Assembly (NCBI GenBank): GCA_013373425.1
Contig: JABXHW010000004.1
Span: 62,001 to 126,000, forward strand
Direction: 5' to 3'
Length of the DNA: 64,000 bases
From: Flavobacteriia bacterium
Lineage (GTDB): Bacteria > Bacteroidota > Bacteroidia > Flavobacteriales > Schleiferiaceae
The notes under the pieces were generated by a model, which had not been told where the DNA came from, made no database searches, and saw only the letters and a list, made by a program, of their open reading frames with translations. Positions 1 to 64,000 of this stretch are shown here, piece after piece; the stretch's first letter is position 1, and the number at the start of each line of letters is the position of its first letter. The position numbers and the translations under genes are program-made.

Positions 1-437
1 AAGATGATATCATCACCATTGTTACCGAATGAAAGAGTGAATGCACCTCCTGAGGTGATGTTCGTAATTTCAGATGTGGTTACACTGCTTCGCGCTGTGG
101 TGAGGGATGGAGTTGCAGTGTTGATATCTCCAATGACCCAGGTATCGCCTACATTCAAATCTGCTCCCAGCGTGAAGGATAGCCACGAATCTTTTGTGCT
201 CCCGCCAACTGTAAACGGTGAAGAGGCAGCGATTGAGTAATCGGTCATATACACTACTTCACCAGAATCGAGTGGAGCGAGTGCAACGAACCAAATCTCC
301 TGAACCCCTGAACCTCCAGTGGAGGCCTCAAAGCCCAATACGATAATCTCGCCTGGATTGATCTTCGAAAATCCTGAGAAGGAAATCAAAGTCATTAAAA
401 CTAAAGCAATGTTTGAAAGTCTCTTGCGCGTAAACAT
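1..437 (-). CDS. Secreted protein, N-terminal part (runs off the window)
   Basis: An open frame starts with ATG at 437-435 and stays open to the left edge, giving 145 codons. The first ~25 residues (MFTRKRLSNIALVLMTLISF...) form a basic-hydrophobic signal peptide ending near GFSK. The mature part is rich in Gly, Thr and Ser, starts with INPGEIIVLGFEAST and reads like a beta-sandwich of a surface protein. Similar openings occur in Bacteroidota secreted proteins with lamin-tail-like or T9SS domains, but the family cannot be named from this fragment. A TACTTTTA -7 box lies upstream at 485-492. Real gene: confident; function unknown. Confidence 0.75.
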   Translation of the reverse strand, partial: MFTRKRLSNIALVLMTLISFSGFSKINPGEIIVLGFEASTGGSGVQEIWFVALAPLDSGEVVYMTDYSIAASSPFTVGGSTKDSWLSFTLGADLNVGDTWVIGDINTATPSLTTARSSVTTSEITNITSGGAFTLSFGNNGDDII

Positions 438-484
438 CTCTTCTCTTCTTATGGTGGTCTGTAAGAATGCTCTTTTGAGCACGG

Positions 485-492
485 TAAAAGTA
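485..492 (-). promoter_or_regulatory. Putative -7 promoter box for the secreted protein gene
   Basis: On the minus strand this reads TACTTTTA, close to the Bacteroidota -7 consensus TAnnTTTG. It lies about 48 nt before the ATG at 437. No clear -33 TTG is visible. Confidence 0.4.
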
Positions 493-603
493 TGAGGGCT
501 TTTAGACCTAAAAAGAAGAGATTCGACGAATGGAAGGATTCACTCGACGAATGGAATCAAAGCACAGATAATGTGGAAAACTCCAATTTTGTGATAACAC
601 CGT

Positions 604-652
604 TTTGTAGGAATCCCCCTAAAACAAAGGGATGCAGGCAATTTCCTACAAA
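604..652. repeat. Inverted repeat with 10-bp perfect arms, possible operator or hairpin
   Basis: TTTGTAGGAA at 604-613 and TTCCTACAAA at 643-652 are perfect reverse complements. A smaller inner pair (ATCCC 613-617, GGGAT 629-633) sits inside. There is no T-run, so a terminator for paaE is not obvious. It lies between the 3' end of paaE and the promoter of the secreted protein gene. Function unknown. Confidence 0.55.
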
Positions 653-726
653 TGAGAAAATTATTCACATGCAGCTAAAACTGAGCACGTGAATTCGAAT
701 TTTCCAGGTCTAATCAAAGGAGAACA

Positions 727-1872
727 TTACTCGTCGAAGGAGACAACAACCTTCTCGGCAGTAGGGTGACTTTGGCAAGTCAGAATGTAACCTTCCTCAA
801 CTTCCTCATCTGTAAGGGCATAGTTCATTTCCATTTCGGCAGAACCTTCGAGCACTTTGGCGCGACAAGTACAGCAAACGGCTCCCTTACATGCAAATGG
901 AACATCCGCACCCGCGTCAAGAGCACTGTCGAGAATGGTCTTTCCTTTCGTAGAAATATCCATATGCGTTTCATCGCCATCGAGAATGACGGTTACCGAA
1001 CTCAAAACATCATTTGAGCTTGAAGTTGATTCTGATTCGGTCTTTTTTGGAGCAGCGTCAGTGCTTGAAGTGAAGAGTTCGAAGTGAATCTTATCCTTTG
1101 ACACGCCCAAGCTAGCCAAGGCATCTTCAGAAGCATGTATAATCTCTTCTGGTCCGCATAAGAAGTATGCGTCTGTTTTCGACACATCAAAAAAGCGCTC
1201 TGCGAAGCCTTTTACTTTCTCAGCGTCGATACGACCCTTTAGCAAATCGGAGCCCTGGTCTTCTCGGCTTAATACGTGATGTACTTCCAAGCGATTCATG
1301 TGGGCGTCCTTCAAGTCTTCGATTTCATCTTTAAAAATGACAGAAGCACTGTTTCGGTTGCCGTAAATCAAAGTAAACTTGCTGTTCGGCTCTGCAATCA
1401 TGGCCGACTTAATAAGGCTCATTACCGGAGTAATTCCCGAACCAGCCGCAATCGCAACGTATTGCTTGGTGTTCTTCTCGTCAAACTCAGTCGTGAAGTT
1501 TCCAATTGGTGTCATTACATCCAGCACATCCCCCACCTTCAAATCGTGGTTGGCGTAGGTTGAAAACACACCGCCTTCTACTCTTTTAATAGCCACACGG
1601 AGTTCGCCATCAAACGGGCAAGAGCAAATAGAGTAAGAGCGACGAATATCTTCACCACCGATGTCGGTGCGAAGTGTCAAATATTGCCCTGGCTTAAACT
1701 TGTAATTCCCTTCGAGGTCCTCAGGAAGATCGAAAGCCACGGAAACACAATCTGCCGTTTCTCTGCGAACATCAGACACGGTAAGCTTATGGAACTTAGG
1801 AGTGTGGCGTTCATTTGAAGTGTCGAGTAGAGCTTTGCGGCTCTCCTTGTTGCGGCTGAAAAACTTGAGCAT
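727..1872 (-). CDS. paaE: 1,2-phenylacetyl-CoA epoxidase, reductase subunit PaaE
   Basis: 381 aa, the usual length for PaaE. It passes electrons from NADPH through FAD and a 2Fe-2S centre to the diiron site of PaaA. Order of parts: FAD-binding barrel with R-R-S-Y-S near 77-81, nucleotide-binding motif GSGITP at 144-149, and a C-terminal plant-type ferredoxin domain with cluster cysteines 328, 333, 336 and 366 (CKGAVC..C, then ILTCQ). It is divergent from paaABC across a 216-bp promoter region, an arrangement that still puts all oxygenase subunits side by side. The ATG at 1872 starts a short basic N-terminus. Confidence 0.95.
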   Translation of the reverse strand: MLKFFSRNKESRKALLDTSNERHTPKFHKLTVSDVRRETADCVSVAFDLPEDLEGNYKFKPGQYLTLRTDIGGEDIRRSYSICSCPFDGELRVAIKRVEGGVFSTYANHDLKVGDVLDVMTPIGNFTTEFDEKNTKQYVAIAAGSGITPVMSLIKSAMIAEPNSKFTLIYGNRNSASVIFKDEIEDLKDAHMNRLEVHHVLSREDQGSDLLKGRIDAEKVKGFAERFFDVSKTDAYFLCGPEEIIHASEDALASLGVSKDKIHFELFTSSTDAAPKKTESESTSSSNDVLSSVTVILDGDETHMDISTKGKTILDSALDAGADVPFACKGAVCCTCRAKVLEGSAEMEMNYALTDEEVEEGYILTCQSHPTAEKVVVSFDE

Positions 1873-1919
1873 CTCTTATCTAAATTTGTCGAAAGACAAT
1901 CCATTTCTGTGAAGTGCGA

Positions 1920-1927
1920 CAAAAGTA
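1920..1927 (-). promoter_or_regulatory. Putative paaE -7 promoter box
   Basis: Minus-strand TACTTTTG, a full match to TAnnTTTG, about 48 nt before the paaE ATG. No clear TTG at -33. Confidence 0.45.
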
Positions 1928-2058
1928 GCACTTTGATAGCGAAGAACATCATGGTGCATAAAAGGTTCGTGAACTTGAGAAATGACGCCAGTTGGGATAA
2001 GTGCAAACAATGACCCTAAGTGGCTGTTGTTTTAATGAAGCATTTGAAGTGAACTTCG

Positions 2059-2066
2059 TACATTTG
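2059..2066 (+). promoter_or_regulatory. Putative paaABC -7 promoter box
   Basis: TACATTTG matches TAnnTTTG and lies 22 nt before the paaA ATG at 2089. A TTG at 2027-2029 is too far for a standard -33 element (29 bp gap), so activator help is possible. Confidence 0.45.
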
Positions 2067-2088
2067 AACCAGCAAAATCGCTTGTCCT

Positions 2089-3042
2089 ATGGGAGAAACG
2101 CATTCATTAGAAGAGAGATTTCAGGCATATGTAGATGCCGAAAACAAGATTGAGCCGAAGGATTGGATGCCGGAGAAATACCGGAAGACCCTCATTCGTC
2201 AGATTTCGCAGCACGCACACTCAGAGGTAGTGGGCATGCTTCCAGAAGCCAATTGGATCACACGAGCACCATCACTCAGATCAAAATTGATTCTGCTTGC
2301 AAAAGTTCAAGACGAAGCCGGACACGGTTTGTATCTGTACAGTGCCGCCGAAACGCTTGGAGCTGACCGTCAAGATTTAGTCGAAGACTTGCTTTCGGGC
2401 AAGGCGAAATACTCATCCATCTTCAATTACCCAACGATTTCATGGGCCGATATGGGCGCTGTTGGTTGGTTGGTAGATGGAGCAGCCATCGCAAACCAAG
2501 TAATGCTTTGTCGTACGAGCTACGGTCCGTACTCTCGAGCAATGGTTCGCATCTGTAAGGAAGAGAGCTTCCACCAGCGTCAAGGATATGAAACCATGAT
2601 GAAGTTGGCGAGCGGTACACCTGAACAAAAGGCAATGGCTCAAGATGCGCTCAACCGTTGGTGGTGGCCATCTATCATGATGTTTGGTCCACGTGACGAA
2701 GATTCTCCAAACTCTGCACAAAGCATGAAGTGGAAAATCAAGCGTAAATCAAACGACGAACTTCGCCAGGAGTTTATCGATAAAACCGTTCCTCAAGCCG
2801 AATTCATCGGACTCACCATTCCTGATCCAGATTTGAAATGGAATGAGGAAACAGGTCATTACGATTTCGGCGAGATCAACTGGGATGAATTTTACCAGGT
2901 GATCAAAGGAAACGGCCCTTGCAACAAGCAAAGATTGGACGCACGTAATAAGGCTCACGACGAAGGTGCCTGGGTCCGCGAAGCCGCCAATGCCTACGCA
3001 GAAAAAGAAGCGAAGAGAAGAAAAGAAGGCACTGCTGCCTAA
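2089..3042 (+). CDS. paaA: 1,2-phenylacetyl-CoA epoxidase, catalytic subunit PaaA
   Basis: 317 aa. Diiron ferritin-like subunit that epoxidises the ring of phenylacetyl-CoA. Two diiron ligand sets are visible: E46 (AHSEVVGM) with the ExxH of DEAGH (E76, H79), and the ExxH of EESFHQ (E159, H162). Length and motifs match the PaaA family throughout. It opens the plus-strand paaA-paaB-paaC operon, with only 15 bp to paaB. The C-terminus is Lys/Glu/Ala-rich, as is common in PaaA. Confidence 0.97.
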
Positions 3043-3057
3043 ATTGAGATAGAACCG

Positions 3058-3348
3058 ATGAGTGACAAGAGCAACTGGAAGATTTGGGAAGTTTTTGTTC
3101 GAAGCAAAAACGGCCTGAGCCACAAACACGCGGGAAGCTTACATGCTCCTGATGCAGAAATGGCCCTTAAGAATGCGCGTGACGTATACACGCGCCGCAG
3201 TGAAGGGGTTAGCATTTGGGTCGTTGAAAGCGAAGCCATCACAGCTTCAAGTCCCGATGAAAAAGAACCGCTCTTCACACCTTCGGACGACAAGGTGTAT
3301 CGTCACCCGACTTTCTACGAAATTCCTGACGAGGTCGGACATATGTAA
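3058..3348 (+). CDS. paaB: 1,2-phenylacetyl-CoA epoxidase, subunit PaaB
   Basis: 96 aa, normal size for PaaB. Non-catalytic small subunit of the multicomponent epoxidase. The diagnostic core is visible: WEVFVRSKNGLSHKHAGSLH followed by DAEMALKNARDVYTRR and an E-G-V-S-I-W-V strand. It lies between paaA (15-bp gap) and paaC (24-bp gap) in one transcription unit. Confidence 0.96.
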   Translation: MSDKSNWKIWEVFVRSKNGLSHKHAGSLHAPDAEMALKNARDVYTRRSEGVSIWVVESEAITASSPDEKEPLFTPSDDKVYRHPTFYEIPDEVGHM

Positions 3349-3372
3349 TCCGACATAAACGTCTTACTACCC

Positions 3373-4128
3373 ATGGAGAAAAATCATCTCTACGACTATA
3401 CCCTCCGCTTGGGGGACACAGCACTTATCCTCGGACAGCGCCTATCAGAATGGTGTGGCTTCGGCCCAATTCTCGAGCAGGATATCGCATTGACGAATAT
3501 TGCGCTCGATCAAATTGGTCAAGCTCGTCAATTCCTTCAGTATGCGGCTGAGCTTCAAGGAGGAGATGCCGATGAAGATACGTTGGCATACCACCGCGAT
3601 GCACATGAGTTCCGTAATATCTTATTGGTAGAACAGAAAAACGGACATTGGGGTGACACGCTCGCTCGTCAGTTTGTGTTTGACACCTACAACTACTTCT
3701 TTTTTGAGCGATTGATGAAGTCCTCTGATGAGCGTCTTGCATCCATTGCTCAGAAGGCCATGAAGGAAATCTCCTATCACGCACAATGGTCGGCTGAGTG
3801 GATTATCCGCCTGGGCGATGGCACTCAAGAGAGCCACGATAAAATTCAACAAAGCATCAACGATGTTTGGATGTGGACCGGCGAAATGCTTGAAGCTGAC
3901 GAGCTTGATGAGATGATGAAAGATGCTGGCGTTGCTCCAGATCTTGCCGAAATCAAATCACTTTGGATTGAGAAAGTGAGCGAAATCTTGAAGATCGCCA
4001 CCCTTGAAATGCCGGAAGGCACAGGTCACCAGAGAGGAGGCAAAAAAGGATTGCACACTGAGGAACTAGGTTATATTCTTGCAGAGATGCAATACCTGCC
4101 AAAGTCGTACCCCGACGCCAAGTGGTAA
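3373..4128 (+). CDS. paaC: 1,2-phenylacetyl-CoA epoxidase, structural subunit PaaC
   Basis: 251 aa. Ferritin-like partner of PaaA that holds the heterodimer without a working diiron site. The family N-terminus (YTLRLGDTALILGQRLSEW) and the conserved segment DIALTNIALDQIGQARQFL are seen, as are KEISYHAQWSAEWIIRLGDG and HTEELGYILAEMQ near the end. Last gene of paaABC. Its TAA at 4126-4128 directly abuts the TGA of the next, convergent gene. Confidence 0.96.
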   Translation: MEKNHLYDYTLRLGDTALILGQRLSEWCGFGPILEQDIALTNIALDQIGQARQFLQYAAELQGGDADEDTLAYHRDAHEFRNILLVEQKNGHWGDTLARQFVFDTYNYFFFERLMKSSDERLASIAQKAMKEISYHAQWSAEWIIRLGDGTQESHDKIQQSINDVWMWTGEMLEADELDEMMKDAGVAPDLAEIKSLWIEKVSEILKIATLEMPEGTGHQRGGKKGLHTEELGYILAEMQYLPKSYPDAKW

Positions 4129-5520
4129 TCAGTTAAAGTGAATCGAGTCTCGTAGCAACCTGAACCCATCGCCGTTCAACCGGTAGACGCGTTCACGTTT
4201 GTCATGTGGGTCTTTCTCACGGTAAATCAACTCCGGAATATTCAAGTTTTCTTCAGCGCGTTTGTTCAACTCCTTGATGAGATTGTTTCTCCATTTACGC
4301 TGATTGTCCCAAGACTTTCGTTGCCATCCCATTATTTCAGTAATGGGCGCAGATTTGAGACCTTCTCCTCTCATCTCTGATCTCAACAATGCCTTGAGTA
4401 AGGTTACTTCTTGTCGTTCTAAGGTCTGGAAAAATAACTCCTCCGCTTCTACTGTGGACCCCTTCAAGAAAGGCTGTCGCAGTTTTCGATAAAGCAGCCA
4501 CAATAGCCACATCAGACCAATACCTCCAAGACCAATACTGATGTATATCCATGTTGGCCATCCCGTTTTGTATACTTCTTCCGGATTCCTGCGCGCATTG
4601 AGAATCTTGTCATAGTCATATTTCAAGCTTATGCTTCTACCGAGATTACTGCTTGTCGGCACTTGAAAATTGAGATAAAACTGCCTGCCTACAAGCGCGC
4701 CTCTCCCATTTGAAAATGAGTTATTGGAGGAGAATCTGAGGTCGATTACTGAGGGCTCCAGATAATCTAGGCGATTATTCCGGAGATCGAGGAGTTGGTT
4801 CTGTCCATTCCCCAAGATTATTCCAATGGGTAGGTTGAGCTTTCGCTTCGACTTTTCAATTGCTTCTTCCGTTGACTTGTTGAGCCGACCCAAGTTCTCC
4901 CAGACGAAATTTTGCAAATTCAAACGCCAGACTGTTGGGTCACGCTCCACTTCCGACCCATGGATGACTGCGGAATACGCCACATACAAGAACCGTCCAT
5001 CTTCCGAAATTTGGTAGAAGTCATTTGTCACATTCAGTGGTCCATTACTCGTTGGAATCACATGCCACTCCTTTGAGCTATTGCTGAAGTACGACAATAC
5101 CCCATGCGTATGCCAGAATCCATATCCTCCGAGCGAGAACAGCGTGTCGTTCCGATACCACTTTATCGAATTAAAATTATATCCTCGGTGAAAGGTGACA
5201 TCCACACGTGAGAATTCACTAGTAGATTTATTGAAGGTATAAACCTGTTGGGTGCCCTGGGCGACAAAGTGAAGTGGACTAGAGAAAGGAATGGGCATGA
5301 GGGCGTCTACTCCTTCAAAATCTTTCACATCGATATTCTCGAAGGTCAATGTGTTTTCAACTTCCCAAAACTCACCATTCCAAATGCGCAGACTTGAATC
5401 TGCTTCAATCGATCTTAAGGTTTCAGCCTCCTCGTCTAACCAATAAACGGTCGGCCAATCCTGCGCGAGCGCGCTTCTCGACATTAGGAGGCCTAAGAAT
5501 ATGAAATACAGCGGTTTCAC
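4129..5520 (-). CDS. Membrane-anchored sensor-like protein with C-terminal winged-helix-like domain
   Basis: 463 aa from a GTG at 5520, chosen because it gives a clean signal peptide (KPLYFIFLGLLMSRSALAQ); a TTG at 5559 would add 13 residues. The exported ~290 residues are beta-rich with repeated W/Y/F-G turns and could be a propeller (inference). One membrane helix follows (WIYISIGLGGIGLMWLLWLLY, near 315-335). The cytosolic tail contains LLKALLRSEM..., then WDNQRKWRNNLIKELN and DKRERVYRL, a pattern I know from Bacteroidota C-terminal winged-helix-like domains. It lies inside the paa locus, convergent to paaC and downstream of paaD, so it may regulate paa genes. Function unproven. Confidence 0.7.
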   Translation of the reverse strand: MKPLYFIFLGLLMSRSALAQDWPTVYWLDEEAETLRSIEADSSLRIWNGEFWEVENTLTFENIDVKDFEGVDALMPIPFSSPLHFVAQGTQQVYTFNKSTSEFSRVDVTFHRGYNFNSIKWYRNDTLFSLGGYGFWHTHGVLSYFSNSSKEWHVIPTSNGPLNVTNDFYQISEDGRFLYVAYSAVIHGSEVERDPTVWRLNLQNFVWENLGRLNKSTEEAIEKSKRKLNLPIGIILGNGQNQLLDLRNNRLDYLEPSVIDLRFSSNNSFSNGRGALVGRQFYLNFQVPTSSNLGRSISLKYDYDKILNARRNPEEVYKTGWPTWIYISIGLGGIGLMWLLWLLYRKLRQPFLKGSTVEAEELFFQTLERQEVTLLKALLRSEMRGEGLKSAPITEIMGWQRKSWDNQRKWRNNLIKELNKRAEENLNIPELIYREKDPHDKRERVYRLNGDGFRLLRDSIHFN

Positions 5521-5609
5521 GATGTGTGAAAATAGTGGAAAACCCGCTTTGAATCGCAAAAGAGGGAAACTTTCTTATTTATCTCAAATGGAATAGTGAT
5601 ATTGGAAGC

Positions 5610-5632
5610 GGAGTCAGGGAGAGAGTGACTCC
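5610..5632. repeat. Short hairpin between paaD and the membrane regulator gene
   Basis: GGAGTCA (5610-5616) and TGACTCC (5626-5632) form a 7-bp perfect stem with a 9-nt loop. No T-run follows, so it is more likely a structural or operator site than a terminator. Confidence 0.4.
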
Positions 5633-5648
5633 TCCAACTAACCTAAGC

Positions 5649-5676
5649 AAATGGACCTCTACGGGGGTCCATTTTC
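5649..5676 (-). terminator. Hairpin terminator behind paaD
   Basis: AAATGGACC (5649-5657) pairs perfectly with GGTCCATTT (5666-5674). It begins 3 nt beyond the paaD stop at 5680. The sequence is T/A-rich on both sides, so it could work as a terminator for paaD on the minus strand. Confidence 0.65.
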
Positions 5677-5679
5677 ATT

Positions 5680-6165
5680 TTATAGACACTTGAAATAATC
5701 AAAGGGCTCTTGACAGTCGTTGCAGCGATAAAGCGCCTTACAAGCGGTTGAGCCAAACTGACTAACTCGGGTGGTGTTCTCCGACTTACACTGTGGGCAA
5801 CGCACCACGGGTTGCTTTCCGAAAAGAGCTCGTTTGTCCGCAGTTTCATCGGTGGGTGGAGCAATTCCGTATTCTTCGAGCTTTCTTTTACCCTCTTCCG
5901 TCAACCAATCTGTAGTCCACACTGGGGTAAGAACTTCCTTCACATTGACCTTGTTCAGTCCTTCCGCTGCCAATCGCTTTACAATGTTCGCTGAGATTTC
6001 GTCCATAGCGGGACAGCCGGTATAAGTGGGAGTGATATCCACGGCAATCTCATCGTCTGTGATTCTGATGTCGCGCACGATTCCCATATCCATAACGGTT
6101 AAAACCGGAATCTCAGGGTCGGTCACATCTTCTAACCAGCTTTCGATTTGCGCTTTTGATACCAT
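5680..6165 (-). CDS. paaD: Phenylacetyl-CoA epoxidase maturation protein PaaD
   Basis: 161 aa. MIP18/DUF59-type protein thought to help insert the metal centre of the epoxidase. The DUF59 core is clear (DPEIPVLTVMDMGIVRDI, then TPTYTGCPAMDEI). The C-terminal zinc-ribbon-like part carries cysteine pairs at 123/126 and 148/151 plus C142. It is on the opposite strand from paaABC, separated by the membrane regulator gene. A TACTTTTG -7 box ends exactly 4 nt before the ATG, so its mRNA may be leaderless. Confidence 0.95.
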   Translation of the reverse strand: MVSKAQIESWLEDVTDPEIPVLTVMDMGIVRDIRITDDEIAVDITPTYTGCPAMDEISANIVKRLAAEGLNKVNVKEVLTPVWTTDWLTEEGKRKLEEYGIAPPTDETADKRALFGKQPVVRCPQCKSENTTRVSQFGSTACKALYRCNDCQEPFDYFKCL

Positions 6166-6169
6166 ATGA

Positions 6170-6177
6170 CAAAAGTA
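6170..6177 (-). promoter_or_regulatory. paaD -7 promoter box, 4 nt from the start codon
   Basis: Minus-strand TACTTTTG, then TCAT, then ATG. With normal spacing the transcript would begin at or next to the A of the ATG. No strong -33 TTG is seen. Confidence 0.5.
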
Positions 6178-6270
6178 CCATTTAGTGCGGTAGATTGTTC
6201 ACGGTGAACGCTTGATATCCTCTTCGAGATTCCTCTGAACTTCCGTAACTTCGGCGCAAATCCACTTTCC

Positions 6271-7044
6271 ATGCATATCGTTGAAGAAATGAAGGGCGGG
6301 GTATGCACCCTGCGCATGAATCGCGCCGACAAGTACAACAGCTTTGTGAGAGAAATGGCGCTCGATCTACAGACTAAACTCGACAATGCCGCAGCAGACG
6401 ATGACGTAAGGTGTATCGTTCTAATCGGCGAGGGTAAAGCATTTTGCGCAGGTCAGGATCTCGCTGAAGCCACCGATCCAAATGGTCCGGAGCTAAGTAG
6501 AATTGTAAGCGAGCATTACAACCCTATCATTCAACGCATTCGCCGAATCGAGAAACCTATCATCGCAGCCGTAAATGGCGTTGCAGCTGGAGCAGGAGCG
6601 AACATCGCTCTCGCCTGCGACATAGTACTTGCAACGGAATCTGCGGCATTCATCCAGGCGTTTTCAAAAATTGGTTTGATTCCGGACAGTGGTGGAACTT
6701 TCTTCCTGCCTCGACTTATCGGATGGCAAAGAGCTTCGGCATTGATGATGACCGGGGAGAAAGTCATGGCCAAAGACGCTGAAGCCATGGGTATGATTTA
6801 CAAAGCAATCGCTGATCAGGAATTCAGTTCTGAAGTTGAAAAGCTATCCTTGACCTTGGCGAATATGCCAACGAAAGGATTGGGACTCACTAAAAGAGCA
6901 TTGAACCAAAGCTTCACGAACAACCTCAATCAGCAACTAGATCTCGAAGACGAATTGCAGTCGCAAGCGGGTAAAACAGAAGATTACGAGGAAGGCACAC
7001 GTGCTTTCTTGGAGAAAAGAAAACCTGAATTCAAAGGGAAATAA
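6271..7044 (+). CDS. paaG: 1,2-epoxyphenylacetyl-CoA isomerase PaaG
   Basis: 257 aa, crotonase fold. PaaG turns ring-1,2-epoxyphenylacetyl-CoA into oxepin-CoA and also moves double bonds later in the path. Visible: oxyanion loop FCAGQDL (58-64), AAGAGANIALACD (105-117) with no hydratase glutamate, and the PaaG-type aspartate D139 in LIPDSGGTFFLPR. The ending ...EGTRAFLEKRKPEFKGK is typical. It heads a plus-strand run down to paaY; paaH begins 10 bp after its stop. Confidence 0.93.
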   Translation: MHIVEEMKGGVCTLRMNRADKYNSFVREMALDLQTKLDNAAADDDVRCIVLIGEGKAFCAGQDLAEATDPNGPELSRIVSEHYNPIIQRIRRIEKPIIAAVNGVAAGAGANIALACDIVLATESAAFIQAFSKIGLIPDSGGTFFLPRLIGWQRASALMMTGEKVMAKDAEAMGMIYKAIADQEFSSEVEKLSLTLANMPTKGLGLTKRALNQSFTNNLNQQLDLEDELQSQAGKTEDYEEGTRAFLEKRKPEFKGK

Positions 7045-7054
7045 GATTTCATCT

Positions 7055-8218
7055 ATGATGGATATTGGAGTAGTTGGAGCTGGCGCCATGGGCAACGGCA
7101 TTGCACAAGTTGCAGCACAGAGCGGGCACACGGTTTACGTTTACGACACAAGAGCAGAGGCACTTGAAGGTGCTAGAAAAAAACTTGTATCCATTCTCAA
7201 TCGCCTTGTAGAAAAAGGACGAATGGAACAGGGTGAGGCGGATGCAGTGGCAGGCCGAGTTCACTACGTAGACCATCTTCAAGGACTTAAGTCTGTAGGT
7301 CTTGTTATTGAGGCCATCATCGAAAACCTCGACGCAAAGAAGAGCGTTTTTGAAAATCTCGAAAAGGTGGTTTCTGAGGACGCTATCCTCGCCAGTAACA
7401 CCTCATCGTTGAGCATTGCTTCCATTTCTTCGGCCGTTCAAAAACCGGAGCGAGTAATTGGCATTCACTTTTTCAACCCAGCGCCTCTTATGCCATTGGT
7501 GGAAATCGTTCCATCCTTAATGACGGATAGGAAGGTGACCCAAACCTCTGTTGAGCTTATTGATTCCTGGAAGAAGGTGACCGTGGTTGCTAAGGATACC
7601 CCTGGCTTCATTGTGAATCGTGTCGCACGTCCATTCTACAGCGAATCCATTAAAATGTACGAAGAAGGCGTTGCCGATCCCGCCACTATCGACCACGCGC
7701 TGAAATCAGTTGGCGGCTTTCGTATGGGGCCATTTGAATTAACCGATTTGATTGGACATGACGTTAACTACGTGGTGACCGAGACCGTTTGGGAAGCATT
7801 CTTCTACGACCCTCGTTTCAAACCGTCTATCTCCCAGAAGAGGTTAATGGAAGGTAAAATGCTCGGACGAAAGACGGGCCGAGGCTGGTTCGATTATCGC
7901 GAAGGTGCAGAAAAGCCTGAGCCCAATAACAATACAGCCCTACACAGAGAGATAGCGGACCGAGTTATTGCCATGCTCATCAACGAGGCCGCAGATGCAG
8001 TACTCATGGGAATCGCATCCGCAAAAGATATCGATTTAGCGATGACCAAAGGAGTGAACTACCCCAAGGGGTTGTTGGCTTGGGCAGATGATATCGGAAT
8101 TGACACCGTCCTCGGTCGATTAGAATCCCTTTTTGAGGAATATGGAGATGACCGCTACCGTCCATGTGTGCTATTAAAACGCATGGCAAAAGCTGGTGAG
8201 AATTTCTTTAAAGACTAA
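7055..8218 (+). CDS. paaH: 3-hydroxyacyl-CoA dehydrogenase PaaH
   Basis: 387 aa from the ATG at 7055 (another ATG follows at once at 7058). NAD-dependent oxidation of 3-hydroxyadipyl-CoA to 3-oxoadipyl-CoA. The Rossmann motif GAGAMG lies at 8-13, followed by ASNTSSLSI and the catalytic His region VIGIHFFNPAPLMPLVEIV. The C-terminal 3HCDH dimer domain has KDTPGFIVNR and GRKTGRGWFDY. It is shorter than enterobacterial PaaH (about 475 aa) but complete for a one-plus-one domain enzyme. An upstream in-frame ATG at 7001 lies inside paaG and was rejected. Confidence 0.93.
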   Translation: MMDIGVVGAGAMGNGIAQVAAQSGHTVYVYDTRAEALEGARKKLVSILNRLVEKGRMEQGEADAVAGRVHYVDHLQGLKSVGLVIEAIIENLDAKKSVFENLEKVVSEDAILASNTSSLSIASISSAVQKPERVIGIHFFNPAPLMPLVEIVPSLMTDRKVTQTSVELIDSWKKVTVVAKDTPGFIVNRVARPFYSESIKMYEEGVADPATIDHALKSVGGFRMGPFELTDLIGHDVNYVVTETVWEAFFYDPRFKPSISQKRLMEGKMLGRKTGRGWFDYREGAEKPEPNNNTALHREIADRVIAMLINEAADAVLMGIASAKDIDLAMTKGVNYPKGLLAWADDIGIDTVLGRLESLFEEYGDDRYRPCVLLKRMAKAGENFFKD

Positions 8219-8221
8219 AGC

Positions 8222-8725
8222 ATGCAGTACGACGCACTTGAAAGTGCCATCCGAGAAATGAACTTGATTGGCGACGATCAATGGCAAGGTATGTTGAGCC
8301 AAGCCATGGATGAACAGCCGCATTTGATGGCCTTCTTGATCAATATTTCAGACGATTTTTCAGAAGATGTGCATGAGCACTTATTGAGAATTACCGTCAT
8401 CCTTGCCATCGCTTTTCAAAAGGCGGGAATTCAAATCAACCTCATCACCCCAGCCAGCCTAGACAAGGTGATTGAAGAGAAGGTCGAGGCCTATGAAGAT
8501 CTCGCAGAAGAAGATGAGCTCGACGAAGACGGCATGGGGAAAGTAGCCAACAGCCCGCACGTATTCGACAGAGTTCGCAAGTGGGTAAAAGAAGAGCTCG
8601 GAGCCAAAATGCCTATCCTAGATGAAACTCAGGCGAACATCAATTTGATGTTAGATGTAATCATTTCCGTCCTGGAAGAACACGCTGTAGATCCCGCTGC
8701 TGAAAAATCAGAAACCAATGACTGA
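8222..8725 (+). CDS. Uncharacterised acidic protein in the paa operon
   Basis: 167 aa, not recognised. It is strongly acidic (a run like EAYEDLAEEDELDEDGMG near 90-108), predicted mostly helical, and has no signal peptide or membrane segment. The first half contains a hydrophobic helix (LRITVILAIAFQKAGI). It starts 3 bp after paaH stops and overlaps paaI by 8 bp, so it is co-translated with true paa enzymes. That position suggests a role in phenylacetate degradation or its control, but no motif points to a reaction. Confidence 0.75.
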   Translation: MQYDALESAIREMNLIGDDQWQGMLSQAMDEQPHLMAFLINISDDFSEDVHEHLLRITVILAIAFQKAGIQINLITPASLDKVIEEKVEAYEDLAEEDELDEDGMGKVANSPHVFDRVRKWVKEELGAKMPILDETQANINLMLDVIISVLEEHAVDPAAEKSETND

Positions 8726-9152
8726 TCGTTCAAAGGAAATTGTGAGTCATATGATGACGAATGACGAGTTCAGTCAATGGCTCGGCATACAGATCGTTGA
8801 AGTTAAGCCGGGAAGTGCTATATTAGAAATGCAAGTGCGTGAAGAGATGACCAATGGGTTCAAGATAGCGCATGGCGGAATCACCTACAGTTTAGCCGAC
8901 AGCGCGTTGGCCTTTGCATCTAATGGGTACGGGATTCAAGCCGTGAGCATTGAAACGTCAATTTCCCACACTCGCCCAGTGAAATCTGGAGATACTCTAA
9001 AGGCAGTGGCGGTCGAAAAAAACCGCAGTAGGAAGGTCGGGATTTACGAAGTGACCATAGAGAATCAAGACAGCAAGAAAGTAGCCCTATTTAAAGGGAC
9101 GGTCTTTTATAAGGATTCAGAATGGCCACAAAATCTGGCTCAAATCAACTAA
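8718..9152 (+). CDS. paaI: Hotdog-fold acyl-CoA thioesterase PaaI
   Basis: 144 aa. PaaI hydrolyses dead-end ring-hydroxylated and other acyl-CoA esters so CoA is not trapped. The family signature is clear: NGFKIAHGGITYSLADSALA with HGG at 52-54 and D61, then AVSIETSISHTRPVKSGDTL. Its start overlaps the previous gene by 8 bp and its end overlaps the sensor kinase gene by 31 bp, indicating translational coupling. Confidence 0.94.
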   Translation: MTDRSKEIVSHMMTNDEFSQWLGIQIVEVKPGSAILEMQVREEMTNGFKIAHGGITYSLADSALAFASNGYGIQAVSIETSISHTRPVKSGDTLKAVAVEKNRSRKVGIYEVTIENQDSKKVALFKGTVFYKDSEWPQNLAQIN

Positions 9153-10057
9153 TTCCCAATTGGCTTCGAAAGCTACTGGTTCCCTGGAAAATTACGCTTA
9201 TTAGCATATTGGCCAGTGAGATTCTCTATGCTTTCTTTTACATCACTACTCTCTATCAATACCCTACTGGTTGGTACGGGTTTGTCATTTCTTTCGTCAT
9301 TCCGGTCCTTGTTGCGCTTCCAACCTCCTCCTTCGTTATTCGGCTATTGAACTATGCAGACAACGCAAGAGAGCGCCTGGAAGTAGAGACTGAATTGCGC
9401 TCCCGGCTTCTAGCCATTCTTAGCCATGATGTTCGAAGTCCACTCGCCGCCTTGAACTCTATGCTTGAGCTGTTGGGCGACGACCTCACTGAGGATGAGG
9501 TGTACAACTTACTTGGCGAGCTAAAATCACAGCTTCATTTCACAAAGGATATTCTCGATCGAATCACGCTTTGGGCTCGAATGCGCATGCAAGGAACCCA
9601 CGAGTTGACTACCGTTGAACTCGATGAAGTACTCCATGAAGTTAAAGTCTATACTGAACGATTCGCAAGACCCTATGACGTGAATGTTAAGGCGGATTGG
9701 CCTTCTGGCCTTCACGTTCAATCCGACAAAGATGTGTTGGTGATTGCCTTGACGAATTTGGCGAACAACGCCGTGAAATACTCGCCTGCAAATGGTACTG
9801 TCACCTTGAGTGCCGAGACGATAGGGAACAAAGTGATTCTAAAAGTGTCAGATGAAGGGAGAGGGCTTCCGACAGAAGACTTGAATGAGTTGTTGTCTCC
9901 TAAAATTTCGGACGACTATGCCATTAACACCGACTCTATGGGGGTCGGCCTTTTCTTAGCCCGTGAGTTCGTGGAGCTTACTGGCGGAAAGTTAACTGCG
10001 AGGAACTTACCCGGAAAAGGTGCTCAATTCTCCATAACTTTGGGAGCCCAAATCTGA
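9122..10057 (+). CDS. Orphan sensor histidine kinase inside the paa operon
   Basis: 311 aa. Two membrane helices (about 23-45 and 50-76) with almost no outside loop, then a HisKA/HATPase_c module: phospho-acceptor H102 in LSHDVRSPL, N-box NLANNAVKYS (213-222), G1 DEGRGLP and G2 GVGLFLAREF. The short sensor part suggests sensing in the membrane or through a partner. The ATG at 9122 lies 31 bp inside paaI; no later Met precedes the first membrane helix. No response regulator gene is near. Its place between paaI and the thiolase suggests a link to phenylacetate or acyl-CoA levels (inference). Confidence 0.88.
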   Translation: MATKSGSNQLIPNWLRKLLVPWKITLISILASEILYAFFYITTLYQYPTGWYGFVISFVIPVLVALPTSSFVIRLLNYADNARERLEVETELRSRLLAILSHDVRSPLAALNSMLELLGDDLTEDEVYNLLGELKSQLHFTKDILDRITLWARMRMQGTHELTTVELDEVLHEVKVYTERFARPYDVNVKADWPSGLHVQSDKDVLVIALTNLANNAVKYSPANGTVTLSAETIGNKVILKVSDEGRGLPTEDLNELLSPKISDDYAINTDSMGVGLFLAREFVELTGGKLTARNLPGKGAQFSITLGAQI

Positions 10058-10070
10058 AAACAGCTTTCCC

Positions 10071-11282
10071 ATGAAAGACGCTTATATCGTCGACGGCATT
10101 CGCACTCCAATTGGAAAATTTGGTGGTTCTCTGAGTACAATTCGCACAGATGATTTAGGTGCTATCGTACTTCGTGAACTCCTAGTTCGAAACCCAGACC
10201 TAGATCCTGCTAAAGTCGATGATGTCATCCTGGGATGCGCAAACCAAGCTGGGGAAGACAATCGAAATGTAGCTCGGATGTCTTTGCTTTTGGCAGATAT
10301 GCCATGGAGTGTCCCTGGCGAAACTGTCAATCGTCTATGTGCCTCTGGAATGAGCGCCGCCATACATGCATCTCGCGCTATCGCTGCTGGCGACGGAGAC
10401 CTGTTCATGGCGGGAGGTGTTGAAAACATGACGAGAGGGCCCTATGTGATGAGTAAGGCATCGCGTCCTTTTGGAACAGATAGCAAGCTATACGATTCAA
10501 GCTTCGGTTGGAGATTTGTCAATCCGAAGATGAAGAAGATGTACGGTACAGAAGCGATGGGTGAAACTGCCGAGAACTTGGCCGAGATGTTCAACATATC
10601 TCGTGAAGACCAAGATAAATTCGCATATCACTCTCAACATAAAGCTGCAGCAGCTCAACGCTCTGGACGCCTTATGCAGGAAATTGTTCCTGTACTCATC
10701 CCACAACGGAAAGCGGATCCTATCTCGTTTACAGACGATGAGTTCATCAAGAGTACTACAACAGAGGAAGTACTTGCAACACTGCGTCCTGCCTTTAGGG
10801 AAGGTGGAACGGTAACCGCAGGCAACGCATCTGGACTCAACGATGGCGCTGCCGCCTTATTGATTGCGAGCGAAAACGGCTTGAAGGACAATGGCCTAAA
10901 CCCAATGGCTCGCATTGTATCAAGTGCAGTTGCTGGGGTAGAGCCAAGAATCATGGGAATCGGTCCGATTCACGCCTCTAAGAAAGCCCTTGCAAAAGCA
11001 AGTTTAACCATGGACGACATGGACATCATCGAAATCAATGAGGCTTTCGCGGCACAAGTTCTCGCTTGTACGCGTGAGCTTGGTGTTGCTGATAATGATC
11101 CTCGTATCAATCCGAATGGCGGAGCCATTGCCATTGGCCACCCGTTGGGAGTAACGGGAGCACGTATTCTTCATTCTGCAGCTATTGAGCTCATCCAAAA
11201 GAAGAAGAAATATGCCTTGGTAACGATGTGTATTGGAGTCGGACAAGGTTATGCCACAATCATCGAAAACGCACAACTCTAA
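10071..11282 (+). CDS. paaJ: 3-oxoadipyl-CoA thiolase (PaaJ/PcaF type)
   Basis: 403 aa. Degradative thiolase expected to split 3-oxoadipyl-CoA into acetyl-CoA and succinyl-CoA, and the matching C8 intermediate earlier in the path. Catalytic residues: C90 in NRLCASGM, H357 in GGAIAIGHPLG, and C387 in CIGVGQG. The length and the sequence GGVENMTRGPYVMSK fit the PaaJ/PcaF group. It follows the kinase gene by 13 bp and belongs to the same run. Confidence 0.92.
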   Translation: MKDAYIVDGIRTPIGKFGGSLSTIRTDDLGAIVLRELLVRNPDLDPAKVDDVILGCANQAGEDNRNVARMSLLLADMPWSVPGETVNRLCASGMSAAIHASRAIAAGDGDLFMAGGVENMTRGPYVMSKASRPFGTDSKLYDSSFGWRFVNPKMKKMYGTEAMGETAENLAEMFNISREDQDKFAYHSQHKAAAAQRSGRLMQEIVPVLIPQRKADPISFTDDEFIKSTTTEEVLATLRPAFREGGTVTAGNASGLNDGAAALLIASENGLKDNGLNPMARIVSSAVAGVEPRIMGIGPIHASKKALAKASLTMDDMDIIEINEAFAAQVLACTRELGVADNDPRINPNGGAIAIGHPLGVTGARILHSAAIELIQKKKKYALVTMCIGVGQGYATIIENAQL

Positions 11283-11285
11283 CCC

Positions 11286-11885
11286 ATGTTTACCACTTCC
11301 GAGAAAGTAACAGCTTACATCGACAAAAAAGGAGAAGGGTGGAAAGGTGAAATCCTCCATCAACTCCGAGATGTGATGAAAAACTGTGAAGTGGAGGAAG
11401 GCGTAAAATGGGGTGTTCCAACTTACATGAACAATGGAAATGTTGCCTCTATGGCTGCGTTTAAAAATCATGTAGCCCTTTGGTTTCACCATGGAGTCTT
11501 CTTGTCGGATCACGAAAATGTGCTGAGCACTAGCGACGGCACGAGTGAATACATGCGACAGTGGAGGTTTCAAGAAGGAGACAAGGTGGATACGGCGCTC
11601 GTAAAAGCGTATATGGATGAAGCCGTTGAGAACAGCAAAGCAGGTAAGAAGGGAAAAGCCAAGCCTCAAACTGAGGAAGAGCCAATCCAACCGGCCTTTG
11701 CCGAAGCATTAAAGAACGCTCCAAAGGCGAAACAGACCTTCGATAATTTCAGTTTAGCAAAGAAGAACGAGTACATCAAGCACATCGCCGCGGCGAAACG
11801 CCAGGAAACTCAATTGAAGAGAATTGAGAAATCGATTGGCTACCTCGAACAAGGCTTAGATCTCAACCACAAATACAGGAAGTAA
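11286..11885 (+). CDS. DUF1801 / YdeI-OmpD-associated domain protein
   Basis: 199 aa. N-terminal DUF1801 part (EILHQLRDVMKNCEVEEGVKW, then GVPTY and FKNHVALWFHHG) followed by a Lys-rich linker and the YdeI-type C-terminus with FDNFSLAKKNEYIKHIAAAK (near 150-170). The family has no settled function. It starts 3 bp after the thiolase stop and overlaps paaY by one base (TAATG), so it is carried in the paa operon, though probably not as an enzyme of the path. Confidence 0.85.
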   Translation: MFTTSEKVTAYIDKKGEGWKGEILHQLRDVMKNCEVEEGVKWGVPTYMNNGNVASMAAFKNHVALWFHHGVFLSDHENVLSTSDGTSEYMRQWRFQEGDKVDTALVKAYMDEAVENSKAGKKGKAKPQTEEEPIQPAFAEALKNAPKAKQTFDNFSLAKKNEYIKHIAAAKRQETQLKRIEKSIGYLEQGLDLNHKYRK

Positions 11886-12472
11886 TGGCAATTTTCAAGT
11901 TCAAGAACTTCATTCCTGTCATTCACGAATCCGCATACATCCATCCACAAGCTACAGTAATTGGGGATGTCATCATCGGAAAAGATGTTTACATCGGACC
12001 CGGCTGCGTCCTACGTGGCGACTGGGGTCGTATCGTGATAAAAGACGGTTGTAATGTTCAGGAGAACTGTACCGTTCACATGTTTCCTGGAGAAACCGTT
12101 ACTCTTCATGAAGGAGCGCATATTGGTCATGGTGCGATTGTCCATGGAGCAAATGTGGGCAAGAATTGCCTGGTTGGTATGAATGCCGTTTTGATGGACG
12201 AAGTGGAAATTGGCGACGAGTGCATTATTGGTGCACTTTGCTTTGTTCCGCAAAAAATGGAGATTCCCTCCCGAAGCATTGTGGTCGGAAACCCCGCAAA
12301 AATTGTCAAGCAAGCTTCCGATGAAATGATCGCTTGGAAGACAGAAGGGACAAAGCTCTATCAGCAATTACCTGGAGAAATGCGCGACCATTCAGAGGAA
12401 GTTGAACCGCTTCGCAAAATTGAAAACGATCGCCCATCCCACCCAAAAACATATATGCCTCGTAAGAAATGA
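11885..12472 (+). CDS. paaY: Hexapeptide-repeat thioesterase PaaY (gamma carbonic anhydrase family)
   Basis: 195 aa. Left-handed beta-helix protein. PaaY removes toxic acyl-CoA by-products, a backup to PaaI. Hexapeptide turns run from about residue 20 to 140 (for example VIGDVIIGKDVYIGPGCVLR). The metal-binding histidines of the gamma-CA family appear in CTVHMFPG, HIGHGAIVHGA. The longer C-terminal tail (HPKTYMPRKK) fits PaaY rather than YrdA. It shares one base with the previous stop and ends the paa run. Confidence 0.9.
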   Translation: MAIFKFKNFIPVIHESAYIHPQATVIGDVIIGKDVYIGPGCVLRGDWGRIVIKDGCNVQENCTVHMFPGETVTLHEGAHIGHGAIVHGANVGKNCLVGMNAVLMDEVEIGDECIIGALCFVPQKMEIPSRSIVVGNPAKIVKQASDEMIAWKTEGTKLYQQLPGEMRDHSEEVEPLRKIENDRPSHPKTYMPRKK

Positions 12473-12515
12473 CGAGTGCTTCTTGACAAGGTGTAGGGTT
12501 CTGAGATGAATTTAG

Positions 12516-12523
12516 TAACTTGG
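12516..12523 (+). promoter_or_regulatory. Possible -7 promoter box for the T9SS protein
   Basis: TAACTTGG, one of several TAnCTTnG variants in this window, 27 nt before the ATG at 12551. A TTG at 12483 is 30 bp upstream, too far for a good -33. Confidence 0.3.
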
Positions 12524-12550
12524 CTAACCATCTACTGAACAACACCTTAC

Positions 12551-14074
12551 ATGCCTTCAACAGTGCATCGCATTTTATCATTGCTGATGCTCCTCATTTT
12601 TATGGGGACAAGTGCTGTGTATGCTCAATCGAGCAGTTGTATTTCTCCACTTGATTTCAAACAGGCTTCTTTCTTAGAAAATGAAGCCGGCTTAGTCTGG
12701 CTAGGCACGGGTAGCACATCCGAATGGGAAGTAGCCTGGGGGCCTCAGGGAATTTCAGTTCAAAGTATGTCCAACCGAGTAAACGTCACCCAAATGTGGG
12801 TCATACTGCCAGGCATCACTCCCAACAACTCTACAGTTGCTTATGTGCGGTCTGTATGTGGCTCTTCACACAGCAATTGGGTTGGACCTATCAGCATTGG
12901 AGGGTTGCCTAGCTGTGGCGCTGGACACCGGCTTCCAGCAGAATTTGAAGTGGTTTGCGGGCCGCAAAGTGCGCATTTACAGACACCCAATGGCGATGAA
13001 GCTATCTGGTGGTACGGAGGGGTTCCTCTTCATTACGGGCCAGATTATTATACCGACACTTTATTCAATGATCGGACCTATTGGGTGACTCCTGCAACTC
13101 AAAATGGTGTTTCACAGATTGTCGGCCCAAGCATACAATCTCAAATTGGTGGCTTTGCCAATTTCAACAGCGGCTTGGCTATTGAGGTGATGGATACATT
13201 AGTACTCGACAGTGTCACCTTGATGGCAGACGGAGCTGTGGATTTTCAAATTCAAGTTTGGAATTTATACGGTACTCAATTGGTTGCCGAATCGGTAGAA
13301 CTCAGTTTCGATCAAGCGGGCGAAGAACGCTTTGAGCTAGACCTACCTCTTCTCCCGGGTCAGTATAGAGTGAAGCTCGACATCCAGCCTGGAGGTGGAC
13401 GCTTATTCCGCAGTGTAAATGACCAGAATTACCCCTATGTTCTTCCAGGTTTGATATCCATCGATAGTACTACCAACGGACTAAACAATAGATACTACTA
13501 CCTCTACGACCTTGCCGTCAGCTACATATGCCAGACTCAGCCCAGTAGCTATCATGTGGAAGTGGGTTCTCAAGGTGTAGCTGGAACCAATTCTTCGGAC
13601 ACCCTGTGTGTGATGGACTCGCTCTATAACTTGTCTGAAATTCTCCTTTCGGCGCAGGTAAGTCAGAATGGATATTGGAAAGACCTATCTACCGGAGACT
13701 CTATACTGAGCCTTGACGGCAAACTGTACCTACCAGGTCAAAGATTGGAACTTCATTACATCGCCCCTGGGTCTCATGGATGTTCAGACACTTCATATCA
13801 TCACATTTATTTCAAAGATTGCGGCATTGGGTGGAATGAGCATGCAGGGGACGACTTGGTACTATATCCTAACCCTGTTCAAGCGGAGTTCAGAATCGAC
13901 ACTGAAAGCTCAGAAATCGAATCCATCACTCTCCTTTCTTTAGAGGGAAGAGTTATTTCAGAATTTGATGAAGTCAATCAAGCGCACGACATTTCTAATC
14001 TCCCTTCTGGAGTTTACTTTGTAAAGGTTTCAGGTGGCACTTTTACACGTGTTTTTAAATTGAAAAAGTTATAG
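12551..14074 (+). CDS. Secreted protein with T9SS C-terminal sorting domain
   Basis: 507 aa. Signal peptide 1-~25 ends in AVYAQ. An FN3-like region comes first (WEVAWGPQG...), then an Ig-like stretch (YGGVPLHYG, YWVTP), then a ~170-aa beta-rich module (about 195-325). The C-terminus is a Por/T9SS sorting domain: LYPNPVQAEFRID, LLSLEGRVI, DISNLPSGVYFVKVSGG and a basic end KLKKL. The beta-rich module recurs in the next gene (LPGQYRVKLDI..LFRS..NYPY versus KPGTYFVNISF..LFRA..NYPY), so the two are partly paralogous. Likely secreted or cell-surface attached. Confidence 0.88.
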   Translation: MPSTVHRILSLLMLLIFMGTSAVYAQSSSCISPLDFKQASFLENEAGLVWLGTGSTSEWEVAWGPQGISVQSMSNRVNVTQMWVILPGITPNNSTVAYVRSVCGSSHSNWVGPISIGGLPSCGAGHRLPAEFEVVCGPQSAHLQTPNGDEAIWWYGGVPLHYGPDYYTDTLFNDRTYWVTPATQNGVSQIVGPSIQSQIGGFANFNSGLAIEVMDTLVLDSVTLMADGAVDFQIQVWNLYGTQLVAESVELSFDQAGEERFELDLPLLPGQYRVKLDIQPGGGRLFRSVNDQNYPYVLPGLISIDSTTNGLNNRYYYLYDLAVSYICQTQPSSYHVEVGSQGVAGTNSSDTLCVMDSLYNLSEILLSAQVSQNGYWKDLSTGDSILSLDGKLYLPGQRLELHYIAPGSHGCSDTSYHHIYFKDCGIGWNEHAGDDLVLYPNPVQAEFRIDTESSEIESITLLSLEGRVISEFDEVNQAHDISNLPSGVYFVKVSGGTFTRVFKLKKL

Positions 14075-14125
14075 GTCTTCAACCTCAATTTCTTCAGATT
14101 TAACACGTTTCTCCCCTTCAATAAC

Positions 14126-14157
14126 TTGTGCATGCGCAATAAGTTGCTTTAACTTTA
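14126..14157 (+). promoter_or_regulatory. Bacteroidota-type promoter for the large T9SS adhesin-like gene
   Basis: TTG at 14126-14128 and TAACTTTA at 14150-14157, separated by 21 bp. If used, the leader before the ATG at 14320 would be about 155 nt, long for this window. Confidence 0.4.
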
Positions 14158-14319
14158 CAGCGCGCTAACTACCTGTATTTACTGGCTGTATAGATGGATT
14201 TTCTTTTGTCTTATCCAAGGCAACGGAGACTCATTTCTATGCGTACGAGTGATAGTCCTCTCTTTTTCAGGGGGCCAGGTAGACGTATCTTTTTTGGATA
14301 ACTCAAAACAACTTCAACT

Positions 14320-17300
14320 ATGCACAAATTCAACGCGAATTGGCGATGGCTTGGTTTGACATTCTTATGGCTTATGTCATTCGGATTAGCAGCCCAAACC
14401 TACATCCCGCAGCTCCAATCTGGAGTGGGATCGCCCGGAGGGCTCAACACATTGAGCAACAACTCCACCACCGGATGGACGGAAATCATTCCACCTTCCA
14501 TCTCGACCAATCAATGGTCGGCACCCGTTACCATACCTTTTGCCTTCGATTTTGATGGCACACCGGTGACCGAACTTCGCGCGAGCGGAAACGGTTTGGT
14601 AACCTTCCTTTCAAACCCAGGCGCCACGCCTCCAAACCCAACTAGCGGAATCACCCCCCTCCTAACAGATCCAAACTTGCCTGATAGTACTATTGCGGCG
14701 TTTTGGACAGATTTCACAACTGCTACGACTGGTTCTAACGACCGCGTGTACACGCAAACGTTCGGATCAGCTCCAAACCGTCAGTTTTGGGTGAAATGGC
14801 ACTCTTATGAGTGGGGAGCTTCAGGAGCTACTGGCTTCGTTTACGTTTGTGTTGTGCTCGAAGAAAGCACAAACAATATCTACGTGATCGAGCAGTACAG
14901 TGACTCTCCGGAGCCAGACACCGATTCATGTGTTGTAGGTATCCGTGTAGATGGTGCCAACACTTATGAAGTGACCAACCCTGTGTCCATTTCAGGCATC
15001 AGCTCTAGCAGCTCAATTGACGATGTATATGGATTCTATAATGGCGTTGCACCTGCTGCAAATCCATTCTTGGTTTCATTGACTGCTACCACTGCAGAAG
15101 TTTCTGCAAATGTTCCTGATCCTTCTACTGGAGTAATTGTTCAATACGGCCTTGACGGGTTCACATTGGGCTCTGGCACTATTCTCACCGGAGCGAACGA
15201 TACTGTGGCGATCTCAGGTTTGACACCGGTTACGGAATACGACGCTTACATTGCGAACGTCAATGGAAATGACACTTCTTCCTATGTTGGGCCGGTATCA
15301 TTCCAGACCAACTGTTTGGCCGTTACAACCTTCCCATTCATTGAGAACTTTGATTCTACCAATGTATGGTCAGGTTCTACTGTTGATCCATGTTGGACTC
15401 AGGTAAGTACGGAAGATGAAGACTGGATTGCAGATGCCAATGGTACGTCTAGCTCTGGCACTGGTCCGGCAGATGATCTTACAGGAGGACAGTATCTCTA
15501 CCTCGAAGGTACAGGTGCAAGTCAGGGTGATTCGGCAATTTTAATTTCACCGACATTCGACGTGACCTCACTTACCGCTCCATACCTCACCTACTTCATT
15601 CATATGTATGGTGGTGATATGGGCGATTTGTTGGTTGAAACAACAACAGATGGCGGCGCTACTTGGACTTCTGCTTACACGATTAGTGGTCAGGTTCAAA
15701 CTTCTGATGCAGCACCATGGACGCAAATTGATGTGGCATTACCTTCTTCAAGCTCGCTCCAAATCCGCTTCATCGCGGTGACGGGTTCAGATTTTGAAAC
15801 GGATATGGCAATTGATTCTGTTCGCGTTGGTGAAATGCCAAGCTGTACTGCACCTGCAATTGTAACTATGGATGAAGTGTTGAGCTCTACAGAGCTTACC
15901 GTGAACTGGACAAACACCACAAACAACGTTCGCGTTGAGTGGGGTCTTACTGGATTCCAGCAGGGAACAGGTACGCCAAACACCGCCTTGATTACTGCGG
16001 GTACTGGCAGTTACACGATTACTGGACTCTTCCGCAACACGGAGTACGATGTATACGTATACAGCGATTGTGGAGTTTCTCCAGTTGGTCAGTCGATGGC
16101 CATGCTAACAGGCAGAACGCTCCCGGCTGTTCCTTCTTACTACGAGCCTTTCACTTCGTTTGTACCTGACGATCGTTGGGAAGAAGCCTCTGGTGACCTT
16201 GCAACTCCAACCGTATTCACATCTACCAGCGCAAGCTGGGCGAGTGACGATTGGTTGAATGTAACTTCATCTCCAGACAATGCGGCGCGTATTGCAATGA
16301 CAACAACTGCAGATGACTGGTTCTTCTCTCCTTTGATTGACATGGGAACCGGTGGCCAGTACGAGTTGATCTTCAATGCCGCTATCACAACCACTTCAGG
16401 CGGAACCGCGTCGAACATGGAAGCAGACGACAGCCTCTTCGTGGTAATCAATAACGATACAAACCAGGTGTGGAACGCATCAGATGTGGAGCTCATCATT
16501 GAGTCGAGCAACGAGCCTTCTAACGCAGGTAATGTATATCGTGTAGACCTATCAGCTTATACAGGTCTTGTTCGTGTAGGGTTCTTTATTAAGTCGACTG
16601 TTTCTAACACAACCGACTATAACTTCTACATCGACAACTTCCGTATCCGTCCAATTCCACAGTGTGCAGAACCAACCGGTTTGGCCGTTTCAAACATTTC
16701 TGAGTCTGCAGCTAGCATCACTTGGAACCCTGTTGGAGCAGCAACCAATTATGTGGTTTATGTGGCATTGAAAGACTCTTCAACTTCAAACCCAACAACT
16801 ATTGTTGATACTGTAGCTACAGATTCGACCTATATCACAGGTTTGATGTCGAATACGGCATATGACGTTTACGTAACCACACTTTGTGGAAATTTGAATT
16901 CGTTGACCACTGGCCCTACTCCCTTCATCACCGATTGTTCAGTATTCACTGCGCCAACGGTATTCAACTTTGAAGGTTTGGACGAAGGCGCTGCTCCAAA
17001 TGGCAAATTTGCCAACTGTATTGAGTCAGCTCCTGTGAGTTCTTATATCTGGGAGATTGACGAGTCAACAGGCTCAAACACGCACTCATCAGGAACAGGC
17101 CCGAATTTCGACAACACCTTGTACCCAGCTTCTGGTGGTTCATTCATCTATACAGAAGCAACCAGCGGAAGCAATGGTGATACGGCTCAAATTCTTCTTC
17201 CAAGAATTGACGTAACAACGCTCACTACTCCTGCACTGAAGTTCTTCTACCACATGTATGGTGATGACTTCGGAACGCTTCAAGTAGATGTGAGCGCGGA

Positions 17301-19848
17301 CGGCTCAAACTGGACCAACGCGATTTGGTCGATTTCTGGAAAGCAACACGATTCTGCTGATGCAGCGTGGGACAGTGTTGAAATCAACTTGTCTTCATTC
17401 AACATCGATACTGTTCATGTTCGCTTCACAGCGATTAGAGGAAGCAGTTTCGAGTGTGACATCTCATTGGATGACATCACAGTAGATGAAGCCACATCCG
17501 CTTGTTCTATTCCTTTGGCCGTGAACTTGAGTAACCTAACCTCATCTAGTGTGGATATCGCTTGGGTAGGTTCGGCTTCGTCCTACACGGCGGCTATTTC
17601 GCTAACAGGTGATCCAACGGATTCTGCGAATACGACTTTCGTGACTGGTCTAACTGGTAATTCAACAACACTGAACCTACCATTGGCTTCGTGCATGACC
17701 ATTTATATCCTTGCAGATTGTGGCGCGGCTACATCAACATGGGTGAATGCTGGTGAAGTTTGTACTCCATGTCCGTCTGTATTCCCAACTCCTTACTTCA
17801 CCAACTTGGAAGGACTTTCAGCGGGTGAAGATGGACCTGGAATCATCGACAACTGTTGGAATCTCGACCAAGGTACTTCTGACCCAACTTGGGAGACAGA
17901 GGATGCTTCTGGAACAGACGAAAACTCTACGAGTACCGGTCCTCACTTTGACAACACCAACTTCCCAAGTTCAGGTGGTATCTACATGTACATGGAGGTT
18001 TCAAGTGCATCTTTAGGTGATACGGCGATCTTCGAGTCACCACAGTTCTACGTGGGCAACTTGAATAACCGTCCGGCACTTGAATTCTACTACCACATGT
18101 ATGGTGCGGACATGGGTAACCTTTACATCCAGGCAAAGGACGAAACCTCAGCTTGGATGACTGTTGACTCAATTATTGGTCAGCAACAAACCTCAGGCAC
18201 TGAAGCGTGGAGATTGCGTACAGTCGTTCTCGACAACTTGCAAGACACCATTCAAGTTCGCTTTATCGGCGTTGCAGGAAGCGGTTTCACAGGTGATATG
18301 TCTTTGGATGACATCGCCATTGTTGAAGCTCCATCTTGTCCAGACCCAACGAACTTGGCGTCTAGCAACATCACCACAACTTCGGTTGACCTTTCTTGGA
18401 ACACGTACAACCCAAGCGCAACGATCTTGGTAGAGTATGGTTCAACAGGATTTGCTCAAGGTTCAGGAACTGTGACTACGGTTACGGGTAACCCAGCAAC
18501 GCTTTCAGGATTGTCACAAGCAACATGTTACGACATTTATTTGCGTGAGGTGTGTGCAGCGGGTGATTCGTCTACATGGATTGGACCTATAAGCATTTGT
18601 ACGGATTACACATGTGATCCTAACACAGTACCAGGTGCTGGTCTGGTGGACACATTTATCTGTGCCCCAGGCACAATGAGCTTGAGTGGTGCAAGCAATG
18701 AGATCTATTGGGAGGATGCCTCAGGGCAGATTTACCACACTGGTTCTCCATACATGACAGACACTATTTCTGGTGATACTGCATTGTATGCTCGCGGTTA
18801 CAATCCATTGTATAGCTTCACCTTCGGTCCGAGCACAGACATCTCTGGAGCAGGATTCGGAAACTTCAGCAACGGTGAGATGATCACTGTAAACAGAGAA
18901 GTTCGTATCGATACCGTAACGTTCAAGTCGAACGGTGCGAAGAGCGGTACCATCCAGTTCTCTGTGCCTCTTGCAGGATTTGATAACAACTATGGTGATG
19001 GAGATTTGGATACCCTAATCGACATTGTACAAACTGTTGACTTCAGCTTGCCAGGTGCAGGTGATCACAGAGTTCCTGTAGGAGCCGTATTGAAGCCAGG
19101 CACATACTTCGTGAACATCAGCTTCGACACTACAGGTGTAGGAGAGCTCTTCCGTGCTACGGGCGGTGCAAACTATCCGTACTCATTCAGCAACGTCATG
19201 TCTATTGATAGCGCTGTTGGTGTAAGCAACTTTGCATCAACTCGAGTGTACTACTTCTTTGATTGGACTGTGTCTCCTGTATGTTCAGGAAACCTCGACA
19301 CGACAAACATCGAGTTTGCACCAGAGGCTGTGGCTTCATTTACCGAGAACAGCGCATCGGGTTCTGCTACAGCAACTGATTACAGCGTGTTCTTCGATGC
19401 AACCGCAAGTGAGAACGGTGTTTCCTACGACTGGGACTTCGGTGACGGAGCAACGGGTAGTGGAGACACTCTAACACACGTATACACCAGCAATGGTACG
19501 TATACAGTACAGCTTGTAGTAACAGGCGTTTGTGGCGACACAGACACAGTGACTACTACTGTTGATATTCAAGGCATCTCCGTTGAAGAGGTGGCGTTTG
19601 ATGGCAGCGTGAACGTATTCCCGAATCCAACTTCAGGAGTATTCAATGTTCAGATTGCTACGGCCACAGCGGGTGAAGCAGAGTTGCAGCTGCTCTCCCT
19701 AAGTGGCCAAGTGCTCCACATCGAAAAACTCGAAAGAGGAAATGAGTGGAATAAGCAAATCGACATCAGCGACTTGCCACAAGGCACGTACATGCTCACC
19801 ATCCGCACCGCGGACGGTACCCATGTAGAACGCGTCGTACGCTACTAA
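14320..19848 (+). CDS. Very large multidomain T9SS cargo protein (MAM-like, FN3, PKD)
   Basis: 1842 aa. Signal peptide ends near LAAQ (about 26). Three MAM-like lectin/protease-type modules share the phrase F-Y/I-H-M-Y-G-x-D-x-G followed by a LDDI/DSV ending (about residues 345-505, 885-1065 and 1155-1345). FN3-like units (LTVNWTNTTNN, SVDLSWNTYNP) separate them, and a different jelly-roll unit occurs near 605-780. Near 1500-1660 is the module shared with the preceding protein, then a PKD domain (YDWDFGDGATGSG) and a T9SS C-terminal domain (VFPNPTSGVFNVQI...DLPQGTYMLTIR). Likely a surface adhesin. The ATG matches a clean signal peptide. Confidence 0.9.
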   Translation: MHKFNANWRWLGLTFLWLMSFGLAAQTYIPQLQSGVGSPGGLNTLSNNSTTGWTEIIPPSISTNQWSAPVTIPFAFDFDGTPVTELRASGNGLVTFLSNPGATPPNPTSGITPLLTDPNLPDSTIAAFWTDFTTATTGSNDRVYTQTFGSAPNRQFWVKWHSYEWGASGATGFVYVCVVLEESTNNIYVIEQYSDSPEPDTDSCVVGIRVDGANTYEVTNPVSISGISSSSSIDDVYGFYNGVAPAANPFLVSLTATTAEVSANVPDPSTGVIVQYGLDGFTLGSGTILTGANDTVAISGLTPVTEYDAYIANVNGNDTSSYVGPVSFQTNCLAVTTFPFIENFDSTNVWSGSTVDPCWTQVSTEDEDWIADANGTSSSGTGPADDLTGGQYLYLEGTGASQGDSAILISPTFDVTSLTAPYLTYFIHMYGGDMGDLLVETTTDGGATWTSAYTISGQVQTSDAAPWTQIDVALPSSSSLQIRFIAVTGSDFETDMAIDSVRVGEMPSCTAPAIVTMDEVLSSTELTVNWTNTTNNVRVEWGLTGFQQGTGTPNTALITAGTGSYTITGLFRNTEYDVYVYSDCGVSPVGQSMAMLTGRTLPAVPSYYEPFTSFVPDDRWEEASGDLATPTVFTSTSASWASDDWLNVTSSPDNAARIAMTTTADDWFFSPLIDMGTGGQYELIFNAAITTTSGGTASNMEADDSLFVVINNDTNQVWNASDVELIIESSNEPSNAGNVYRVDLSAYTGLVRVGFFIKSTVSNTTDYNFYIDNFRIRPIPQCAEPTGLAVSNISESAASITWNPVGAATNYVVYVALKDSSTSNPTTIVDTVATDSTYITGLMSNTAYDVYVTTLCGNLNSLTTGPTPFITDCSVFTAPTVFNFEGLDEGAAPNGKFANCIESAPVSSYIWEIDESTGSNTHSSGTGPNFDNTLYPASGGSFIYTEATSGSNGDTAQILLPRIDVTTLTTPALKFFYHMYGDDFGTLQVDVSADGSNWTNAIWSISGKQHDSADAAWDSVEINLSSFNIDTVHVRFTAIRGSSFECDISLDDITVDEATSACSIPLAVNLSNLTSSSVDIAWVGSASSYTAAISLTGDPTDSANTTFVTGLTGNSTTLNLPLASCMTIYILADCGAATSTWVNAGEVCTPCPSVFPTPYFTNLEGLSAGEDGPGIIDNCWNLDQGTSDPTWETEDASGTDENSTSTGPHFDNTNFPSSGGIYMYMEVSSASLGDTAIFESPQFYVGNLNNRPALEFYYHMYGADMGNLYIQAKDETSAWMTVDSIIGQQQTSGTEAWRLRTVVLDNLQDTIQVRFIGVAGSGFTGDMSLDDIAIVEAPSCPDPTNLASSNITTTSVDLSWNTYNPSATILVEYGSTGFAQGSGTVTTVTGNPATLSGLSQATCYDIYLREVCAAGDSSTWIGPISICTDYTCDPNTVPGAGLVDTFICAPGTMSLSGASNEIYWEDASGQIYHTGSPYMTDTISGDTALYARGYNPLYSFTFGPSTDISGAGFGNFSNGEMITVNREVRIDTVTFKSNGAKSGTIQFSVPLAGFDNNYGDGDLDTLIDIVQTVDFSLPGAGDHRVPVGAVLKPGTYFVNISFDTTGVGELFRATGGANYPYSFSNVMSIDSAVGVSNFASTRVYYFFDWTVSPVCSGNLDTTNIEFAPEAVASFTENSASGSATATDYSVFFDATASENGVSYDWDFGDGATGSGDTLTHVYTSNGTYTVQLVVTGVCGDTDTVTTTVDIQGISVEEVAFDGSVNVFPNPTSGVFNVQIATATAGEAELQLLSLSGQVLHIEKLERGNEWNKQIDISDLPQGTYMLTIRTADGTHVERVVRY

Positions 19849-19872
19849 GCACTAGTCACATACTTGAATTTA

Positions 19873-19905
19873 AAAGGGCTCCCAATTGGGAGCCCTTTCT
19901 TTTAT
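19873..19905. terminator. Bidirectional rho-independent terminator
   Basis: AAAGGGCTCCC (19873-19883) and GGGAGCCCTTT (19888-19898) form a perfect 11-bp stem with an AATT loop, T-rich after and A-rich before. It sits between the convergent ends of the T9SS protein (19848) and the TonB receptor gene (19918) and can serve both. Confidence 0.92.
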
Positions 19906-19917
19906 ATCCGATTTCTT

Positions 19918-22275
19918 CTAAAAGTCTACTCGATAATTCAGAACAGGAAGTAAACCATTCATGTAGAAGGATTCTATGGTTCCCTTATCGGCTGCATAGT
20001 AGGTGCCCCACACATTCAGCCTGTTCGTCACATTTTGAAGGTTCAGGGAGATTCTCCAGCTCCACTTTGGATTGTTTTGTTGATAGCTAATACCAACATC
20101 CACTCGGAAATAATCTGGATGACGCAAAGTATAGGCCTCTTCGTAATTGTATACCGCACTTCCTTTGACATTTGACGCTTGCAAGTCGATTGGAATGTAT
20201 CGGTACCCTCCTCTCCAGATAGTTCTGATATTCGCGCCAAGAATGTTTTGATCATTGCTTCCCAGTGTCCACTCTTTACCAGCCATTACACTCGCCATAT
20301 AATTGCTGTTGAAGCGAGTATTCCGAACTTCAAATCCAGGGTTTTGGTACTTGGATTCAAACAATGCTCCAGTTATCATGTAATAATACCCTTGACTGAG
20401 ACGCTTATCTAAAGTCACTTCGACCCCGTAATTTTCACCAGTCCCCTCATTCACCAAATCTCTATTGGTCGTTCCACTTGAAAAGTTCAACGCGGAAAAG
20501 GTTCCTGTTGAATCGTCCGCAGCAACAGGTACGTCATAAATGGACTGATAGTACAATTCTGTCTTGAGAGACGTACTTGAATTCATCACACATTGGTAGG
20601 ATAGAATGTAATGCGCCGCCTTTGTCATCTCCAAGTCTCTATTCGGCTGAATCATCACACCATTTTCCTCGACTTCGGCAAGATAAATGCTAATCGGTTC
20701 TATTCTTGAATGAATGCCAAAGCCTCCACTTACCGAGTGACTCTCAGTAATATTATATGTCATTCCTGCTCGAGGCTCAATCGCATAATCTCCGTTTAGG
20801 TTAAAGTAAGTGAAGTGCATCCCTACATTGAATTCAAATCGCTCACTATACCGATGCTGCCATAGGCCATAAGAACGGAAAGCCGTGGACTGACCGTCGT
20901 CATCCACAACAACCTCCATAGTTCCAGTGCTGAAATTCATATCTCTTGAGAGCAGGCTATAGTTCGGAAGTTCATAGGTTACCCCAGCTCGAATCACATT
21001 GCGTGCGTCAAATTTGTGATTAACATAACTGTTGATTCTAAACGTGTTATAAACGTTCTGATCCTCCAATATGACGGTTCTATTTGCATCGAAATCGAGC
21101 GTGTCTTCAACAACAGCGTAAGAGTTCTTAGCATAAACCCCAGTCGTTTTTAGATAGGTGTTAGACCCCAGCGGAATAAAGTGAGAAAGACCTACAATGT
21201 TTAGTCCGTGGTTTTCGGATTGAGCAAATCGATCACTTCTGAATTCCCACAAACTTGTGTCAGTTTCTGAAGCATATCCGGCAGAACTTTTTGCCCAAAG
21301 CCCCCATAAAGAGAAGCGCCCAGCGTTGCGCGAGGGTACATTAATTTTATAGGATAAGTCCTGAAACACGGGTATGATATCGCCACCGGCCACATCAATT
21401 CCCACAGCGGATAACATCTCCAATGTCGAATACCTGTAGTTAACCAGGTATGAAGCGTTGCTATTACTTGAGAATGGTCCTTCTGCGGATAGCTGTAGAC
21501 CGAGCACTCCTACTTGTGCTGAATACTCTCGCTTTGATGTGTTGCCATTTCTCAACCTCAAATCAAAGACTCCAGATAAGGCATTACCATATTCGGCGGG
21601 AAACGCGCCCGTCATGAAATCTGAATTATCGAGAACCATGGTGCTTAAGGCACTTACACCACCTCCAGAGCTACCCTCTCCATCACTAAAATGATTTGGG
21701 TTTGGTATTTCAACACCTTCCATCCTCCAAAGCATACCCCGAGGTGAGTTGCCACGTATAACCAACTCATTTCCCTCATCGTCAGAGGTTGCAACTCCAG
21801 CAAAAGACTGAACAGTTCGTGCAGGGTCATTAATACCCGCTGCCACACGTTGTGTGCTTTCAATGGTTAATTGCTTGGAAGACACGCTCGTCATTTCGTT
21901 TAGCGGTCTGCTCGTATTCGTCTCCGCAACAACGGTTATTTCGTCCATTGTATTCACCGCTTCCTTCATGGAAATGTTTAAAATGACCTCTCGGCCACTG
22001 GTAACATTAATCGCTTGAAGATTAACTGGCTCAAAGCCAAAGACATTAAAATGAACGTTAACTCTACCGACTGGAACAGCTAAAACTGTGAAGTTTCCAT
22101 CGGCATCAGCAATTACAGATTCATTAAATGAGCCAGACTCAACTGTGACTTCAACAAAGGGTACTGACATTTCCGAATCTGAATCTACGATTCGACCCTT
22201 TACTACTTGTGTGGTGGTTTGGGAAAAGAGGGAACTAGAGGCTATTGCCGCTAGCATCAAAAAAAGGACTCTCAC
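19918..22275 (-). CDS. TonB-dependent receptor-like outer membrane protein
   Basis: 785 aa from a GTG at 22275. Signal peptide ends at LFSQ. Next a carboxypeptidase-regulatory-like domain (about 22-105; VVKGRIVDSDSEMSVPFVEV, DADGNFTV), then a plug domain (ELVIRGNSPRGMLWRMEGVE, PNPNHFSDG) and a long beta-barrel with alternating aromatic strands ending in LPVLNYRVDF, with terminal F as in outer membrane barrels. No SusD partner is next to it, so it is not a standard SusCD pair. The substrate is unknown; a peptide or metal carrier is possible. Confidence 0.88.
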   Translation of the reverse strand: MRVLFLMLAAIASSSLFSQTTTQVVKGRIVDSDSEMSVPFVEVTVESGSFNESVIADADGNFTVLAVPVGRVNVHFNVFGFEPVNLQAINVTSGREVILNISMKEAVNTMDEITVVAETNTSRPLNEMTSVSSKQLTIESTQRVAAGINDPARTVQSFAGVATSDDEGNELVIRGNSPRGMLWRMEGVEIPNPNHFSDGEGSSGGGVSALSTMVLDNSDFMTGAFPAEYGNALSGVFDLRLRNGNTSKREYSAQVGVLGLQLSAEGPFSSNSNASYLVNYRYSTLEMLSAVGIDVAGGDIIPVFQDLSYKINVPSRNAGRFSLWGLWAKSSAGYASETDTSLWEFRSDRFAQSENHGLNIVGLSHFIPLGSNTYLKTTGVYAKNSYAVVEDTLDFDANRTVILEDQNVYNTFRINSYVNHKFDARNVIRAGVTYELPNYSLLSRDMNFSTGTMEVVVDDDGQSTAFRSYGLWQHRYSERFEFNVGMHFTYFNLNGDYAIEPRAGMTYNITESHSVSGGFGIHSRIEPISIYLAEVEENGVMIQPNRDLEMTKAAHYILSYQCVMNSSTSLKTELYYQSIYDVPVAADDSTGTFSALNFSSGTTNRDLVNEGTGENYGVEVTLDKRLSQGYYYMITGALFESKYQNPGFEVRNTRFNSNYMASVMAGKEWTLGSNDQNILGANIRTIWRGGYRYIPIDLQASNVKGSAVYNYEEAYTLRHPDYFRVDVGISYQQNNPKWSWRISLNLQNVTNRLNVWGTYYAADKGTIESFYMNGLLPVLNYRVDF

Positions 22276-22429
22276 AACGGTTAGATTAGTTAGTGGTACT
22301 TAATAGCGATTGGCAAGCTATCCTTATACTAAATCAGTCAGTGGGTCCTTCTTGTAGCGAGGCGAATTTACACTCTTTCATTCAAAAATGAGTGCGAAGG
22401 TTGTTTTACTAGAGATTGCCTTCATTTCA

Positions 22430-22437
22430 TATCTTTG
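22430..22437 (+). promoter_or_regulatory. -7 promoter box of the prolyl oligopeptidase gene
   Basis: TATCTTTG matches TAnnTTTG, 34 nt before the ATG at 22472. A TTG at 22401 is 26 bp upstream, longer than usual. Confidence 0.45.
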
Positions 22438-22471
22438 GATTTCCCTGCACTTGACTACATAATTCATTCCC

Positions 22472-24598
22472 ATGAAAACAAGAGCCATAGCACTAGTAGG
22501 TATTGTTCCAATGCTCACTTTTTGCACTAAAAAAGAATCCCAAGAAACGACAATGACCTACCCAGAAACTCGAAAGGGTGAAGTGGTGGACACCTACTTC
22601 GGAACAGAAGTGGCCGATCCTTACCGCTGGCTAGAAGACGATATGAGCGAGGAAACTGCCGACTGGGTGTCTCGTCAAAATGAAGTGAGCTTCGGCTTGC
22701 TCGAGCAGATTCCTTATCGTCAGGCTATCGTCGACCGTCTAACCAAGGTGCTCGACTACGAAAAAGTGTCCGCTCCTTTTGAGCGTGGCGATTACATCTA
22801 CTGGTATAAAAACGACGGTCTACAGAACCACAGCGTGCTCTATCGCAAGAAAGGTGAAGATGGCGAAACCGAAGTTTTCCTAGATCCAAACACCTTCTCA
22901 GAAGACGGTACGACTTCGCTTGCTGGTATGAGCTTTACCAAGGATGGTAGCCTTCTCGCTTATCAAATTTCTGAAGCTGGGTCTGACTGGAGGAAGGTGA
23001 TTATCATGGATGCGGCTTCGAAGGAAATTCTTGAGGACACATTGGTGGACGTGAAGTTCAGCGGTCTTTCTTGGATGGGCAAAGAAGGCTTCTACTACAG
23101 CAGCTACGATAAGCCAAAAGGCGAAAGTGAACTGTCTGCCATGACGCCTTATCACAAGTTGTTCTTCCACAAATTGGGCACTCCTCAATCTGAAGATGAG
23201 CTCATCTTTGGCGGTGAACAAGCCGGCTTCCGTTACATCTCCGGATATGTAAGTGAAGACGAGTCACTCCTCGCGATCTCAGCCTCTGTGTCTACCAGCG
23301 GCAACATGCTTTACATTCAAGATTTAGCCAATGGCGGGTCTATCATTCCATTGACCAACGACACTACTTTTGAGCAGAGCGTTGTTCACGTTCAAGACGG
23401 TATGATGTACATCTCTACCAACCGCGATGCCCCAAATCGCAAGTTGGTTAAAGCGCCTGTAGATAACGGTACACCTGACAATTGGGTGGACGTTATTCCA
23501 GAGCGCGAGCAAGTGGGCTCATTCAGTACAGGCGGTGGCTATGTATTTGGAAACTACCTCAAAGATGCCCTTACTCATGTTGAGCAATTCACGCTCGAAG
23601 GAGAGGTCGTTCGCACAATCGAACTTCCTGGTCCTGGGGCTGCAGGCGGCTTTGGTGCTCGTTGGGATGACGACCACCTCTACTACTCATACTCAAGCTA
23701 TATCGATCCAGGTTCAACCTATTACATGGATATCGAATCAGGTGAAAGTGAGCTTTACAGAAGGAGCGCGGTTGAATTCAACACCGAAGAGTACGAATCG
23801 AAGCAAGTGTTCTATCAGTCTAAAGACGGAACGCGTGTACCAATGATTATTACTTATAAGAAAGGTATTGATCTTGATGGCAGCAATCCAACCATGCTCT
23901 ATGGCTATGGTGGATTCAATATCAGTCTAGAGCCTGGCTTTAGTGCAGCCCGTATTCCTTGGTTGGAAAATGGCGGCATTTGGGCTGTTGCAAACCTTCG
24001 TGGTGGCGGCGAATACGGCGAAGAGTGGCACTCTGCCGGTACACAATTGAACAAGCAGAATGTATTTGACGACTTTATCGCTGCGGCTGAATACTTGATG
24101 GATGAAGGATATACTTCAAAAGAGAAGCTCGCGATTCGTGGTGGATCAAACGGTGGACTTCTCGTGGGCGCTGTGATGACTCAACGTCCAGACCTTTGTC
24201 AGGTTGCCCTTCCAGCCGTTGGTGTGCTCGACATGCTTCGCTACCACACTTTCACAGCAGGTGCAGGTTGGGCATATGACTATGGAACTGCGGATGATAG
24301 CGAAGAGATGTTCAACTACCTTCTCGGCTATTCTCCATATCACAATGTGGAAGAAGCATGCTATCCTGCTACTATGGTAACGACAGGCGACCACGATGAT
24401 CGCGTGGTTCCAGCGCACAGCTTTAAGTTTGCTGCTCGACTACAGGAAATGCAACAATGCGCCAACCCAACCATCATTCGTATTTCTGTGAATGCGGGTC
24501 ACGGTGCGGGTAAGCCAATGAGCATGATCATCGAGGAACAAGCCGACGTTTGGGCCTTTGCATTCTGGCACATGGGCGTTGAACAATTGAGCTACTAA
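22472..24598 (+). CDS. Prolyl oligopeptidase family S9A, probable lipoprotein
   Basis: 708 aa. Cuts short peptides after proline. The N-terminus has a lipobox (MLTFC, Cys near 18), so it is likely exported and lipidated. The N-terminal cap and propeller start with DPYRWLEDD and run to about 430. The catalytic alpha/beta-hydrolase carries S559 in GGSNGG, Asp near 642 in DHDDRV and H677 in AGHGAG. Length matches family S9A. The stop overlaps the next start by one base (TAATG), so the YCII protein is co-translated. Confidence 0.93.
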   Translation: MKTRAIALVGIVPMLTFCTKKESQETTMTYPETRKGEVVDTYFGTEVADPYRWLEDDMSEETADWVSRQNEVSFGLLEQIPYRQAIVDRLTKVLDYEKVSAPFERGDYIYWYKNDGLQNHSVLYRKKGEDGETEVFLDPNTFSEDGTTSLAGMSFTKDGSLLAYQISEAGSDWRKVIIMDAASKEILEDTLVDVKFSGLSWMGKEGFYYSSYDKPKGESELSAMTPYHKLFFHKLGTPQSEDELIFGGEQAGFRYISGYVSEDESLLAISASVSTSGNMLYIQDLANGGSIIPLTNDTTFEQSVVHVQDGMMYISTNRDAPNRKLVKAPVDNGTPDNWVDVIPEREQVGSFSTGGGYVFGNYLKDALTHVEQFTLEGEVVRTIELPGPGAAGGFGARWDDDHLYYSYSSYIDPGSTYYMDIESGESELYRRSAVEFNTEEYESKQVFYQSKDGTRVPMIITYKKGIDLDGSNPTMLYGYGGFNISLEPGFSAARIPWLENGGIWAVANLRGGGEYGEEWHSAGTQLNKQNVFDDFIAAAEYLMDEGYTSKEKLAIRGGSNGGLLVGAVMTQRPDLCQVALPAVGVLDMLRYHTFTAGAGWAYDYGTADDSEEMFNYLLGYSPYHNVEEACYPATMVTTGDHDDRVVPAHSFKFAARLQEMQQCANPTIIRISVNAGHGAGKPMSMIIEEQADVWAFAFWHMGVEQLSY

Positions 24599-25032
24599 TG
24601 AAGCTTTTTAAACTCATATTCATTTTGAGCATGACCTTCTCTTTTGGGGAGGTCATGGCTCAAGATGTTCCCCGCGACGAAGATGGTTTTCCCACCTTCG
24701 AGTATACAGAAGACGACTCTACTTATGTAATGCGTCAATATGTGTTCGTGATGTATATCAAAGCAGAAGGAGGCGACGATTTTTCCGAAGAAGAACTAGC
24801 CGAAATTCAAGCAGGTCATATGGCGCATATTGGAAAGATGGCGGATGAAGGCAACCTCGTCATGGCTGGTCCGTTTGGCGATAAAGCCGAGTGGCGAGGC
24901 ATTCTCATCTTCAATGATCATGACGTTGAGCGCGTAAGTGAACTCGTCAATCAAGATCCAGCCGTACAAGCCGGTCGACTCACTTTTGAAGCCCATCCTT
25001 GGTGGGCCGCGAGGGGAAGTCGATTACCTTAA
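24598..25032 (+). CDS. Secreted YCII-domain protein
   Basis: 144 aa. Signal peptide ends at VMAQ. The YCII-related (ferredoxin-like) fold shows in VFVMYIKAEGGDD, HMAHIGKMADEGNLVMAGPFG and the ending TFEAHPWWAARG. The role of exported YCII proteins is unknown. It overlaps the peptidase stop by one base, and a small lipoprotein gene follows after 14 bp, so all three look like one operon. Confidence 0.85.
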   Translation: MKLFKLIFILSMTFSFGEVMAQDVPRDEDGFPTFEYTEDDSTYVMRQYVFVMYIKAEGGDDFSEEELAEIQAGHMAHIGKMADEGNLVMAGPFGDKAEWRGILIFNDHDVERVSELVNQDPAVQAGRLTFEAHPWWAARGSRLP

Positions 25033-25046
25033 ACTCTCTCATTATA

Positions 25047-25502
25047 ATGCGCTCTCTACTCTATTTTCTACTTCTCTCTCTCGTAATAGGCTGTACCCCC
25101 GTTTGGGAACCCCCCGGCGAAGAACTCCCTTTCCCAACTATTCAAGAAGGCGACATTGGGTTTGTGTTCTACCACAACTTGCAGGAAAATGAGTATGCGC
25201 ATACAACGCGCGAAGCCTATCGCGACTCCATTATAGATTACTTTGGCGAGACCCGAACTATTGGTTTTAGGCGATCTCCGAATGCCCGAGACATGTTTCA
25301 ACTTGAAGTTCCTACCATCACACAAGATCCGGGTGCCAATCCAAGTTGTAACGACTATAACGGACTTGTCTTCGGATTGTATAGCGGCGATTGGTTCTTG
25401 GTAGATTTGGAGTCGGAGGACGGTGAAACTGTGGTGGGATTCTTTACGGCATTGGACTATGGTCAGACGTGCGAACCCTTCTGGATTCCTTTTCCACGAT
25501 AA
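25047..25502 (+). CDS. Small orphan lipoprotein, paralogue of the one at 26164
   Basis: 151 aa from the ATG at 25047, which gives a textbook lipoprotein signal (SLLYFLLLSLVIGC, Cys near 16); the frame opens at 24999 but that start spoils the signal. No known domain. It shares the order Y-R/VDSI..(Y)FG/YGxTRTIGxRxSP, then VPTITQD/LPTITKRDIGA and a Cys pair with the lipoprotein at 26164, so the two are paralogues separated by an alkB-like gene. Its TAA is one base from the stop of that convergent gene. Function unknown. Confidence 0.78.
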   Translation: MRSLLYFLLLSLVIGCTPVWEPPGEELPFPTIQEGDIGFVFYHNLQENEYAHTTREAYRDSIIDYFGETRTIGFRRSPNARDMFQLEVPTITQDPGANPSCNDYNGLVFGLYSGDWFLVDLESEDGETVVGFFTALDYGQTCEPFWIPFPR

Positions 25503-25503
25503 C

Positions 25504-26073
25504 CTAGAGAATTCGTCTAAAGGTCAAATTGACCCTGGGACCTACAACTCGCTTAGTTTTTGGAACTGCATGCTTCCATCTTGACTGAAAATCACCTTTC
25601 ATGATCAGGAGTGAGTTGTGAGGTAAATCGAATGAAATCAGCTCTCCCGTTTCTTTATTCTTGATATTAAACCTGCGTACCTCCCCTAGACTTAGTGAGG
25701 CAATGATGGGTTCTTCACCTAGTTCGCGTTCATCGTCGGAGTGATAGCCCATACCGTCGCTTCCATCTCGATACAAATTGAGAAGAACGCTGTTGAATGA
25801 ATATTGAGCTAATCGCTCTACTGACTGCTTTACCTCTAGCAAAGTGGCCGTCCATGGCAACGCCTCATTTTTCAAGCCCGAGTACGTATAGTCAACGCCT
25901 TTGTCGCCATACCAGGCGGTGAGACGTGGCTGCAAGACTTCCTTTCCAAAGAGCGTTATCGACTCATGCTTCCAATTCACGTTCTCCAACAGCTCAGTAA
26001 AGATCAAATCGGGATTAGGAAGAACCTCTTCGTAAATTTGAATGCGATTATGTAGAACCCTTGGCACAATCAT
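25504..26073 (-). CDS. AlkB-like 2-oxoglutarate/Fe(II) dioxygenase
   Basis: 189 aa, typical for short bacterial AlkB homologues of the ALKBH2/3 type. Oxidative removal of alkyl groups from DNA or RNA bases is the family role. Iron ligands H111 and D113 (GYHSDDE) and H168 (WKHAVPK), with 2-oxoglutarate arginines R180 and R186 (GPRVNLTFR). The substrate-loop sequence PRLTAWYGD (49-57) is also characteristic. It lies alone on the minus strand between two paralogous lipoprotein genes. Confidence 0.93.
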   Translation of the reverse strand: MIVPRVLHNRIQIYEEVLPNPDLIFTELLENVNWKHESITLFGKEVLQPRLTAWYGDKGVDYTYSGLKNEALPWTATLLEVKQSVERLAQYSFNSVLLNLYRDGSDGMGYHSDDERELGEEPIIASLSLGEVRRFNIKNKETGELISFDLPHNSLLIMKGDFQSRWKHAVPKTKRVVGPRVNLTFRRIL

Positions 26074-26163
26074 CGCATATATCCTTCAAAATGAAACGCT
26101 TGGAAAACCATCCTTATACCGAGTACGTTATTTGATGTATATTGAAGATACAACCCTATCTCT

Positions 26164-26613
26164 ATGAGACAACTGCTACTCCTCATTGTTCCATTCCTCT
26201 TTCTCACGTCGTGTATTGAAGGTCCGGAAATCAATGAGAACATATATCACCGACCACCCGATGGAAAAGTTCTCTACATCCTTTACAAGACCATATCGCC
26301 CAGCGAATACCGATACAATCCTTCAGATTCCCTTCCATATGTGGATTCAATAATGGCGTTTTACGGCCCAACTCGAACGATTGGTCTGCGCTACTCTCCA
26401 AGCGGCTTAGATTTCGATACAGTTGTTTTACCCACCATCACCAAAAGAGATATCGGCGCAAAGGCCTGTTACGAGTACCATGGAGCTCATGTGCTCCTCG
26501 ATGAAGGAGAAGTATATTTTGTCGATTATCGACCAGACGGCGAGCGCTTAATCGAAAGTGAGTTAGTGCGCTATGAAGGTCGGAGTTGCGAACGTTTGAG
26601 AATGCGATACTGA
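26164..26613 (+). CDS. Small orphan lipoprotein, paralogue of the one at 25047
   Basis: 149 aa. Lipobox FLTSC with Cys near 17. Unknown family; the central YGPTRTIGLRYSP and VLPTITKRDIGA match the lipoprotein at 25047, as do two later Cys residues (KACYEY, RSCERL). Its TGA overlaps the next ATG (TGATG), so it is translationally coupled to the large secreted protein downstream. Confidence 0.78.
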   Translation: MRQLLLLIVPFLFLTSCIEGPEINENIYHRPPDGKVLYILYKTISPSEYRYNPSDSLPYVDSIMAFYGPTRTIGLRYSPSGLDFDTVVLPTITKRDIGAKACYEYHGAHVLLDEGEVYFVDYRPDGERLIESELVRYEGRSCERLRMRY

Positions 26614-28307
26614 TGAGAAAAACACTTCTAACCTCTATCATCATTCTCACATCCATCACCTCTGGATGGGCGCAAGGAGAGATCCGGGAGAAGACGATCT
26701 ACTACGAGCAGAATGGCGTGAGCTATGAGATTTACATGGAATACCGCACTGCAGGAACCAATTCCGTCCCTCAAGTTCAATTCCGCTTAGAGCCCAATAG
26801 AATCAAAGTGAGGTCTTACCGATATGGGGGCAAATATTACGGAGAGTCCGACCTGATGCGCATCATTTTTGCAGGCGGAGGAGAGTACGAGGATTATCCC
26901 AGAGACTTACGTGGGAACCTTTACTTTCAGTTGGATGAAATCGATGCCGACCCAGTCAACTGTGACGTAGATACCTACTACCGGAGCGATGAAATCGTCG
27001 CAACACAAGATGGGTGGAACACCTTAACCATTGGAGATTCCAGGCTTTCCAGTTGTTTACAGACCAAAAATAGAGGCGACTGGGTGGAATATGGAGCCAT
27101 CGGAATTGATATTACTGTCACACGACTCTCAACTACACTCAATCTGAACGCCTTGAATGGCTTGATTCGATTGTATGAGGAAGAGCAAGGTGGAAACGAC
27201 TTGGCCCAGGAAGTTCTCGATCAATACTGCAACAGAAATTACTCGAGCGAATCTCAATTGAGAACGGCTATTTCAAAAGTGAATGAGGCCCTCAATGAAA
27301 CTATTACCGTAGAATGGAAGCGAGATGCTCTAGAGCGCTGTCGCACCAATCTTGAAGAGCAACTGAATGAGATGTGGAATGGAGATGATGATAATACTTA
27401 TCAATCTCCACATGACAGAAATGTAGCGCTCGGTGACGCTGCCTATTCGCAAGGAAACTTCCAAGCCGCTTGGAACTACTATCGGGCAGCGCTCCAGTAT
27501 GAAGACAATTATTACACACGCCAGAAGCGCGACAATGCCTACCAGAAATGGGAGGAACAACGCGCACTTCAAGGTGCAGTTGCACTCGGAGAAGGAATCG
27601 CCGAAATGCGGGAGGAAGCGCCAACAGGCAGATTGAATGGTACCATGTTCAACGCTTTTTCCGTGGCTGCCTATAATTATGGCCGAACACCTGGCATCAG
27701 TTTTAACGACGATTATTACAGTGGTTCAGCAATCTTAAGTTTTGATTACAACACCTGGTTTGATCGAGATCGCAGCTTTGGGTGGCACTATGGTGTCTAC
27801 GGTCAACTTGATCTTATACCAGGAGTTGAGGGCAATTCCCGAGATCTTCAAGGAATGGAGAAATACGAGTACGGCATCTACACCGGCTTCAACCTCTATG
27901 GGTATTTGGAGGTTGATTACTTCTTCAGAGGAATGGCCATGTTTGGTGAAGTTTATGGGTTCGATTCGGATTTAGATGAGTATTACACCCGAAGGCTCGG
28001 TGGAGGCTTAACCTACGATGGAGGTATTCGCGCCGCAGTCTATTTGATGCGTGAACGCGATGATTTCATTCGTTTTGTCGGGTATTGGATCGACAGCTCT
28101 CCAGAGAGTCCTATTGCTTTCCTCGACCCTGTGAGTAGAAGCGCTTCTACAGCATCTATGGGGTATAAGATCGAATGGGGTCATTCGCCATTGGCTTTCT
28201 ATTTTTTCCATTCCGTAGACTCTTACTACACCGACTTCGGAGCCATGCCTATGGGAATTGACACATGGGGTATCGGGATTGGTTGGGGAACGGGGATTGC
28301 GGATTGA
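26613..28307 (+). CDS. Large orphan secreted protein with TPR-like middle and barrel-like C-terminus
   Basis: 564 aa from the ATG at 26613, which fits a signal peptide ending at GWAQ and shares its first base with the upstream TGA; an earlier ATG at 26586 was not used. Not recognised. Residues ~20-180 are beta-rich. A middle part (about 180-330) is helical and has one TPR-like unit (ALGDAAYSQGNFQAAWNYY). The last 220 residues alternate aromatic and glycine residues (YGVYGQLDL, YTGFNLYGYLEV), as in outer membrane barrels. It may be an envelope protein working with the coupled lipoprotein. Confidence 0.72.
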   Translation: MRKTLLTSIIILTSITSGWAQGEIREKTIYYEQNGVSYEIYMEYRTAGTNSVPQVQFRLEPNRIKVRSYRYGGKYYGESDLMRIIFAGGGEYEDYPRDLRGNLYFQLDEIDADPVNCDVDTYYRSDEIVATQDGWNTLTIGDSRLSSCLQTKNRGDWVEYGAIGIDITVTRLSTTLNLNALNGLIRLYEEEQGGNDLAQEVLDQYCNRNYSSESQLRTAISKVNEALNETITVEWKRDALERCRTNLEEQLNEMWNGDDDNTYQSPHDRNVALGDAAYSQGNFQAAWNYYRAALQYEDNYYTRQKRDNAYQKWEEQRALQGAVALGEGIAEMREEAPTGRLNGTMFNAFSVAAYNYGRTPGISFNDDYYSGSAILSFDYNTWFDRDRSFGWHYGVYGQLDLIPGVEGNSRDLQGMEKYEYGIYTGFNLYGYLEVDYFFRGMAMFGEVYGFDSDLDEYYTRRLGGGLTYDGGIRAAVYLMRERDDFIRFVGYWIDSSPESPIAFLDPVSRSASTASMGYKIEWGHSPLAFYFFHSVDSYYTDFGAMPMGIDTWGIGIGWGTGIAD

Positions 28308-28332
28308 TGCACAGAACCTCGTAATCCACATT

Positions 28333-28360
28333 TTGAGCTCTTCGATTATCGTTACCTTTA
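28333..28360 (+). promoter_or_regulatory. Promoter of paaZ
   Basis: TTG at 28333-28335 and TACCTTTA at 28353-28360 with a 17-bp spacer, a good Bacteroidota promoter. The ATG at 28388 lies 27 nt after the box. It places paaZ under its own promoter, apart from the main paa run. Confidence 0.6.
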
Positions 28361-28387
28361 CGCTCCTTGAAAAAGAAAGTCTCAACT

Positions 28388-30454
28388 ATGAATATTCAGA
28401 ACTATGTCGCTGGTCAATGGGTAAGTGGAGAAGGGCAAGAATTGCTCGCTTCTGATGCCATTACTGGAGAAGAAATTGGTGTAGTATCGTCCGCGGGAAT
28501 CGATTATGCAGAAGTGTTGAAGTACGGTAGAAATACCGGTGGCCCAGCCCTTCGTAAAATGACTTTCCAAGAGCGCGGCCGAATGCTCAAAGCACTTGCT
28601 CTTCACTTGATGAAAATCAAAGACCAGTTCTACGAAATAAGCTACCGCACAGGTGCAACCAAGATTGATTCGTGGATTGATATCGAAGGCGGAATCGGGA
28701 ACTTATTCGCCAATGCATCTCTTCGTCGTCAGTTTCCAGACCTGCCATACTACGTAGATGGTGAGCACGCTCCGCTCAGTCGAAACGGCACGTTTATCGG
28801 TCACCACATAATGGTGCCAAAGCGCGGAGTAGCGGTTCACATCAACGCATTCAACTTCCCGGTTTGGGGCATGTTGGAAAAGATTGCCGTGAACTTGATG
28901 GCTGGTGTTCCTGCCGTGGTTAAACCATCAGAATACACCTCCTACCTTACAGAGGCAGTGGTTCGCGCCATCATCGATTCTAAGATTCTTCCAGAAGGAT
29001 CTCTGCAGTTGATCACAGGATTAGGTCGTGGTATAATCGACCATGTGGAATTAGGAGATACTGTAACCTTCACTGGGTCTGCTGCTACAGGAAAGAAACT
29101 TCAAGCACACCCTCGAGTACTTGAGCAAGGTGTGACATTCAACTTAGAAGCCGATTCGTTAAACGCTTCAATTCTAGGTGAAAAAGCGGTTCCAGGCACA
29201 CCTGAGTTCGACTTGTTCATTAAAGAAGTGAGCAAGGAGATTACAGTTAAAGCCGGACAGAAGTGTACTGCTGTTCGCCGCATCATCGTTCCGGAGCTAC
29301 ATTTGGAAGATGTGCAGATTGCACTCGGACAACGTTTGGGCAAGACGACCATGGGAGACCCTCGTCAGGAAGGAGTTCGCATGGGTGCTCTCGCTACAAA
29401 GATTCAGGTTGAGCGAGTTCATGAGGCTGTGAAGAAGATGTCTGCTGCTATGGAAATGGTTTATGGCAGCCTAGACGAGCAACCTCAACTAGTCGGAGCG
29501 AGTTATGAGAATGGTGCCTTTATGTCGCCTATCCTCTTCCGTAACGACAAGCCGTTTGAGGTAATGGAGCCACACACCATCGAAGCCTTTGGTCCGGTTT
29601 CTACCATCATGCCTTACAAGAGCCTAGATGAAGCCGTGGAAATTGCCAACTTGGGTAAAGGATCCTTGGTTTCATCCATCGTTACTCCTGATGATAAAGA
29701 AGCTCGTGAATATGTGGTTAATGCAGCTCACATGCACGGTCGAATTCTTGTATTAAACGAGAAGAGCGCCAAGGAATCAACGGGACACGGTTCACCGATG
29801 CCTTTGTTGACACACGGTGGCCCAGGTCGTGCTGGTGGAGGCGAAGAGATGGGAGGAAAGCGCGGCGTGTTGCACTACTTGCAGCGTACAGCCATTCAAG
29901 GTCACCCAGATACCATAACAGAAATTACTCAAGTGTATCAGCCGGGAGCATCACGTCCTGAGGCTGAGAAGCACGTATTCCGTAAGCACTTTGAAGAATT
30001 GACAGTAGGTGAAACGGTATATACCGCCAAGCACACAGTAACCGTAACCGACATTGTGAACTTCGCGAATGTGAGCGGCGACAACTTCTACGCGCACATG
30101 GATGAAACTTCGTTGGATGGCACCATCTTCGAGGGTCGTGTGGCGCACGGATATTTCATCCTCAGTAAGGCAGCTGGATTGTTTGTTGAGGCGAAGAAAG
30201 GTCCGGTTTTACTGAATTACGGCATCGATGAAGCGCGCTTCACCAAGCCGGTTTATCCCGGTACAACCATCGGTGTGAAGTTCACCGTTAAGGAGAAGAT
30301 TGATCAAGAGAAGAAGAGCGAGGACGACGTAGCTAAAGGCATCGTGAAATTCAATGTTGAAGTATACGACGATGAAGGCGAGACTGTAGCTATTGCTACC
30401 ATCCTGACGATGGTAAAGAAACTTGATCAGTCGAATGATAGCATTGTGAGCTGA
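28388..30454 (+). CDS. paaZ: Bifunctional oxepin-CoA hydrolase / semialdehyde dehydrogenase PaaZ
   Basis: 688 aa. Opens oxepin-CoA and oxidises the aldehyde to 3-oxo-5,6-dehydrosuberyl-CoA. The N-terminal aldehyde dehydrogenase (1-~520) has E254 in FNLEADS and nucleophile C293 in GQKCTAV. The C-terminal MaoC-like hydratase (~530-688) has D565 and H570 in GDNFYAH. Both active sites are intact. The start at 28388 was chosen over 28367 because MNIQNYVAGQW is the usual family beginning. It lies about 16 kb from paaY. Its TGA forms the palindrome TGATCA with the stop of the convergent gene. Confidence 0.96.
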   Translation: MNIQNYVAGQWVSGEGQELLASDAITGEEIGVVSSAGIDYAEVLKYGRNTGGPALRKMTFQERGRMLKALALHLMKIKDQFYEISYRTGATKIDSWIDIEGGIGNLFANASLRRQFPDLPYYVDGEHAPLSRNGTFIGHHIMVPKRGVAVHINAFNFPVWGMLEKIAVNLMAGVPAVVKPSEYTSYLTEAVVRAIIDSKILPEGSLQLITGLGRGIIDHVELGDTVTFTGSAATGKKLQAHPRVLEQGVTFNLEADSLNASILGEKAVPGTPEFDLFIKEVSKEITVKAGQKCTAVRRIIVPELHLEDVQIALGQRLGKTTMGDPRQEGVRMGALATKIQVERVHEAVKKMSAAMEMVYGSLDEQPQLVGASYENGAFMSPILFRNDKPFEVMEPHTIEAFGPVSTIMPYKSLDEAVEIANLGKGSLVSSIVTPDDKEAREYVVNAAHMHGRILVLNEKSAKESTGHGSPMPLLTHGGPGRAGGGEEMGGKRGVLHYLQRTAIQGHPDTITEITQVYQPGASRPEAEKHVFRKHFEELTVGETVYTAKHTVTVTDIVNFANVSGDNFYAHMDETSLDGTIFEGRVAHGYFILSKAAGLFVEAKKGPVLLNYGIDEARFTKPVYPGTTIGVKFTVKEKIDQEKKSEDDVAKGIVKFNVEVYDDEGETVAIATILTMVKKLDQSNDSIVS

Positions 30455-31243
30455 TCAATCATAAAATGAAAACTGCCCGGCCTCGGATAACATCCATGGC
30501 CGGGCGGAACGAACCCCGTTGGGGTTATACGGATAATCGCCAGCGGCGATAGTTAATAATCTCTCACGTTCTATTTGTCTTTCGCGACAAGCAACGCGAC
30601 TACTTATCCAGTCTACTATCTCCCACTTCCCATCAACCTTTTGGGCGCAGACGACACCACCATGTCCACAATATCCGCCACATAAAAAGAAATAATCAAA
30701 CACAGCACTGTCTAGTCCGGTACTAAATGCTACTCTCGAAAACCGTAAGAACCCAATGGAGTTATGCCACAATGAGTCTTCAGTCTCTTTGGTAATTCTC
30801 TCTATTTTGTACTTGCCGACTTCTGTCAATTTGGATAACTCAAAACTCCTTTGCTCACTTATCTTGACCAAATCCTGCTCAAGTTTTCTCCAACCTGTTT
30901 TATAACTCGTAGTATCCATGTGAGTTCTAAGGGGCTCGTACGGTAACAAAGCCCCAGTAATCCCAAGCAATAGATATGGTGCTTTCAAGGATTGTCTTTC
31001 CATCTTGTCAGCATACGCAGTGCTATCCCTTATGTAATTCAAGCTATCAGTCCGACTTGAATCTCTTGGCCAGAGCACAGGAGGAGAATGGGGCGGTTCA
31101 TGCGTCCATTCTGGCCCCATAATTTCCATGAAAACATCGTTGATAAGAACGAGTTCTTCATCCAATCGTCGTTCAGAATCACTAGCGCAACTCACAAAGA
31201 ATAGTGTCATTCCTAAGAGAAAAATGTGTCTATAATATTTCAT
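30455..31243 (-). CDS. Orphan lipoprotein whose C-terminus is encoded by a repeat element
   Basis: 262 aa. Lipobox FFVSC (Cys near 19). Not recognised. The core holds a Cys/Gly-rich stretch (FLCGGYCGHGGVVC near 187-200) and KWEIVDWISSRVAC. The last ~32 residues (from TIAAGDYPYNPNGV onward) are read from three-hairpin repeat copy A, which runs into the frame without a stop. The natural end of the ancestral protein was therefore probably near RERLL. First of several small minus-strand lipoprotein genes. Confidence 0.72.
   Translation of the reverse strand: MKYYRHIFLLGMTLFFVSCASDSERRLDEELVLINDVFMEIMGPEWTHEPPHSPPVLWPRDSSRTDSLNYIRDSTAYADKMERQSLKAPYLLLGITGALLPYEPLRTHMDTTSYKTGWRKLEQDLVKISEQRSFELSKLTEVGKYKIERITKETEDSLWHNSIGFLRFSRVAFSTGLDSAVFDYFFLCGGYCGHGGVVCAQKVDGKWEIVDWISSRVACRERQIERERLLTIAAGDYPYNPNGVRSARPWMLSEAGQFSFYD
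30475..30550. repeat. Three-hairpin repeat, copy A
   Basis: Hairpin 1: GCCCGGCC (30475-30482) with GGCCGGGC (30498-30505), with an inner GGAT/ATCC pair. Hairpin 2: AACCCC-GTT-GGGGTT. Hairpin 3: ATCGCC-AGC-GGCGAT (30536-30550). Related copies lie at 31983, 32715 and, diverged, 33431. This copy is inside the 3' end of a lipoprotein gene. On the minus strand hairpin 1 is followed by a T-rich stretch, so it may also end transcription. Confidence 0.85.
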
Positions 31244-31246
31244 CCT

Positions 31247-31510
31247 CTATTCTACTTGAACGGGTTCAATCCAGTCGTGCCTGCATCCCGGTTGAGGGTC
31301 ATCAATTATCTCCCAGAGTTCTTCATTCACTCCGTATTTATATCTAGCTCTTTCTATTGCTTCCTCTTCTGTTTCGTACCATTCATCCCAATTACACGAG
31401 CCATCGTTCAGACTTGTGAAGCCGAATAGATAGGCTCCTTCTTCGGATGAATAAATCATCAATCGAACGGTATCGTTGGCGGGTTCGGAAATATTACTAA
31501 CCTTCCTCAT
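31247..31510 (-). CDS. Small cytosolic orphan protein
   Basis: 87 aa from the ATG at 31510; a start at 31537 would overlap the upstream gene by 14 bp. No signal peptide. Its second half (WDEWYETEEEAIERARYKYG, then ELWEIIDDPQPGCRHDWI) resembles a small, uncharacterised family seen in many bacteria that ends in a DP-x-PGC-x-HDWI-x-PV phrase. Some such proteins sit by toxin genes and could be immunity proteins, but no toxin is visible here. Gap of 3 bp to the lipoprotein gene downstream. Confidence 0.6.
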   Translation of the reverse strand: MRKVSNISEPANDTVRLMIYSSEEGAYLFGFTSLNDGSCNWDEWYETEEEAIERARYKYGVNEELWEIIDDPQPGCRHDWIEPVQVE

Positions 31511-31523
31511 GGGATGAACATAG

Positions 31524-31955
31524 CTACCTATCGTCAAATTTCACCACCAAAGTCCTGCACTCCAAAGAGTATACCTCAATCCGCTCAATCGTTTTTGGAT
31601 CGCTAATCACAAAATCCAAAGTTGAATTTGAGAGAATTGATTCGGTGCCGCCTTCTGTTCGGAACACCTTCAGCATCGCAGTGACAGAATCCTCCGCTTG
31701 TTTAATATGATAGAAACAACCTCTTAATAATGAATCAGACTCAGCCTCCAATTCAAGAGCGAACTCGCAGGGGCCAGGAATAACACACATGGCTGCAGCT
31801 GGATCCTTATAATAGAATTGTGGCGGGACGCGGTCGACAATAAGATCATTTCTCTCCTCGCCATTGAAGGTAAAGGTGGGGAAGAACTCCTCATAGCTCG
31901 TACAAGAGACTACTGATAACAGAAAACACAAGGCGATTGTCTGAGAGAGTTTCAT
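31524..31955 (-). CDS. Small orphan lipoprotein
   Basis: 143 aa. Lipobox VVSC with Cys near 18. Unknown family. The mature part is beta-rich with three further Cys residues (MCVIPGPC, RGCFY) and LEC near the end, suggesting disulfides in the periplasm. It lies just downstream of repeat copy B and upstream of the 87-aa gene. Confidence 0.68.
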   Translation of the reverse strand: MKLSQTIALCFLLSVVSCTSYEEFFPTFTFNGEERNDLIVDRVPPQFYYKDPAAAMCVIPGPCEFALELEAESDSLLRGCFYHIKQAEDSVTAMLKVFRTEGGTESILSNSTLDFVISDPKTIERIEVYSLECRTLVVKFDDR

Positions 31956-31982
31956 GAATTGAAGATAGTTAAAATGCGGAAT

Positions 31983-32058
31983 GCCCGGCCTAGGATGTTA
32001 TCCTAGGCCGGCCTGAACAAACCCCGCTGGGGTTAGACAGATAATCGCCAGAAGAGGT
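31983..32058. repeat. Three-hairpin repeat, copy B
   Basis: Hairpin 1 is the best in the family: CCGGCCTAGGAT and ATCCTAGGCCGG form a 12-bp perfect stem around GTT. Hairpin 2 is ACCCC-GCT-GGGGT. Hairpin 3 (ATCGCC-AGA-AGGTGA) is decayed. It lies intergenically, 27 bp before one lipoprotein start and about 10 bp after the stop of the next gene. Confidence 0.85.
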
Positions 32059-32067
32059 GAGTTGGCA

Positions 32068-32673
32068 TCAACACAAGAGCATCAAACCCACCAACAGCAC
32101 TCCATTCTCTTTCCACTTTATCCACCCGTATTCTAGGCGAACGTTTGAGTCTGGATATTCTGAACAGTTAGGATCAAAGCTGACATACAACCAATGCTCG
32201 CCGTCTTTTTCCAGGACGTCTTCAACCGTGAATCGTTCCGTTTCACAATTGAATTCAACTCGTTCGGATTCATTATCGCACTCCGATAACAATGGATTGT
32301 CTGCTGTAATTCGCTCTACGGCAGCATTCATCAGCATGGACTCCCATGTCCTAAAGACAAACTCCGAATTGGAAGGGAAGTAGCCAACTTCGCTATCATT
32401 GACCAGCACCTTGTAGTAAGTATCTGTTTTCTCTAGGCAGACAAAATGATATAGTCCGTAATCGGGCTTGAAGAAGAAGGGTGAATACTCCTCAGGAATC
32501 CAGTTACCCTCCAATGCGCTAGTTCTGCTAAGTGAAGTCGGAGTGGACAGGTCTTCGTAGGGAAATGGTTCAGCTACGATTGCCAACCCGATACCATAAT
32601 TTTGAATCGAACCCTGCTGAGCAACAGACAAAAGGGAGATGAAAAAGGAGAGAACAAGAGTCGCGTATTTCAT
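32068..32673 (-). CDS. Orphan secreted protein
   Basis: 201 aa from the ATG at 32673 (the frame opens at 32691, but MKYATLVLSFF is the natural signal start). The signal peptide ends at SVAQ. The body is beta-rich, with SH3-like strands (YHFVCLEKTDTYYKVLVND, VLEKDGEHWLYVSFDP). It ends with CSEYPDSNVRLEYGWIKWKE and then a hydrophobic GVLLVGLMLLC. Family unknown. Its first codons closely resemble those of the divergent gene at 32834, suggesting shared ancestry of the signal regions. Confidence 0.7.
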   Translation of the reverse strand: MKYATLVLSFFISLLSVAQQGSIQNYGIGLAIVAEPFPYEDLSTPTSLSRTSALEGNWIPEEYSPFFFKPDYGLYHFVCLEKTDTYYKVLVNDSEVGYFPSNSEFVFRTWESMLMNAAVERITADNPLLSECDNESERVEFNCETERFTVEDVLEKDGEHWLYVSFDPNCSEYPDSNVRLEYGWIKWKENGVLLVGLMLLC

Positions 32674-32714
32674 GAGAGTGACGTTTGTCAAGGAAGGTAC
32701 GATATTGTTCTAAA

Positions 32715-32791
32715 GCCCTGGACTCAGATAGAATCCAAGGCCGGCCGGAAGAAACCCCGCTGGGATTCTACAGATAATCGCCAGCGGCTAT
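32715..32791. repeat. Three-hairpin repeat, copy C
   Basis: Hairpin 1 is decayed (GCCCTGG...CCAAGGCCGG), hairpin 2 partly kept (AACCCCGCTGGGATT), hairpin 3 kept (ATCGCC-AGC-GGCTAT). Joining text such as ACAGATAATCGCCAG matches copies A and B. It lies between the divergent genes at 32673 and 32834. Confidence 0.8.
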
Positions 32792-32805
32792 AGCTCGAAT
32801 CTACT

Positions 32806-32813
32806 TACCTTTA
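32806..32813 (+). promoter_or_regulatory. -7 promoter box for the CTG-start lipoprotein
   Basis: TACCTTTA, 20 nt before the CTG at 32834 and directly after repeat copy C. It supports a transcript that begins upstream of the CTG and not upstream of the GTG at 32930. Confidence 0.45.
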
Positions 32814-32833
32814 AACAAAACCCTTCAACCATT

Positions 32834-33424
32834 CTGAAATACGCACCTCTCATACTAACCCTTCTTCTGCTCATTTCCTGTAAAGACGAAGTCGTTGATA
32901 AGCCAGAACCCACACCCACTCCTCCTCCAGTGGAAGAATGGGACACATATGTTATCCCAACAGGCAACCACTACTCACTACAGAACACCTTTGAAGAGAT
33001 CCGCTTGGACACATTGGCGTTCGATCTCACTTTTGATTCGAGCGCTATTTATCAATCTGTGAATCCGAATAATCAAAAGGACTGGAATAAGGTCATAGGC
33101 TTTTCTGACTGCCAATCGTTTCACCAGAGCAACAGCGCACGTTTAGGGTGGCGATGGACTCCCAACGTAGGAATTGAACTCGGCGCCTACACCTATCAAA
33201 ATGACAACCGAGAATTTGCCGAAATCGATACAATTCAAATCGGCGACACTGTACACTCCCGCATCATCAAATTAGATTCGACGTACGCCTTCGATATTGG
33301 TTCGAAGCGATATCTCGCCACTCGTGGATGCTCAACAGATTCCGTTGCATATTGGCTCTACCCTTACTTTGGAGGTGATGAACCTGCGCACGACACGGTG
33401 AGGATCTATCTTAAATTTGATTGA
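32834..33424 (+). CDS. Small orphan lipoprotein, apparent CTG start
   Basis: 196 aa if read from CTG at 32834. A GTG at 32930 is the first standard start, but the in-frame codons before it encode a perfect lipoprotein signal: KYAPLILTLLLLISC followed by KDE and a Pro/Thr linker. The start region CTGAAATACGC mirrors ATGAAATACGC of the gene at 32673, so CTG seems to replace ATG (ATT directly before it is another candidate). The mature part is beta-rich with GIELGAYTYQND and RIYLKFD. Family unknown. Sequencing error is an alternative. Confidence 0.65.
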   Translation: MKYAPLILTLLLLISCKDEVVDKPEPTPTPPPVEEWDTYVIPTGNHYSLQNTFEEIRLDTLAFDLTFDSSAIYQSVNPNNQKDWNKVIGFSDCQSFHQSNSARLGWRWTPNVGIELGAYTYQNDNREFAEIDTIQIGDTVHSRIIKLDSTYAFDIGSKRYLATRGCSTDSVAYWLYPYFGGDEPAHDTVRIYLKFD

Positions 33425-33430
33425 CGCACA

Positions 33431-33502
33431 GGGATATTTATCCTTCTTACTCGTTACCAACAACCCCCTCTCTTGTTGTAACCAACCATTGCCAGTGGCA
33501 AT
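33431..33502. repeat. Three-hairpin repeat, diverged copy D
   Basis: GGATA-TT-TATCC, then ACAAC...GTTGT, then ATTGCC-AGT-GGCAAT (33488-33502). The third hairpin differs from copy A at paired sites only (C to T with G to A, and loop AGC to AGT), keeping the stem. The order of three hairpins and the spacing match copies A-C, though the primary sequence is largely changed. Confidence 0.5.
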
Positions 33503-33545
33503 CGCTCCACTCCCCTACAGACCAAGGCTACAGGAAGATTCTCCT

Positions 33546-33553
33546 TACCTTTA
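33546..33553 (+). promoter_or_regulatory. -7 promoter box for the ABM gene
   Basis: TACCTTTA, 24 nt before the ATG at 33578. No TTG at -33 is seen. Confidence 0.4.
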
Positions 33554-33577
33554 CACTAACCCCGACACACACATTCC

Positions 33578-33913
33578 ATGAACCACCTTCCCGAAACTCC
33601 TGCCTATGCTGTCCTCTTCATTTCGGAACGCGAGGTTGACCCGGCGCCAGAAGGATATCCCGCCATGGATGAAGCGACCATGCGAACCGTATCGAAACTT
33701 GATGGTTTCCTTGGATATGACGTGGCAAGAACGGGCAAGGATGGCATCTTCATTAGTTATTGGAGAGACAAAGAGGCCATCGAAGCTTGGAAGGTGAACC
33801 CCGTTCATAAAGAGGCGAAAAAAGAAGGCAAAGCCCGTTGGTACGACGCCTATCGAACCGTAATTTGCAAAATCGAACACTTCGATGATTTTCGAAGAGA
33901 ACAAAATCTATAA
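33578..33913 (+). CDS. Antibiotic-biosynthesis-monooxygenase-like (ABM) protein
   Basis: 111 aa, a dimeric ferredoxin-like fold. The ABM pattern is clear: YAVLFISERE, EGYPAMDEATMRTVSKLDGFLGYD, then IFISYWRDKEAIEAWKVNPVHKEAK with W and H typical of the family. Such proteins act on quinones or haem or have no known reaction. It lies 3 bp before a crotonase-family gene, so a link to acyl-CoA metabolism is possible. Confidence 0.87.
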   Translation: MNHLPETPAYAVLFISEREVDPAPEGYPAMDEATMRTVSKLDGFLGYDVARTGKDGIFISYWRDKEAIEAWKVNPVHKEAKKEGKARWYDAYRTVICKIEHFDDFRREQNL

Positions 33914-33916
33914 TCT

Positions 33917-34690
33917 ATGAGTAACGCAGTAGACCAAGGAGGAGTAAATGTTGAAAAGAAGAACGGAGTCGCTCACGTTGAATTCCATCATCCCCTCAGC
34001 AATAGCCTTCCAGGAAAAGTGCTTTCTCAATTGGCAGAAACCATCACCCAACTCGGTAAAGACGATGAAGTTCTAGTGATTGTGCTTCGTTCAGCTGGCG
34101 ATCGTGCTTTCTGCGCAGGTGCGAGCTTTGATGAGCTTATCAGCATCGATAATTTAGATACCGGAAAGATCTTCTTCTCTGGATTCGCGAACGTCATCAA
34201 CGCCATGCGCAAGTGCCCGAAATTCATCATCGGTCGAGTTCAAGGCAAAGCAGTTGGAGGTGGTGTTGGACTCGCTTCATCTGTTGACTATTGCTTCGCC
34301 ACGAAGTTCGCCGCAGTGAAATTAAGTGAGCTCGCGATCGGAATCGGACCGTTTGTGGTTGGCCCTGCCGTTGAACGTAAAATTGGCGTAAGCGGAATGA
34401 ATGAATTGGCTATCGACGCTACTGAATGGAGAACTGCAGAATGGGCGCATCAGCGCGGCCTCTACTCCAACGTGTACAATACCGTTGAAGACATGGATCA
34501 CGCCATTGTGGAGCTCGCTGATAAGTTGGCCAAATCCAACCCAGAAGCGATGTCGGAATTGAAAAAGACCTTCTGGCGAGGCACTGAAGATTGGGATCAA
34601 CTTTTAGCAGAAAGAGCTGCTATCAGTGGCCGATTAGTTCTTAGTGACTTCACCCGAAACGCCATCAATAAGTTCAAGAGCAAGTCTTGA
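33917..34690 (+). CDS. Enoyl-CoA hydratase/isomerase family protein, one catalytic Glu missing
   Basis: 257 aa, crotonase fold. Oxyanion loops FCAGASFDEL (65-74) and QGKAVGGGVGLASSVD (109-124). Usual hydratases have Glu in GGG-x-E-L-A; here that site is G118. The second Glu is kept as E138 in LSELAIGIGP. That favours an isomerase or another acyl-CoA reaction over plain hydration. It could stand in for PaaF in the paa path, since no other PaaF candidate is in the window, but this is not certain. Coupled to the ABM gene (3-bp gap). Confidence 0.85.
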   Translation: MSNAVDQGGVNVEKKNGVAHVEFHHPLSNSLPGKVLSQLAETITQLGKDDEVLVIVLRSAGDRAFCAGASFDELISIDNLDTGKIFFSGFANVINAMRKCPKFIIGRVQGKAVGGGVGLASSVDYCFATKFAAVKLSELAIGIGPFVVGPAVERKIGVSGMNELAIDATEWRTAEWAHQRGLYSNVYNTVEDMDHAIVELADKLAKSNPEAMSELKKTFWRGTEDWDQLLAERAAISGRLVLSDFTRNAINKFKSKS

Positions 34691-34715
34691 TATATGTAAC
34701 ACTAATTTTTCCATC

Positions 34716-35606
34716 ATGAAGAAGCTATTAGCACTGCTTTTCATCCTACCTCTAACTACGCACGCGCAAGATGAAGAAGAATCGAGATGGTCCTACGCCG
34801 GTCTCTATTCCTTCGCAATGAGTCAAACGACTCTTACCAATTGGAACGCCGGGGGTGAAAACAGCTTCAACCTCAGCGGTCTTCTTCGCCAGGCAGCCGA
34901 TTACAACGGGCCGATTTGGCAATGGAACAACACCTTGGATGCAAACTTTGCGGTGAACTACCAAGGCAGTGACCCGCTAAAAACAGGTGACAAATTGGAG
35001 TTCACTTCACGTCTCGACCGCAATATTAATGAGAGTGGAACTTGGACGGCCTCTGGATTCGCCAACTTCAGAACCCAGTTTGCCGATGGATTTGCCAATA
35101 GAACAGCTACTCAAGCCATTTCAACTTGGATGGCTCCAGGGTACCTAACGGCTGGTGTGGGTTTCACCTACAAGAAAGAAGGGCTGCAGCTCTACATGTC
35201 GCCCATCACTATGAAACAGACCTATGTGCTCGATGACAGTCTATCAAATGTGGGAGTGTTCGGAGTAGAAGCGGGTGAGACTATTCGAACTGAAATGGGA
35301 GCTTACCTCAACGCTACCTACAACAAGGCGCTCACTGAGACTTTGGATTTAACAACCAACTTGAACCTCTTCTCAAACTACCTCGACCGTCCACAAAACA
35401 TCGATGTTAATTGGGAAACGATTTTGCTTCTTGAGGCTTGGAAGTATCTCAAAGTGAGCTTGCATGTTCACGTCATTTACGACCACGATATTCTTGTTGC
35501 AAACCCAATCACTCCGAATGGAAGCGATTACCAATCTCCTGGCGCGCAGTTTAAGTCTGTGCTCGGCGTAGGTTTAGCGTATTCGTTTGGGAAGTATTCG
35601 GAGTAA
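34716..35606 (+). CDS. DUF3078 outer-membrane-associated protein
   Basis: 296 aa from the ATG at 34716, which starts a signal peptide (KKLLALLFILPLTTHAQ); the frame opens at 34644 inside the previous gene. DUF3078 hallmarks: SQTTLTNWNAGGENSFNLSG near 38-57, WQWNNTLDANFAV, and barrel strands to the end (SVLGVGLAYSFGKY). It looks like a small outer membrane barrel of Bacteroidota. Function unknown. A strong bidirectional terminator follows. Confidence 0.88.
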   Translation: MKKLLALLFILPLTTHAQDEEESRWSYAGLYSFAMSQTTLTNWNAGGENSFNLSGLLRQAADYNGPIWQWNNTLDANFAVNYQGSDPLKTGDKLEFTSRLDRNINESGTWTASGFANFRTQFADGFANRTATQAISTWMAPGYLTAGVGFTYKKEGLQLYMSPITMKQTYVLDDSLSNVGVFGVEAGETIRTEMGAYLNATYNKALTETLDLTTNLNLFSNYLDRPQNIDVNWETILLLEAWKYLKVSLHVHVIYDHDILVANPITPNGSDYQSPGAQFKSVLGVGLAYSFGKYSE

Positions 35607-35633
35607 AACCTCAGAAGTCGGGTTTCAAATAAT

Positions 35634-35669
35634 AAAAGGTGAGTGTGCATTTGCAGGCTCACCTTTTTT
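35634..35669. terminator. Bidirectional terminator overlapping a stop codon
   Basis: AAAAGGTGAG (35634-35643) and CTCACCTTTT (35658-35667) form a perfect 10-bp stem with T/A runs on both sides. On the minus strand the stem includes the TGA stop (35661-35659) of the SRPBCC gene, so the hairpin serves both convergent genes. Confidence 0.9.
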
Positions 35670-36111
35670 CTGCGTTGGCCTTTAGTACTGCATTTCTGGA
35701 AGACAGTAATTTCTGCATATAGCTTCTTAAGAAAACAACATCCGCAAGCCTTCCCAACCACCCCATCGGCGCCTCATACTCAAACACATCCTTCATTACG
35801 GTCCTTCCCGCCTCGTCCAAAAACGTATGTCGATGCACCATCATCTTGAAGGGGCCTTGAACCATTTCATCCGTAAAAGAGTGTGGAGAATCGAATTCTG
35901 TGATGAGAGAAGTAAGTTTCCAGGTGAAGCCTAAGTGCTTTGCTTGCCAGGTCACCCAGTCGTCCATGCCCATGCAGCCAGACTTCACCCCAGCGATGGG
36001 GCGCTCATTGGTATGCGCCAACGATTCAACGTGAACATCCACGCTGCGCGATAAGTCAAACACCACCGAGAGAGGAGCGTTGATTTCAGTAATCAATTCA
36101 ATGGTTGGCAA
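35659..36111 (-). CDS. SRPBCC-fold protein
   Basis: 150 aa from a TTG at 36111, the only start that fits the family N-terminus (TIELITEINAPLSVVFDLSR). SRPBCC/START-like ligand-binding fold: GFTWKLTSLITEFDSPHSF, DEMVQGPFKMMVHRHTF, and FEYEAPMGWLGRLADVVFL near the end. This subgroup is often named cell-division-inhibitor-like or cyclase-like; the ligand is unknown. Its stop lies in the shared terminator. Confidence 0.82.
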   Translation of the reverse strand: MPTIELITEINAPLSVVFDLSRSVDVHVESLAHTNERPIAGVKSGCMGMDDWVTWQAKHLGFTWKLTSLITEFDSPHSFTDEMVQGPFKMMVHRHTFLDEAGRTVMKDVFEYEAPMGWLGRLADVVFLRSYMQKLLSSRNAVLKANAEKR

Positions 36112-36226
36112 GGCAAGTACGTGCTTCGTTGGTTGCTGAACAATCAGTTACATGCAATACGAATTTACGGAAATGAAAGGTTCGCTAAAGCCCTATTGAA
36201 GCGGCGTTCCTTAACAGGTTATCAAG

Positions 36227-36886
36227 CTATGCTCCCAATGCCCTGATTTCCTTCGGATTAATAACAGGACCCACCTTCGGAACCTCTAGTGTAGCAATCA
36301 TTGCTTTTCCAAGCATACTTGTTGTGACCACGGATTTCATCCTTCTTAAAAGCGGAAAGAATGGGCGCATCACCACGTAAATGTTCTGATACAGACGGGT
36401 TTTTGACTTTATCCCGCGTTCTGGGATGATCATACCTGGTCGGAACATATACGCTCCTTTAAAACCCATATTCAGAATGTCGTTTTCCGTTTTCCCCTTA
36501 ACGCGTGCCCACATTATTCTTCCATTCTCGGATGAATCAGTTCCAGCTCCAGATACATAGTTAAACACCATGTTTGGATTGGCCTGATGAAGGGCTTTGG
36601 CAAACGCGATTGCGGTATCGTAAGTGAGCTTCCGGTACTTCTCTTCACTCATTCCAGCTGATGAAACTCCCATACAGAAGAAGCAGCCATCGTATTTCCC
36701 CAAGTCATGGGCGTGATCTCCAATTTGGGTGAAATCACTCAATCGCATCTCTGTCAACTTCTCGTGCGTGAGGTCCAGAGATGATCGATTTATCACCAAC
36801 ACTTCTGTAATCTTAGGGTCGTCCAAGCATTCTAAAAGAACGCCTTTGCCAACCATGCCAGTGCTTCCTGTAATGATAACCTTCAT
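36227..36886 (-). CDS. NAD(P)-binding Rossmann protein (NmrA/epimerase-like)
   Basis: 219 aa. Nucleotide-binding motif GSTGMVGKG at 7-15 at the very N-terminus, then a short-chain-like core with FNYVSGAGTDSSENGR and ARVKGKTENDI (Y/K replaced by R-V-K region), FRPGMIIPERG later. Similar proteins are atypical SDR, often annotated as epimerase or NmrA-like. Substrate unknown. A CATCTTTG -7-like box lies upstream (36910-36917, minus). Confidence 0.85.
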   Translation of the reverse strand: MKVIITGSTGMVGKGVLLECLDDPKITEVLVINRSSLDLTHEKLTEMRLSDFTQIGDHAHDLGKYDGCFFCMGVSSAGMSEEKYRKLTYDTAIAFAKALHQANPNMVFNYVSGAGTDSSENGRIMWARVKGKTENDILNMGFKGAYMFRPGMIIPERGIKSKTRLYQNIYVVMRPFFPLLRRMKSVVTTSMLGKAMIATLEVPKVGPVINPKEIRALGA

Positions 36887-37320
36887 GCGTGATGGGATTT
36901 AGTTCGATGCAAAGATGCAGATCACATCTTCTGAATGTAAACACAATTTACGGGAAGAGGAACATGGAATGAGTGTTAGGTACTGGGTACGAAACTACCA
37001 CTAGCAGTGGAAAGTTCTTCTGAAGGGGTTTAGTGCAGGAGTGATACTGAATACTGGATACTCAATACTAGGAGTAACGTGCTTACGAGCATCCACGCTT
37101 ACGTTGACACTCAATACTATTAAGACGCGTTTGTCTTCTTCCCGCGCTCACGCGAACCTGCGCTCTTGCGATCCTTCAGACTGACTCCTGCCCACTAGAG
37201 CTGCTCTCTACACTACGTGGCCGCTTGCTCACTTGCACGCGTGCCTTCTCAAAAAGAGCGAACTATGCCGAGCTAGCCGGACTTCAAACCCCGGTCCTCC
37301 GTCCCTGGTCCATCATCCTC
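36887..37320. other. Noncoding gap with phrase-like degenerate repeats
   Basis: No credible gene in 434 bp. Part of it is built from short recurring phrases, for example variations on TACTGAATACTGGATACTCAATACTA near 37046-37072 (given here only as description of the repeat unit ATACTGRATACT), and GCTTACG words. Open frames on the plus strand at its right end are shadows of the E1 gene. Confidence 0.6.
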
Positions 37321-39405
37321 TCAATACCCCAATACCTCTCCGATGCGTTCCGCCACCTTATCGGCATTTGGAATCATCTCGCTTTCCAAGGTGCTGTTCA
37401 ATGGAATCGCAGGCATGTTGGCCGATCCAATCACATCTACAGGTGCGTCGAGGTGACGGAAGCAGTTCTTCTGAATCATCCCTGCAATCGCCTGAGCGAA
37501 GGTGTTGATTTGAGGCTCTTCTGTAACCACGAGACATTTGCCATGTGCACGAACTCGGTCGTAAACAAGCTCTTCGTCTAGTGGTACAAGTGTTCGTAAA
37601 TCGACAATCTCAACCTGACCTTTGTACTGCTTCGCAGCTGTATTCGACCAGTACACACCCATACCGTAAGTGACGATACACAGGCTCTCTCCTGAGTCGA
37701 TTTTATCTTGATCCGCCTCAAGCGCCACGCGCCCTTTGCCGAATGGAATCACGTAATCTTCTGAAGGCTCAACGGTCTTTGCTCCTTCCGTTCCCTTGAT
37801 CTTACTCCAGTACAAGCCCTTGTGTTCGAGCATGACTACAGGGTTTGGATCGTGGAAGGCAGCTTTCATCAAACCTTTCAAATCGGCACCCGTGCTTGGA
37901 TAAGCGATTTTGATACCGCGAATGTTCGTTAATACCGACTCTACCGATGAACTGTGGTACGGTCCGCCTGAACCGTATGCTCCGATAGGTACACGAAGCA
38001 CTGCTGAAGCTGGCCATTTGCCATTCGACAAGTAGTAGCTTCGGCTCAACTCGGTAAAGAGCTGGTTCAAGCCTGGCCAGATATAATCGGCAAACTGAAC
38101 TTCAACAAATGGCTTCAACCCGGTTGCCGCCATACCTACCGTGGAGCCAATGATAAAGGCCTCTTGAATGGGCGTGTTGAATACTCTATCGTCACCAAAC
38201 TTTTGAGCGAGTGTAGCCGCTTCACGGAACACGCCGCCAAGTCGACCACCAACATCCTGTCCATATAGCAAGGCTTCGGGATGCTCACGCATGATCTCTT
38301 GAATCGCGAACAGGGCTGCGTCGACCATCACAGTCTTCTCCTTCCCAGCAGGCTCTCGCTCACCTTTCTCCTCCGTGATTGGAGTTGGGGCATAATCGTA
38401 ATCGTAAAGGTCCTCCGGACGAGGATCTTCCGCTTTTAATGCTTCTTGATAGTCTGCCGCAACGAGCTCAGCAGCTTCTTTTTCAATCTTATCTAATTCT
38501 GCCGCATCAATACCTGCATCGATGAGCTGCTGGCGATAACGTGGGTATGGATCGCGCGTCATGTGCTCTTCGAGGTCATCTCGATACCACTCCTTTCGCA
38601 CACCCGATGTATGGTGGCCTAGCAATGGAACAGTCGCGTGAATCAAGAATGGACGACGTTCTTTGCGAATTGTCTCCAACACTTCCTTCACGGTAGCATA
38701 GCTCTCGAAAAAGTCGGCCCCGTCAATAGAACGTGTTTCTATACCGTGGAACCCTGCCGCATATTCGGCTGCATTCTGAGCGCGGGTTTCTTCAGCATTT
38801 GCTGAAATATCCCAGCCATTATCCTGAACGAAATATAGAATTGGGAACTGCTTCAAAGCCGCCATCTGTAGGGCTTCTGAAATTTCCCCTTCGGTCATCG
38901 CTGCATCTCCAATGGAGCATACTACCACGGGCTTTTCATCGCCCCAGTCTTCACCGATGCCCCTGTTCTCCTTGTACTGAATGCCCATTGCCACGCCTGT
39001 TGTTGGAATGGCTTGCATACCAGTAGCCGAACTCTGATGAGGAATCTTCGGCTTATCGTCGTCGTTCAAGCTTGGGTGAGAATAGTAGGTTCTACCGCCG
39101 CTGAATGGGTCGTCTCGCTTCGCTAGAAGCTGAAGCATCAAGTCGTATGGACGCATTCCAATGCCGAGAAGAATACTATCGTCTCGGTAGTAAGGTGACA
39201 CCCAATCTTGTTTTTTGAGTTGCAGACCTAAAGCCAACTGAATCGCTTCGTGTCCGCGTGAAGTAGCGTGAACGTACTTGCTCGTTACTTCTTTGTTCTC
39301 CTCATAAAGCTCGGCCAGAGCCTTAGCAGTCGACATCAATTTAAATGCCTCGAGGAGTATATCGTTAGAGATTTTCATTGCAGAATTCTTCTCTTTCGTG
39401 CTCAT
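37321..39405 (-). CDS. Fused alpha/beta E1 component of a 2-oxoacid dehydrogenase (branched-chain type)
   Basis: 694 aa. Thiamine-diphosphate enzyme that decarboxylates 2-oxoacids, most likely branched-chain ones, before transfer to a lipoyl E2. The alpha part (1-~345) has GDAAMTEGEISEALQMAAL...QDNGWDIS, the ThDP/Mg motif. After a linker the beta part (~360-694) has YGQDVGGRLGGVF, TPIQEAFIIGSTVGMAATG and VTYGMGVYWS. In many bacteria these are two genes; the fusion is common in Bacteroidota. No E2 or E3 gene is adjacent. Start at 39405; a second ATG is at 39378. Confidence 0.92.
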   Translation of the reverse strand: MSTKEKNSAMKISNDILLEAFKLMSTAKALAELYEENKEVTSKYVHATSRGHEAIQLALGLQLKKQDWVSPYYRDDSILLGIGMRPYDLMLQLLAKRDDPFSGGRTYYSHPSLNDDDKPKIPHQSSATGMQAIPTTGVAMGIQYKENRGIGEDWGDEKPVVVCSIGDAAMTEGEISEALQMAALKQFPILYFVQDNGWDISANAEETRAQNAAEYAAGFHGIETRSIDGADFFESYATVKEVLETIRKERRPFLIHATVPLLGHHTSGVRKEWYRDDLEEHMTRDPYPRYRQQLIDAGIDAAELDKIEKEAAELVAADYQEALKAEDPRPEDLYDYDYAPTPITEEKGEREPAGKEKTVMVDAALFAIQEIMREHPEALLYGQDVGGRLGGVFREAATLAQKFGDDRVFNTPIQEAFIIGSTVGMAATGLKPFVEVQFADYIWPGLNQLFTELSRSYYLSNGKWPASAVLRVPIGAYGSGGPYHSSSVESVLTNIRGIKIAYPSTGADLKGLMKAAFHDPNPVVMLEHKGLYWSKIKGTEGAKTVEPSEDYVIPFGKGRVALEADQDKIDSGESLCIVTYGMGVYWSNTAAKQYKGQVEIVDLRTLVPLDEELVYDRVRAHGKCLVVTEEPQINTFAQAIAGMIQKNCFRHLDAPVDVIGSANMPAIPLNSTLESEMIPNADKVAERIGEVLGY

Positions 39406-39422
39406 AGTTCAGAGTTGAGGGG

Positions 39423-39430
39423 CAAAGGTA
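39423..39430 (-). promoter_or_regulatory. -7 promoter box for the E1 gene
   Basis: Minus-strand TACCTTTG, a full match, 17 nt before the ATG at 39405. No TTG at -33. Confidence 0.5.
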
Positions 39431-39492
39431 AGAAATACAGTGGCGGGATAGGGTGTTGGAGTGGATAGGTGGAAGTGTGTATGGTTACTGCT

Positions 39493-40140
39493 CTATTCCT
39501 TCTCGAGCCTTATACACTCTACGCCTCGGTGTGTTTCAATCAAAACAATGTAAACCCCTTGGTTTAGTGTCCTTATATCTGTATTGCCACTAAAGCTGAG
39601 AACCTCTAAAACCTTTCGACCGAGAAGGTCATATACATAGAGTCGGCAATTTTCTTCTCCGAGTCCCGAAACTTGAACTTCTCCGGAAGCTGGATTCGGA
39701 AAGAGCTTGATTTCGCTCCCTTCAGATTCTGAGTGAGACAATGGAATTTGGATCCACGTGTCTAACGTTTCCACAGCATATGTTTGAGCGACAGGCGTGC
39801 AGTTCACTGAATCCGTGTTTTCCAAAATATACGTCATCACCCTTACAGGTCTTGAGCCTGTCGGAACGACAAGCGTATCCTGATACGCAGTATCGTATGG
39901 TGTGTTCAGAGGAAAAACCCAACACTCGCGAAAAAACAAGTCTACCCGCAGAGTGTCTTGATAGAAGGCTGTCTCAATCCGCTTTAAGTCTTCAATGGTT
40001 TGAACGTTTAAAAATGTCCCTGCCAAATAACCTGTCAGCACTTGCTGGTTAGAATCATACTGAAAACTAGCTGAGTCTATTGTCTGGGAACGAACAATTC
40101 CCGCCATCAGAAGTGATATTGAAAAAATGAAGGTCTTCAT
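39493..40140 (-). CDS. Small secreted protein with T9SS sorting domain
   Basis: 215 aa. Signal peptide ends near IVRSQ. A short exported region (20-~130) of unknown fold has one Cys pair (ECWVFPL, SVNCTP). The last 80 residues are a T9SS C-terminal domain: LFPNPASGEVQVSGL, LYVYDLLGRKVLEV, DIRTLNQGVYIVLIET. More than a third of the protein is the sorting domain. Cargo function unknown. Confidence 0.85.
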   Translation of the reverse strand: MKTFIFSISLLMAGIVRSQTIDSASFQYDSNQQVLTGYLAGTFLNVQTIEDLKRIETAFYQDTLRVDLFFRECWVFPLNTPYDTAYQDTLVVPTGSRPVRVMTYILENTDSVNCTPVAQTYAVETLDTWIQIPLSHSESEGSEIKLFPNPASGEVQVSGLGEENCRLYVYDLLGRKVLEVLSFSGNTDIRTLNQGVYIVLIETHRGVECIRLEKE

Positions 40141-40256
40141 GAGAGCAGTTGAACTCGAATATACGAAATGAGTCGATGCGCCCTATTCTCAACCGTACTC
40201 GCTCCCACTTTCCACCGTTCAAACCAGGTCACCAGCTAACCAGGTCACCCATTCCC

Positions 40257-40625
40257 CTATTTCCCATTCAACCGATGCTCCATCAATGCACCTATGCTGT
40301 GCGCTCGGCTCTTTGCTTCATCCGCCACAGGACCTTTAAAAAGTTGATCCACATTCTTGTCGAACAAATCAAGCCACACACGAAAGGTTTCCGCCGTAAG
40401 CGGAGTCTTCTCAGCCAATTTGAAATGCACTCCCATTGCACCACCACGATAGTTTTCTGTGCCGAGCAAGATGGAGCTCCAGAAGTTCGAAATGTGGGGC
40501 AAGTGCTCTTCCAAGTCTATCTGCGCAACATCGGTGAAGATGTATGCAATCTCGCTTTTCAAAAGGTCGTTATAGAAAGCTCGAACTAGTTGGTCGATAT
40601 CGGAAGGTGAGGTTATGTCTTGCAA
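40257..40625 (-). CDS. Truncated haemoglobin, group III
   Basis: 122 aa from a TTG at 40625; no ATG lies upstream in frame and the N-terminus is complete. 2-on-2 globin of group III: early VRAFYNDLLKSEIAYIF with the B-helix Tyr, HLPHISNFWSSILLG, and proximal H67 in GVHFKLAEKTPL. Binds haem and oxygen or NO; possible roles are NO detoxification or oxygen supply. It stands alone between a T9SS gene and a repeat-rich gap. Confidence 0.88.
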   Translation of the reverse strand: MQDITSPSDIDQLVRAFYNDLLKSEIAYIFTDVAQIDLEEHLPHISNFWSSILLGTENYRGGAMGVHFKLAEKTPLTAETFRVWLDLFDKNVDQLFKGPVADEAKSRAHSIGALMEHRLNGK

Positions 40626-40850
40626 GGGGGTAATGGGTTCAGGGATTTTAAAGGGTTCAGGGAAGAGCGAAGAGAAACGGGGTTCATGACAAGATTACAA
40701 ATTCACTTGATCCATGCCCCACCAATTCACCACATAACGAACTCACCTGGTCACCTGGTCACGAACATACCTCATTTGATTATAGTGTCAAAGTGAATGG
40801 ACTGACGAACAGGGCATGAAAATGGGACGGGGAGAGGTGAGGGCAGCTGC

Positions 40851-41033
40851 CCGGGGCGCGTACCCGCGTCCCCAGTATCAAGGTACGAACCTCAAGATCT
40901 TTAGTCGGAGAGTAAACGTTTACTTGCGGCTGCAATTCGAGAAATTGCGTGATTCACGCATTTCTGCACTGAGATTCGACACATCCTGCGACTTTCTTAC
41001 GAACTTGAGACTGGGGCGGGGCTCCCAGCCCCG
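40851..41033 (+). repeat. Dispersed palindrome-rich repeat, copy 1
   Basis: Shares with the reverse strand of 61441-61653: CCGGGGCGCGTACCCGCG then TCCCCA, then TAAACGTTTACTT with a 10-bp palindrome, GTGATTCACGCATTTC (40949-40964), a GAACTTGA word and a G/C-rich end. The end carries hairpin CGGGGCT-CCC-AGCCCCG (41017-41033). Closest identity is in the first 114 bp. Confidence 0.8.
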
Positions 41034-41114
41034 TGCCTGAACATTGTACCTCCCCCACTGTCCCTCTGCCCCTTAATTCCCCTTAAAACCCTTAATTCCC
41101 TTACCCCCTTTTCG

Positions 41115-41122
41115 TACCTTTA
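41115..41122 (+). promoter_or_regulatory. -7 promoter box for the membrane protein at 41139
   Basis: TACCTTTA, 16 nt before the ATG. No TTG at -33. Confidence 0.45.
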
Positions 41123-41138
41123 ACCAAACACCTATCAG

Positions 41139-42125
41139 ATGACCGCAAGACAACCCCTTTGGCCTTTTGCGATTCCTATCGCCCTCCTTTCTGCATTGTT
41201 TATTATCGCTTTTAGCCCCAACCTCGTAGAGCAGGAGTGGGTAGCCGAAGCAGTGTCAATTGACTTGATGCTCACCGTCCCTCTAGCGTGGTATCTCGTG
41301 ATTAGGAAGCGGTCAATTTCGAAAATTACCGTAGTTCCTATCAGCATCCTCTGCTTGCTAATAGGCTACCAAATCGTGCCTGAAAACCGACACGTCATCC
41401 TCGATGGCTATCAGAACTTTGTTCTTCCATTTGTAGAGCTCGGCGTTCTTAGTTTTGTGATCTATAACGTTGTCCGGTTTCAGAAAGCCACGAAAGCAAA
41501 ACGCAACAGCGATGGAGATTTTTTTGATGCGATTACAGCTGTCACCTCCGAAATGGTTCCTGGTAAACTAGCTCCTTTTTTGGCGCTGGAAATTTCCATG
41601 ATCTACTATGCTTTCAGCTTCAAAAAAGGCAAGGCTTTGGATCCAAATGCCTTCGCTTATCACAAAGAAAGCGGTGTCAGAGCACTCTATGGAGCAATCG
41701 TGTTTATCATATTGGTTGAAACCGTGGCCCTGCACTTTTTATTGGTTGGATGGAGCCCCACTTTTGCTTGGGTACTCACCATACTCAGCCTCTATACCGG
41801 ATTACAGTTCTTAGCATTTGCGCGCTCCATGGGCATGCGACCGATGAAGATTGAAAAAGACACATTGGTGTTTCGCCTCGGTACTTTCGCCCACGGGAAC
41901 ATCCCTCTTGAAATGATTGCGAAGGCTTACAAGCATACCAGTGACTTGCCGGAAGACAAGAGTGTAAAAAAACTTGGACTGCTCGGTGAACTCGAGTCGC
42001 ACAACGTGGTTCTTGAACTCACAGAACCTATCACCTTCACGCGCCTCTATGGAAAGAAAGAGGAGCACACCAAGATTGCCTTCTGGGTAGACAACCCAAG
42101 TGCGCTACTCGAACGTATAAGCTAG
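41139..42125 (+). CDS. Uncharacterised multi-pass membrane protein
   Basis: 328 aa. About seven hydrophobic helices: near 10-25, 40-55, 63-78, 90-108, 145-160, 182-202 and 208-225. The remaining ~100 residues are soluble and beta-rich (IEKDTLVFRLGTFAHGNIPLEMIAKAYKH, described by its parts), resembling a PH-like domain. Not recognised as a named family. It is followed after 21 bp by the DUF2461 gene. Confidence 0.75.
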   Translation: MTARQPLWPFAIPIALLSALFIIAFSPNLVEQEWVAEAVSIDLMLTVPLAWYLVIRKRSISKITVVPISILCLLIGYQIVPENRHVILDGYQNFVLPFVELGVLSFVIYNVVRFQKATKAKRNSDGDFFDAITAVTSEMVPGKLAPFLALEISMIYYAFSFKKGKALDPNAFAYHKESGVRALYGAIVFIILVETVALHFLLVGWSPTFAWVLTILSLYTGLQFLAFARSMGMRPMKIEKDTLVFRLGTFAHGNIPLEMIAKAYKHTSDLPEDKSVKKLGLLGELESHNVVLELTEPITFTRLYGKKEEHTKIAFWVDNPSALLERIS

Positions 42126-42146
42126 CACGACGTAACTTCCACTCCC

Positions 42147-42821
42147 ATGAACTACTTCTCCCCCGACTTCCTCGCTTTCTTCAAAGAGCTCGCAGGCAAC
42201 AATCACAAAGACTGGTTTGATGAAAATCGAAGTCGATATGAACGCGAAGTGAAAGAACCCTTCAAGGCATTCGTAGGCGACCTCATCGGACATATCCGCG
42301 GTGCGCATGAACCCGATCTTCTCATCGAGCCGAAGGACGCCATCTTCCGAATCAACCGAGACATCCGATTCTCAAAAGACAAGACGCCCTATAAAACCAA
42401 CGTCTCAGCCCTTCTATCTCCTGAAGGCAGAAAGGCGAAGGACTTTCCTGCACTTTATATTGAACTTGGTCCAGAACGATTGGGGATTTACGGGGGACTC
42501 TATCAGCTTGCTCCAGCGCAGGTGAAGGAAGTGCGAAAATATTTTGCAGATCACCTTTCAAAGTTCCAGAAGCTAAATGGTGATTCTAACTTCAGAAATC
42601 ACTTTCCTGAAGGAATCGTGGGCGAAGCTCAAAAGCGGGTGGATAAGTCGATTGCCGAAGCTGCGGAGAAAGAACCCATCCTCTTTCAGAAACAGTTCTA
42701 TTACTACAATCACGCTGATCCAAAGTTGATTCCAACAGACGGACTTCTTATCACCGTCATGGACCATTATGAAGCATCGAAAGATATGATGCAGTTCCTG
42801 AGAACGTCGATGGGAAAATAA
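42147..42821 (+). CDS. DUF2461 family protein
   Basis: 224 aa. The DUF2461 beginning is clear: YFSPDFLAFFKELAGNNHK and DWFDENRSRYE, then IFRINRDIRFSKDKTPYKTN and GIYGGLYQLAPAQVKEVR. The family is widespread and uncharacterised (TIGR02453-type). Its TAA at 42819-42821 abuts the stop of the convergent RNase H-like gene. A TAACTTCC box-like sequence lies upstream of the ATG. Confidence 0.92.
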   Translation: MNYFSPDFLAFFKELAGNNHKDWFDENRSRYEREVKEPFKAFVGDLIGHIRGAHEPDLLIEPKDAIFRINRDIRFSKDKTPYKTNVSALLSPEGRKAKDFPALYIELGPERLGIYGGLYQLAPAQVKEVRKYFADHLSKFQKLNGDSNFRNHFPEGIVGEAQKRVDKSIAEAAEKEPILFQKQFYYYNHADPKLIPTDGLLITVMDHYEASKDMMQFLRTSMGK

Positions 42822-43304
42822 CTACTGACACCTGCGGTTGGCGCCACAGGAGGCGGCCCAAGAATCTGGTTTCCCAGCGGCCTCGAAACCCATTGCTTTT
42901 GCCAAACCCATTCCGGCATCATACAACTTGTAACTGGGGTAAGATGGGTCGGAATTGAAGTCCATGTGCACGGTAACAGGAGCAAGATCTCGAATCATAT
43001 CGGCCACCTCAACAGAGCGCTGAATCTCGTTCCACAATCGTGAGAATCGGTCGTTGAATCGCGGCACTTTAACGGTGCTGTACACTTCCCAAACACCGTA
43101 ACCAACGTCCCATAGGCATACGACCGTGCTGTATTTCACAATATCTCCTCGGACCTGGGAGTCGCTGCCGATGTACACTTTTCCTCCGGAGTGTTCGCGC
43201 AGCCAGGCTCGAACAAACTGTCGAAGATCGTCGACAATCATTCCCTGAGATGTGCGAAAAACTATGTCTTCGCTAACGGTAAGTTTCGAAGCAGTGGCTG
43301 ACAT
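42822..43304 (-). CDS. RNase H-like YkuK/DUF458 family protein
   Basis: 160 aa. RNase H-like fold of the YkuK family. The acidic motif shows in VYIGSDSQVRGDIVKYSTVVCL (described: YIGSDSQV near 43-50) and VTVHMDFNSDPSYPSYKL (D near 117). The C-terminus ends with SWAASCGANRRC, normal for Bacteroidota members with W-A-A-S. Biochemical activity not established. The promoter region is shared with nothing else nearby. Confidence 0.85.
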   Translation of the reverse strand: MSATASKLTVSEDIVFRTSQGMIVDDLRQFVRAWLREHSGGKVYIGSDSQVRGDIVKYSTVVCLWDVGYGVWEVYSTVKVPRFNDRFSRLWNEIQRSVEVADMIRDLAPVTVHMDFNSDPSYPSYKLYDAGMGLAKAMGFEAAGKPDSWAASCGANRRCQ

Positions 43305-43393
43305 ATCCTGAAAATTAGCAATCTTGCATTTGCGTTCCTAAGGTAAACGCGCAACGTAACTTCCATGTTATCAACAAGAAACCAACAATCGCT

Positions 43394-43825
43394 ATGAAAT
43401 TCGCCTTTCAAGCCATCGCTCTATTAGCTCTTACTTCATCCTGCTCAAATCACAGCCTAAACGAGGAAAGCATCCTTGGATGTTGGACAAGCATGGAAGA
43501 GAAGAAAATGGAATGCTGGGAGAAACGAGGCGATACGCTCTACGGCGAAGGCTTGGCGCTTCAGGACATGGGCGTAGGTGTAATGGACACCGTACTTTGG
43601 GAGTCCTTCAAACTGTATACAGATAGTGGCGCGAGAAAGTATGTTGTAAATGTTCAAGGTCAAGAGCCTGTGACTTTTACCGAAACCAGTCCGTGGGTCT
43701 TCGAAAACCCAGAGCATGATTTTCCGAAACTTTTGAAGTACACTTTCAATCCTAAAGGGGATTTAGAAGTCACAGTAGGTGAAGGTGAGGAAGCTTTTAT
43801 GTGGGTTTTCAGGAGAAACAAATAG
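43394..43825 (+). CDS. DUF6265-like lipoprotein
   Basis: 143 aa. Lipobox LTSSC (Cys near 17). The mature part matches the DUF6265 pattern: ILGCWTSMEEKKMECWEKRG, LYGEGLALQD and PWVFENPEHDFPKLLKYTF, a lipocalin-like beta-barrel family. Function unknown. A TAACTTCC element lies about 45 bp upstream. Confidence 0.82.
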   Translation: MKFAFQAIALLALTSSCSNHSLNEESILGCWTSMEEKKMECWEKRGDTLYGEGLALQDMGVGVMDTVLWESFKLYTDSGARKYVVNVQGQEPVTFTETSPWVFENPEHDFPKLLKYTFNPKGDLEVTVGEGEEAFMWVFRRNK

Positions 43826-43842
43826 CCTCTGAGAACTTACGA

Positions 43843-43877
43843 TTGAAGTTTAGTTTCCAACAAAGCCCCTACCTTTA
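43843..43877 (+). promoter_or_regulatory. Promoter ending 4 nt before a GTG start
   Basis: TTG at 43843-43845, 24-bp spacer, TACCTTTA at 43870-43877, then ACCC and the GTG at 43882. Implies a leaderless mRNA. Confidence 0.5.
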
Positions 43878-43881
43878 ACCC

Positions 43882-44886
43882 GTGAATATTTCAGAAGCAT
43901 ATACCTCATCATTGGCGCTCATGACCAGTGAGCATCCAGAGCGAGTTGATGAAGCCTCCGACGTCATCTTGTCCGAAAATCAGGACTTCTTTACTACGGC
44001 GTTGTTGAAGCATTTCAAGCAGGCAGACCTTTTACGGTTCGAGTTTACCCACAATATCGACTTGAAGTACAATGTGCTTTACGAAGCTTCACAAGTGTTT
44101 TTCAAAGATGCTGAGATGCGCCCATTCGCAGAGGTGGTTAACCCCCATTTGAGGGATGTTTCTTCGCACCCCAATATCAAACCAGGAGATGTGCTTTTGG
44201 CTCGCTTTACTGACATCGAATACGATGGAGTTCCTTGTGAAGCCATCGGTATTTACAAGTATGATGCTCGCCAACGAATCCTGAGTATCGACCCGTCTGG
44301 AGCGGTTTCCATTCGTTCGGGCATCGGAACTCAAAAGCCCGATAAGGCCTGCCTTATCATCAATGCGGGAATTGAGCCTACCGTTCTCATTCTCGATAAT
44401 GACAATAAGGAATCGGAGTTCTGGACGCATCAATTTATCAATGCAAAACCAGCATCTGCTGCAGCGAATTTCACCTCCGAAATCATTGCTTCAACCAAAG
44501 ACTTCGTGAGTAAAAAAATGCCTGAAGAATTCGTCGTGTCTAAGGTAGATCAGGTGGATCTCATGAAGCGCTCTATGGAGTATTTCAACGAGGCAGAGGA
44601 GTTCAATCAAGCCGATTACGAGCAGGCTGTTTTGGTAGACCCTGAAGTGATCAACTCCTACCGTTCACACAAAAATGATTTCGCCTCAGAAAGCGGAGTT
44701 TCAGTTCCCGAGAACTTCTCCATGGTCAACTCTGTGGCCAAGAAGCAAGCGGGCAACTACAAAGGGGTGATTAAGCTTGATAAGAACTTCCACATCTACG
44801 TGCACGGCGACCGCTCATTGATCGAACGCGGCACCGAAGCAGATGGAAGAAACTTCTACAAAGTCTATTTCGACAAAGAGGAATAG
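43882..44886 (+). CDS. Nucleoid-associated protein, NdpA/YejK-like
   Basis: 334 aa from a GTG at 43882. Resembles the 37-kDa nucleoid-associated family: FDR-type beta-rich N-terminal half with LLARFTDIEYDGVPCEAIGIYK, central LIINAGIEPTVLILDNDN and WTHQFINAKP, and a helical C-terminal half. The ending YIHVHGDRSLIERG-like (here HIYVHGDRSLIERG) is typical of Bacteroidota members. Expected to bind DNA. Promoter position suggests translation begins at the 5' end of the mRNA. Confidence 0.85.
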   Translation: MNISEAYTSSLALMTSEHPERVDEASDVILSENQDFFTTALLKHFKQADLLRFEFTHNIDLKYNVLYEASQVFFKDAEMRPFAEVVNPHLRDVSSHPNIKPGDVLLARFTDIEYDGVPCEAIGIYKYDARQRILSIDPSGAVSIRSGIGTQKPDKACLIINAGIEPTVLILDNDNKESEFWTHQFINAKPASAAANFTSEIIASTKDFVSKKMPEEFVVSKVDQVDLMKRSMEYFNEAEEFNQADYEQAVLVDPEVINSYRSHKNDFASESGVSVPENFSMVNSVAKKQAGNYKGVIKLDKNFHIYVHGDRSLIERGTEADGRNFYKVYFDKEE

Positions 44887-44947
44887 GGAGCTTAAGGGAT
44901 TCAGGGACTCGAAACCCGTCACTCGCTACCCGTCACCCGAAACTCTT

Positions 44948-46318
44948 CTACGGCCTCACCTCGTACTTATCCAGCAAGTACAACATACTCGCCATTGATG
45001 CTGCACCAAGCTGTAACGCCCGTGCATTGATGCTTTCAAATACATCTGTCGGCGCGTGGTGATAATCGAAATACCGCTGACTATCGGCGCGGTAACCCAA
45101 TAAAATCGCATCGTCGTTTCGCAACTGTCCGATGTCGGCACCCGACCACCCTATAGAATATTCACGAAGTCCGTATGGCTCTAGGAACCATTTAAAAGAC
45201 TCAACGGCCTCTACGCCTGATGGAAGAGATTGAATACTAAAGCCACGTGGTACATCTCCTCCTCCATCGCTTTCAATTCCGATGACATGGCGTTCCCCCG
45301 TTTCTTGAGCAACGCGCGCATATTCTCTCGCTCCGTCTAGTCCAAACTCCTCATTCATATAAAGAACCACTCGGTGGGTGCGTTTGAACTCGTACCCAGA
45401 GCGCATTAACAAGAAGAGTCCATCCATACTTTGAACGGATCCAGCCCCATCATCCTGGGCTCCTTCTGCTAGGTCCCAAGAATCTAGGTGACCACCAACG
45501 ACGGCTATTTCATCTGGGAATTCGCTTCCGACGATTTCTCCAATCACGTTATATGACATTACAGGATCAAACCACTGACTGGTAAGCGTCATGTTCACTT
45601 TCAGCGCTGGATTCTGTTGAAGAGCATTGTGCAGTCGATCCGCACTTTGATAGCCGAGCGCAATAGACGGAATGCGTTCTTCGGCGCCTTCGTAGGTCAT
45701 GCTTCCCGTATGAGGAGCATCGTCCATACGTGTGGTAACAGAACGAATGATTACAGCTGCCGCACCGTACTTACTAGCTTCCATGGCTCCGGTGTGACGT
45801 TTCTTCACTGCTTCGCCATAGGCAGAGCCGGTGTTGATGTATGTCTGACGCATCGGTGCGCTGAAGAAAACAACCTTGCCTTCAATGTCTTCTCGGGTAT
45901 AGTTCTTTAGATCATCGACGTCTGGAATCTCAATTACTTCAGCAGTGATACCTTCTTCAGGCGTAGGAACTGAGCCTCCAAGCGCACAGGCATTCAGTTC
46001 GATTGAACTTCCTGCAATAGCTACAGATAGCTCACCGCGTTCCCAATGAGGAACTTCTACGGGTTGAAGATAAACTCGGTCAAAACCTAAAGTATCGAGT
46101 GTCTCTTGTGCCCACTCAACCGCTCTTTCTGCGCCTTCAGAGCCTGCTAATCTGGGTCCAACTTCTTTGCATAGCTCATGCAACCATTGATATCCCTGCT
46201 GATTGAGGAGCGCATCATCATAAATTCCACGAATGAATGCTTCGTCGGCGGTAGTATCGATTTGAGCAAAGGCCGTTACCGATGCAAATCCGGCAAGTAA
46301 GAAAATCTTCTTCATCAA
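44948..46318 (-). CDS. M28 family zinc aminopeptidase, secreted
   Basis: 456 aa. Signal peptide ends at TAFAQ. A PA domain lies near 130-230. The M28 domain has the zinc ligands: H in VVGGHLDSWDL, D in AQDDGAGS, E-E in YMNEEFGLDGAREYA, D in GIESDGGG and H in YFDYHHAPTD. Related to plasma glutamate carboxypeptidase-like peptidases. The gene follows the DUF819 gene by 8 bp on the minus strand, so they likely form an operon. Exported degradation of peptides is the expected role. Confidence 0.93.
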   Translation of the reverse strand: MMKKIFLLAGFASVTAFAQIDTTADEAFIRGIYDDALLNQQGYQWLHELCKEVGPRLAGSEGAERAVEWAQETLDTLGFDRVYLQPVEVPHWERGELSVAIAGSSIELNACALGGSVPTPEEGITAEVIEIPDVDDLKNYTREDIEGKVVFFSAPMRQTYINTGSAYGEAVKKRHTGAMEASKYGAAAVIIRSVTTRMDDAPHTGSMTYEGAEERIPSIALGYQSADRLHNALQQNPALKVNMTLTSQWFDPVMSYNVIGEIVGSEFPDEIAVVGGHLDSWDLAEGAQDDGAGSVQSMDGLFLLMRSGYEFKRTHRVVLYMNEEFGLDGAREYARVAQETGERHVIGIESDGGGDVPRGFSIQSLPSGVEAVESFKWFLEPYGLREYSIGWSGADIGQLRNDDAILLGYRADSQRYFDYHHAPTDVFESINARALQLGAASMASMLYLLDKYEVRP

Positions 46319-46326
46319 AATTGATT

Positions 46327-47733
46327 TTACATTCCTACGGCAAGCCGCATTAGATTACCACAAATGATTGCACCATATGTTCCCAGAGCGTAGCCTAATA
46401 CTGCTAGAAGCACACCCACGGGCGCCAAGCTTGGGTGGAACGCTGCTGCGACAACTGGAGCTGACGCGGCACCACCAATATTTGCTTTAGACCCAACAGC
46501 AAGGAAGAAGAATGGAGCTTTTGAAAGCTTTGCTACGATGAACAGAAGTCCAACGTGGATAATCATCCAAATCAAGCCTACAAAGAACAACCCTGGGTTG
46601 TCAAAGATTTCAAGGATATTCATCTTCATACCAATTGAAGCTACTAGTACATAGATGAACACGCTGCCAATCTTTGATGCTCCAGCGCCTTCCATATTAC
46701 GGGCTCTTGTAAAGCTCAGAACCAATCCAATAGTAGTGGCAATCACAATCAACCAGAAAAAGCCACTCGACAGGCTAAAATCGCTTGCCCAAGAGAAGGT
46801 ATCATCCATCCAAGGTGCTATATAGTCTGCTGCTAGGTGAGATAAACCCACAGCGCCAAAGGCCACTCCTAGAATAATCATCAAGTCGTTAAACGATGGA
46901 ATCTTTGCTACGCTGAGTGAAAACTCATGCATCTTATTCTTCAAGTTCTCAACGTTGGATGAGTCGGCTTTCAACCATTTATCAATGCTTGCTGAACGAC
47001 CTACTCCAAGCAGTAGGAAGGCCATCCAGATTTCAGCCACAATCACATCAACGGTAATCATCGCACCGAAGAGTTTCGAGCTAATCAACCCTGATTCGCC
47101 TCCTTCGGTACCGAATACTTCGAACATAGCTGCCTGGTTTGCTCCACCTCCAATCCAAGAACCCGCAACGGTAGTCATACCTCTCCAAACATTACCAGCA
47201 ACAACATCTGGAGCGATACCGTCCATAATAAGTAAGGCAATTGGGCCGCCGATGATGACACCTAGTGTGGCTGTGCCAAACATTATAAGGGCTTTTGGCC
47301 CTAGCTTAAACACCTCTTTCAGGCTGATGCTCAATGTGAGTAAAACCAAACTGGCTGGGAGGAGATATCGAGAAGCCATGTAGTACAGCTTCGATGTGCT
47401 TATATATGGTGTGACAATCGCCTCAGTTCCTTCATGCTCGGCTACGAACTCTTTGAGTTGACCAATCCGTGTAATTCCATTCACATCGAACCCCGCACTT
47501 GTAAGCGCATTCAATGCTTCATCAAAATCAATCCAACCCGGACTGATTATTCCCATCGTATTGAAAAGAGATGGTAAGAAGTAGCAGAGAAGTAGAGCTG
47601 GTATAATCTTGAAAAAGCGCTGAAGCTGAGGCAAGGTAGTCGCCTTGAAAATTAGCGCAAGAAGTCCAAGCAAGACACCAAGAATCACCGCGTCATTGGT
47701 GATCAATGGCATTTTCGATACAACGTCGTTCAT
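46327..47733 (-). CDS. DUF819 family integral membrane protein
   Basis: 468 aa with about 11-12 hydrophobic helices. DUF819 (YjcL-like) signatures: SWIGGGANQAAMFEVFG near 190-206, and the second-half repeat FFLAVGSKANIGGAASAPVVAA (parts near 410-430), which mirrors the first and suggests an inverted-repeat transporter. Substrate unknown. It is followed by the M28 peptidase gene, so uptake of peptide products is a fair guess. A TATCTTGG-type -7 box sits upstream (47756-47763, minus). Confidence 0.9.
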   Translation of the reverse strand: MNDVVSKMPLITNDAVILGVLLGLLALIFKATTLPQLQRFFKIIPALLLCYFLPSLFNTMGIISPGWIDFDEALNALTSAGFDVNGITRIGQLKEFVAEHEGTEAIVTPYISTSKLYYMASRYLLPASLVLLTLSISLKEVFKLGPKALIMFGTATLGVIIGGPIALLIMDGIAPDVVAGNVWRGMTTVAGSWIGGGANQAAMFEVFGTEGGESGLISSKLFGAMITVDVIVAEIWMAFLLLGVGRSASIDKWLKADSSNVENLKNKMHEFSLSVAKIPSFNDLMIILGVAFGAVGLSHLAADYIAPWMDDTFSWASDFSLSSGFFWLIVIATTIGLVLSFTRARNMEGAGASKIGSVFIYVLVASIGMKMNILEIFDNPGLFFVGLIWMIIHVGLLFIVAKLSKAPFFFLAVGSKANIGGAASAPVVAAAFHPSLAPVGVLLAVLGYALGTYGAIICGNLMRLAVGM

Positions 47734-47816
47734 GAGGTCCGATTTTGAAAGACGCCAAGATAAGAAAGAATCTGAGGGCCTTCATGGAACGTGAAAGGCA
47801 CTAACCCAAGGGAGGT

Positions 47817-49589
47817 TTAGGCATGAGAAACCCCTTCGGTGTACTTCATTACTTTAGATAGGAGCTCCTCTGGATTGAACGGTTTGCTGATGTATTCGTT
47901 CATCCCAATTTGGAAAATCTCATTCTCCTCCTCCATCAAAGCAGAAGCAGTAAGGGCAAGAATTGGAATCTGCGCCTTGGGGTCGCTTGAGCTGCGAATC
48001 TTCTTCGTGGCCTCCATGCCATCCACCACAGGCATTCTCAAATCCATGAGAATCAAATCAAAATCACCTTGCGACCACATCTTAATGGCTTCTTCACCAT
48101 CTTTCGCTATTTCCATGGTGGCTCCCCAACCGTTGAGGAATTTCTTGGCAACAAGCCCGTTCACTGCGTTGTCTTCGGCCACCAAGATTTTCACACCGCT
48201 CAACGGAGAGGCATTCATATCATCAGCTTTGGCGCTCGCCCGAGCGGTTAGGTCGGTTAATGGCAACGGCAATTCAAAACTGAACTGCGAACCTTTGCCC
48301 ACTTCGCTGTGAAGCTCAAGTTCTCCACCCATCAATCGAACGAGCTCTCGAGAGATGGCTAGACCCAAGCCTGTACCTCCGTACTTTCTTGAAATCGCCG
48401 CATTCGCCTGCATGAAGCTGTCGAATATCTTATCCTTGAAGTCTTCCGGAATTCCAATGCCCGTATCTTCTACAGTAAATCGAATAATCGCCTCGTCGTC
48501 GGTCATGTCTTCCAACTCAGCGCTCAATTTCACTTTTCCTTCTTCAGTGAACTTCACCGCATTGCTCACCAAGTTATTGAGTACCTGGGTGAGTCGGGTA
48601 GCATCACCTGTAACGGTCTTGTTCTTAACCTCAGGCGTCTTGACGAGCTCTAACTTGATGCGCTTCTCTTCAGCCTTCATTTGGAATGCCGACATCACGC
48701 TTTCCAGGAGTTCATTGATACTGAAAGGAGCATCTTCCATTATCAGCTTGCCCACTTCAATTTTATTATAGTCGAGGACATCATTAATCAATGAAAGCAA
48801 GTTCTCAGATGAAAACTTCAAAACTTTAAGGTTCTCCAATTGATCCGGACGTGGATTCTCATGTCGCAGAATATAGCTCATGCCAATCACTGCATTAAGA
48901 GGTGTCCGAATCTCATGTGACATTACCGATAAGAACTCCGACTTGGCTTTATTCGCCTTTTCGGCTTCTTCTTTGGCTAGTTCTAGTTCCTTGGCAGCCT
49001 TATGCAGGTCTCTGTTTGCTTCTTGCAAGTGCCGCTTTTCATTCTCCAACAGATTTTTGAAGAGAACAATGATTGAAGTGATAAGAAGTAAAATACCAAT
49101 ACTTGAGATGAGGAATTCTACAGATCTAACAGCGTTGGCTTCGTCGGTTGAAACCAATTCTGGATATGTCACTTCCAAGTAGCGACATGCTAAAAAGGAT
49201 AGGGTCCAAAGCGATATTATGAACATGTAATAGCGCTTCTTTACTACCGTCACCGACAGAGTTGCTCCGAGAATAAAGTAAAGCGGAACTTCACCGTTTA
49301 TGCCGTTGAGGTAGAAGTAAAAGAGACAAATGCTGAGGAGGCCGAATGTGATATAAATGGGCCGAATAGCCTTTCGCCACTTCCCTGTTTTCGACACGAA
49401 GTAAATGCCGAAAAACACACAAATATTGATGGCGATGGGGATGAGAATCGAAGCGGGCTGTCCCACAAGTATGCCCCCGACCCATCCATACATCATGAAA
49501 ATGGCCGTAAATAAAATCGTCGCGTTGAGAATCCTTTGATTTACAGTATGCTCTGCAGCGGATCCCACCAACCGGTCTAACAGTTTCAT
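47817..49589 (-). CDS. Hybrid sensor histidine kinase with receiver domain
   Basis: 590 aa. Six membrane helices in the first ~180 residues without a large sensor domain, then a coiled linker (ELELAKEEAEKANKAKSEF), HisKA with H in SVMSHEIRTPLN (near 226), HATPase_c with NLVSNAVKFTEEG, DTGIGIP and GTGLGLA, and a C-terminal receiver (about 465-590) with acidic EDN, phospho-site D in LILMDLRMP, T in ALTAS and K in YISKPF. No HTH output; it probably relays to a separate Hpt or regulator. Only 43 bp separate its start from the divergent thioesterase gene. Confidence 0.95.
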   Translation of the reverse strand: MKLLDRLVGSAAEHTVNQRILNATILFTAIFMMYGWVGGILVGQPASILIPIAINICVFFGIYFVSKTGKWRKAIRPIYITFGLLSICLFYFYLNGINGEVPLYFILGATLSVTVVKKRYYMFIISLWTLSFLACRYLEVTYPELVSTDEANAVRSVEFLISSIGILLLITSIIVLFKNLLENEKRHLQEANRDLHKAAKELELAKEEAEKANKAKSEFLSVMSHEIRTPLNAVIGMSYILRHENPRPDQLENLKVLKFSSENLLSLINDVLDYNKIEVGKLIMEDAPFSINELLESVMSAFQMKAEEKRIKLELVKTPEVKNKTVTGDATRLTQVLNNLVSNAVKFTEEGKVKLSAELEDMTDDEAIIRFTVEDTGIGIPEDFKDKIFDSFMQANAAISRKYGGTGLGLAISRELVRLMGGELELHSEVGKGSQFSFELPLPLTDLTARASAKADDMNASPLSGVKILVAEDNAVNGLVAKKFLNGWGATMEIAKDGEEAIKMWSQGDFDLILMDLRMPVVDGMEATKKIRSSSDPKAQIPILALTASALMEEENEIFQIGMNEYISKPFNPEELLSKVMKYTEGVSHA

Positions 49590-49595
49590 AGTAGG

Positions 49596-49628
49596 TTGAA
49601 ATTACAACAATCCAAGCATGTATTTTTG
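49596..49628 (+). promoter_or_regulatory. Promoter ending 4 nt before the thioesterase ATG
   Basis: TTG at 49596-49598, 22-bp spacer, TATTTTTG at 49621-49628, then AATA and ATG at 49633. Implies a leaderless mRNA. Confidence 0.55.
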
Positions 49629-49632
49629 AATA

Positions 49633-50364
49633 ATGATGAAGAATTCACAAAGTGTACACGACTATTCCACAGAGTTGACGAGCATTGAAATTGGAGCAGA
49701 CCTTCGAGTGAAGCCTTCTGCTGTAGCAAACGCTCTCCAAGAAGCTGCCCGCAAACATGCGGATTTATTGGGTTGGGGAGTAGAAACATTACAGTCGAAA
49801 AAGCTTTATTGGGTCTTGGCTCGAACGCGAGTTGAGATTACAAAGCGTCCAGGGTATGCTTCCGAAATCAATATTAAAACTTGGCCAAAAGGCACAGCAG
49901 GTCGATATGCACTTCGTGATTTTACAGGAAGTGTACAGGGCAAAGACTTTCTTCGAGCTACCAGTTCTTGGGTTCTTGTAGATGCTGCTACTGGCCGTCC
50001 GTCAACCGTAGATCAGCTCTCAGATTTGTTCTCAGAAAGAGCAAATGAACACGCTCTTGAAGTCCCAGCTGAAAAGATTGCAATTCCCGATGAATTCGAT
50101 TCTGAACTCGCTGTGGAGCCCATGTACTCCGACCTCGATGTGCTCGGACATGTAAACAATGCTCGCTACCTCGATTGGGCGTGGAGCGCCGTTACTCCTG
50201 AAGTCAGAAAGAAAACCAAAGGATGGACAGTCAACTATACCAAAGAGGTGAAGGCAGGTCAATGCATGACCGTGAAGGTTAAATCGGGCAAATCCGAATC
50301 CGTTGTTGTTGGATTCGATGAAAACCAAAAGCCGGCATTCTTGGTTTCATTTCATTTAGAATGA
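49633..50364 (+). CDS. Acyl-ACP thioesterase (FatA/FatB-like)
   Basis: 243 aa, double-hotdog. Releases fatty acids from acyl carrier protein. Visible: first hotdog with ALQEAARKHADLLGWGVETL and WVLARTRVEITKRPGY, second with PMYSDLDVLGHVNNARYLDWAW (N-x-H catalytic-type motif around HVNNARYLDW). Length is normal for bacterial FatA-like enzymes. Start ATG at 49633; a second ATG follows immediately. The gap to mutS2 is 35 bp. Confidence 0.92.
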   Translation: MMKNSQSVHDYSTELTSIEIGADLRVKPSAVANALQEAARKHADLLGWGVETLQSKKLYWVLARTRVEITKRPGYASEINIKTWPKGTAGRYALRDFTGSVQGKDFLRATSSWVLVDAATGRPSTVDQLSDLFSERANEHALEVPAEKIAIPDEFDSELAVEPMYSDLDVLGHVNNARYLDWAWSAVTPEVRKKTKGWTVNYTKEVKAGQCMTVKVKSGKSESVVVGFDENQKPAFLVSFHLE

Positions 50365-50387
50365 CTTCCAGAGCCATATTCATCCCT

Positions 50388-50395
50388 TACCTTTG
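50388..50395 (+). promoter_or_regulatory. -7 promoter box 4 nt before the mutS2-like GTG
   Basis: TACCTTTG, then ACAC, then GTG at 50400. No clear -33. Implies a leaderless mRNA. Confidence 0.5.
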
Positions 50396-50399
50396 ACAC

Positions 50400-52508
50400 G
50401 TGCTCATTTATCCCAATGATATCATAGAACATCTCGAGTTCACCGACGTCCGTTTGGCCGTGGCAAAATATGCCGTGACAAAAATGGGCAAACAGGCCTT
50501 GCTCGATTTGTTACCGGTAGACGATGATCGGGAAATTGAACACGCCCTGACAGAGGTGAATGAGGCGTTGTCCATTTATCAAAGTGAACGCGCTTTCCCC
50601 GCCATGTCTGCAGCCGACCTCACCGAACCTCTTTCGCTCCTTCGAATAAAAAATGCGGTTCTCGAGCCCGACCAATTCTTGGATGTGAAAGTCTTGGTTG
50701 AGTCGTATAACCGACTTCACCGTTTCACAGAAACCCATCTAGAATACCTGCCCACCATTCAATTGCGCTTTCGTGCTTTTCCACCCAATTTGGAAATTCC
50801 GCAAGCTATTGACAGGGTACTAGAACGGAATGGGACGGTCAAGTCCAACGCATCTCCTGAGCTTTCAAAAATCAGAACCCAGCTGTCGAGGAAGCGCTCG
50901 TCCGCAGATCGACTTTTCTACAAAGCCGTTCGCAAGTACGAGAACCTTGGATTCGTGGGTGATGTAAAGGAAGGTGTCCATGACGACCGCCGAACCATTG
51001 GTGTTCTAGCTGGATTCAAGGGAAGGGTGAATGGTCTGCTTCACGGCGCTTCCAACAAGCACAGCTTGGTGTTTATCGAGCCTGGTGAGTGCATCGAAAT
51101 CAACAATGAGGTGGCCATGTTGGTGGACGATGAGAAGCGTGAAGTTCGGCGCATTCTCAGGGAGCTGACACAACTCTTAGCCCTGCATCAAGATGAATTG
51201 AAAGCCTTCTCACGCATCATGGGCGAGGTGGATTTCATCCACGCCAAAGCGCGATATGCCCTTGCTGAAGAAGCCTGCCTGCCCCACGTCAACAGAGAGG
51301 GCGTTTGGGAGATAAAAGACGGCATCAACCCTGTCCTCCGACACTTTCACAAGACTAAGAATAGAAATGTCATTCCGCTAGAACTCACACTCGACCCCGA
51401 GCAGCGCATCGTTGTAATTTCAGGTCCGAATGCCGGGGGTAAGTCCATTGCTCTAAAGACGGTTGGATTATTTCAAATGATGCTCCAAAGTGGCCTTCTA
51501 CTGCCCGTTCATCCATCGTCGACATTTCCAATTATCAAGAAAGTTCTCGCTGATATCGGCGATAGTCAAAGCATAGAAAACGAACTCAGTACCTACAGCT
51601 CCAAATTGGAAAAAATGAAGGAGTTTCTGAGAACTGCGGATGCTGAAACACTATTCCTCATAGACGAATTCGGTTCGGGTTCTGATCCCGACTTGGGAGC
51701 CGTTCTCGCTCAGGTCTTCCTGAAGTCGCTGAACCGTAAGAAAGCCTATGGAATCGCTACCACGCATTACAACAGTATCAAATCGCTAGCAGCCTCCCTC
51801 CCTGGAGTTCGTAACGGTTCCATGCTCTTTAACGGGGAAACCCTTGAACCAGAATACGCACTGCAAATTGGTCAACCTGGGAGCTCCTACACTTTTGAAG
51901 TGGCCGAGCGAGCCGGTATTCCAAAAGGACTAATCACCTCGGCGCGCAAAAGACTCAAAGAAGGAACGCGTGCTCTTGATGAGTTGTTGGTGAATCTTCA
52001 GAAAGAGCGTCACGCGCTCGGTCAGGAGCGAGAAGAAACGGCCAACAGATTGGAGGAGCTCGAGCAAATGAAAGCCAAGCAAAGCGCTCAAATCCGCAAG
52101 CTCGAAGACAAGATTCAGAAGCAAAGTCAGGCCAACGCAGATCAAAACGACCAACTCATGTGGGGCAAGCGTTTCGAGAGTTTGGTGAAGAGCTGGGACA
52201 AGGCAACGAATCGCCAAATGCGAAAAGGTGTACTAGATCGCTTTCAACAAATGATGAGCGATCGAAGTGGTGAGGTAAAAAAGGTCGAGCAAAAGAAGCT
52301 TTCAAAAGCGCAGAAGCAAAAAAGAGCCAAACTCAAGCGACTTACTTCTGAAGACATTAAGGTGGGCGATAAAGTGAAGCTCATCAACTCCAAACAAACC
52401 GGTCAGGTTGTAGAAATCAAGAAAGACAAATACGTTATTGCCTACGACAACGGCATTTCTACGACAGCCGAACGCGACAAGTTCATTTTAGCGAACCGTC
52501 GGCTTTAA
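50400..52508 (+). CDS. MutS2-like ATPase lacking the Smr domain
   Basis: 702 aa from a GTG at 50400 (family beginning L-I-Y-P). MutS2 group: acts on branched DNA or, in some bacteria, on stalled ribosomes. The N-terminal lever/core runs to about 320; the ATPase has Walker A GPNAGGKSIALK (near 343-354), Walker B LFLIDEFGSGSDP (418-430) and THYN. A long coiled coil follows (about 515-580), then a KOW-like end (VGDKVKLINSKQTGQVVEIK). The nuclease Smr domain (~80 aa) that ends canonical MutS2 is absent, and no frame remnant is seen downstream. Confidence 0.9.
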   Translation: MLIYPNDIIEHLEFTDVRLAVAKYAVTKMGKQALLDLLPVDDDREIEHALTEVNEALSIYQSERAFPAMSAADLTEPLSLLRIKNAVLEPDQFLDVKVLVESYNRLHRFTETHLEYLPTIQLRFRAFPPNLEIPQAIDRVLERNGTVKSNASPELSKIRTQLSRKRSSADRLFYKAVRKYENLGFVGDVKEGVHDDRRTIGVLAGFKGRVNGLLHGASNKHSLVFIEPGECIEINNEVAMLVDDEKREVRRILRELTQLLALHQDELKAFSRIMGEVDFIHAKARYALAEEACLPHVNREGVWEIKDGINPVLRHFHKTKNRNVIPLELTLDPEQRIVVISGPNAGGKSIALKTVGLFQMMLQSGLLLPVHPSSTFPIIKKVLADIGDSQSIENELSTYSSKLEKMKEFLRTADAETLFLIDEFGSGSDPDLGAVLAQVFLKSLNRKKAYGIATTHYNSIKSLAASLPGVRNGSMLFNGETLEPEYALQIGQPGSSYTFEVAERAGIPKGLITSARKRLKEGTRALDELLVNLQKERHALGQEREETANRLEELEQMKAKQSAQIRKLEDKIQKQSQANADQNDQLMWGKRFESLVKSWDKATNRQMRKGVLDRFQQMMSDRSGEVKKVEQKKLSKAQKQKRAKLKRLTSEDIKVGDKVKLINSKQTGQVVEIKKDKYVIAYDNGISTTAERDKFILANRRL

Positions 52509-52545
52509 TGCGACATAGGTCACATGTAGTTCAATTGAAAGCTGT

Positions 52546-52553
52546 GACCTTTG
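52546..52553 (+). promoter_or_regulatory. -7 promoter box 4 nt before the TauE/SafE ATG
   Basis: GACCTTTG, then CGCC, then ATG at 52558. First base differs from consensus T. No clear -33. Confidence 0.4.
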
Positions 52554-52557
52554 CGCC

Positions 52558-53328
52558 ATGGATGAACTCCAAATCATTGGATATTTAGCAGCCATTCTTA
52601 CCGGGTTTGTTCTCGGCGCGGTAGGTAGCGGCGGCAGCATTTTGGCCATGCCTGTACTAACGACGGTGTTCATGGTACCCACTACGGAAGCAACCTCCTA
52701 CTCCCTATTCATTGTTGGAATGACCGCTCTCACGGGAACAATACGCGCGCACCGCAAGGCTGAAATGAGTTGGCCAACGGCACTCAAGTTTGGTGCTCCC
52801 ATGATGCTCACTGTGTTTGTTTCGCGTTTTTGGATTCTTCCAAGTATTCCTGATGAATGGTTTGGAATACGTCGTGATCGTGCACTTATCCTTCTCTTCG
52901 CGATAGTAATGCTGGGCGCCGCTCGCGCAATGTGGACAGGAAGAGGCAAAGTAAAAAGCGGAAATCGACCTTCATGGATCGTGATCATTCAAGGATTTGC
53001 CACGGGTATACTCACTGGACTGGTGGGTGCTGGAGGTGGGTTCATCATCGTCCCAGCACTCGTTCTTGGTCTAAAGCTTCCCATGCGATTGGCGACGGGA
53101 ACTTCATTGGCCATCATTGCCTTTAACTCAGCCTTTGGATTCAGTACCGATCTCATCAAAGGTTTTGTTGATATCGATTGGGAATTGCTTCTCCCCTTTG
53201 CCGGCTTGAGCATCTTGGGACTCTTCCTAGGCGCTCCTTTAGCCTCTCGCTTACCTCAGCAAACAGTGAAGAAAGGATTCTCGATTTTCATTGTCCTCAT
53301 TGCTACCTATCTCATTATTAAGGGGTAA
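52558..53328 (+). CDS. TauE/SafE family sulfite/anion exporter
   Basis: 256 aa, about eight hydrophobic helices. Two TauE/SafE half-repeats are visible: GFVLGAVGSGGSILAMPVL (near 16-34) and ATGILTGLVGAGGGFIIVPAL (parts near 145-165), each with the Gly-rich turn before P-x-L. Such carriers move sulfite, sulfonates or other small anions. Complete and close to the family length. It starts 49 bp after mutS2. Confidence 0.92.
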   Translation: MDELQIIGYLAAILTGFVLGAVGSGGSILAMPVLTTVFMVPTTEATSYSLFIVGMTALTGTIRAHRKAEMSWPTALKFGAPMMLTVFVSRFWILPSIPDEWFGIRRDRALILLFAIVMLGAARAMWTGRGKVKSGNRPSWIVIIQGFATGILTGLVGAGGGFIIVPALVLGLKLPMRLATGTSLAIIAFNSAFGFSTDLIKGFVDIDWELLLPFAGLSILGLFLGAPLASRLPQQTVKKGFSIFIVLIATYLIIKG

Positions 53329-53485
53329 CTTAAAGAACACTTCCTCAATCTACGGTGTTGATTCTCTATCCGCACCCTCAATAGACGCCGTCTATTTCGT
53401 GTTAGATTTCAATTACTGAATCTATATGACCTTTGGGTTGCTTGAAAAAAGAACACGTTTAACCGACTGAGGCCCTTGGGTCTAG

Positions 53486-55780
<2,295 letters not shown>

Positions 55781-55803
55781 AACAGATAGTTAGGTTAGTT
55801 GGT

Positions 55804-55842
55804 AACCCGGGCACTGGCATCAAGCGAGTGTCCGGGTTTTTT
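55804..55842 (+). terminator. Rho-independent terminator of katG
   Basis: AACCCGGGCACT (55804-55815) pairs with AGTGTCCGGGTT (55827-55838), 12 bp with one G-U pair, followed by six T. It ends 5 bp before the stop of the convergent RCC1 gene. Confidence 0.92.
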
Positions 55843-55847
55843 ACTTA

Positions 55848-57110
55848 TTAGGATTGCGGCTTGATATTCCGAAGCTTTAGGAATAGAACCACGTTGAGCG
55901 CTACGCTCAGCAGCAAGACGCCATACTTGAAAACTTTCAGCAATGGAATGGTAAAAGATGCTTCTTCGATAATTTCTTCGACTGGCTCTTCCTTTACCGG
56001 TGGCTCAAGGCTCAAGACTTTTGGGTCATAGAGCATCCACTTATGACCTTGCCCCTGCTGGCCATCTTGATTGTCGCCCATGGTGTAAATCGTACCGTCT
56101 TCATGAATGGCCAAGGATTGAAAGCACCCTCCGCCTACTTCGCAAATACCGCTGGGAAGGTCGAGTTGTATGGGTGATGAATGCGCGATGGAATCGCCTG
56201 TTCCGAGCATTCCAAATCGGTTCGCTCCCCATCCCCATGTATTGCCCTCCTCATCGATTGCCAAAACATGCCAGCTTCCGGCAGCGATTCTTTCAATTAT
56301 TGGAAGGTCGAGCTTGGTAATTCCTTCGTAGCTCTCCCGAACCGTCTCTCTTTTTTGTGTGGACGGATCTGATCCCCACACATAAACCTCACCGGCCTCT
56401 GTGAGCAATACCGAATGATGCCAAGCGGTGGCAACCGACTTTGCTAAAGGTGCGTTTGGCACTGCATCGGCGTAGAGCTGTTGCGATTCTCGTCTATGGC
56501 CGAGCTGCCCGTAAGAGTTTCCTCCCCAGGCGTAGACTTTTCCGTCCTTATCGATCGCCAATGTATGATAGCCCACGCTTGCAATTTCAACGATGCCTTT
56601 CAGCGGTTGTCCGTTTTTGTAAGCTACTTGACTAGGGAAATTGCTGTGTTCTCTATCTCCACTGCCAAGTTCACCATAGAAATTATGTCCCCAAGCCCAA
56701 ACTGTACTGTCTTCCGCAATGGCCACAGTGTGCCAATGTCCGCCTTCGACAGCGGTGAACCTTAGATTGGTTTGAACCGCTTGGGGAAATGAATAGTCGT
56801 ACAGCGGTGTTACGCCCAATTGGCCGTAGTTATTTCGGCCCCACGACCACAGCTTACCCGTAGAGTCAATAGCCAATGAATGATCGTATCCACGAGAGAT
56901 TACGGCGATCTTGGGAATCCTTGTGACACGAATGGGCGTGGTTGAGCTTTCAAAAGTGCTATCGCCCAGTTGTCCAAAAGTGTTTCTTCCAACCGTGTAG
57001 ACGTTTCCGAGTGAATCGAGGATTAATGCATGTCCGTTTCCGCCATCAACTTGCTGTGCACACAAAGAAGTGAGTGCCAAGCAAAAGGCAAGGGTAAGAG
57101 AGCGAGTCAT
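55848..57110 (-). CDS. RCC1-repeat propeller protein, exported, C-terminal membrane helix
   Basis: 420 aa. Signal peptide ends at SLCAQ. About seven RCC1-type repeats fill 20-365; each has a G-H-x-L/T-A-I..G-x-V/T-W-x-W-G-x-N phrase (KLWSWGRNNYGQLG, TVWAWGHNFYGELG, NTWGWGANRFGMLG). A Pro/Glu linker (PVKEEPVEEIIEE) leads to one membrane helix (VFKYGVLLLSVALNVVLFL) and a short basic tail. Likely anchored with the propeller outside the cytosol. Ligand unknown. Confidence 0.88.
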   Translation of the reverse strand: MTRSLTLAFCLALTSLCAQQVDGGNGHALILDSLGNVYTVGRNTFGQLGDSTFESSTTPIRVTRIPKIAVISRGYDHSLAIDSTGKLWSWGRNNYGQLGVTPLYDYSFPQAVQTNLRFTAVEGGHWHTVAIAEDSTVWAWGHNFYGELGSGDREHSNFPSQVAYKNGQPLKGIVEIASVGYHTLAIDKDGKVYAWGGNSYGQLGHRRESQQLYADAVPNAPLAKSVATAWHHSVLLTEAGEVYVWGSDPSTQKRETVRESYEGITKLDLPIIERIAAGSWHVLAIDEEGNTWGWGANRFGMLGTGDSIAHSSPIQLDLPSGICEVGGGCFQSLAIHEDGTIYTMGDNQDGQQGQGHKWMLYDPKVLSLEPPVKEEPVEEIIEEASFTIPLLKVFKYGVLLLSVALNVVLFLKLRNIKPQS

Positions 57111-57215
57111 GATGTGGAGATCTTAGTTTGCCATTTAAGTTAGCTTTTTATTCTCTTTTGTGTTCGAGCCGAATGCAACCGGATAAAAGTAGCGGACTGT
57201 CCATGTTTCATACTA

Positions 57216-57245
57216 TTGCCCACCCCCGTCTTTTCCGTACCTTTG
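57216..57245 (+). promoter_or_regulatory. Consensus promoter of lysS
   Basis: TTG at 57216-57218 and TACCTTTG at 57238-57245 with a 19-bp spacer, the best Bacteroidota promoter match in the window. ATG at 57278 gives a leader of about 27 nt. Confidence 0.7.
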
Positions 57246-57277
57246 CGCGAAATTTTCAAGCCTAAATCACTGAAGTT

Positions 57278-58996
57278 ATGGCGCGTATTCTTAGCGAACA
57301 GGAACGTTTCCGCCGCGAGGCGATGAACAAACTCCGCACCCTTGGGATTGATCCTTATCCGGCTGCGGAATATCCCGTTACGCATAAATCCAAACAGGTG
57401 CTCGCCGATTTCGAAAAGGATGAGAATTCGGTTGGCGAGGTTTGCTTGGCAGGTCGCATCATGACAAAGCGCGTGATGGGTAAGGCTTCTTTTGCCGTAC
57501 TTCAGGATTCTGAAGGTCGCGTTCAAATTTACTTGAACCGCGATGAAATCTGCCCTGGAGACGACAAAACGCTTTACAACGACGTGTTTAAAAAGCTCCT
57601 AGACATCGGTGATTTTATCGGTGTGAAAGGAACGATGTTCCGCACCCAAACAGGGGAGGTATCTGTCTTGGTTAAAGAGCTTACCGTTCTGAGCAAGTCA
57701 CTTCGTCCACTCCCAGTAGTGAAGACCGATGCTGACGGAAATACACACGATGCATTTACCGATCCAGAACTTCGTTATCGTCAGCGATACGTCGATTTGG
57801 TAGTGAATCCAGAAGTGAAAGACATCTTCGTGAAGCGCACGAAGATCATCAATACCATGCGTCGAATTTTTGATCGCGCTGGATACTTTGAGGTCGAAAC
57901 TCCAATCCTTCAGCCTATTCCAGGGGGTGCCGCTGCTCGTCCGTTTATTACCCACCACAATGCACTCGACATTCCGCTTTACCTCCGTATTGCGAATGAA
58001 CTTTACCTAAAGCGTCTCATCGTTGGTGGCTTTGACGGTGTGTACGAGTTTGCAAAGGACTTCCGCAACGAAGGAATGGACCGCACACACAACCCCGAGT
58101 TCACCGTAATGGAAATCTATGTAGCGTACAAAGACTACAACTGGATGATGAACTTCGTGGAGAACATGCTTCAAGAAGTGGTTGAAGAAGTGAACGACGG
58201 CGAAACAGAGGTGACGCTCGGCGAGAATAAAATCAACTTTAAGGCTCCGTTTGCACGTGTGCCTATTCTCAAAGCAATCGAAGACCACACCGGACATCAA
58301 CTAATCGACAAGTCGGAAGACGAAATTCGCACCATTGCGAAGAGCCTCGGCCTTGAAGTGGATGAAACCATGGGCAAAGGAAAGCTCATCGATGAGATCT
58401 TCGGCGAGTGTTGTGAGAAGCACTACATCCAGCCTACTTTCATTACCGACTACCCGGTTGAGATGTCGCCTTTGTGCAAGAAGCACCGCGAAGACCCACG
58501 TCTAACTGAGCGCTTCGAATTAATGGTAAACGGCAAGGAAGTAGCAAACGCTTACTCCGAGTTGAACGACCCAATCGATCAGCGCGAGCGCTTCGAAGAC
58601 CAGCTCAATTTGAGCAAGAAGGGAGATGATGAGGCGATGTTTATCGACCAAGATTTCCTTCGCTCATTAGAATACGGCATGCCTCCAACATCTGGTTTGG
58701 GAATCGGTATCGACCGCCTTACAATGATGTTGACGAACCAGTCTTCCATTCAAGAAGTTCTCTTCTTCCCGCAAATGCGCCCTGAGACCTTTGAATCAGG
58801 TCCAAAGACTGGAGAATTCGTTGAGATTGGTGTTCCTGAAGAATGGGCAGAACATGTGGCTACCCTATTCGGAACAGTGGCTGAAATGCGCGAGAAAAAG
58901 CCAGGTGCAGTACATCAGCAATTGAGCGGATACCGCAAGAAAAACAAGTTAGAAATCAGCACGCTTACTCAAGAAGAGGTAGCCGCCTGGTTCTAA
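57278..58996 (+). CDS. lysS: Lysyl-tRNA synthetase, class II
   Basis: 572 aa. Charges tRNA-Lys. OB-fold anticodon domain with [18 protein letters not shown] (44-62 region), then the class II core: motif 2 [15 protein letters not shown] (about 265-279) and motif 3 [14 protein letters not shown] (about 475-488). The extra C-terminal ~70 residues ([17 protein letters not shown]...[10 protein letters not shown]) are a usual Bacteroidota extension. Own consensus promoter; gltX follows after 56 bp. Confidence 0.97.
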
Positions 58997-59052
58997 TTCA
59001 TCAAGAATAATTGAGGAGCAACACGCTTCGAAATCGATAAAAGCTAGATAGT

Positions 59053-60579
59053 ATGAGCGACTCTAATGTTCGCGTTCGTTTTGCCCCAAGTCCGACTGGC
59101 CCATTGCACATGGGTGGTGTTCGTACTGCGTTGTACAACTACCTCTTCGCAAAAAAGCTCGGTGGTAAATTCATCCTTCGTTTGGAGGATACCGATCAAA
59201 CTCGTTTTGTAGGTGGCGCTGAAAAGTACATCATCGAATCCCTCAAGTGGTGTGGCATTTCACCAGATGAAGGTGTTTCTGTAGGTGGCCCTCACGAGCC
59301 TTACCGTCAGAGCGAGCGCAAGCCAATGTACCGTGCCTATGCTGAGGAGCTCATCGAGAAGGGGTTGGCGTATTATGCATTCGACACTTCTGAAGAGTTG
59401 GATGCTGTTCGTGAACGTGCGAAACAAGCGGGCAACGCTAATTTCCAATACAACCACATCACTCGCAACAGCATGAAAAACTCCCTTACGCTACCCGCGG
59501 AGGAGGTTCAAAAGCGCTTGGAGAGTGGTGAACCGTACACTATTCGCATCAAGCTACCTCGCAACGAAGAGGTGAAGTTTGAAGACATGGTGCGGGGATG
59601 GGTAAGTGTGAACACGGCAAATATGGATGACAAGATTCTATTGAAAGCCGACGGGATGCCTACCTATCACTTGGCCAATATCGTAGACGATCACACCATG
59701 GAAATCACTCACGTGATTCGCGGTGAAGAGTGGTTGCCTTCTGCCCCACTTCACGTGATTATGTATCAGTTCTTTGGATGGGAGGCGCCTACGTTCGCTC
59801 ACCTTCCACTACTTCTTCGTCCGGACGGAAACGGCAAGCTCAGCAAGCGTGACGGTGACCGTCTAGGATTCCCCGTTTTCCCATTGAACTGGAATAACGA
59901 GGAAACCGGCGAGACTGCATCGGGATATCGCGAACGCGGATTCTTCGCAGATGCTTTCATCAATATGTTGGCATTCTTGGGATGGAACCCAGGTGATAAT
60001 CGCGAGTTGTTTACTCTTGAAGAACTCGTAGAAGAGTTCAGCATTTCAAAGGTTAGCAAGAGTGGTGCTCGTTTTGATTTCGAAAAAGCAAAGTGGTACA
60101 ATCAGCAGTACTTGCGCAAATTCTCTGACGCCGAATTGGCTGAAATGCTTCTTCCTGTTCTCGAGGAAAAAGGCATTGCAGCCCCAGGCAGCAACACGCT
60201 AGAGCGCATTGTTGCTTTGGTAAAGGAACGTGCTGTATTTGTATCTGATATCTACGATGAGGGGTCATTCCTATTCTCCGCCCCTACCGAATACGACGAA
60301 AAGTCGGTAAGCAAGAAGTGGAAAGGCGCAGAGTCGGTTGAAATCGTAAACGACCTTATCGCTCGTTACGAGAATGAGGAATTCACCGCATCTAATTTAG
60401 AGGCTTCCTTCAAGGCATACCTCAACGAGAAAGGCGTTGGGTTTGGTCAAGCTGGTCCAGTTCTCCGAATCGCCGTTGTAGGCACGATGACAGGTCCTTC
60501 AATCTTTGAGATGATGGAAGTTCTCGGCAAGGAAGAATCATTGAATCGCATGCGTAAAACCGTTCAAGATCTCGGTTAA
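59053..60579 (+). CDS. gltX: Glutamyl-tRNA synthetase
   Basis: 508 aa. Charges tRNA-Glu. HIGH-type motif HMGG at 19-22 (FAPSPTGPLHMGG), KMSKS-type motif KLSKRDGDR near 260-268, and an anticodon-binding C-terminal half ending in VLGKEESLNRMRKTV. The insertion FPLNWNNEETGETASGYRER after the KLSKR loop is usual for Bacteroidota GltX. Complete; starts 56 bp after lysS and is followed 3 bp later by folB. Confidence 0.97.
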   Translation: MSDSNVRVRFAPSPTGPLHMGGVRTALYNYLFAKKLGGKFILRLEDTDQTRFVGGAEKYIIESLKWCGISPDEGVSVGGPHEPYRQSERKPMYRAYAEELIEKGLAYYAFDTSEELDAVRERAKQAGNANFQYNHITRNSMKNSLTLPAEEVQKRLESGEPYTIRIKLPRNEEVKFEDMVRGWVSVNTANMDDKILLKADGMPTYHLANIVDDHTMEITHVIRGEEWLPSAPLHVIMYQFFGWEAPTFAHLPLLLRPDGNGKLSKRDGDRLGFPVFPLNWNNEETGETASGYRERGFFADAFINMLAFLGWNPGDNRELFTLEELVEEFSISKVSKSGARFDFEKAKWYNQQYLRKFSDAELAEMLLPVLEEKGIAAPGSNTLERIVALVKERAVFVSDIYDEGSFLFSAPTEYDEKSVSKKWKGAESVEIVNDLIARYENEEFTASNLEASFKAYLNEKGVGFGQAGPVLRIAVVGTMTGPSIFEMMEVLGKEESLNRMRKTVQDLG

Positions 60580-60582
60580 TCG

Positions 60583-60945
60583 ATGGATAGAATTGACGTA
60601 AACGGCATCAAGCTTTACGCGTACCATGGTTGCATGGACGAAGAATCGCGTATCGGCACGGACTATGAGGTAAACCTCAGCATTTGGGCCGACTTGCGTG
60701 TGCCGGCTCAGTCCGACAAGTTGGGTGAAACTGTCGACTATGTAATGCTCAACCGCATTGTAAAAGAGGAGATGGCCATTCGCGCTAAGCTTCTTGAAGT
60801 TGTTACTGAACGCATTTGTCAACGCATTCTAAATGAAGAGCCTAAAGTGATGGAAGTTGAAGTGTCTGTCAGCAAACTGGCTCCCCCGATAAATGGTGAT
60901 GTAGAGCGCGTAAGCGTTTGTATGCATCGAAAGCGCAATTCATAG
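60583..60945 (+). CDS. folB: Dihydroneopterin aldolase
   Basis: 120 aa. Splits dihydroneopterin to hydroxymethyl-dihydropterin in folate synthesis. FolB pattern: INGIKLYAYHGC-like (here VNGIKLYAYHGCMDEE, E near 21), GTDYEVNLSIW, DKLGETVDYVMLNRIV, and the closing VEVSVSKLAPPINGDV with catalytic K. Three bases after gltX, so co-transcribed; tRNA-Cys follows 49 bp later. Confidence 0.94.
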   Translation: MDRIDVNGIKLYAYHGCMDEESRIGTDYEVNLSIWADLRVPAQSDKLGETVDYVMLNRIVKEEMAIRAKLLEVVTERICQRILNEEPKVMEVEVSVSKLAPPINGDVERVSVCMHRKRNS

Positions 60946-60966
60946 GGTAAAAGCCAAACTTTTATC

Positions 60967-60974
60967 TATTTTTG
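60967..60974 (+). promoter_or_regulatory. Possible -7 promoter box of tRNA-Cys
   Basis: TATTTTTG, 20 nt before the tRNA 5' end. No TTG at -33; read-through from folB is also possible. Confidence 0.4.
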
Positions 60975-60994
60975 CCCCCCAACCATCACCATAT

Positions 60995-61065
60995 GGTCCC
61001 GTGGCCGAGTGGCTAGGCAGTGGTCTGCAAAACCATCCACAGCGGTTCGAATCCGCTCGGGACCT
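60995..61065 (+). tRNA. tRNA-Cys (anticodon GCA)
   Basis: 71 nt with intact cloverleaf. Acceptor GGTCCCG pairs with CGGGACC; anticodon stem TGGT/ACCA encloses loop CTGCAAA with anticodon GCA; T-arm GCGG-TTCGAAT-CCGC; discriminator base U, the known identity element for tRNA-Cys. CCA is not encoded. A terminator starts 2 nt after it. Confidence 0.95.
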
Positions 61066-61066
61066 C

Positions 61067-61106
61067 AAAACCCCTCTGAGCACGTAGTGCGATGTAGGGG
61101 TTTTTT
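61067..61106 (+). terminator. Terminator behind tRNA-Cys
   Basis: AAAACCCCT pairs with AGGGGTTTT, enclosing a smaller GCAC-GTA-GTGC hairpin, and ends in six T. Its inner part resembles the repeats that follow. Confidence 0.88.
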
Positions 61107-61154
61107 ATTTGACAGCCCTCAAGCTTCGCTTGAAAGGGCTGGCGGATAAAAAAT

Positions 61155-61253
61155 CCCGTACTGCGTAGCGCAGCGAAGTAAAAGGGTTTTGTGCCGGGCC
61201 CACCACCTCGGATCAGTCCGACGCTAGGAGGAATGAATCCGCCCAAACAACCT
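61155..61253 (+). repeat. 99-bp direct repeat, copy 1
   Basis: Starts CCCGTACTGCG, ends CAACCT; differs from copy 2 at about ten positions. Holds palindrome CTGCG-TAG-CGCAG, TCGGA-TCAG-TCCGA hairpin and ends near ATCCGCC, which pairs with GGCGGAT at 61141-61147 to close a ~100-nt structure. Confidence 0.9.
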
Positions 61254-61275
61254 ACCAAGACTGGAGAACAATATC

Positions 61276-61374
61276 CCCGTACTGCGCAGCGCAGCGAAGC
61301 AGAGGGGGTTTGTGCCGGGCCCACCACCTCGGATCAGTCCGACGATAGGAGGAATGAATCCGCCTAATCAACCT
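61276..61374 (+). repeat. 99-bp direct repeat, copy 2
   Basis: Same length as copy 1 with a 22-bp spacer between them (period 121). Palindrome reads CTGCGCAGCGCAG; the TCGGA-TCAG-TCCGA hairpin is unchanged. Confidence 0.9.
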
Positions 61375-61440
61375 CGACTCGTTGGCGTGGGGTTCTAGAA
61401 TGATACTTTCCGCACTCATAAAAAATGGAACTCATGACTT

Positions 61441-61653
61441 GGAAGCTGACGCTCGGCGGGGCGGTCCCCCCGGGGGCGAGTCCCTCGACCCCTCCATCAA
61501 GTTCGGAACCTTTTATGAACTTCTACCGATTCTCACGCGGGAAATGCGTGAATCACACAATTCTTTTTTCAAAGCCGTAAGTAAACGTTTATCCTCCGGC
61601 TAGCCCTTCGGGAGTCACTACCTTCATAGTGGGGACGCGGGTACGCGCCCCGG
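61441..61653 (-). repeat. Dispersed palindrome-rich repeat, copy 2 (inverted)
   Basis: Minus-strand reading matches copy 1 at 40851-41033: GGGGCGCGTACCCGCG with TCCCCA, TAAACGTTTACTT, GTGATTCACGCATTTC, GAGAATCG and GAACTTGA in the same order, then a G/C-rich end. Best identity lies in 61541-61653. Confidence 0.8.
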
Positions 61654-61957
61654 GCAAGAACCACACGTCCACGCATCCACTCGACCACGCCAGCACGCAA
61701 GCACACCAGAACACCAGCACATTTACAGATGTGCATTTAGGCTCATGTTCACAGTTCCAAGTCAGAATGTAGCCTCACCACCCGCCTCCCCAACAGCCGA
61801 GCTTCCTGCATCATCTTCCAGTCCTCCAGCCATCTTATCCTCCAGCTGTCCAGTTTTCCAGCCCTCCAGTTATCCAGTGCTCCAATTGTCCAGCTGTCCC
61901 CCCTTCCTCCATCCCCTTTCCTCTCTTTTCTTATCTTTCGGTATAGATTAATCCCCT

Positions 61958-62299
61958 ATGAATCGCGTACTAAACGAAATCCCAGAGGCAAGTGGACAAG
62001 AGTTGTTCTTTCTAGAGAGACTCTTGGAAACTTGTGACAGCGACCAATTGAGTCAGTTCTCAAGGTCGTACCGCAGCAGGCGGAAAAGTCCGCAGCTCAT
62101 GCTCGTGTTTTGCGTGATAGGTATGTTCGCCCTTCCGGGAATTCAACGACTGTTCGTTGGACAGATTGGAATGTTTCTCCTCTATTTGTTTACCGCGGGA
62201 ATCTTCCTAATTGGCTCAATCATCGATCTATTTAACTACGAAGATCTAGCCTTTAAGCACAATCAAGCGATTGCGAAAGACATTATTCAGCACGTCTAA
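61958..62299 (+). CDS. TM2-domain protein
   Basis: 113 aa. Soluble N-terminal ~45 residues, then a basic RRKSP and two membrane helices with a tight turn (LMLVFCVIGMFALPG..QRLFVGQIGMFLLYLFTAG..IFLIGSIIDLF), the TM2 layout with G-x-x-G spacing and final D. Function unknown. A TATCTTTC -7-like box lies at 61932-61939. Its 3' end overlaps the convergent NUDIX gene by 17 bp. Confidence 0.82.
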   Translation: MNRVLNEIPEASGQELFFLERLLETCDSDQLSQFSRSYRSRRKSPQLMLVFCVIGMFALPGIQRLFVGQIGMFLLYLFTAGIFLIGSIIDLFNYEDLAFKHNQAIAKDIIQHV

Positions 62300-62675
62300 C
62301 AGAAGCTATGGCATGCCATAAGGCTCTGTCCGCCGGTGCCCAGTCGGAATGCGCTTCAGCCGTCCACTCTATCCAGCGCTCATCAATGTGTTCTTTCAAA
62401 TCAATTCGATTCTGTGTGAAAACTTCAAAGGCAATTAATCGAATCGTTTTTTCGGGATAGGCATACTCCACTTCTCCTAACCTTCGTACAATTTCCGCCT
62501 TCACTCCCAATTCTTCTAGCAGCTCCCTTTTCAATGCCTCTTCTTCTCCCTCGCCGTCGTGAACCTTACCCCCTGGAAATTCATAGAAGCCTCCCATGTG
62601 TTTGTGATTTGGACGTTGACCCATCCAGACGCGTCCATTTTTCACAATCATTGCACAAACCACTTCTATACCCAT
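62283..62675 (-). CDS. NUDIX hydrolase, MutT-like
   Basis: 130 aa. Hydrolyses oxidised nucleotides such as 8-oxo-dGTP by family role. The NUDIX box is complete: G36 to G57 with E42, R50, E51, E54 and E55 (FPGGKVHDGEGEEEALK, RELLEELG). N-terminal VVCAMIVKNGRVWMGQRP and C-terminal W-I-x-W fit MutT. Full length. Antisense overlap of 17 bp with the TM2 gene. Confidence 0.93.
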   Translation of the reverse strand: MGIEVVCAMIVKNGRVWMGQRPNHKHMGGFYEFPGGKVHDGEGEEEALKRELLEELGVKAEIVRRLGEVEYAYPEKTIRLIAFEVFTQNRIDLKEHIDERWIEWTAEAHSDWAPADRALWHAIASVRRAE

Positions 62676-62718
62676 CGTTTAGCTATCTATCTTCGTTACT
62701 TAAGAAACTGCAACCGCT

Positions 62719-64000
62719 ATGAAACGCATTTTTTCTCTCCTTCTCTTCGCTGCGGCATGGAGCACATTCGCTCAGCCAAAGGTAGAGTCTGAAATTAAAC
62801 AAGTCACGGTTTACAAGGCCGGTGCCACGGTAGAACGTTCGACAAATCATCAATTCCAACCCGGTCGAAACACGTATTTGTTCACAGGAGTTCCGCAAGG
62901 CTTAATGCCTAGCACCATCCAGGTTCAGGTTCCAAGTGAAGTGAACATCCTCAGCATCAACTATCGGTTCATGACCGCTGAGGAGCTTGGGTTTGGTGAC
63001 CTTACCGAACTCGGTGAGCAAATTGCCCAAGTAGAAGCTCAAATTCTTGTTCAGAACGATATCAAGGCCGCGCTTCGTGAAGATCTGGATTTCATCGCCG
63101 TGAATTCGGATGTGCCGGATGAAAGCTCAGCTGCCGAAGTTCGAAATGTCGATGCATACTTAGGCAGAAGACGCCGGGAGATAAGAAGTGAAATTCGCTC
63201 CACGCTCAACCGGATTGAGGAGTTACAAGCCCAGTCACAAGAACTTCGTTCTCAAATGGCCGAACTCGAAGTGGAGCTCGGTAAACCCAAATCGGTTATT
63301 GAGGTTGAAACCAATGCCAGCCGTCCCATCCGCGGAGAGGTTTCCATTCAATATTTTGTGAATGACGCTCAGTGGATTCCCTTTTATAACATTCGGTCGG
63401 GCGGAGTAGGTACCCCCGTTGAGTTTGAATTCATGGCTTCGATTCGCCAGAATACCGGCGAGGATTGGGACAATGTTGCACTCAAGCTTTCCACGAGTGA
63501 TCCTGCCACCTTTGCCGCAGAACCAGACATAGAGCCGTGGACCATCGGCTACCGTGAGTTTTATGTTCCAACCATTGAACGCCTACACACTCAAGCAAGC
63601 ATTCTCCGACGAGGCACTTTCTATGCGCTCATTAAGGATGAAGAAACACAACGTCCTTTACCCAATGCACGCGTGGAACTCAGTTTGAATAACGACCGGT
63701 TCATCGCAACATCTAACGAAAAGGGGGAGGTAACCATTGGCCGATTAAACGAGGGAACTTACTCCGTTCGCTGTTATTTTGAAGGCTATCAGTCCTTGTC
63801 AACAAGCATCGCCGTCTCTCCTCAACCAGCACTCAATAGAATCTCATTGAGCAAGACTGGCGCTAGCCGTATGTTGGCCGTGACACTTCCTCAAATTCAA
63901 CGACTGGCAGGAGAAATAGCCTTTGACCAGTCTTTTATTGAAGACGACCTGGAGCTTCAGAGCTTTTACGAGACATCAGACGTAAATGGCGCCCCTGTAG
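62719..64000 (+). CDS. DUF4139 / mucoidy-inhibitor-like secreted protein (truncated by window end)
   Basis: 427 codons visible, open at the right edge. Signal peptide ends at STFAQ. An N-terminal DUF4140-like part (KQVTVYKAGATVERSTNHQF), a coiled region (about 140-190, IRSTLNRIEELQAQSQELR), then the DUF4139 start (IQYFVNDAQWIPFYNIRSGG, IRQNTGEDWDNVALKLST). Unusually, a carboxypeptidase-regulatory-like insert sits within it (LIKDEETQRPLPNARVEL, STNEKGEV-like ATSNEKGEVTIGRL, near 310-375). A TATCTTCG -7-like box is at 62688-62695. Confidence 0.87.
   Translation, partial: MKRIFSLLLFAAAWSTFAQPKVESEIKQVTVYKAGATVERSTNHQFQPGRNTYLFTGVPQGLMPSTIQVQVPSEVNILSINYRFMTAEELGFGDLTELGEQIAQVEAQILVQNDIKAALREDLDFIAVNSDVPDESSAAEVRNVDAYLGRRRREIRSEIRSTLNRIEELQAQSQELRSQMAELEVELGKPKSVIEVETNASRPIRGEVSIQYFVNDAQWIPFYNIRSGGVGTPVEFEFMASIRQNTGEDWDNVALKLSTSDPATFAAEPDIEPWTIGYREFYVPTIERLHTQASILRRGTFYALIKDEETQRPLPNARVELSLNNDRFIATSNEKGEVTIGRLNEGTYSVRCYFEGYQSLSTSIAVSPQPALNRISLSKTGASRMLAVTLPQIQRLAGEIAFDQSFIEDDLELQSFYETSDVNGAPV

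Follow-up and report, generated by a model that had tools for sequence, protein, structure and literature searches.

The window, that is, the whole stretch of 64,000 nucleotides analysed here, carries a phenylacetate (paa) operon whose genes are tightly packed from paaG (6271) to the end of a paaY-like gene (12472), and which encloses, between the thioesterase gene paaI and the thiolase gene paaJ, a gene for an orphan histidine kinase (Table 1). For PaaG and PaaH the equivalog models give strong matches that stay under the curated cut-offs, and orf167 sits between paaH and paaI in most loci that were read. The order paaG-paaH-orf167-paaI-HK-paaJ-ydeI-paaY (HK, kinase gene) bears out the original prediction that the kinase is embedded in the phenylacetate operon, and the positions given there were exact: the gene starts 31 bp inside paaI and ends 13 bp before paaJ. 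The order is identical in all three genomes of the genus, i.e. the window genome and two congeners. One congener additionally carries the gene of a 229-aa secreted-type protein between paaD and paaG (L034:13350-14039, minus strand).

Table 1. Features of the paa locus in the window, with the regulator found at the same junction in sister genera (positions with an L prefix refer to loci in other genomes; residue numbers refer to the protein)
Feature	Position	Strand	Remarks
orf476, candidate membrane-tethered regulator	4129-5559	-	signal peptide, Kelch-like propeller, TM 336-360, winged-helix-like tail (predicted)
paaD/paaG divergent promoter region	6166-6270	+	TAnnTTCG before paaG
TACTTTTG before paaD	6170-6177	-	
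paaG-like isomerase	6271-7044	+	first gene of operon
paaH-like 3-hydroxyacyl-CoA dehydrogenase	7061-8218	+	start 7061 from alignment; first start in ORF list 7001
orf167, family-specific protein between paaH and paaI	8222-8725	+	no Pfam/NCBIfam match at threshold
paaI thioesterase	8718-9152	+	TIGR02286 above cut-off
Overlap of kinase start and paaI end, 31 bp	9122-9152	+	kinase ATG out of frame in paaI Glu-Trp codons (GAATGG)
Orphan histidine kinase, 311 aa	9122-10057	+	predicted TM1 21-44, loop 45-51, helix 52-103; HisKA with His102, HATPase_c
TAACTTTG, putative -7-type promoter box for paaJ, in kinase 3' end	10035-10042	+	identical in 3/3 species of the genus
paaJ/pcaF-type 3-oxoadipyl-CoA thiolase	10071-11282	+	TIGR02430 above cut-off
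DUF1801/OmdA (ydeI-like) gene	11286-11885	+	downstream of paaJ
paaY-like hexapeptide gene	11885-12472	+	downstream of paaJ
NrtR/AraR-like Nudix regulator in paaI-paaJ slot, two sister genera	L046:756-1457; L052:685-1413	-; +	

The product of the inserted gene is a HisKA/HATPase_c sensor histidine kinase. Pfam recognizes HATPase_c (4.2e-20) and HisKA (1.5e-7), both above cut-off, together with a weak second HATPase model and nothing else. The catalytic motifs H, N, G1 and G2 are complete, and H102, N212, N216, D244/G246/G248 and G274/G276 are invariant among the three kinases of the genus and two distant small kinases. Judged from these motifs, the kinase is apparently functional; decay of the gene was ruled out, the reading frame being open in three species with all motifs present. 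NCBIfam offers CreC, PhoR and others as top matches, all far below their cut-offs, and we therefore claim no name for the kinase. In the AlphaFold2 model (mean pLDDT 73), a membrane helix and a loop of only about seven residues are followed by a single helix that runs from the second membrane segment continuously into the phospho-acceptor domain, and the remainder of the model resembles solved kinase cores. Hydropathy accords with two helices for the window protein; in the congeners only the first helix exceeds the threshold of 1.6. The two membrane helices with almost no loop that had been foreseen for the window protein are thus recovered by both approaches. The predicted topology fits that of intramembrane-sensing kinases, which parts of PMC4388633 define by two TM helices, a linker of fewer than 25 residues and no extracytoplasmic sensor domain, and which, in the same source, receive their signal from an additional component. 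In these features the protein is like kinases of the SaeS, BceS and LiaS type, as far as that source describes them. Unlike these, it has no linked regulator, transporter or accessory protein, it belongs to a catabolic operon of a Bacteroidota bacterium, and its TM2 is modelled as one helix with the phospho-acceptor domain. What is unusual is where its gene lies; the protein itself adds a new member to an established class.

Across the three genomes the kinase gene has diverged faster than any other gene of the operon: its product is 46% and 35% identical to those of the congeners, against 51-84% for the other operon genes. Its start is kept nevertheless: in all three species the ATG lies within GAATGG with an A at position -3, and the overlaps with paaI measure 31, 34 and 19 bp. 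An A at this position is a positive determinant of initiation in Flavobacterium, according to part of PMC6847099. GAATGG occurs in the tail of 22 of the 70 paaI genes of the family, and such a kinase start is therefore readily available; the recurrence of start, overlap and order in three of three genomes is more than chance. The kinase is probably translationally coupled to paaI, as the arrangement of the two reading frames suggests, so the part of the original prediction that had the kinase made in step with the thioesterase stands as probable. The extension of this idea to the thiolase is weakened, since paaJ need not follow the kinase if the sequence in the 3' end of the kinase gene acts as a promoter.

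This sequence, TAACTTTG, is located 28 nt before the paaJ ATG and fits the sigma-A -7 box of Bacteroidota, given as TAHHTTTG in the sections of PMC6847099 and PMC9723704 available to us. The codons at the box, ATA-ACT-TTG, are the same in all three species. In ten cluster genes, ATA is kept at none of 109 other invariant isoleucine positions, the joint expected rate of the same Ile, Thr and Leu codons in three species is 0.0038, and the nine consecutive identical codons that the window genome and its nearest congener share at the box have a simulated P of 0.0016, all of these figures resting on three species and a resampling that treats them simply. Moreover, no other TAnnTTTG on the sense strands of the ten cluster genes is conserved across the three species. 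At kinase-less loci of the family (59 were examined, of which 51 have a placeable paaJ start), TAnnTTTG within 70 bp upstream of paaJ was found in 0 of 51. The box seems to be a promoter for paaJ, acquired together with the kinase or later, and because this conserved element lies in the last codons of the kinase gene, synthesis of the thiolase is probably not just tied to that of the kinase. The box might instead be a chance by-product of a conserved Ile-Thr-Leu, leaving paaJ without a promoter of its own. In favour of chance, no exact match to the -33 TTTG element 18-22 nt upstream is found, the motif as such is frequent (26 matches in the window against 34 expected), and support comes from three species only. 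An exact -33 match is lacking in the whole window, and therefore before paaA and paaE too. The rare isoleucine codon, the nine-codon run, the uniqueness of the box within the cluster and its absence from the kinase-less loci all speak against chance, which we consider unlikely. The -7 boxes that precede paaE, paaA and paaD also recur in the three species, and that of paaG is conserved as TAnnTTCG. A search of the paaE/paaA and paaD/paaG regions for a shared operator brought up these conserved boxes, and we claim no operator there.

The distribution of the kinase was followed from paaI. In the family, 88 genomes were searched, and the 70 with a strong paaI match were used, one locus per genome, with paaJ in view in 62; weaker matches (E of about 1e-8 or weaker) resemble other thioesterases and were left out. 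The kinase occupies the paaI-paaJ slot in 3/3 loci of the genus and in 0/67 other loci of the family, in most of which paaI and paaJ are almost adjacent. Outside the family, 67 loci were read from 199 genomes with a match, and no kinase was found in the slot at any of the 67. In 36 of them paaJ lies downstream of paaI on the same strand, with a gap of at least 100 bp in 14 of the 36 (10 of these 14 gaps were read). On this sampling the insertion is genus-specific rather than general to the order, and the paaI-kinase-paaJ arrangement that the original prediction hoped to see across Flavobacteriales was not found there. A single locus of the 67 has a kinase nearby, a 454-aa protein of different architecture encoded after paaJ; it lies in another family (L245:2423-6050), where a TetR-like gene, paaI, paaJ and the kinase gene follow one another as an independent paa-kinase neighbourhood.

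The same slot is filled by other genes in sister genera. At eight loci of two other genera (7/7 and 1/1), it holds an NrtR/AraR-type regulator that combines a Nudix domain with a DNA-binding winged helix (NrtR_WHD) and is unrelated to kinases, although it takes the position of the kinase; the homologue in the window genome adjoins a thioredoxin-reductase-like gene (trxB; L097:5987-6697), away from the paa genes. In yet another genus, the one locus read has an 85-aa ORF there that resembles 23S-IVP proteins just below the Pfam cut-off, and other unrelated genes were seen in the slot elsewhere by eye. From these gene orders, the paaI-paaJ junction is a permissive insertion point that has been filled repeatedly. 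Since it also takes genes without an evident regulatory role, position in the slot alone is weak evidence of a function in phenylacetate metabolism. It is therefore conceivable that a junction tolerant of insertions simply took up a kinase that uses the operon for expression and regulates something unrelated. The unrelated genes at the junction and the wide gaps outside the family are in keeping with this, as are the related small kinases found elsewhere, which are orphans with unrelated genes around them. Against it stand the retention of the kinase with its overlap in three of three species and the codon-level constraint on the box in its 3' end, and we regard such a passenger role as possible though doubtful.

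When the TM region of the kinase was compared with 395 genomes of the class, scoring at most 12 candidates per genome, one strong new match appeared among these candidates, most others covering just the end of the acceptor helix. This match (L145:1462-2403, plus strand) is an orphan kinase and, among the matches listed, the closest relative of the membrane region outside the family; it adjoins what appears by eye to be a gene for an AMP-binding (MenE-like) enzyme. A plasmid search yielded generic kinase-domain matches and nothing more specific, and a scan of genome contigs with the kinase gave three loci, all kinase-domain matches of 24-28% identity, that were not used.

As had been predicted, no partner regulator lies nearby. 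The sole receiver in the 64-kb window belongs to a hybrid kinase about 38 kb from the kinase, and none is present in the 19-kb stretches of the two congeners; the kinase is not one half of a paired two-component system with an adjacent response regulator. An orphan kinase without an assigned partner is a common unsolved situation. Across the genome, a counterpart within 5 kb is missing for 12 of the 38 HATPase loci and for 12 of the 40 receiver loci. These counts come from a draft of 76 contigs, where genuine pairs broken by a contig end may escape the 5-kb criterion, and the 38 HATPase loci may include proteins other than kinases. Given these proportions, and given that orphan two-component genes are often numerous in marine bacteria (PMC6365647, in part), the orphan status is ordinary in this genome and not remarkable alone. 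By eye, with no database basis, the unlinked receivers include NtrC-like, LytTR-like, NarL-like, PorX-like and single-domain forms.

Phenylacetate operons are usually described as being under soluble acyl-CoA-sensing repressors. The genome (96% complete) has no match to PaaX (TIGR02277), for which E. coli served as a positive control, and no paa-linked TetR gene of the PaaR type: its two TetR genes lie away from the paa genes, beside apparent transporter and efflux genes. The earlier observation that neither repressor is visible thus holds genome-wide for PaaX and, for TetR genes, as regards linkage to paa. PaaK, the phenylacetate-CoA ligase (TIGR02155), is also without a match in this 76-contig draft, in which an assembly gap is possible; the paa cluster being present, phenylacetyl-CoA may come from another enzyme, or the PaaK gene may fall in a gap.

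A second candidate for a dedicated regulator, overlooked by the original prediction, is orf476, which is encoded in the cluster. Its tail, some 110 residues long, hardly varies within the genus and shows the winged-helix order of elements in the structure model, and three genomes of another genus encode a homologue between paaD and paaG. It might thus be the true dedicated paa regulator, a membrane-anchored one-component protein, with the kinase in an accessory role. Against this, orf476 has no Pfam or NCBIfam match at threshold, the fold-search matches listed are all propellers, and the gene occurs in just 8 of 148 genomes of the order. Because of the first two points its role as a DNA-binding regulator stays a proposal, and we rate the displacement of the kinase by orf476 a real contender that falls short of even odds.

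The original prediction had proposed a dedicated feedback loop, in which the kinase and an unlinked response regulator would directly control the paa promoters. The lack of PaaX and of a paa-linked TetR, the availability of 12 unlinked receiver loci and the occupation of the slot by a regulator of another kind, the NrtR-like Nudix protein, in two sister genera are favourable to this proposal. There is also a precedent in Acinetobacter baumannii, where the GacS/GacA two-component system strongly affects paa genes (PMC9239106, in part). However, no partner was singled out among the receivers of the genome, the kinase is limited to one genus, and orf476 is a more widely paa-linked candidate. We therefore hold the feedback loop as a tentative possibility, and the original interpretation as a whole is partly supported.

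The best explanation, to which we give a probability of roughly 0.55, is that an apparently working kinase gene of the intramembrane type entered the paaI-paaJ junction in the ancestor of the genus and was then kept. The gene would be read from the paaG promoter, with its translation coupled to that of paaI, and the amount of kinase would therefore follow the induction of the upper operon, while paaJ-ydeI-paaY would also be transcribed from a second promoter, the box inside the kinase 3' end. The kinase would exchange phosphate with one of the unlinked response regulators of the genome, reporting the activity of the paa operon together with a signal from the membrane or from an accessory protein. 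That the partner regulator acts back on the paa promoters is a tentative part of this scheme, and it is no less likely that the output reaches a wider regulon. In a bolder form, the insert would be a regulatory cassette complete in itself, in which the last codons of a membrane kinase gene hold a promoter. It would split the paa operon into two transcription units and, with orf476, place control of phenylacetyl-CoA breakdown in this genus at the membrane under two embedded sensors rather than under a soluble phenylacetyl-CoA repressor. The kinase amount would then be tied to the upper pathway and the thiolase end freed; we think this version improbable.

Two-component control has precedents in GacS/GacA and StyS/StyR, neither of which has such a layout, as far as the available parts of the sources describe them. 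GacS/GacA is global, virulence-associated and placed upstream of paa with PaaX (PMC9239106), whereas the kinase described here has its gene within the paa operon itself. StyS/StyR of Pseudomonas controls the styrene route to phenylacetyl-CoA (PMC2442086, in part) and is similar in providing a kinase for a route leading to this compound. A search of the open PMC literature brought up no report of a kinase inside a paa operon or of paa regulation in Bacteroidota. The locus shows a possible, modest new wiring of a familiar pathway, its interest being raised somewhat by the built-in promoter box and orf476. If this wiring is true, it would be an example of catabolic operons gaining regulators at a repeatedly used junction, and the locus offers a small, convenient system in which to search for an orphan kinase's partner. 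Downstream of the operon, the window also encodes an 1842-aa repeat-rich secreted-type protein (14320-19848, plus strand), whose tail resembles a type IX sorting domain by eye.
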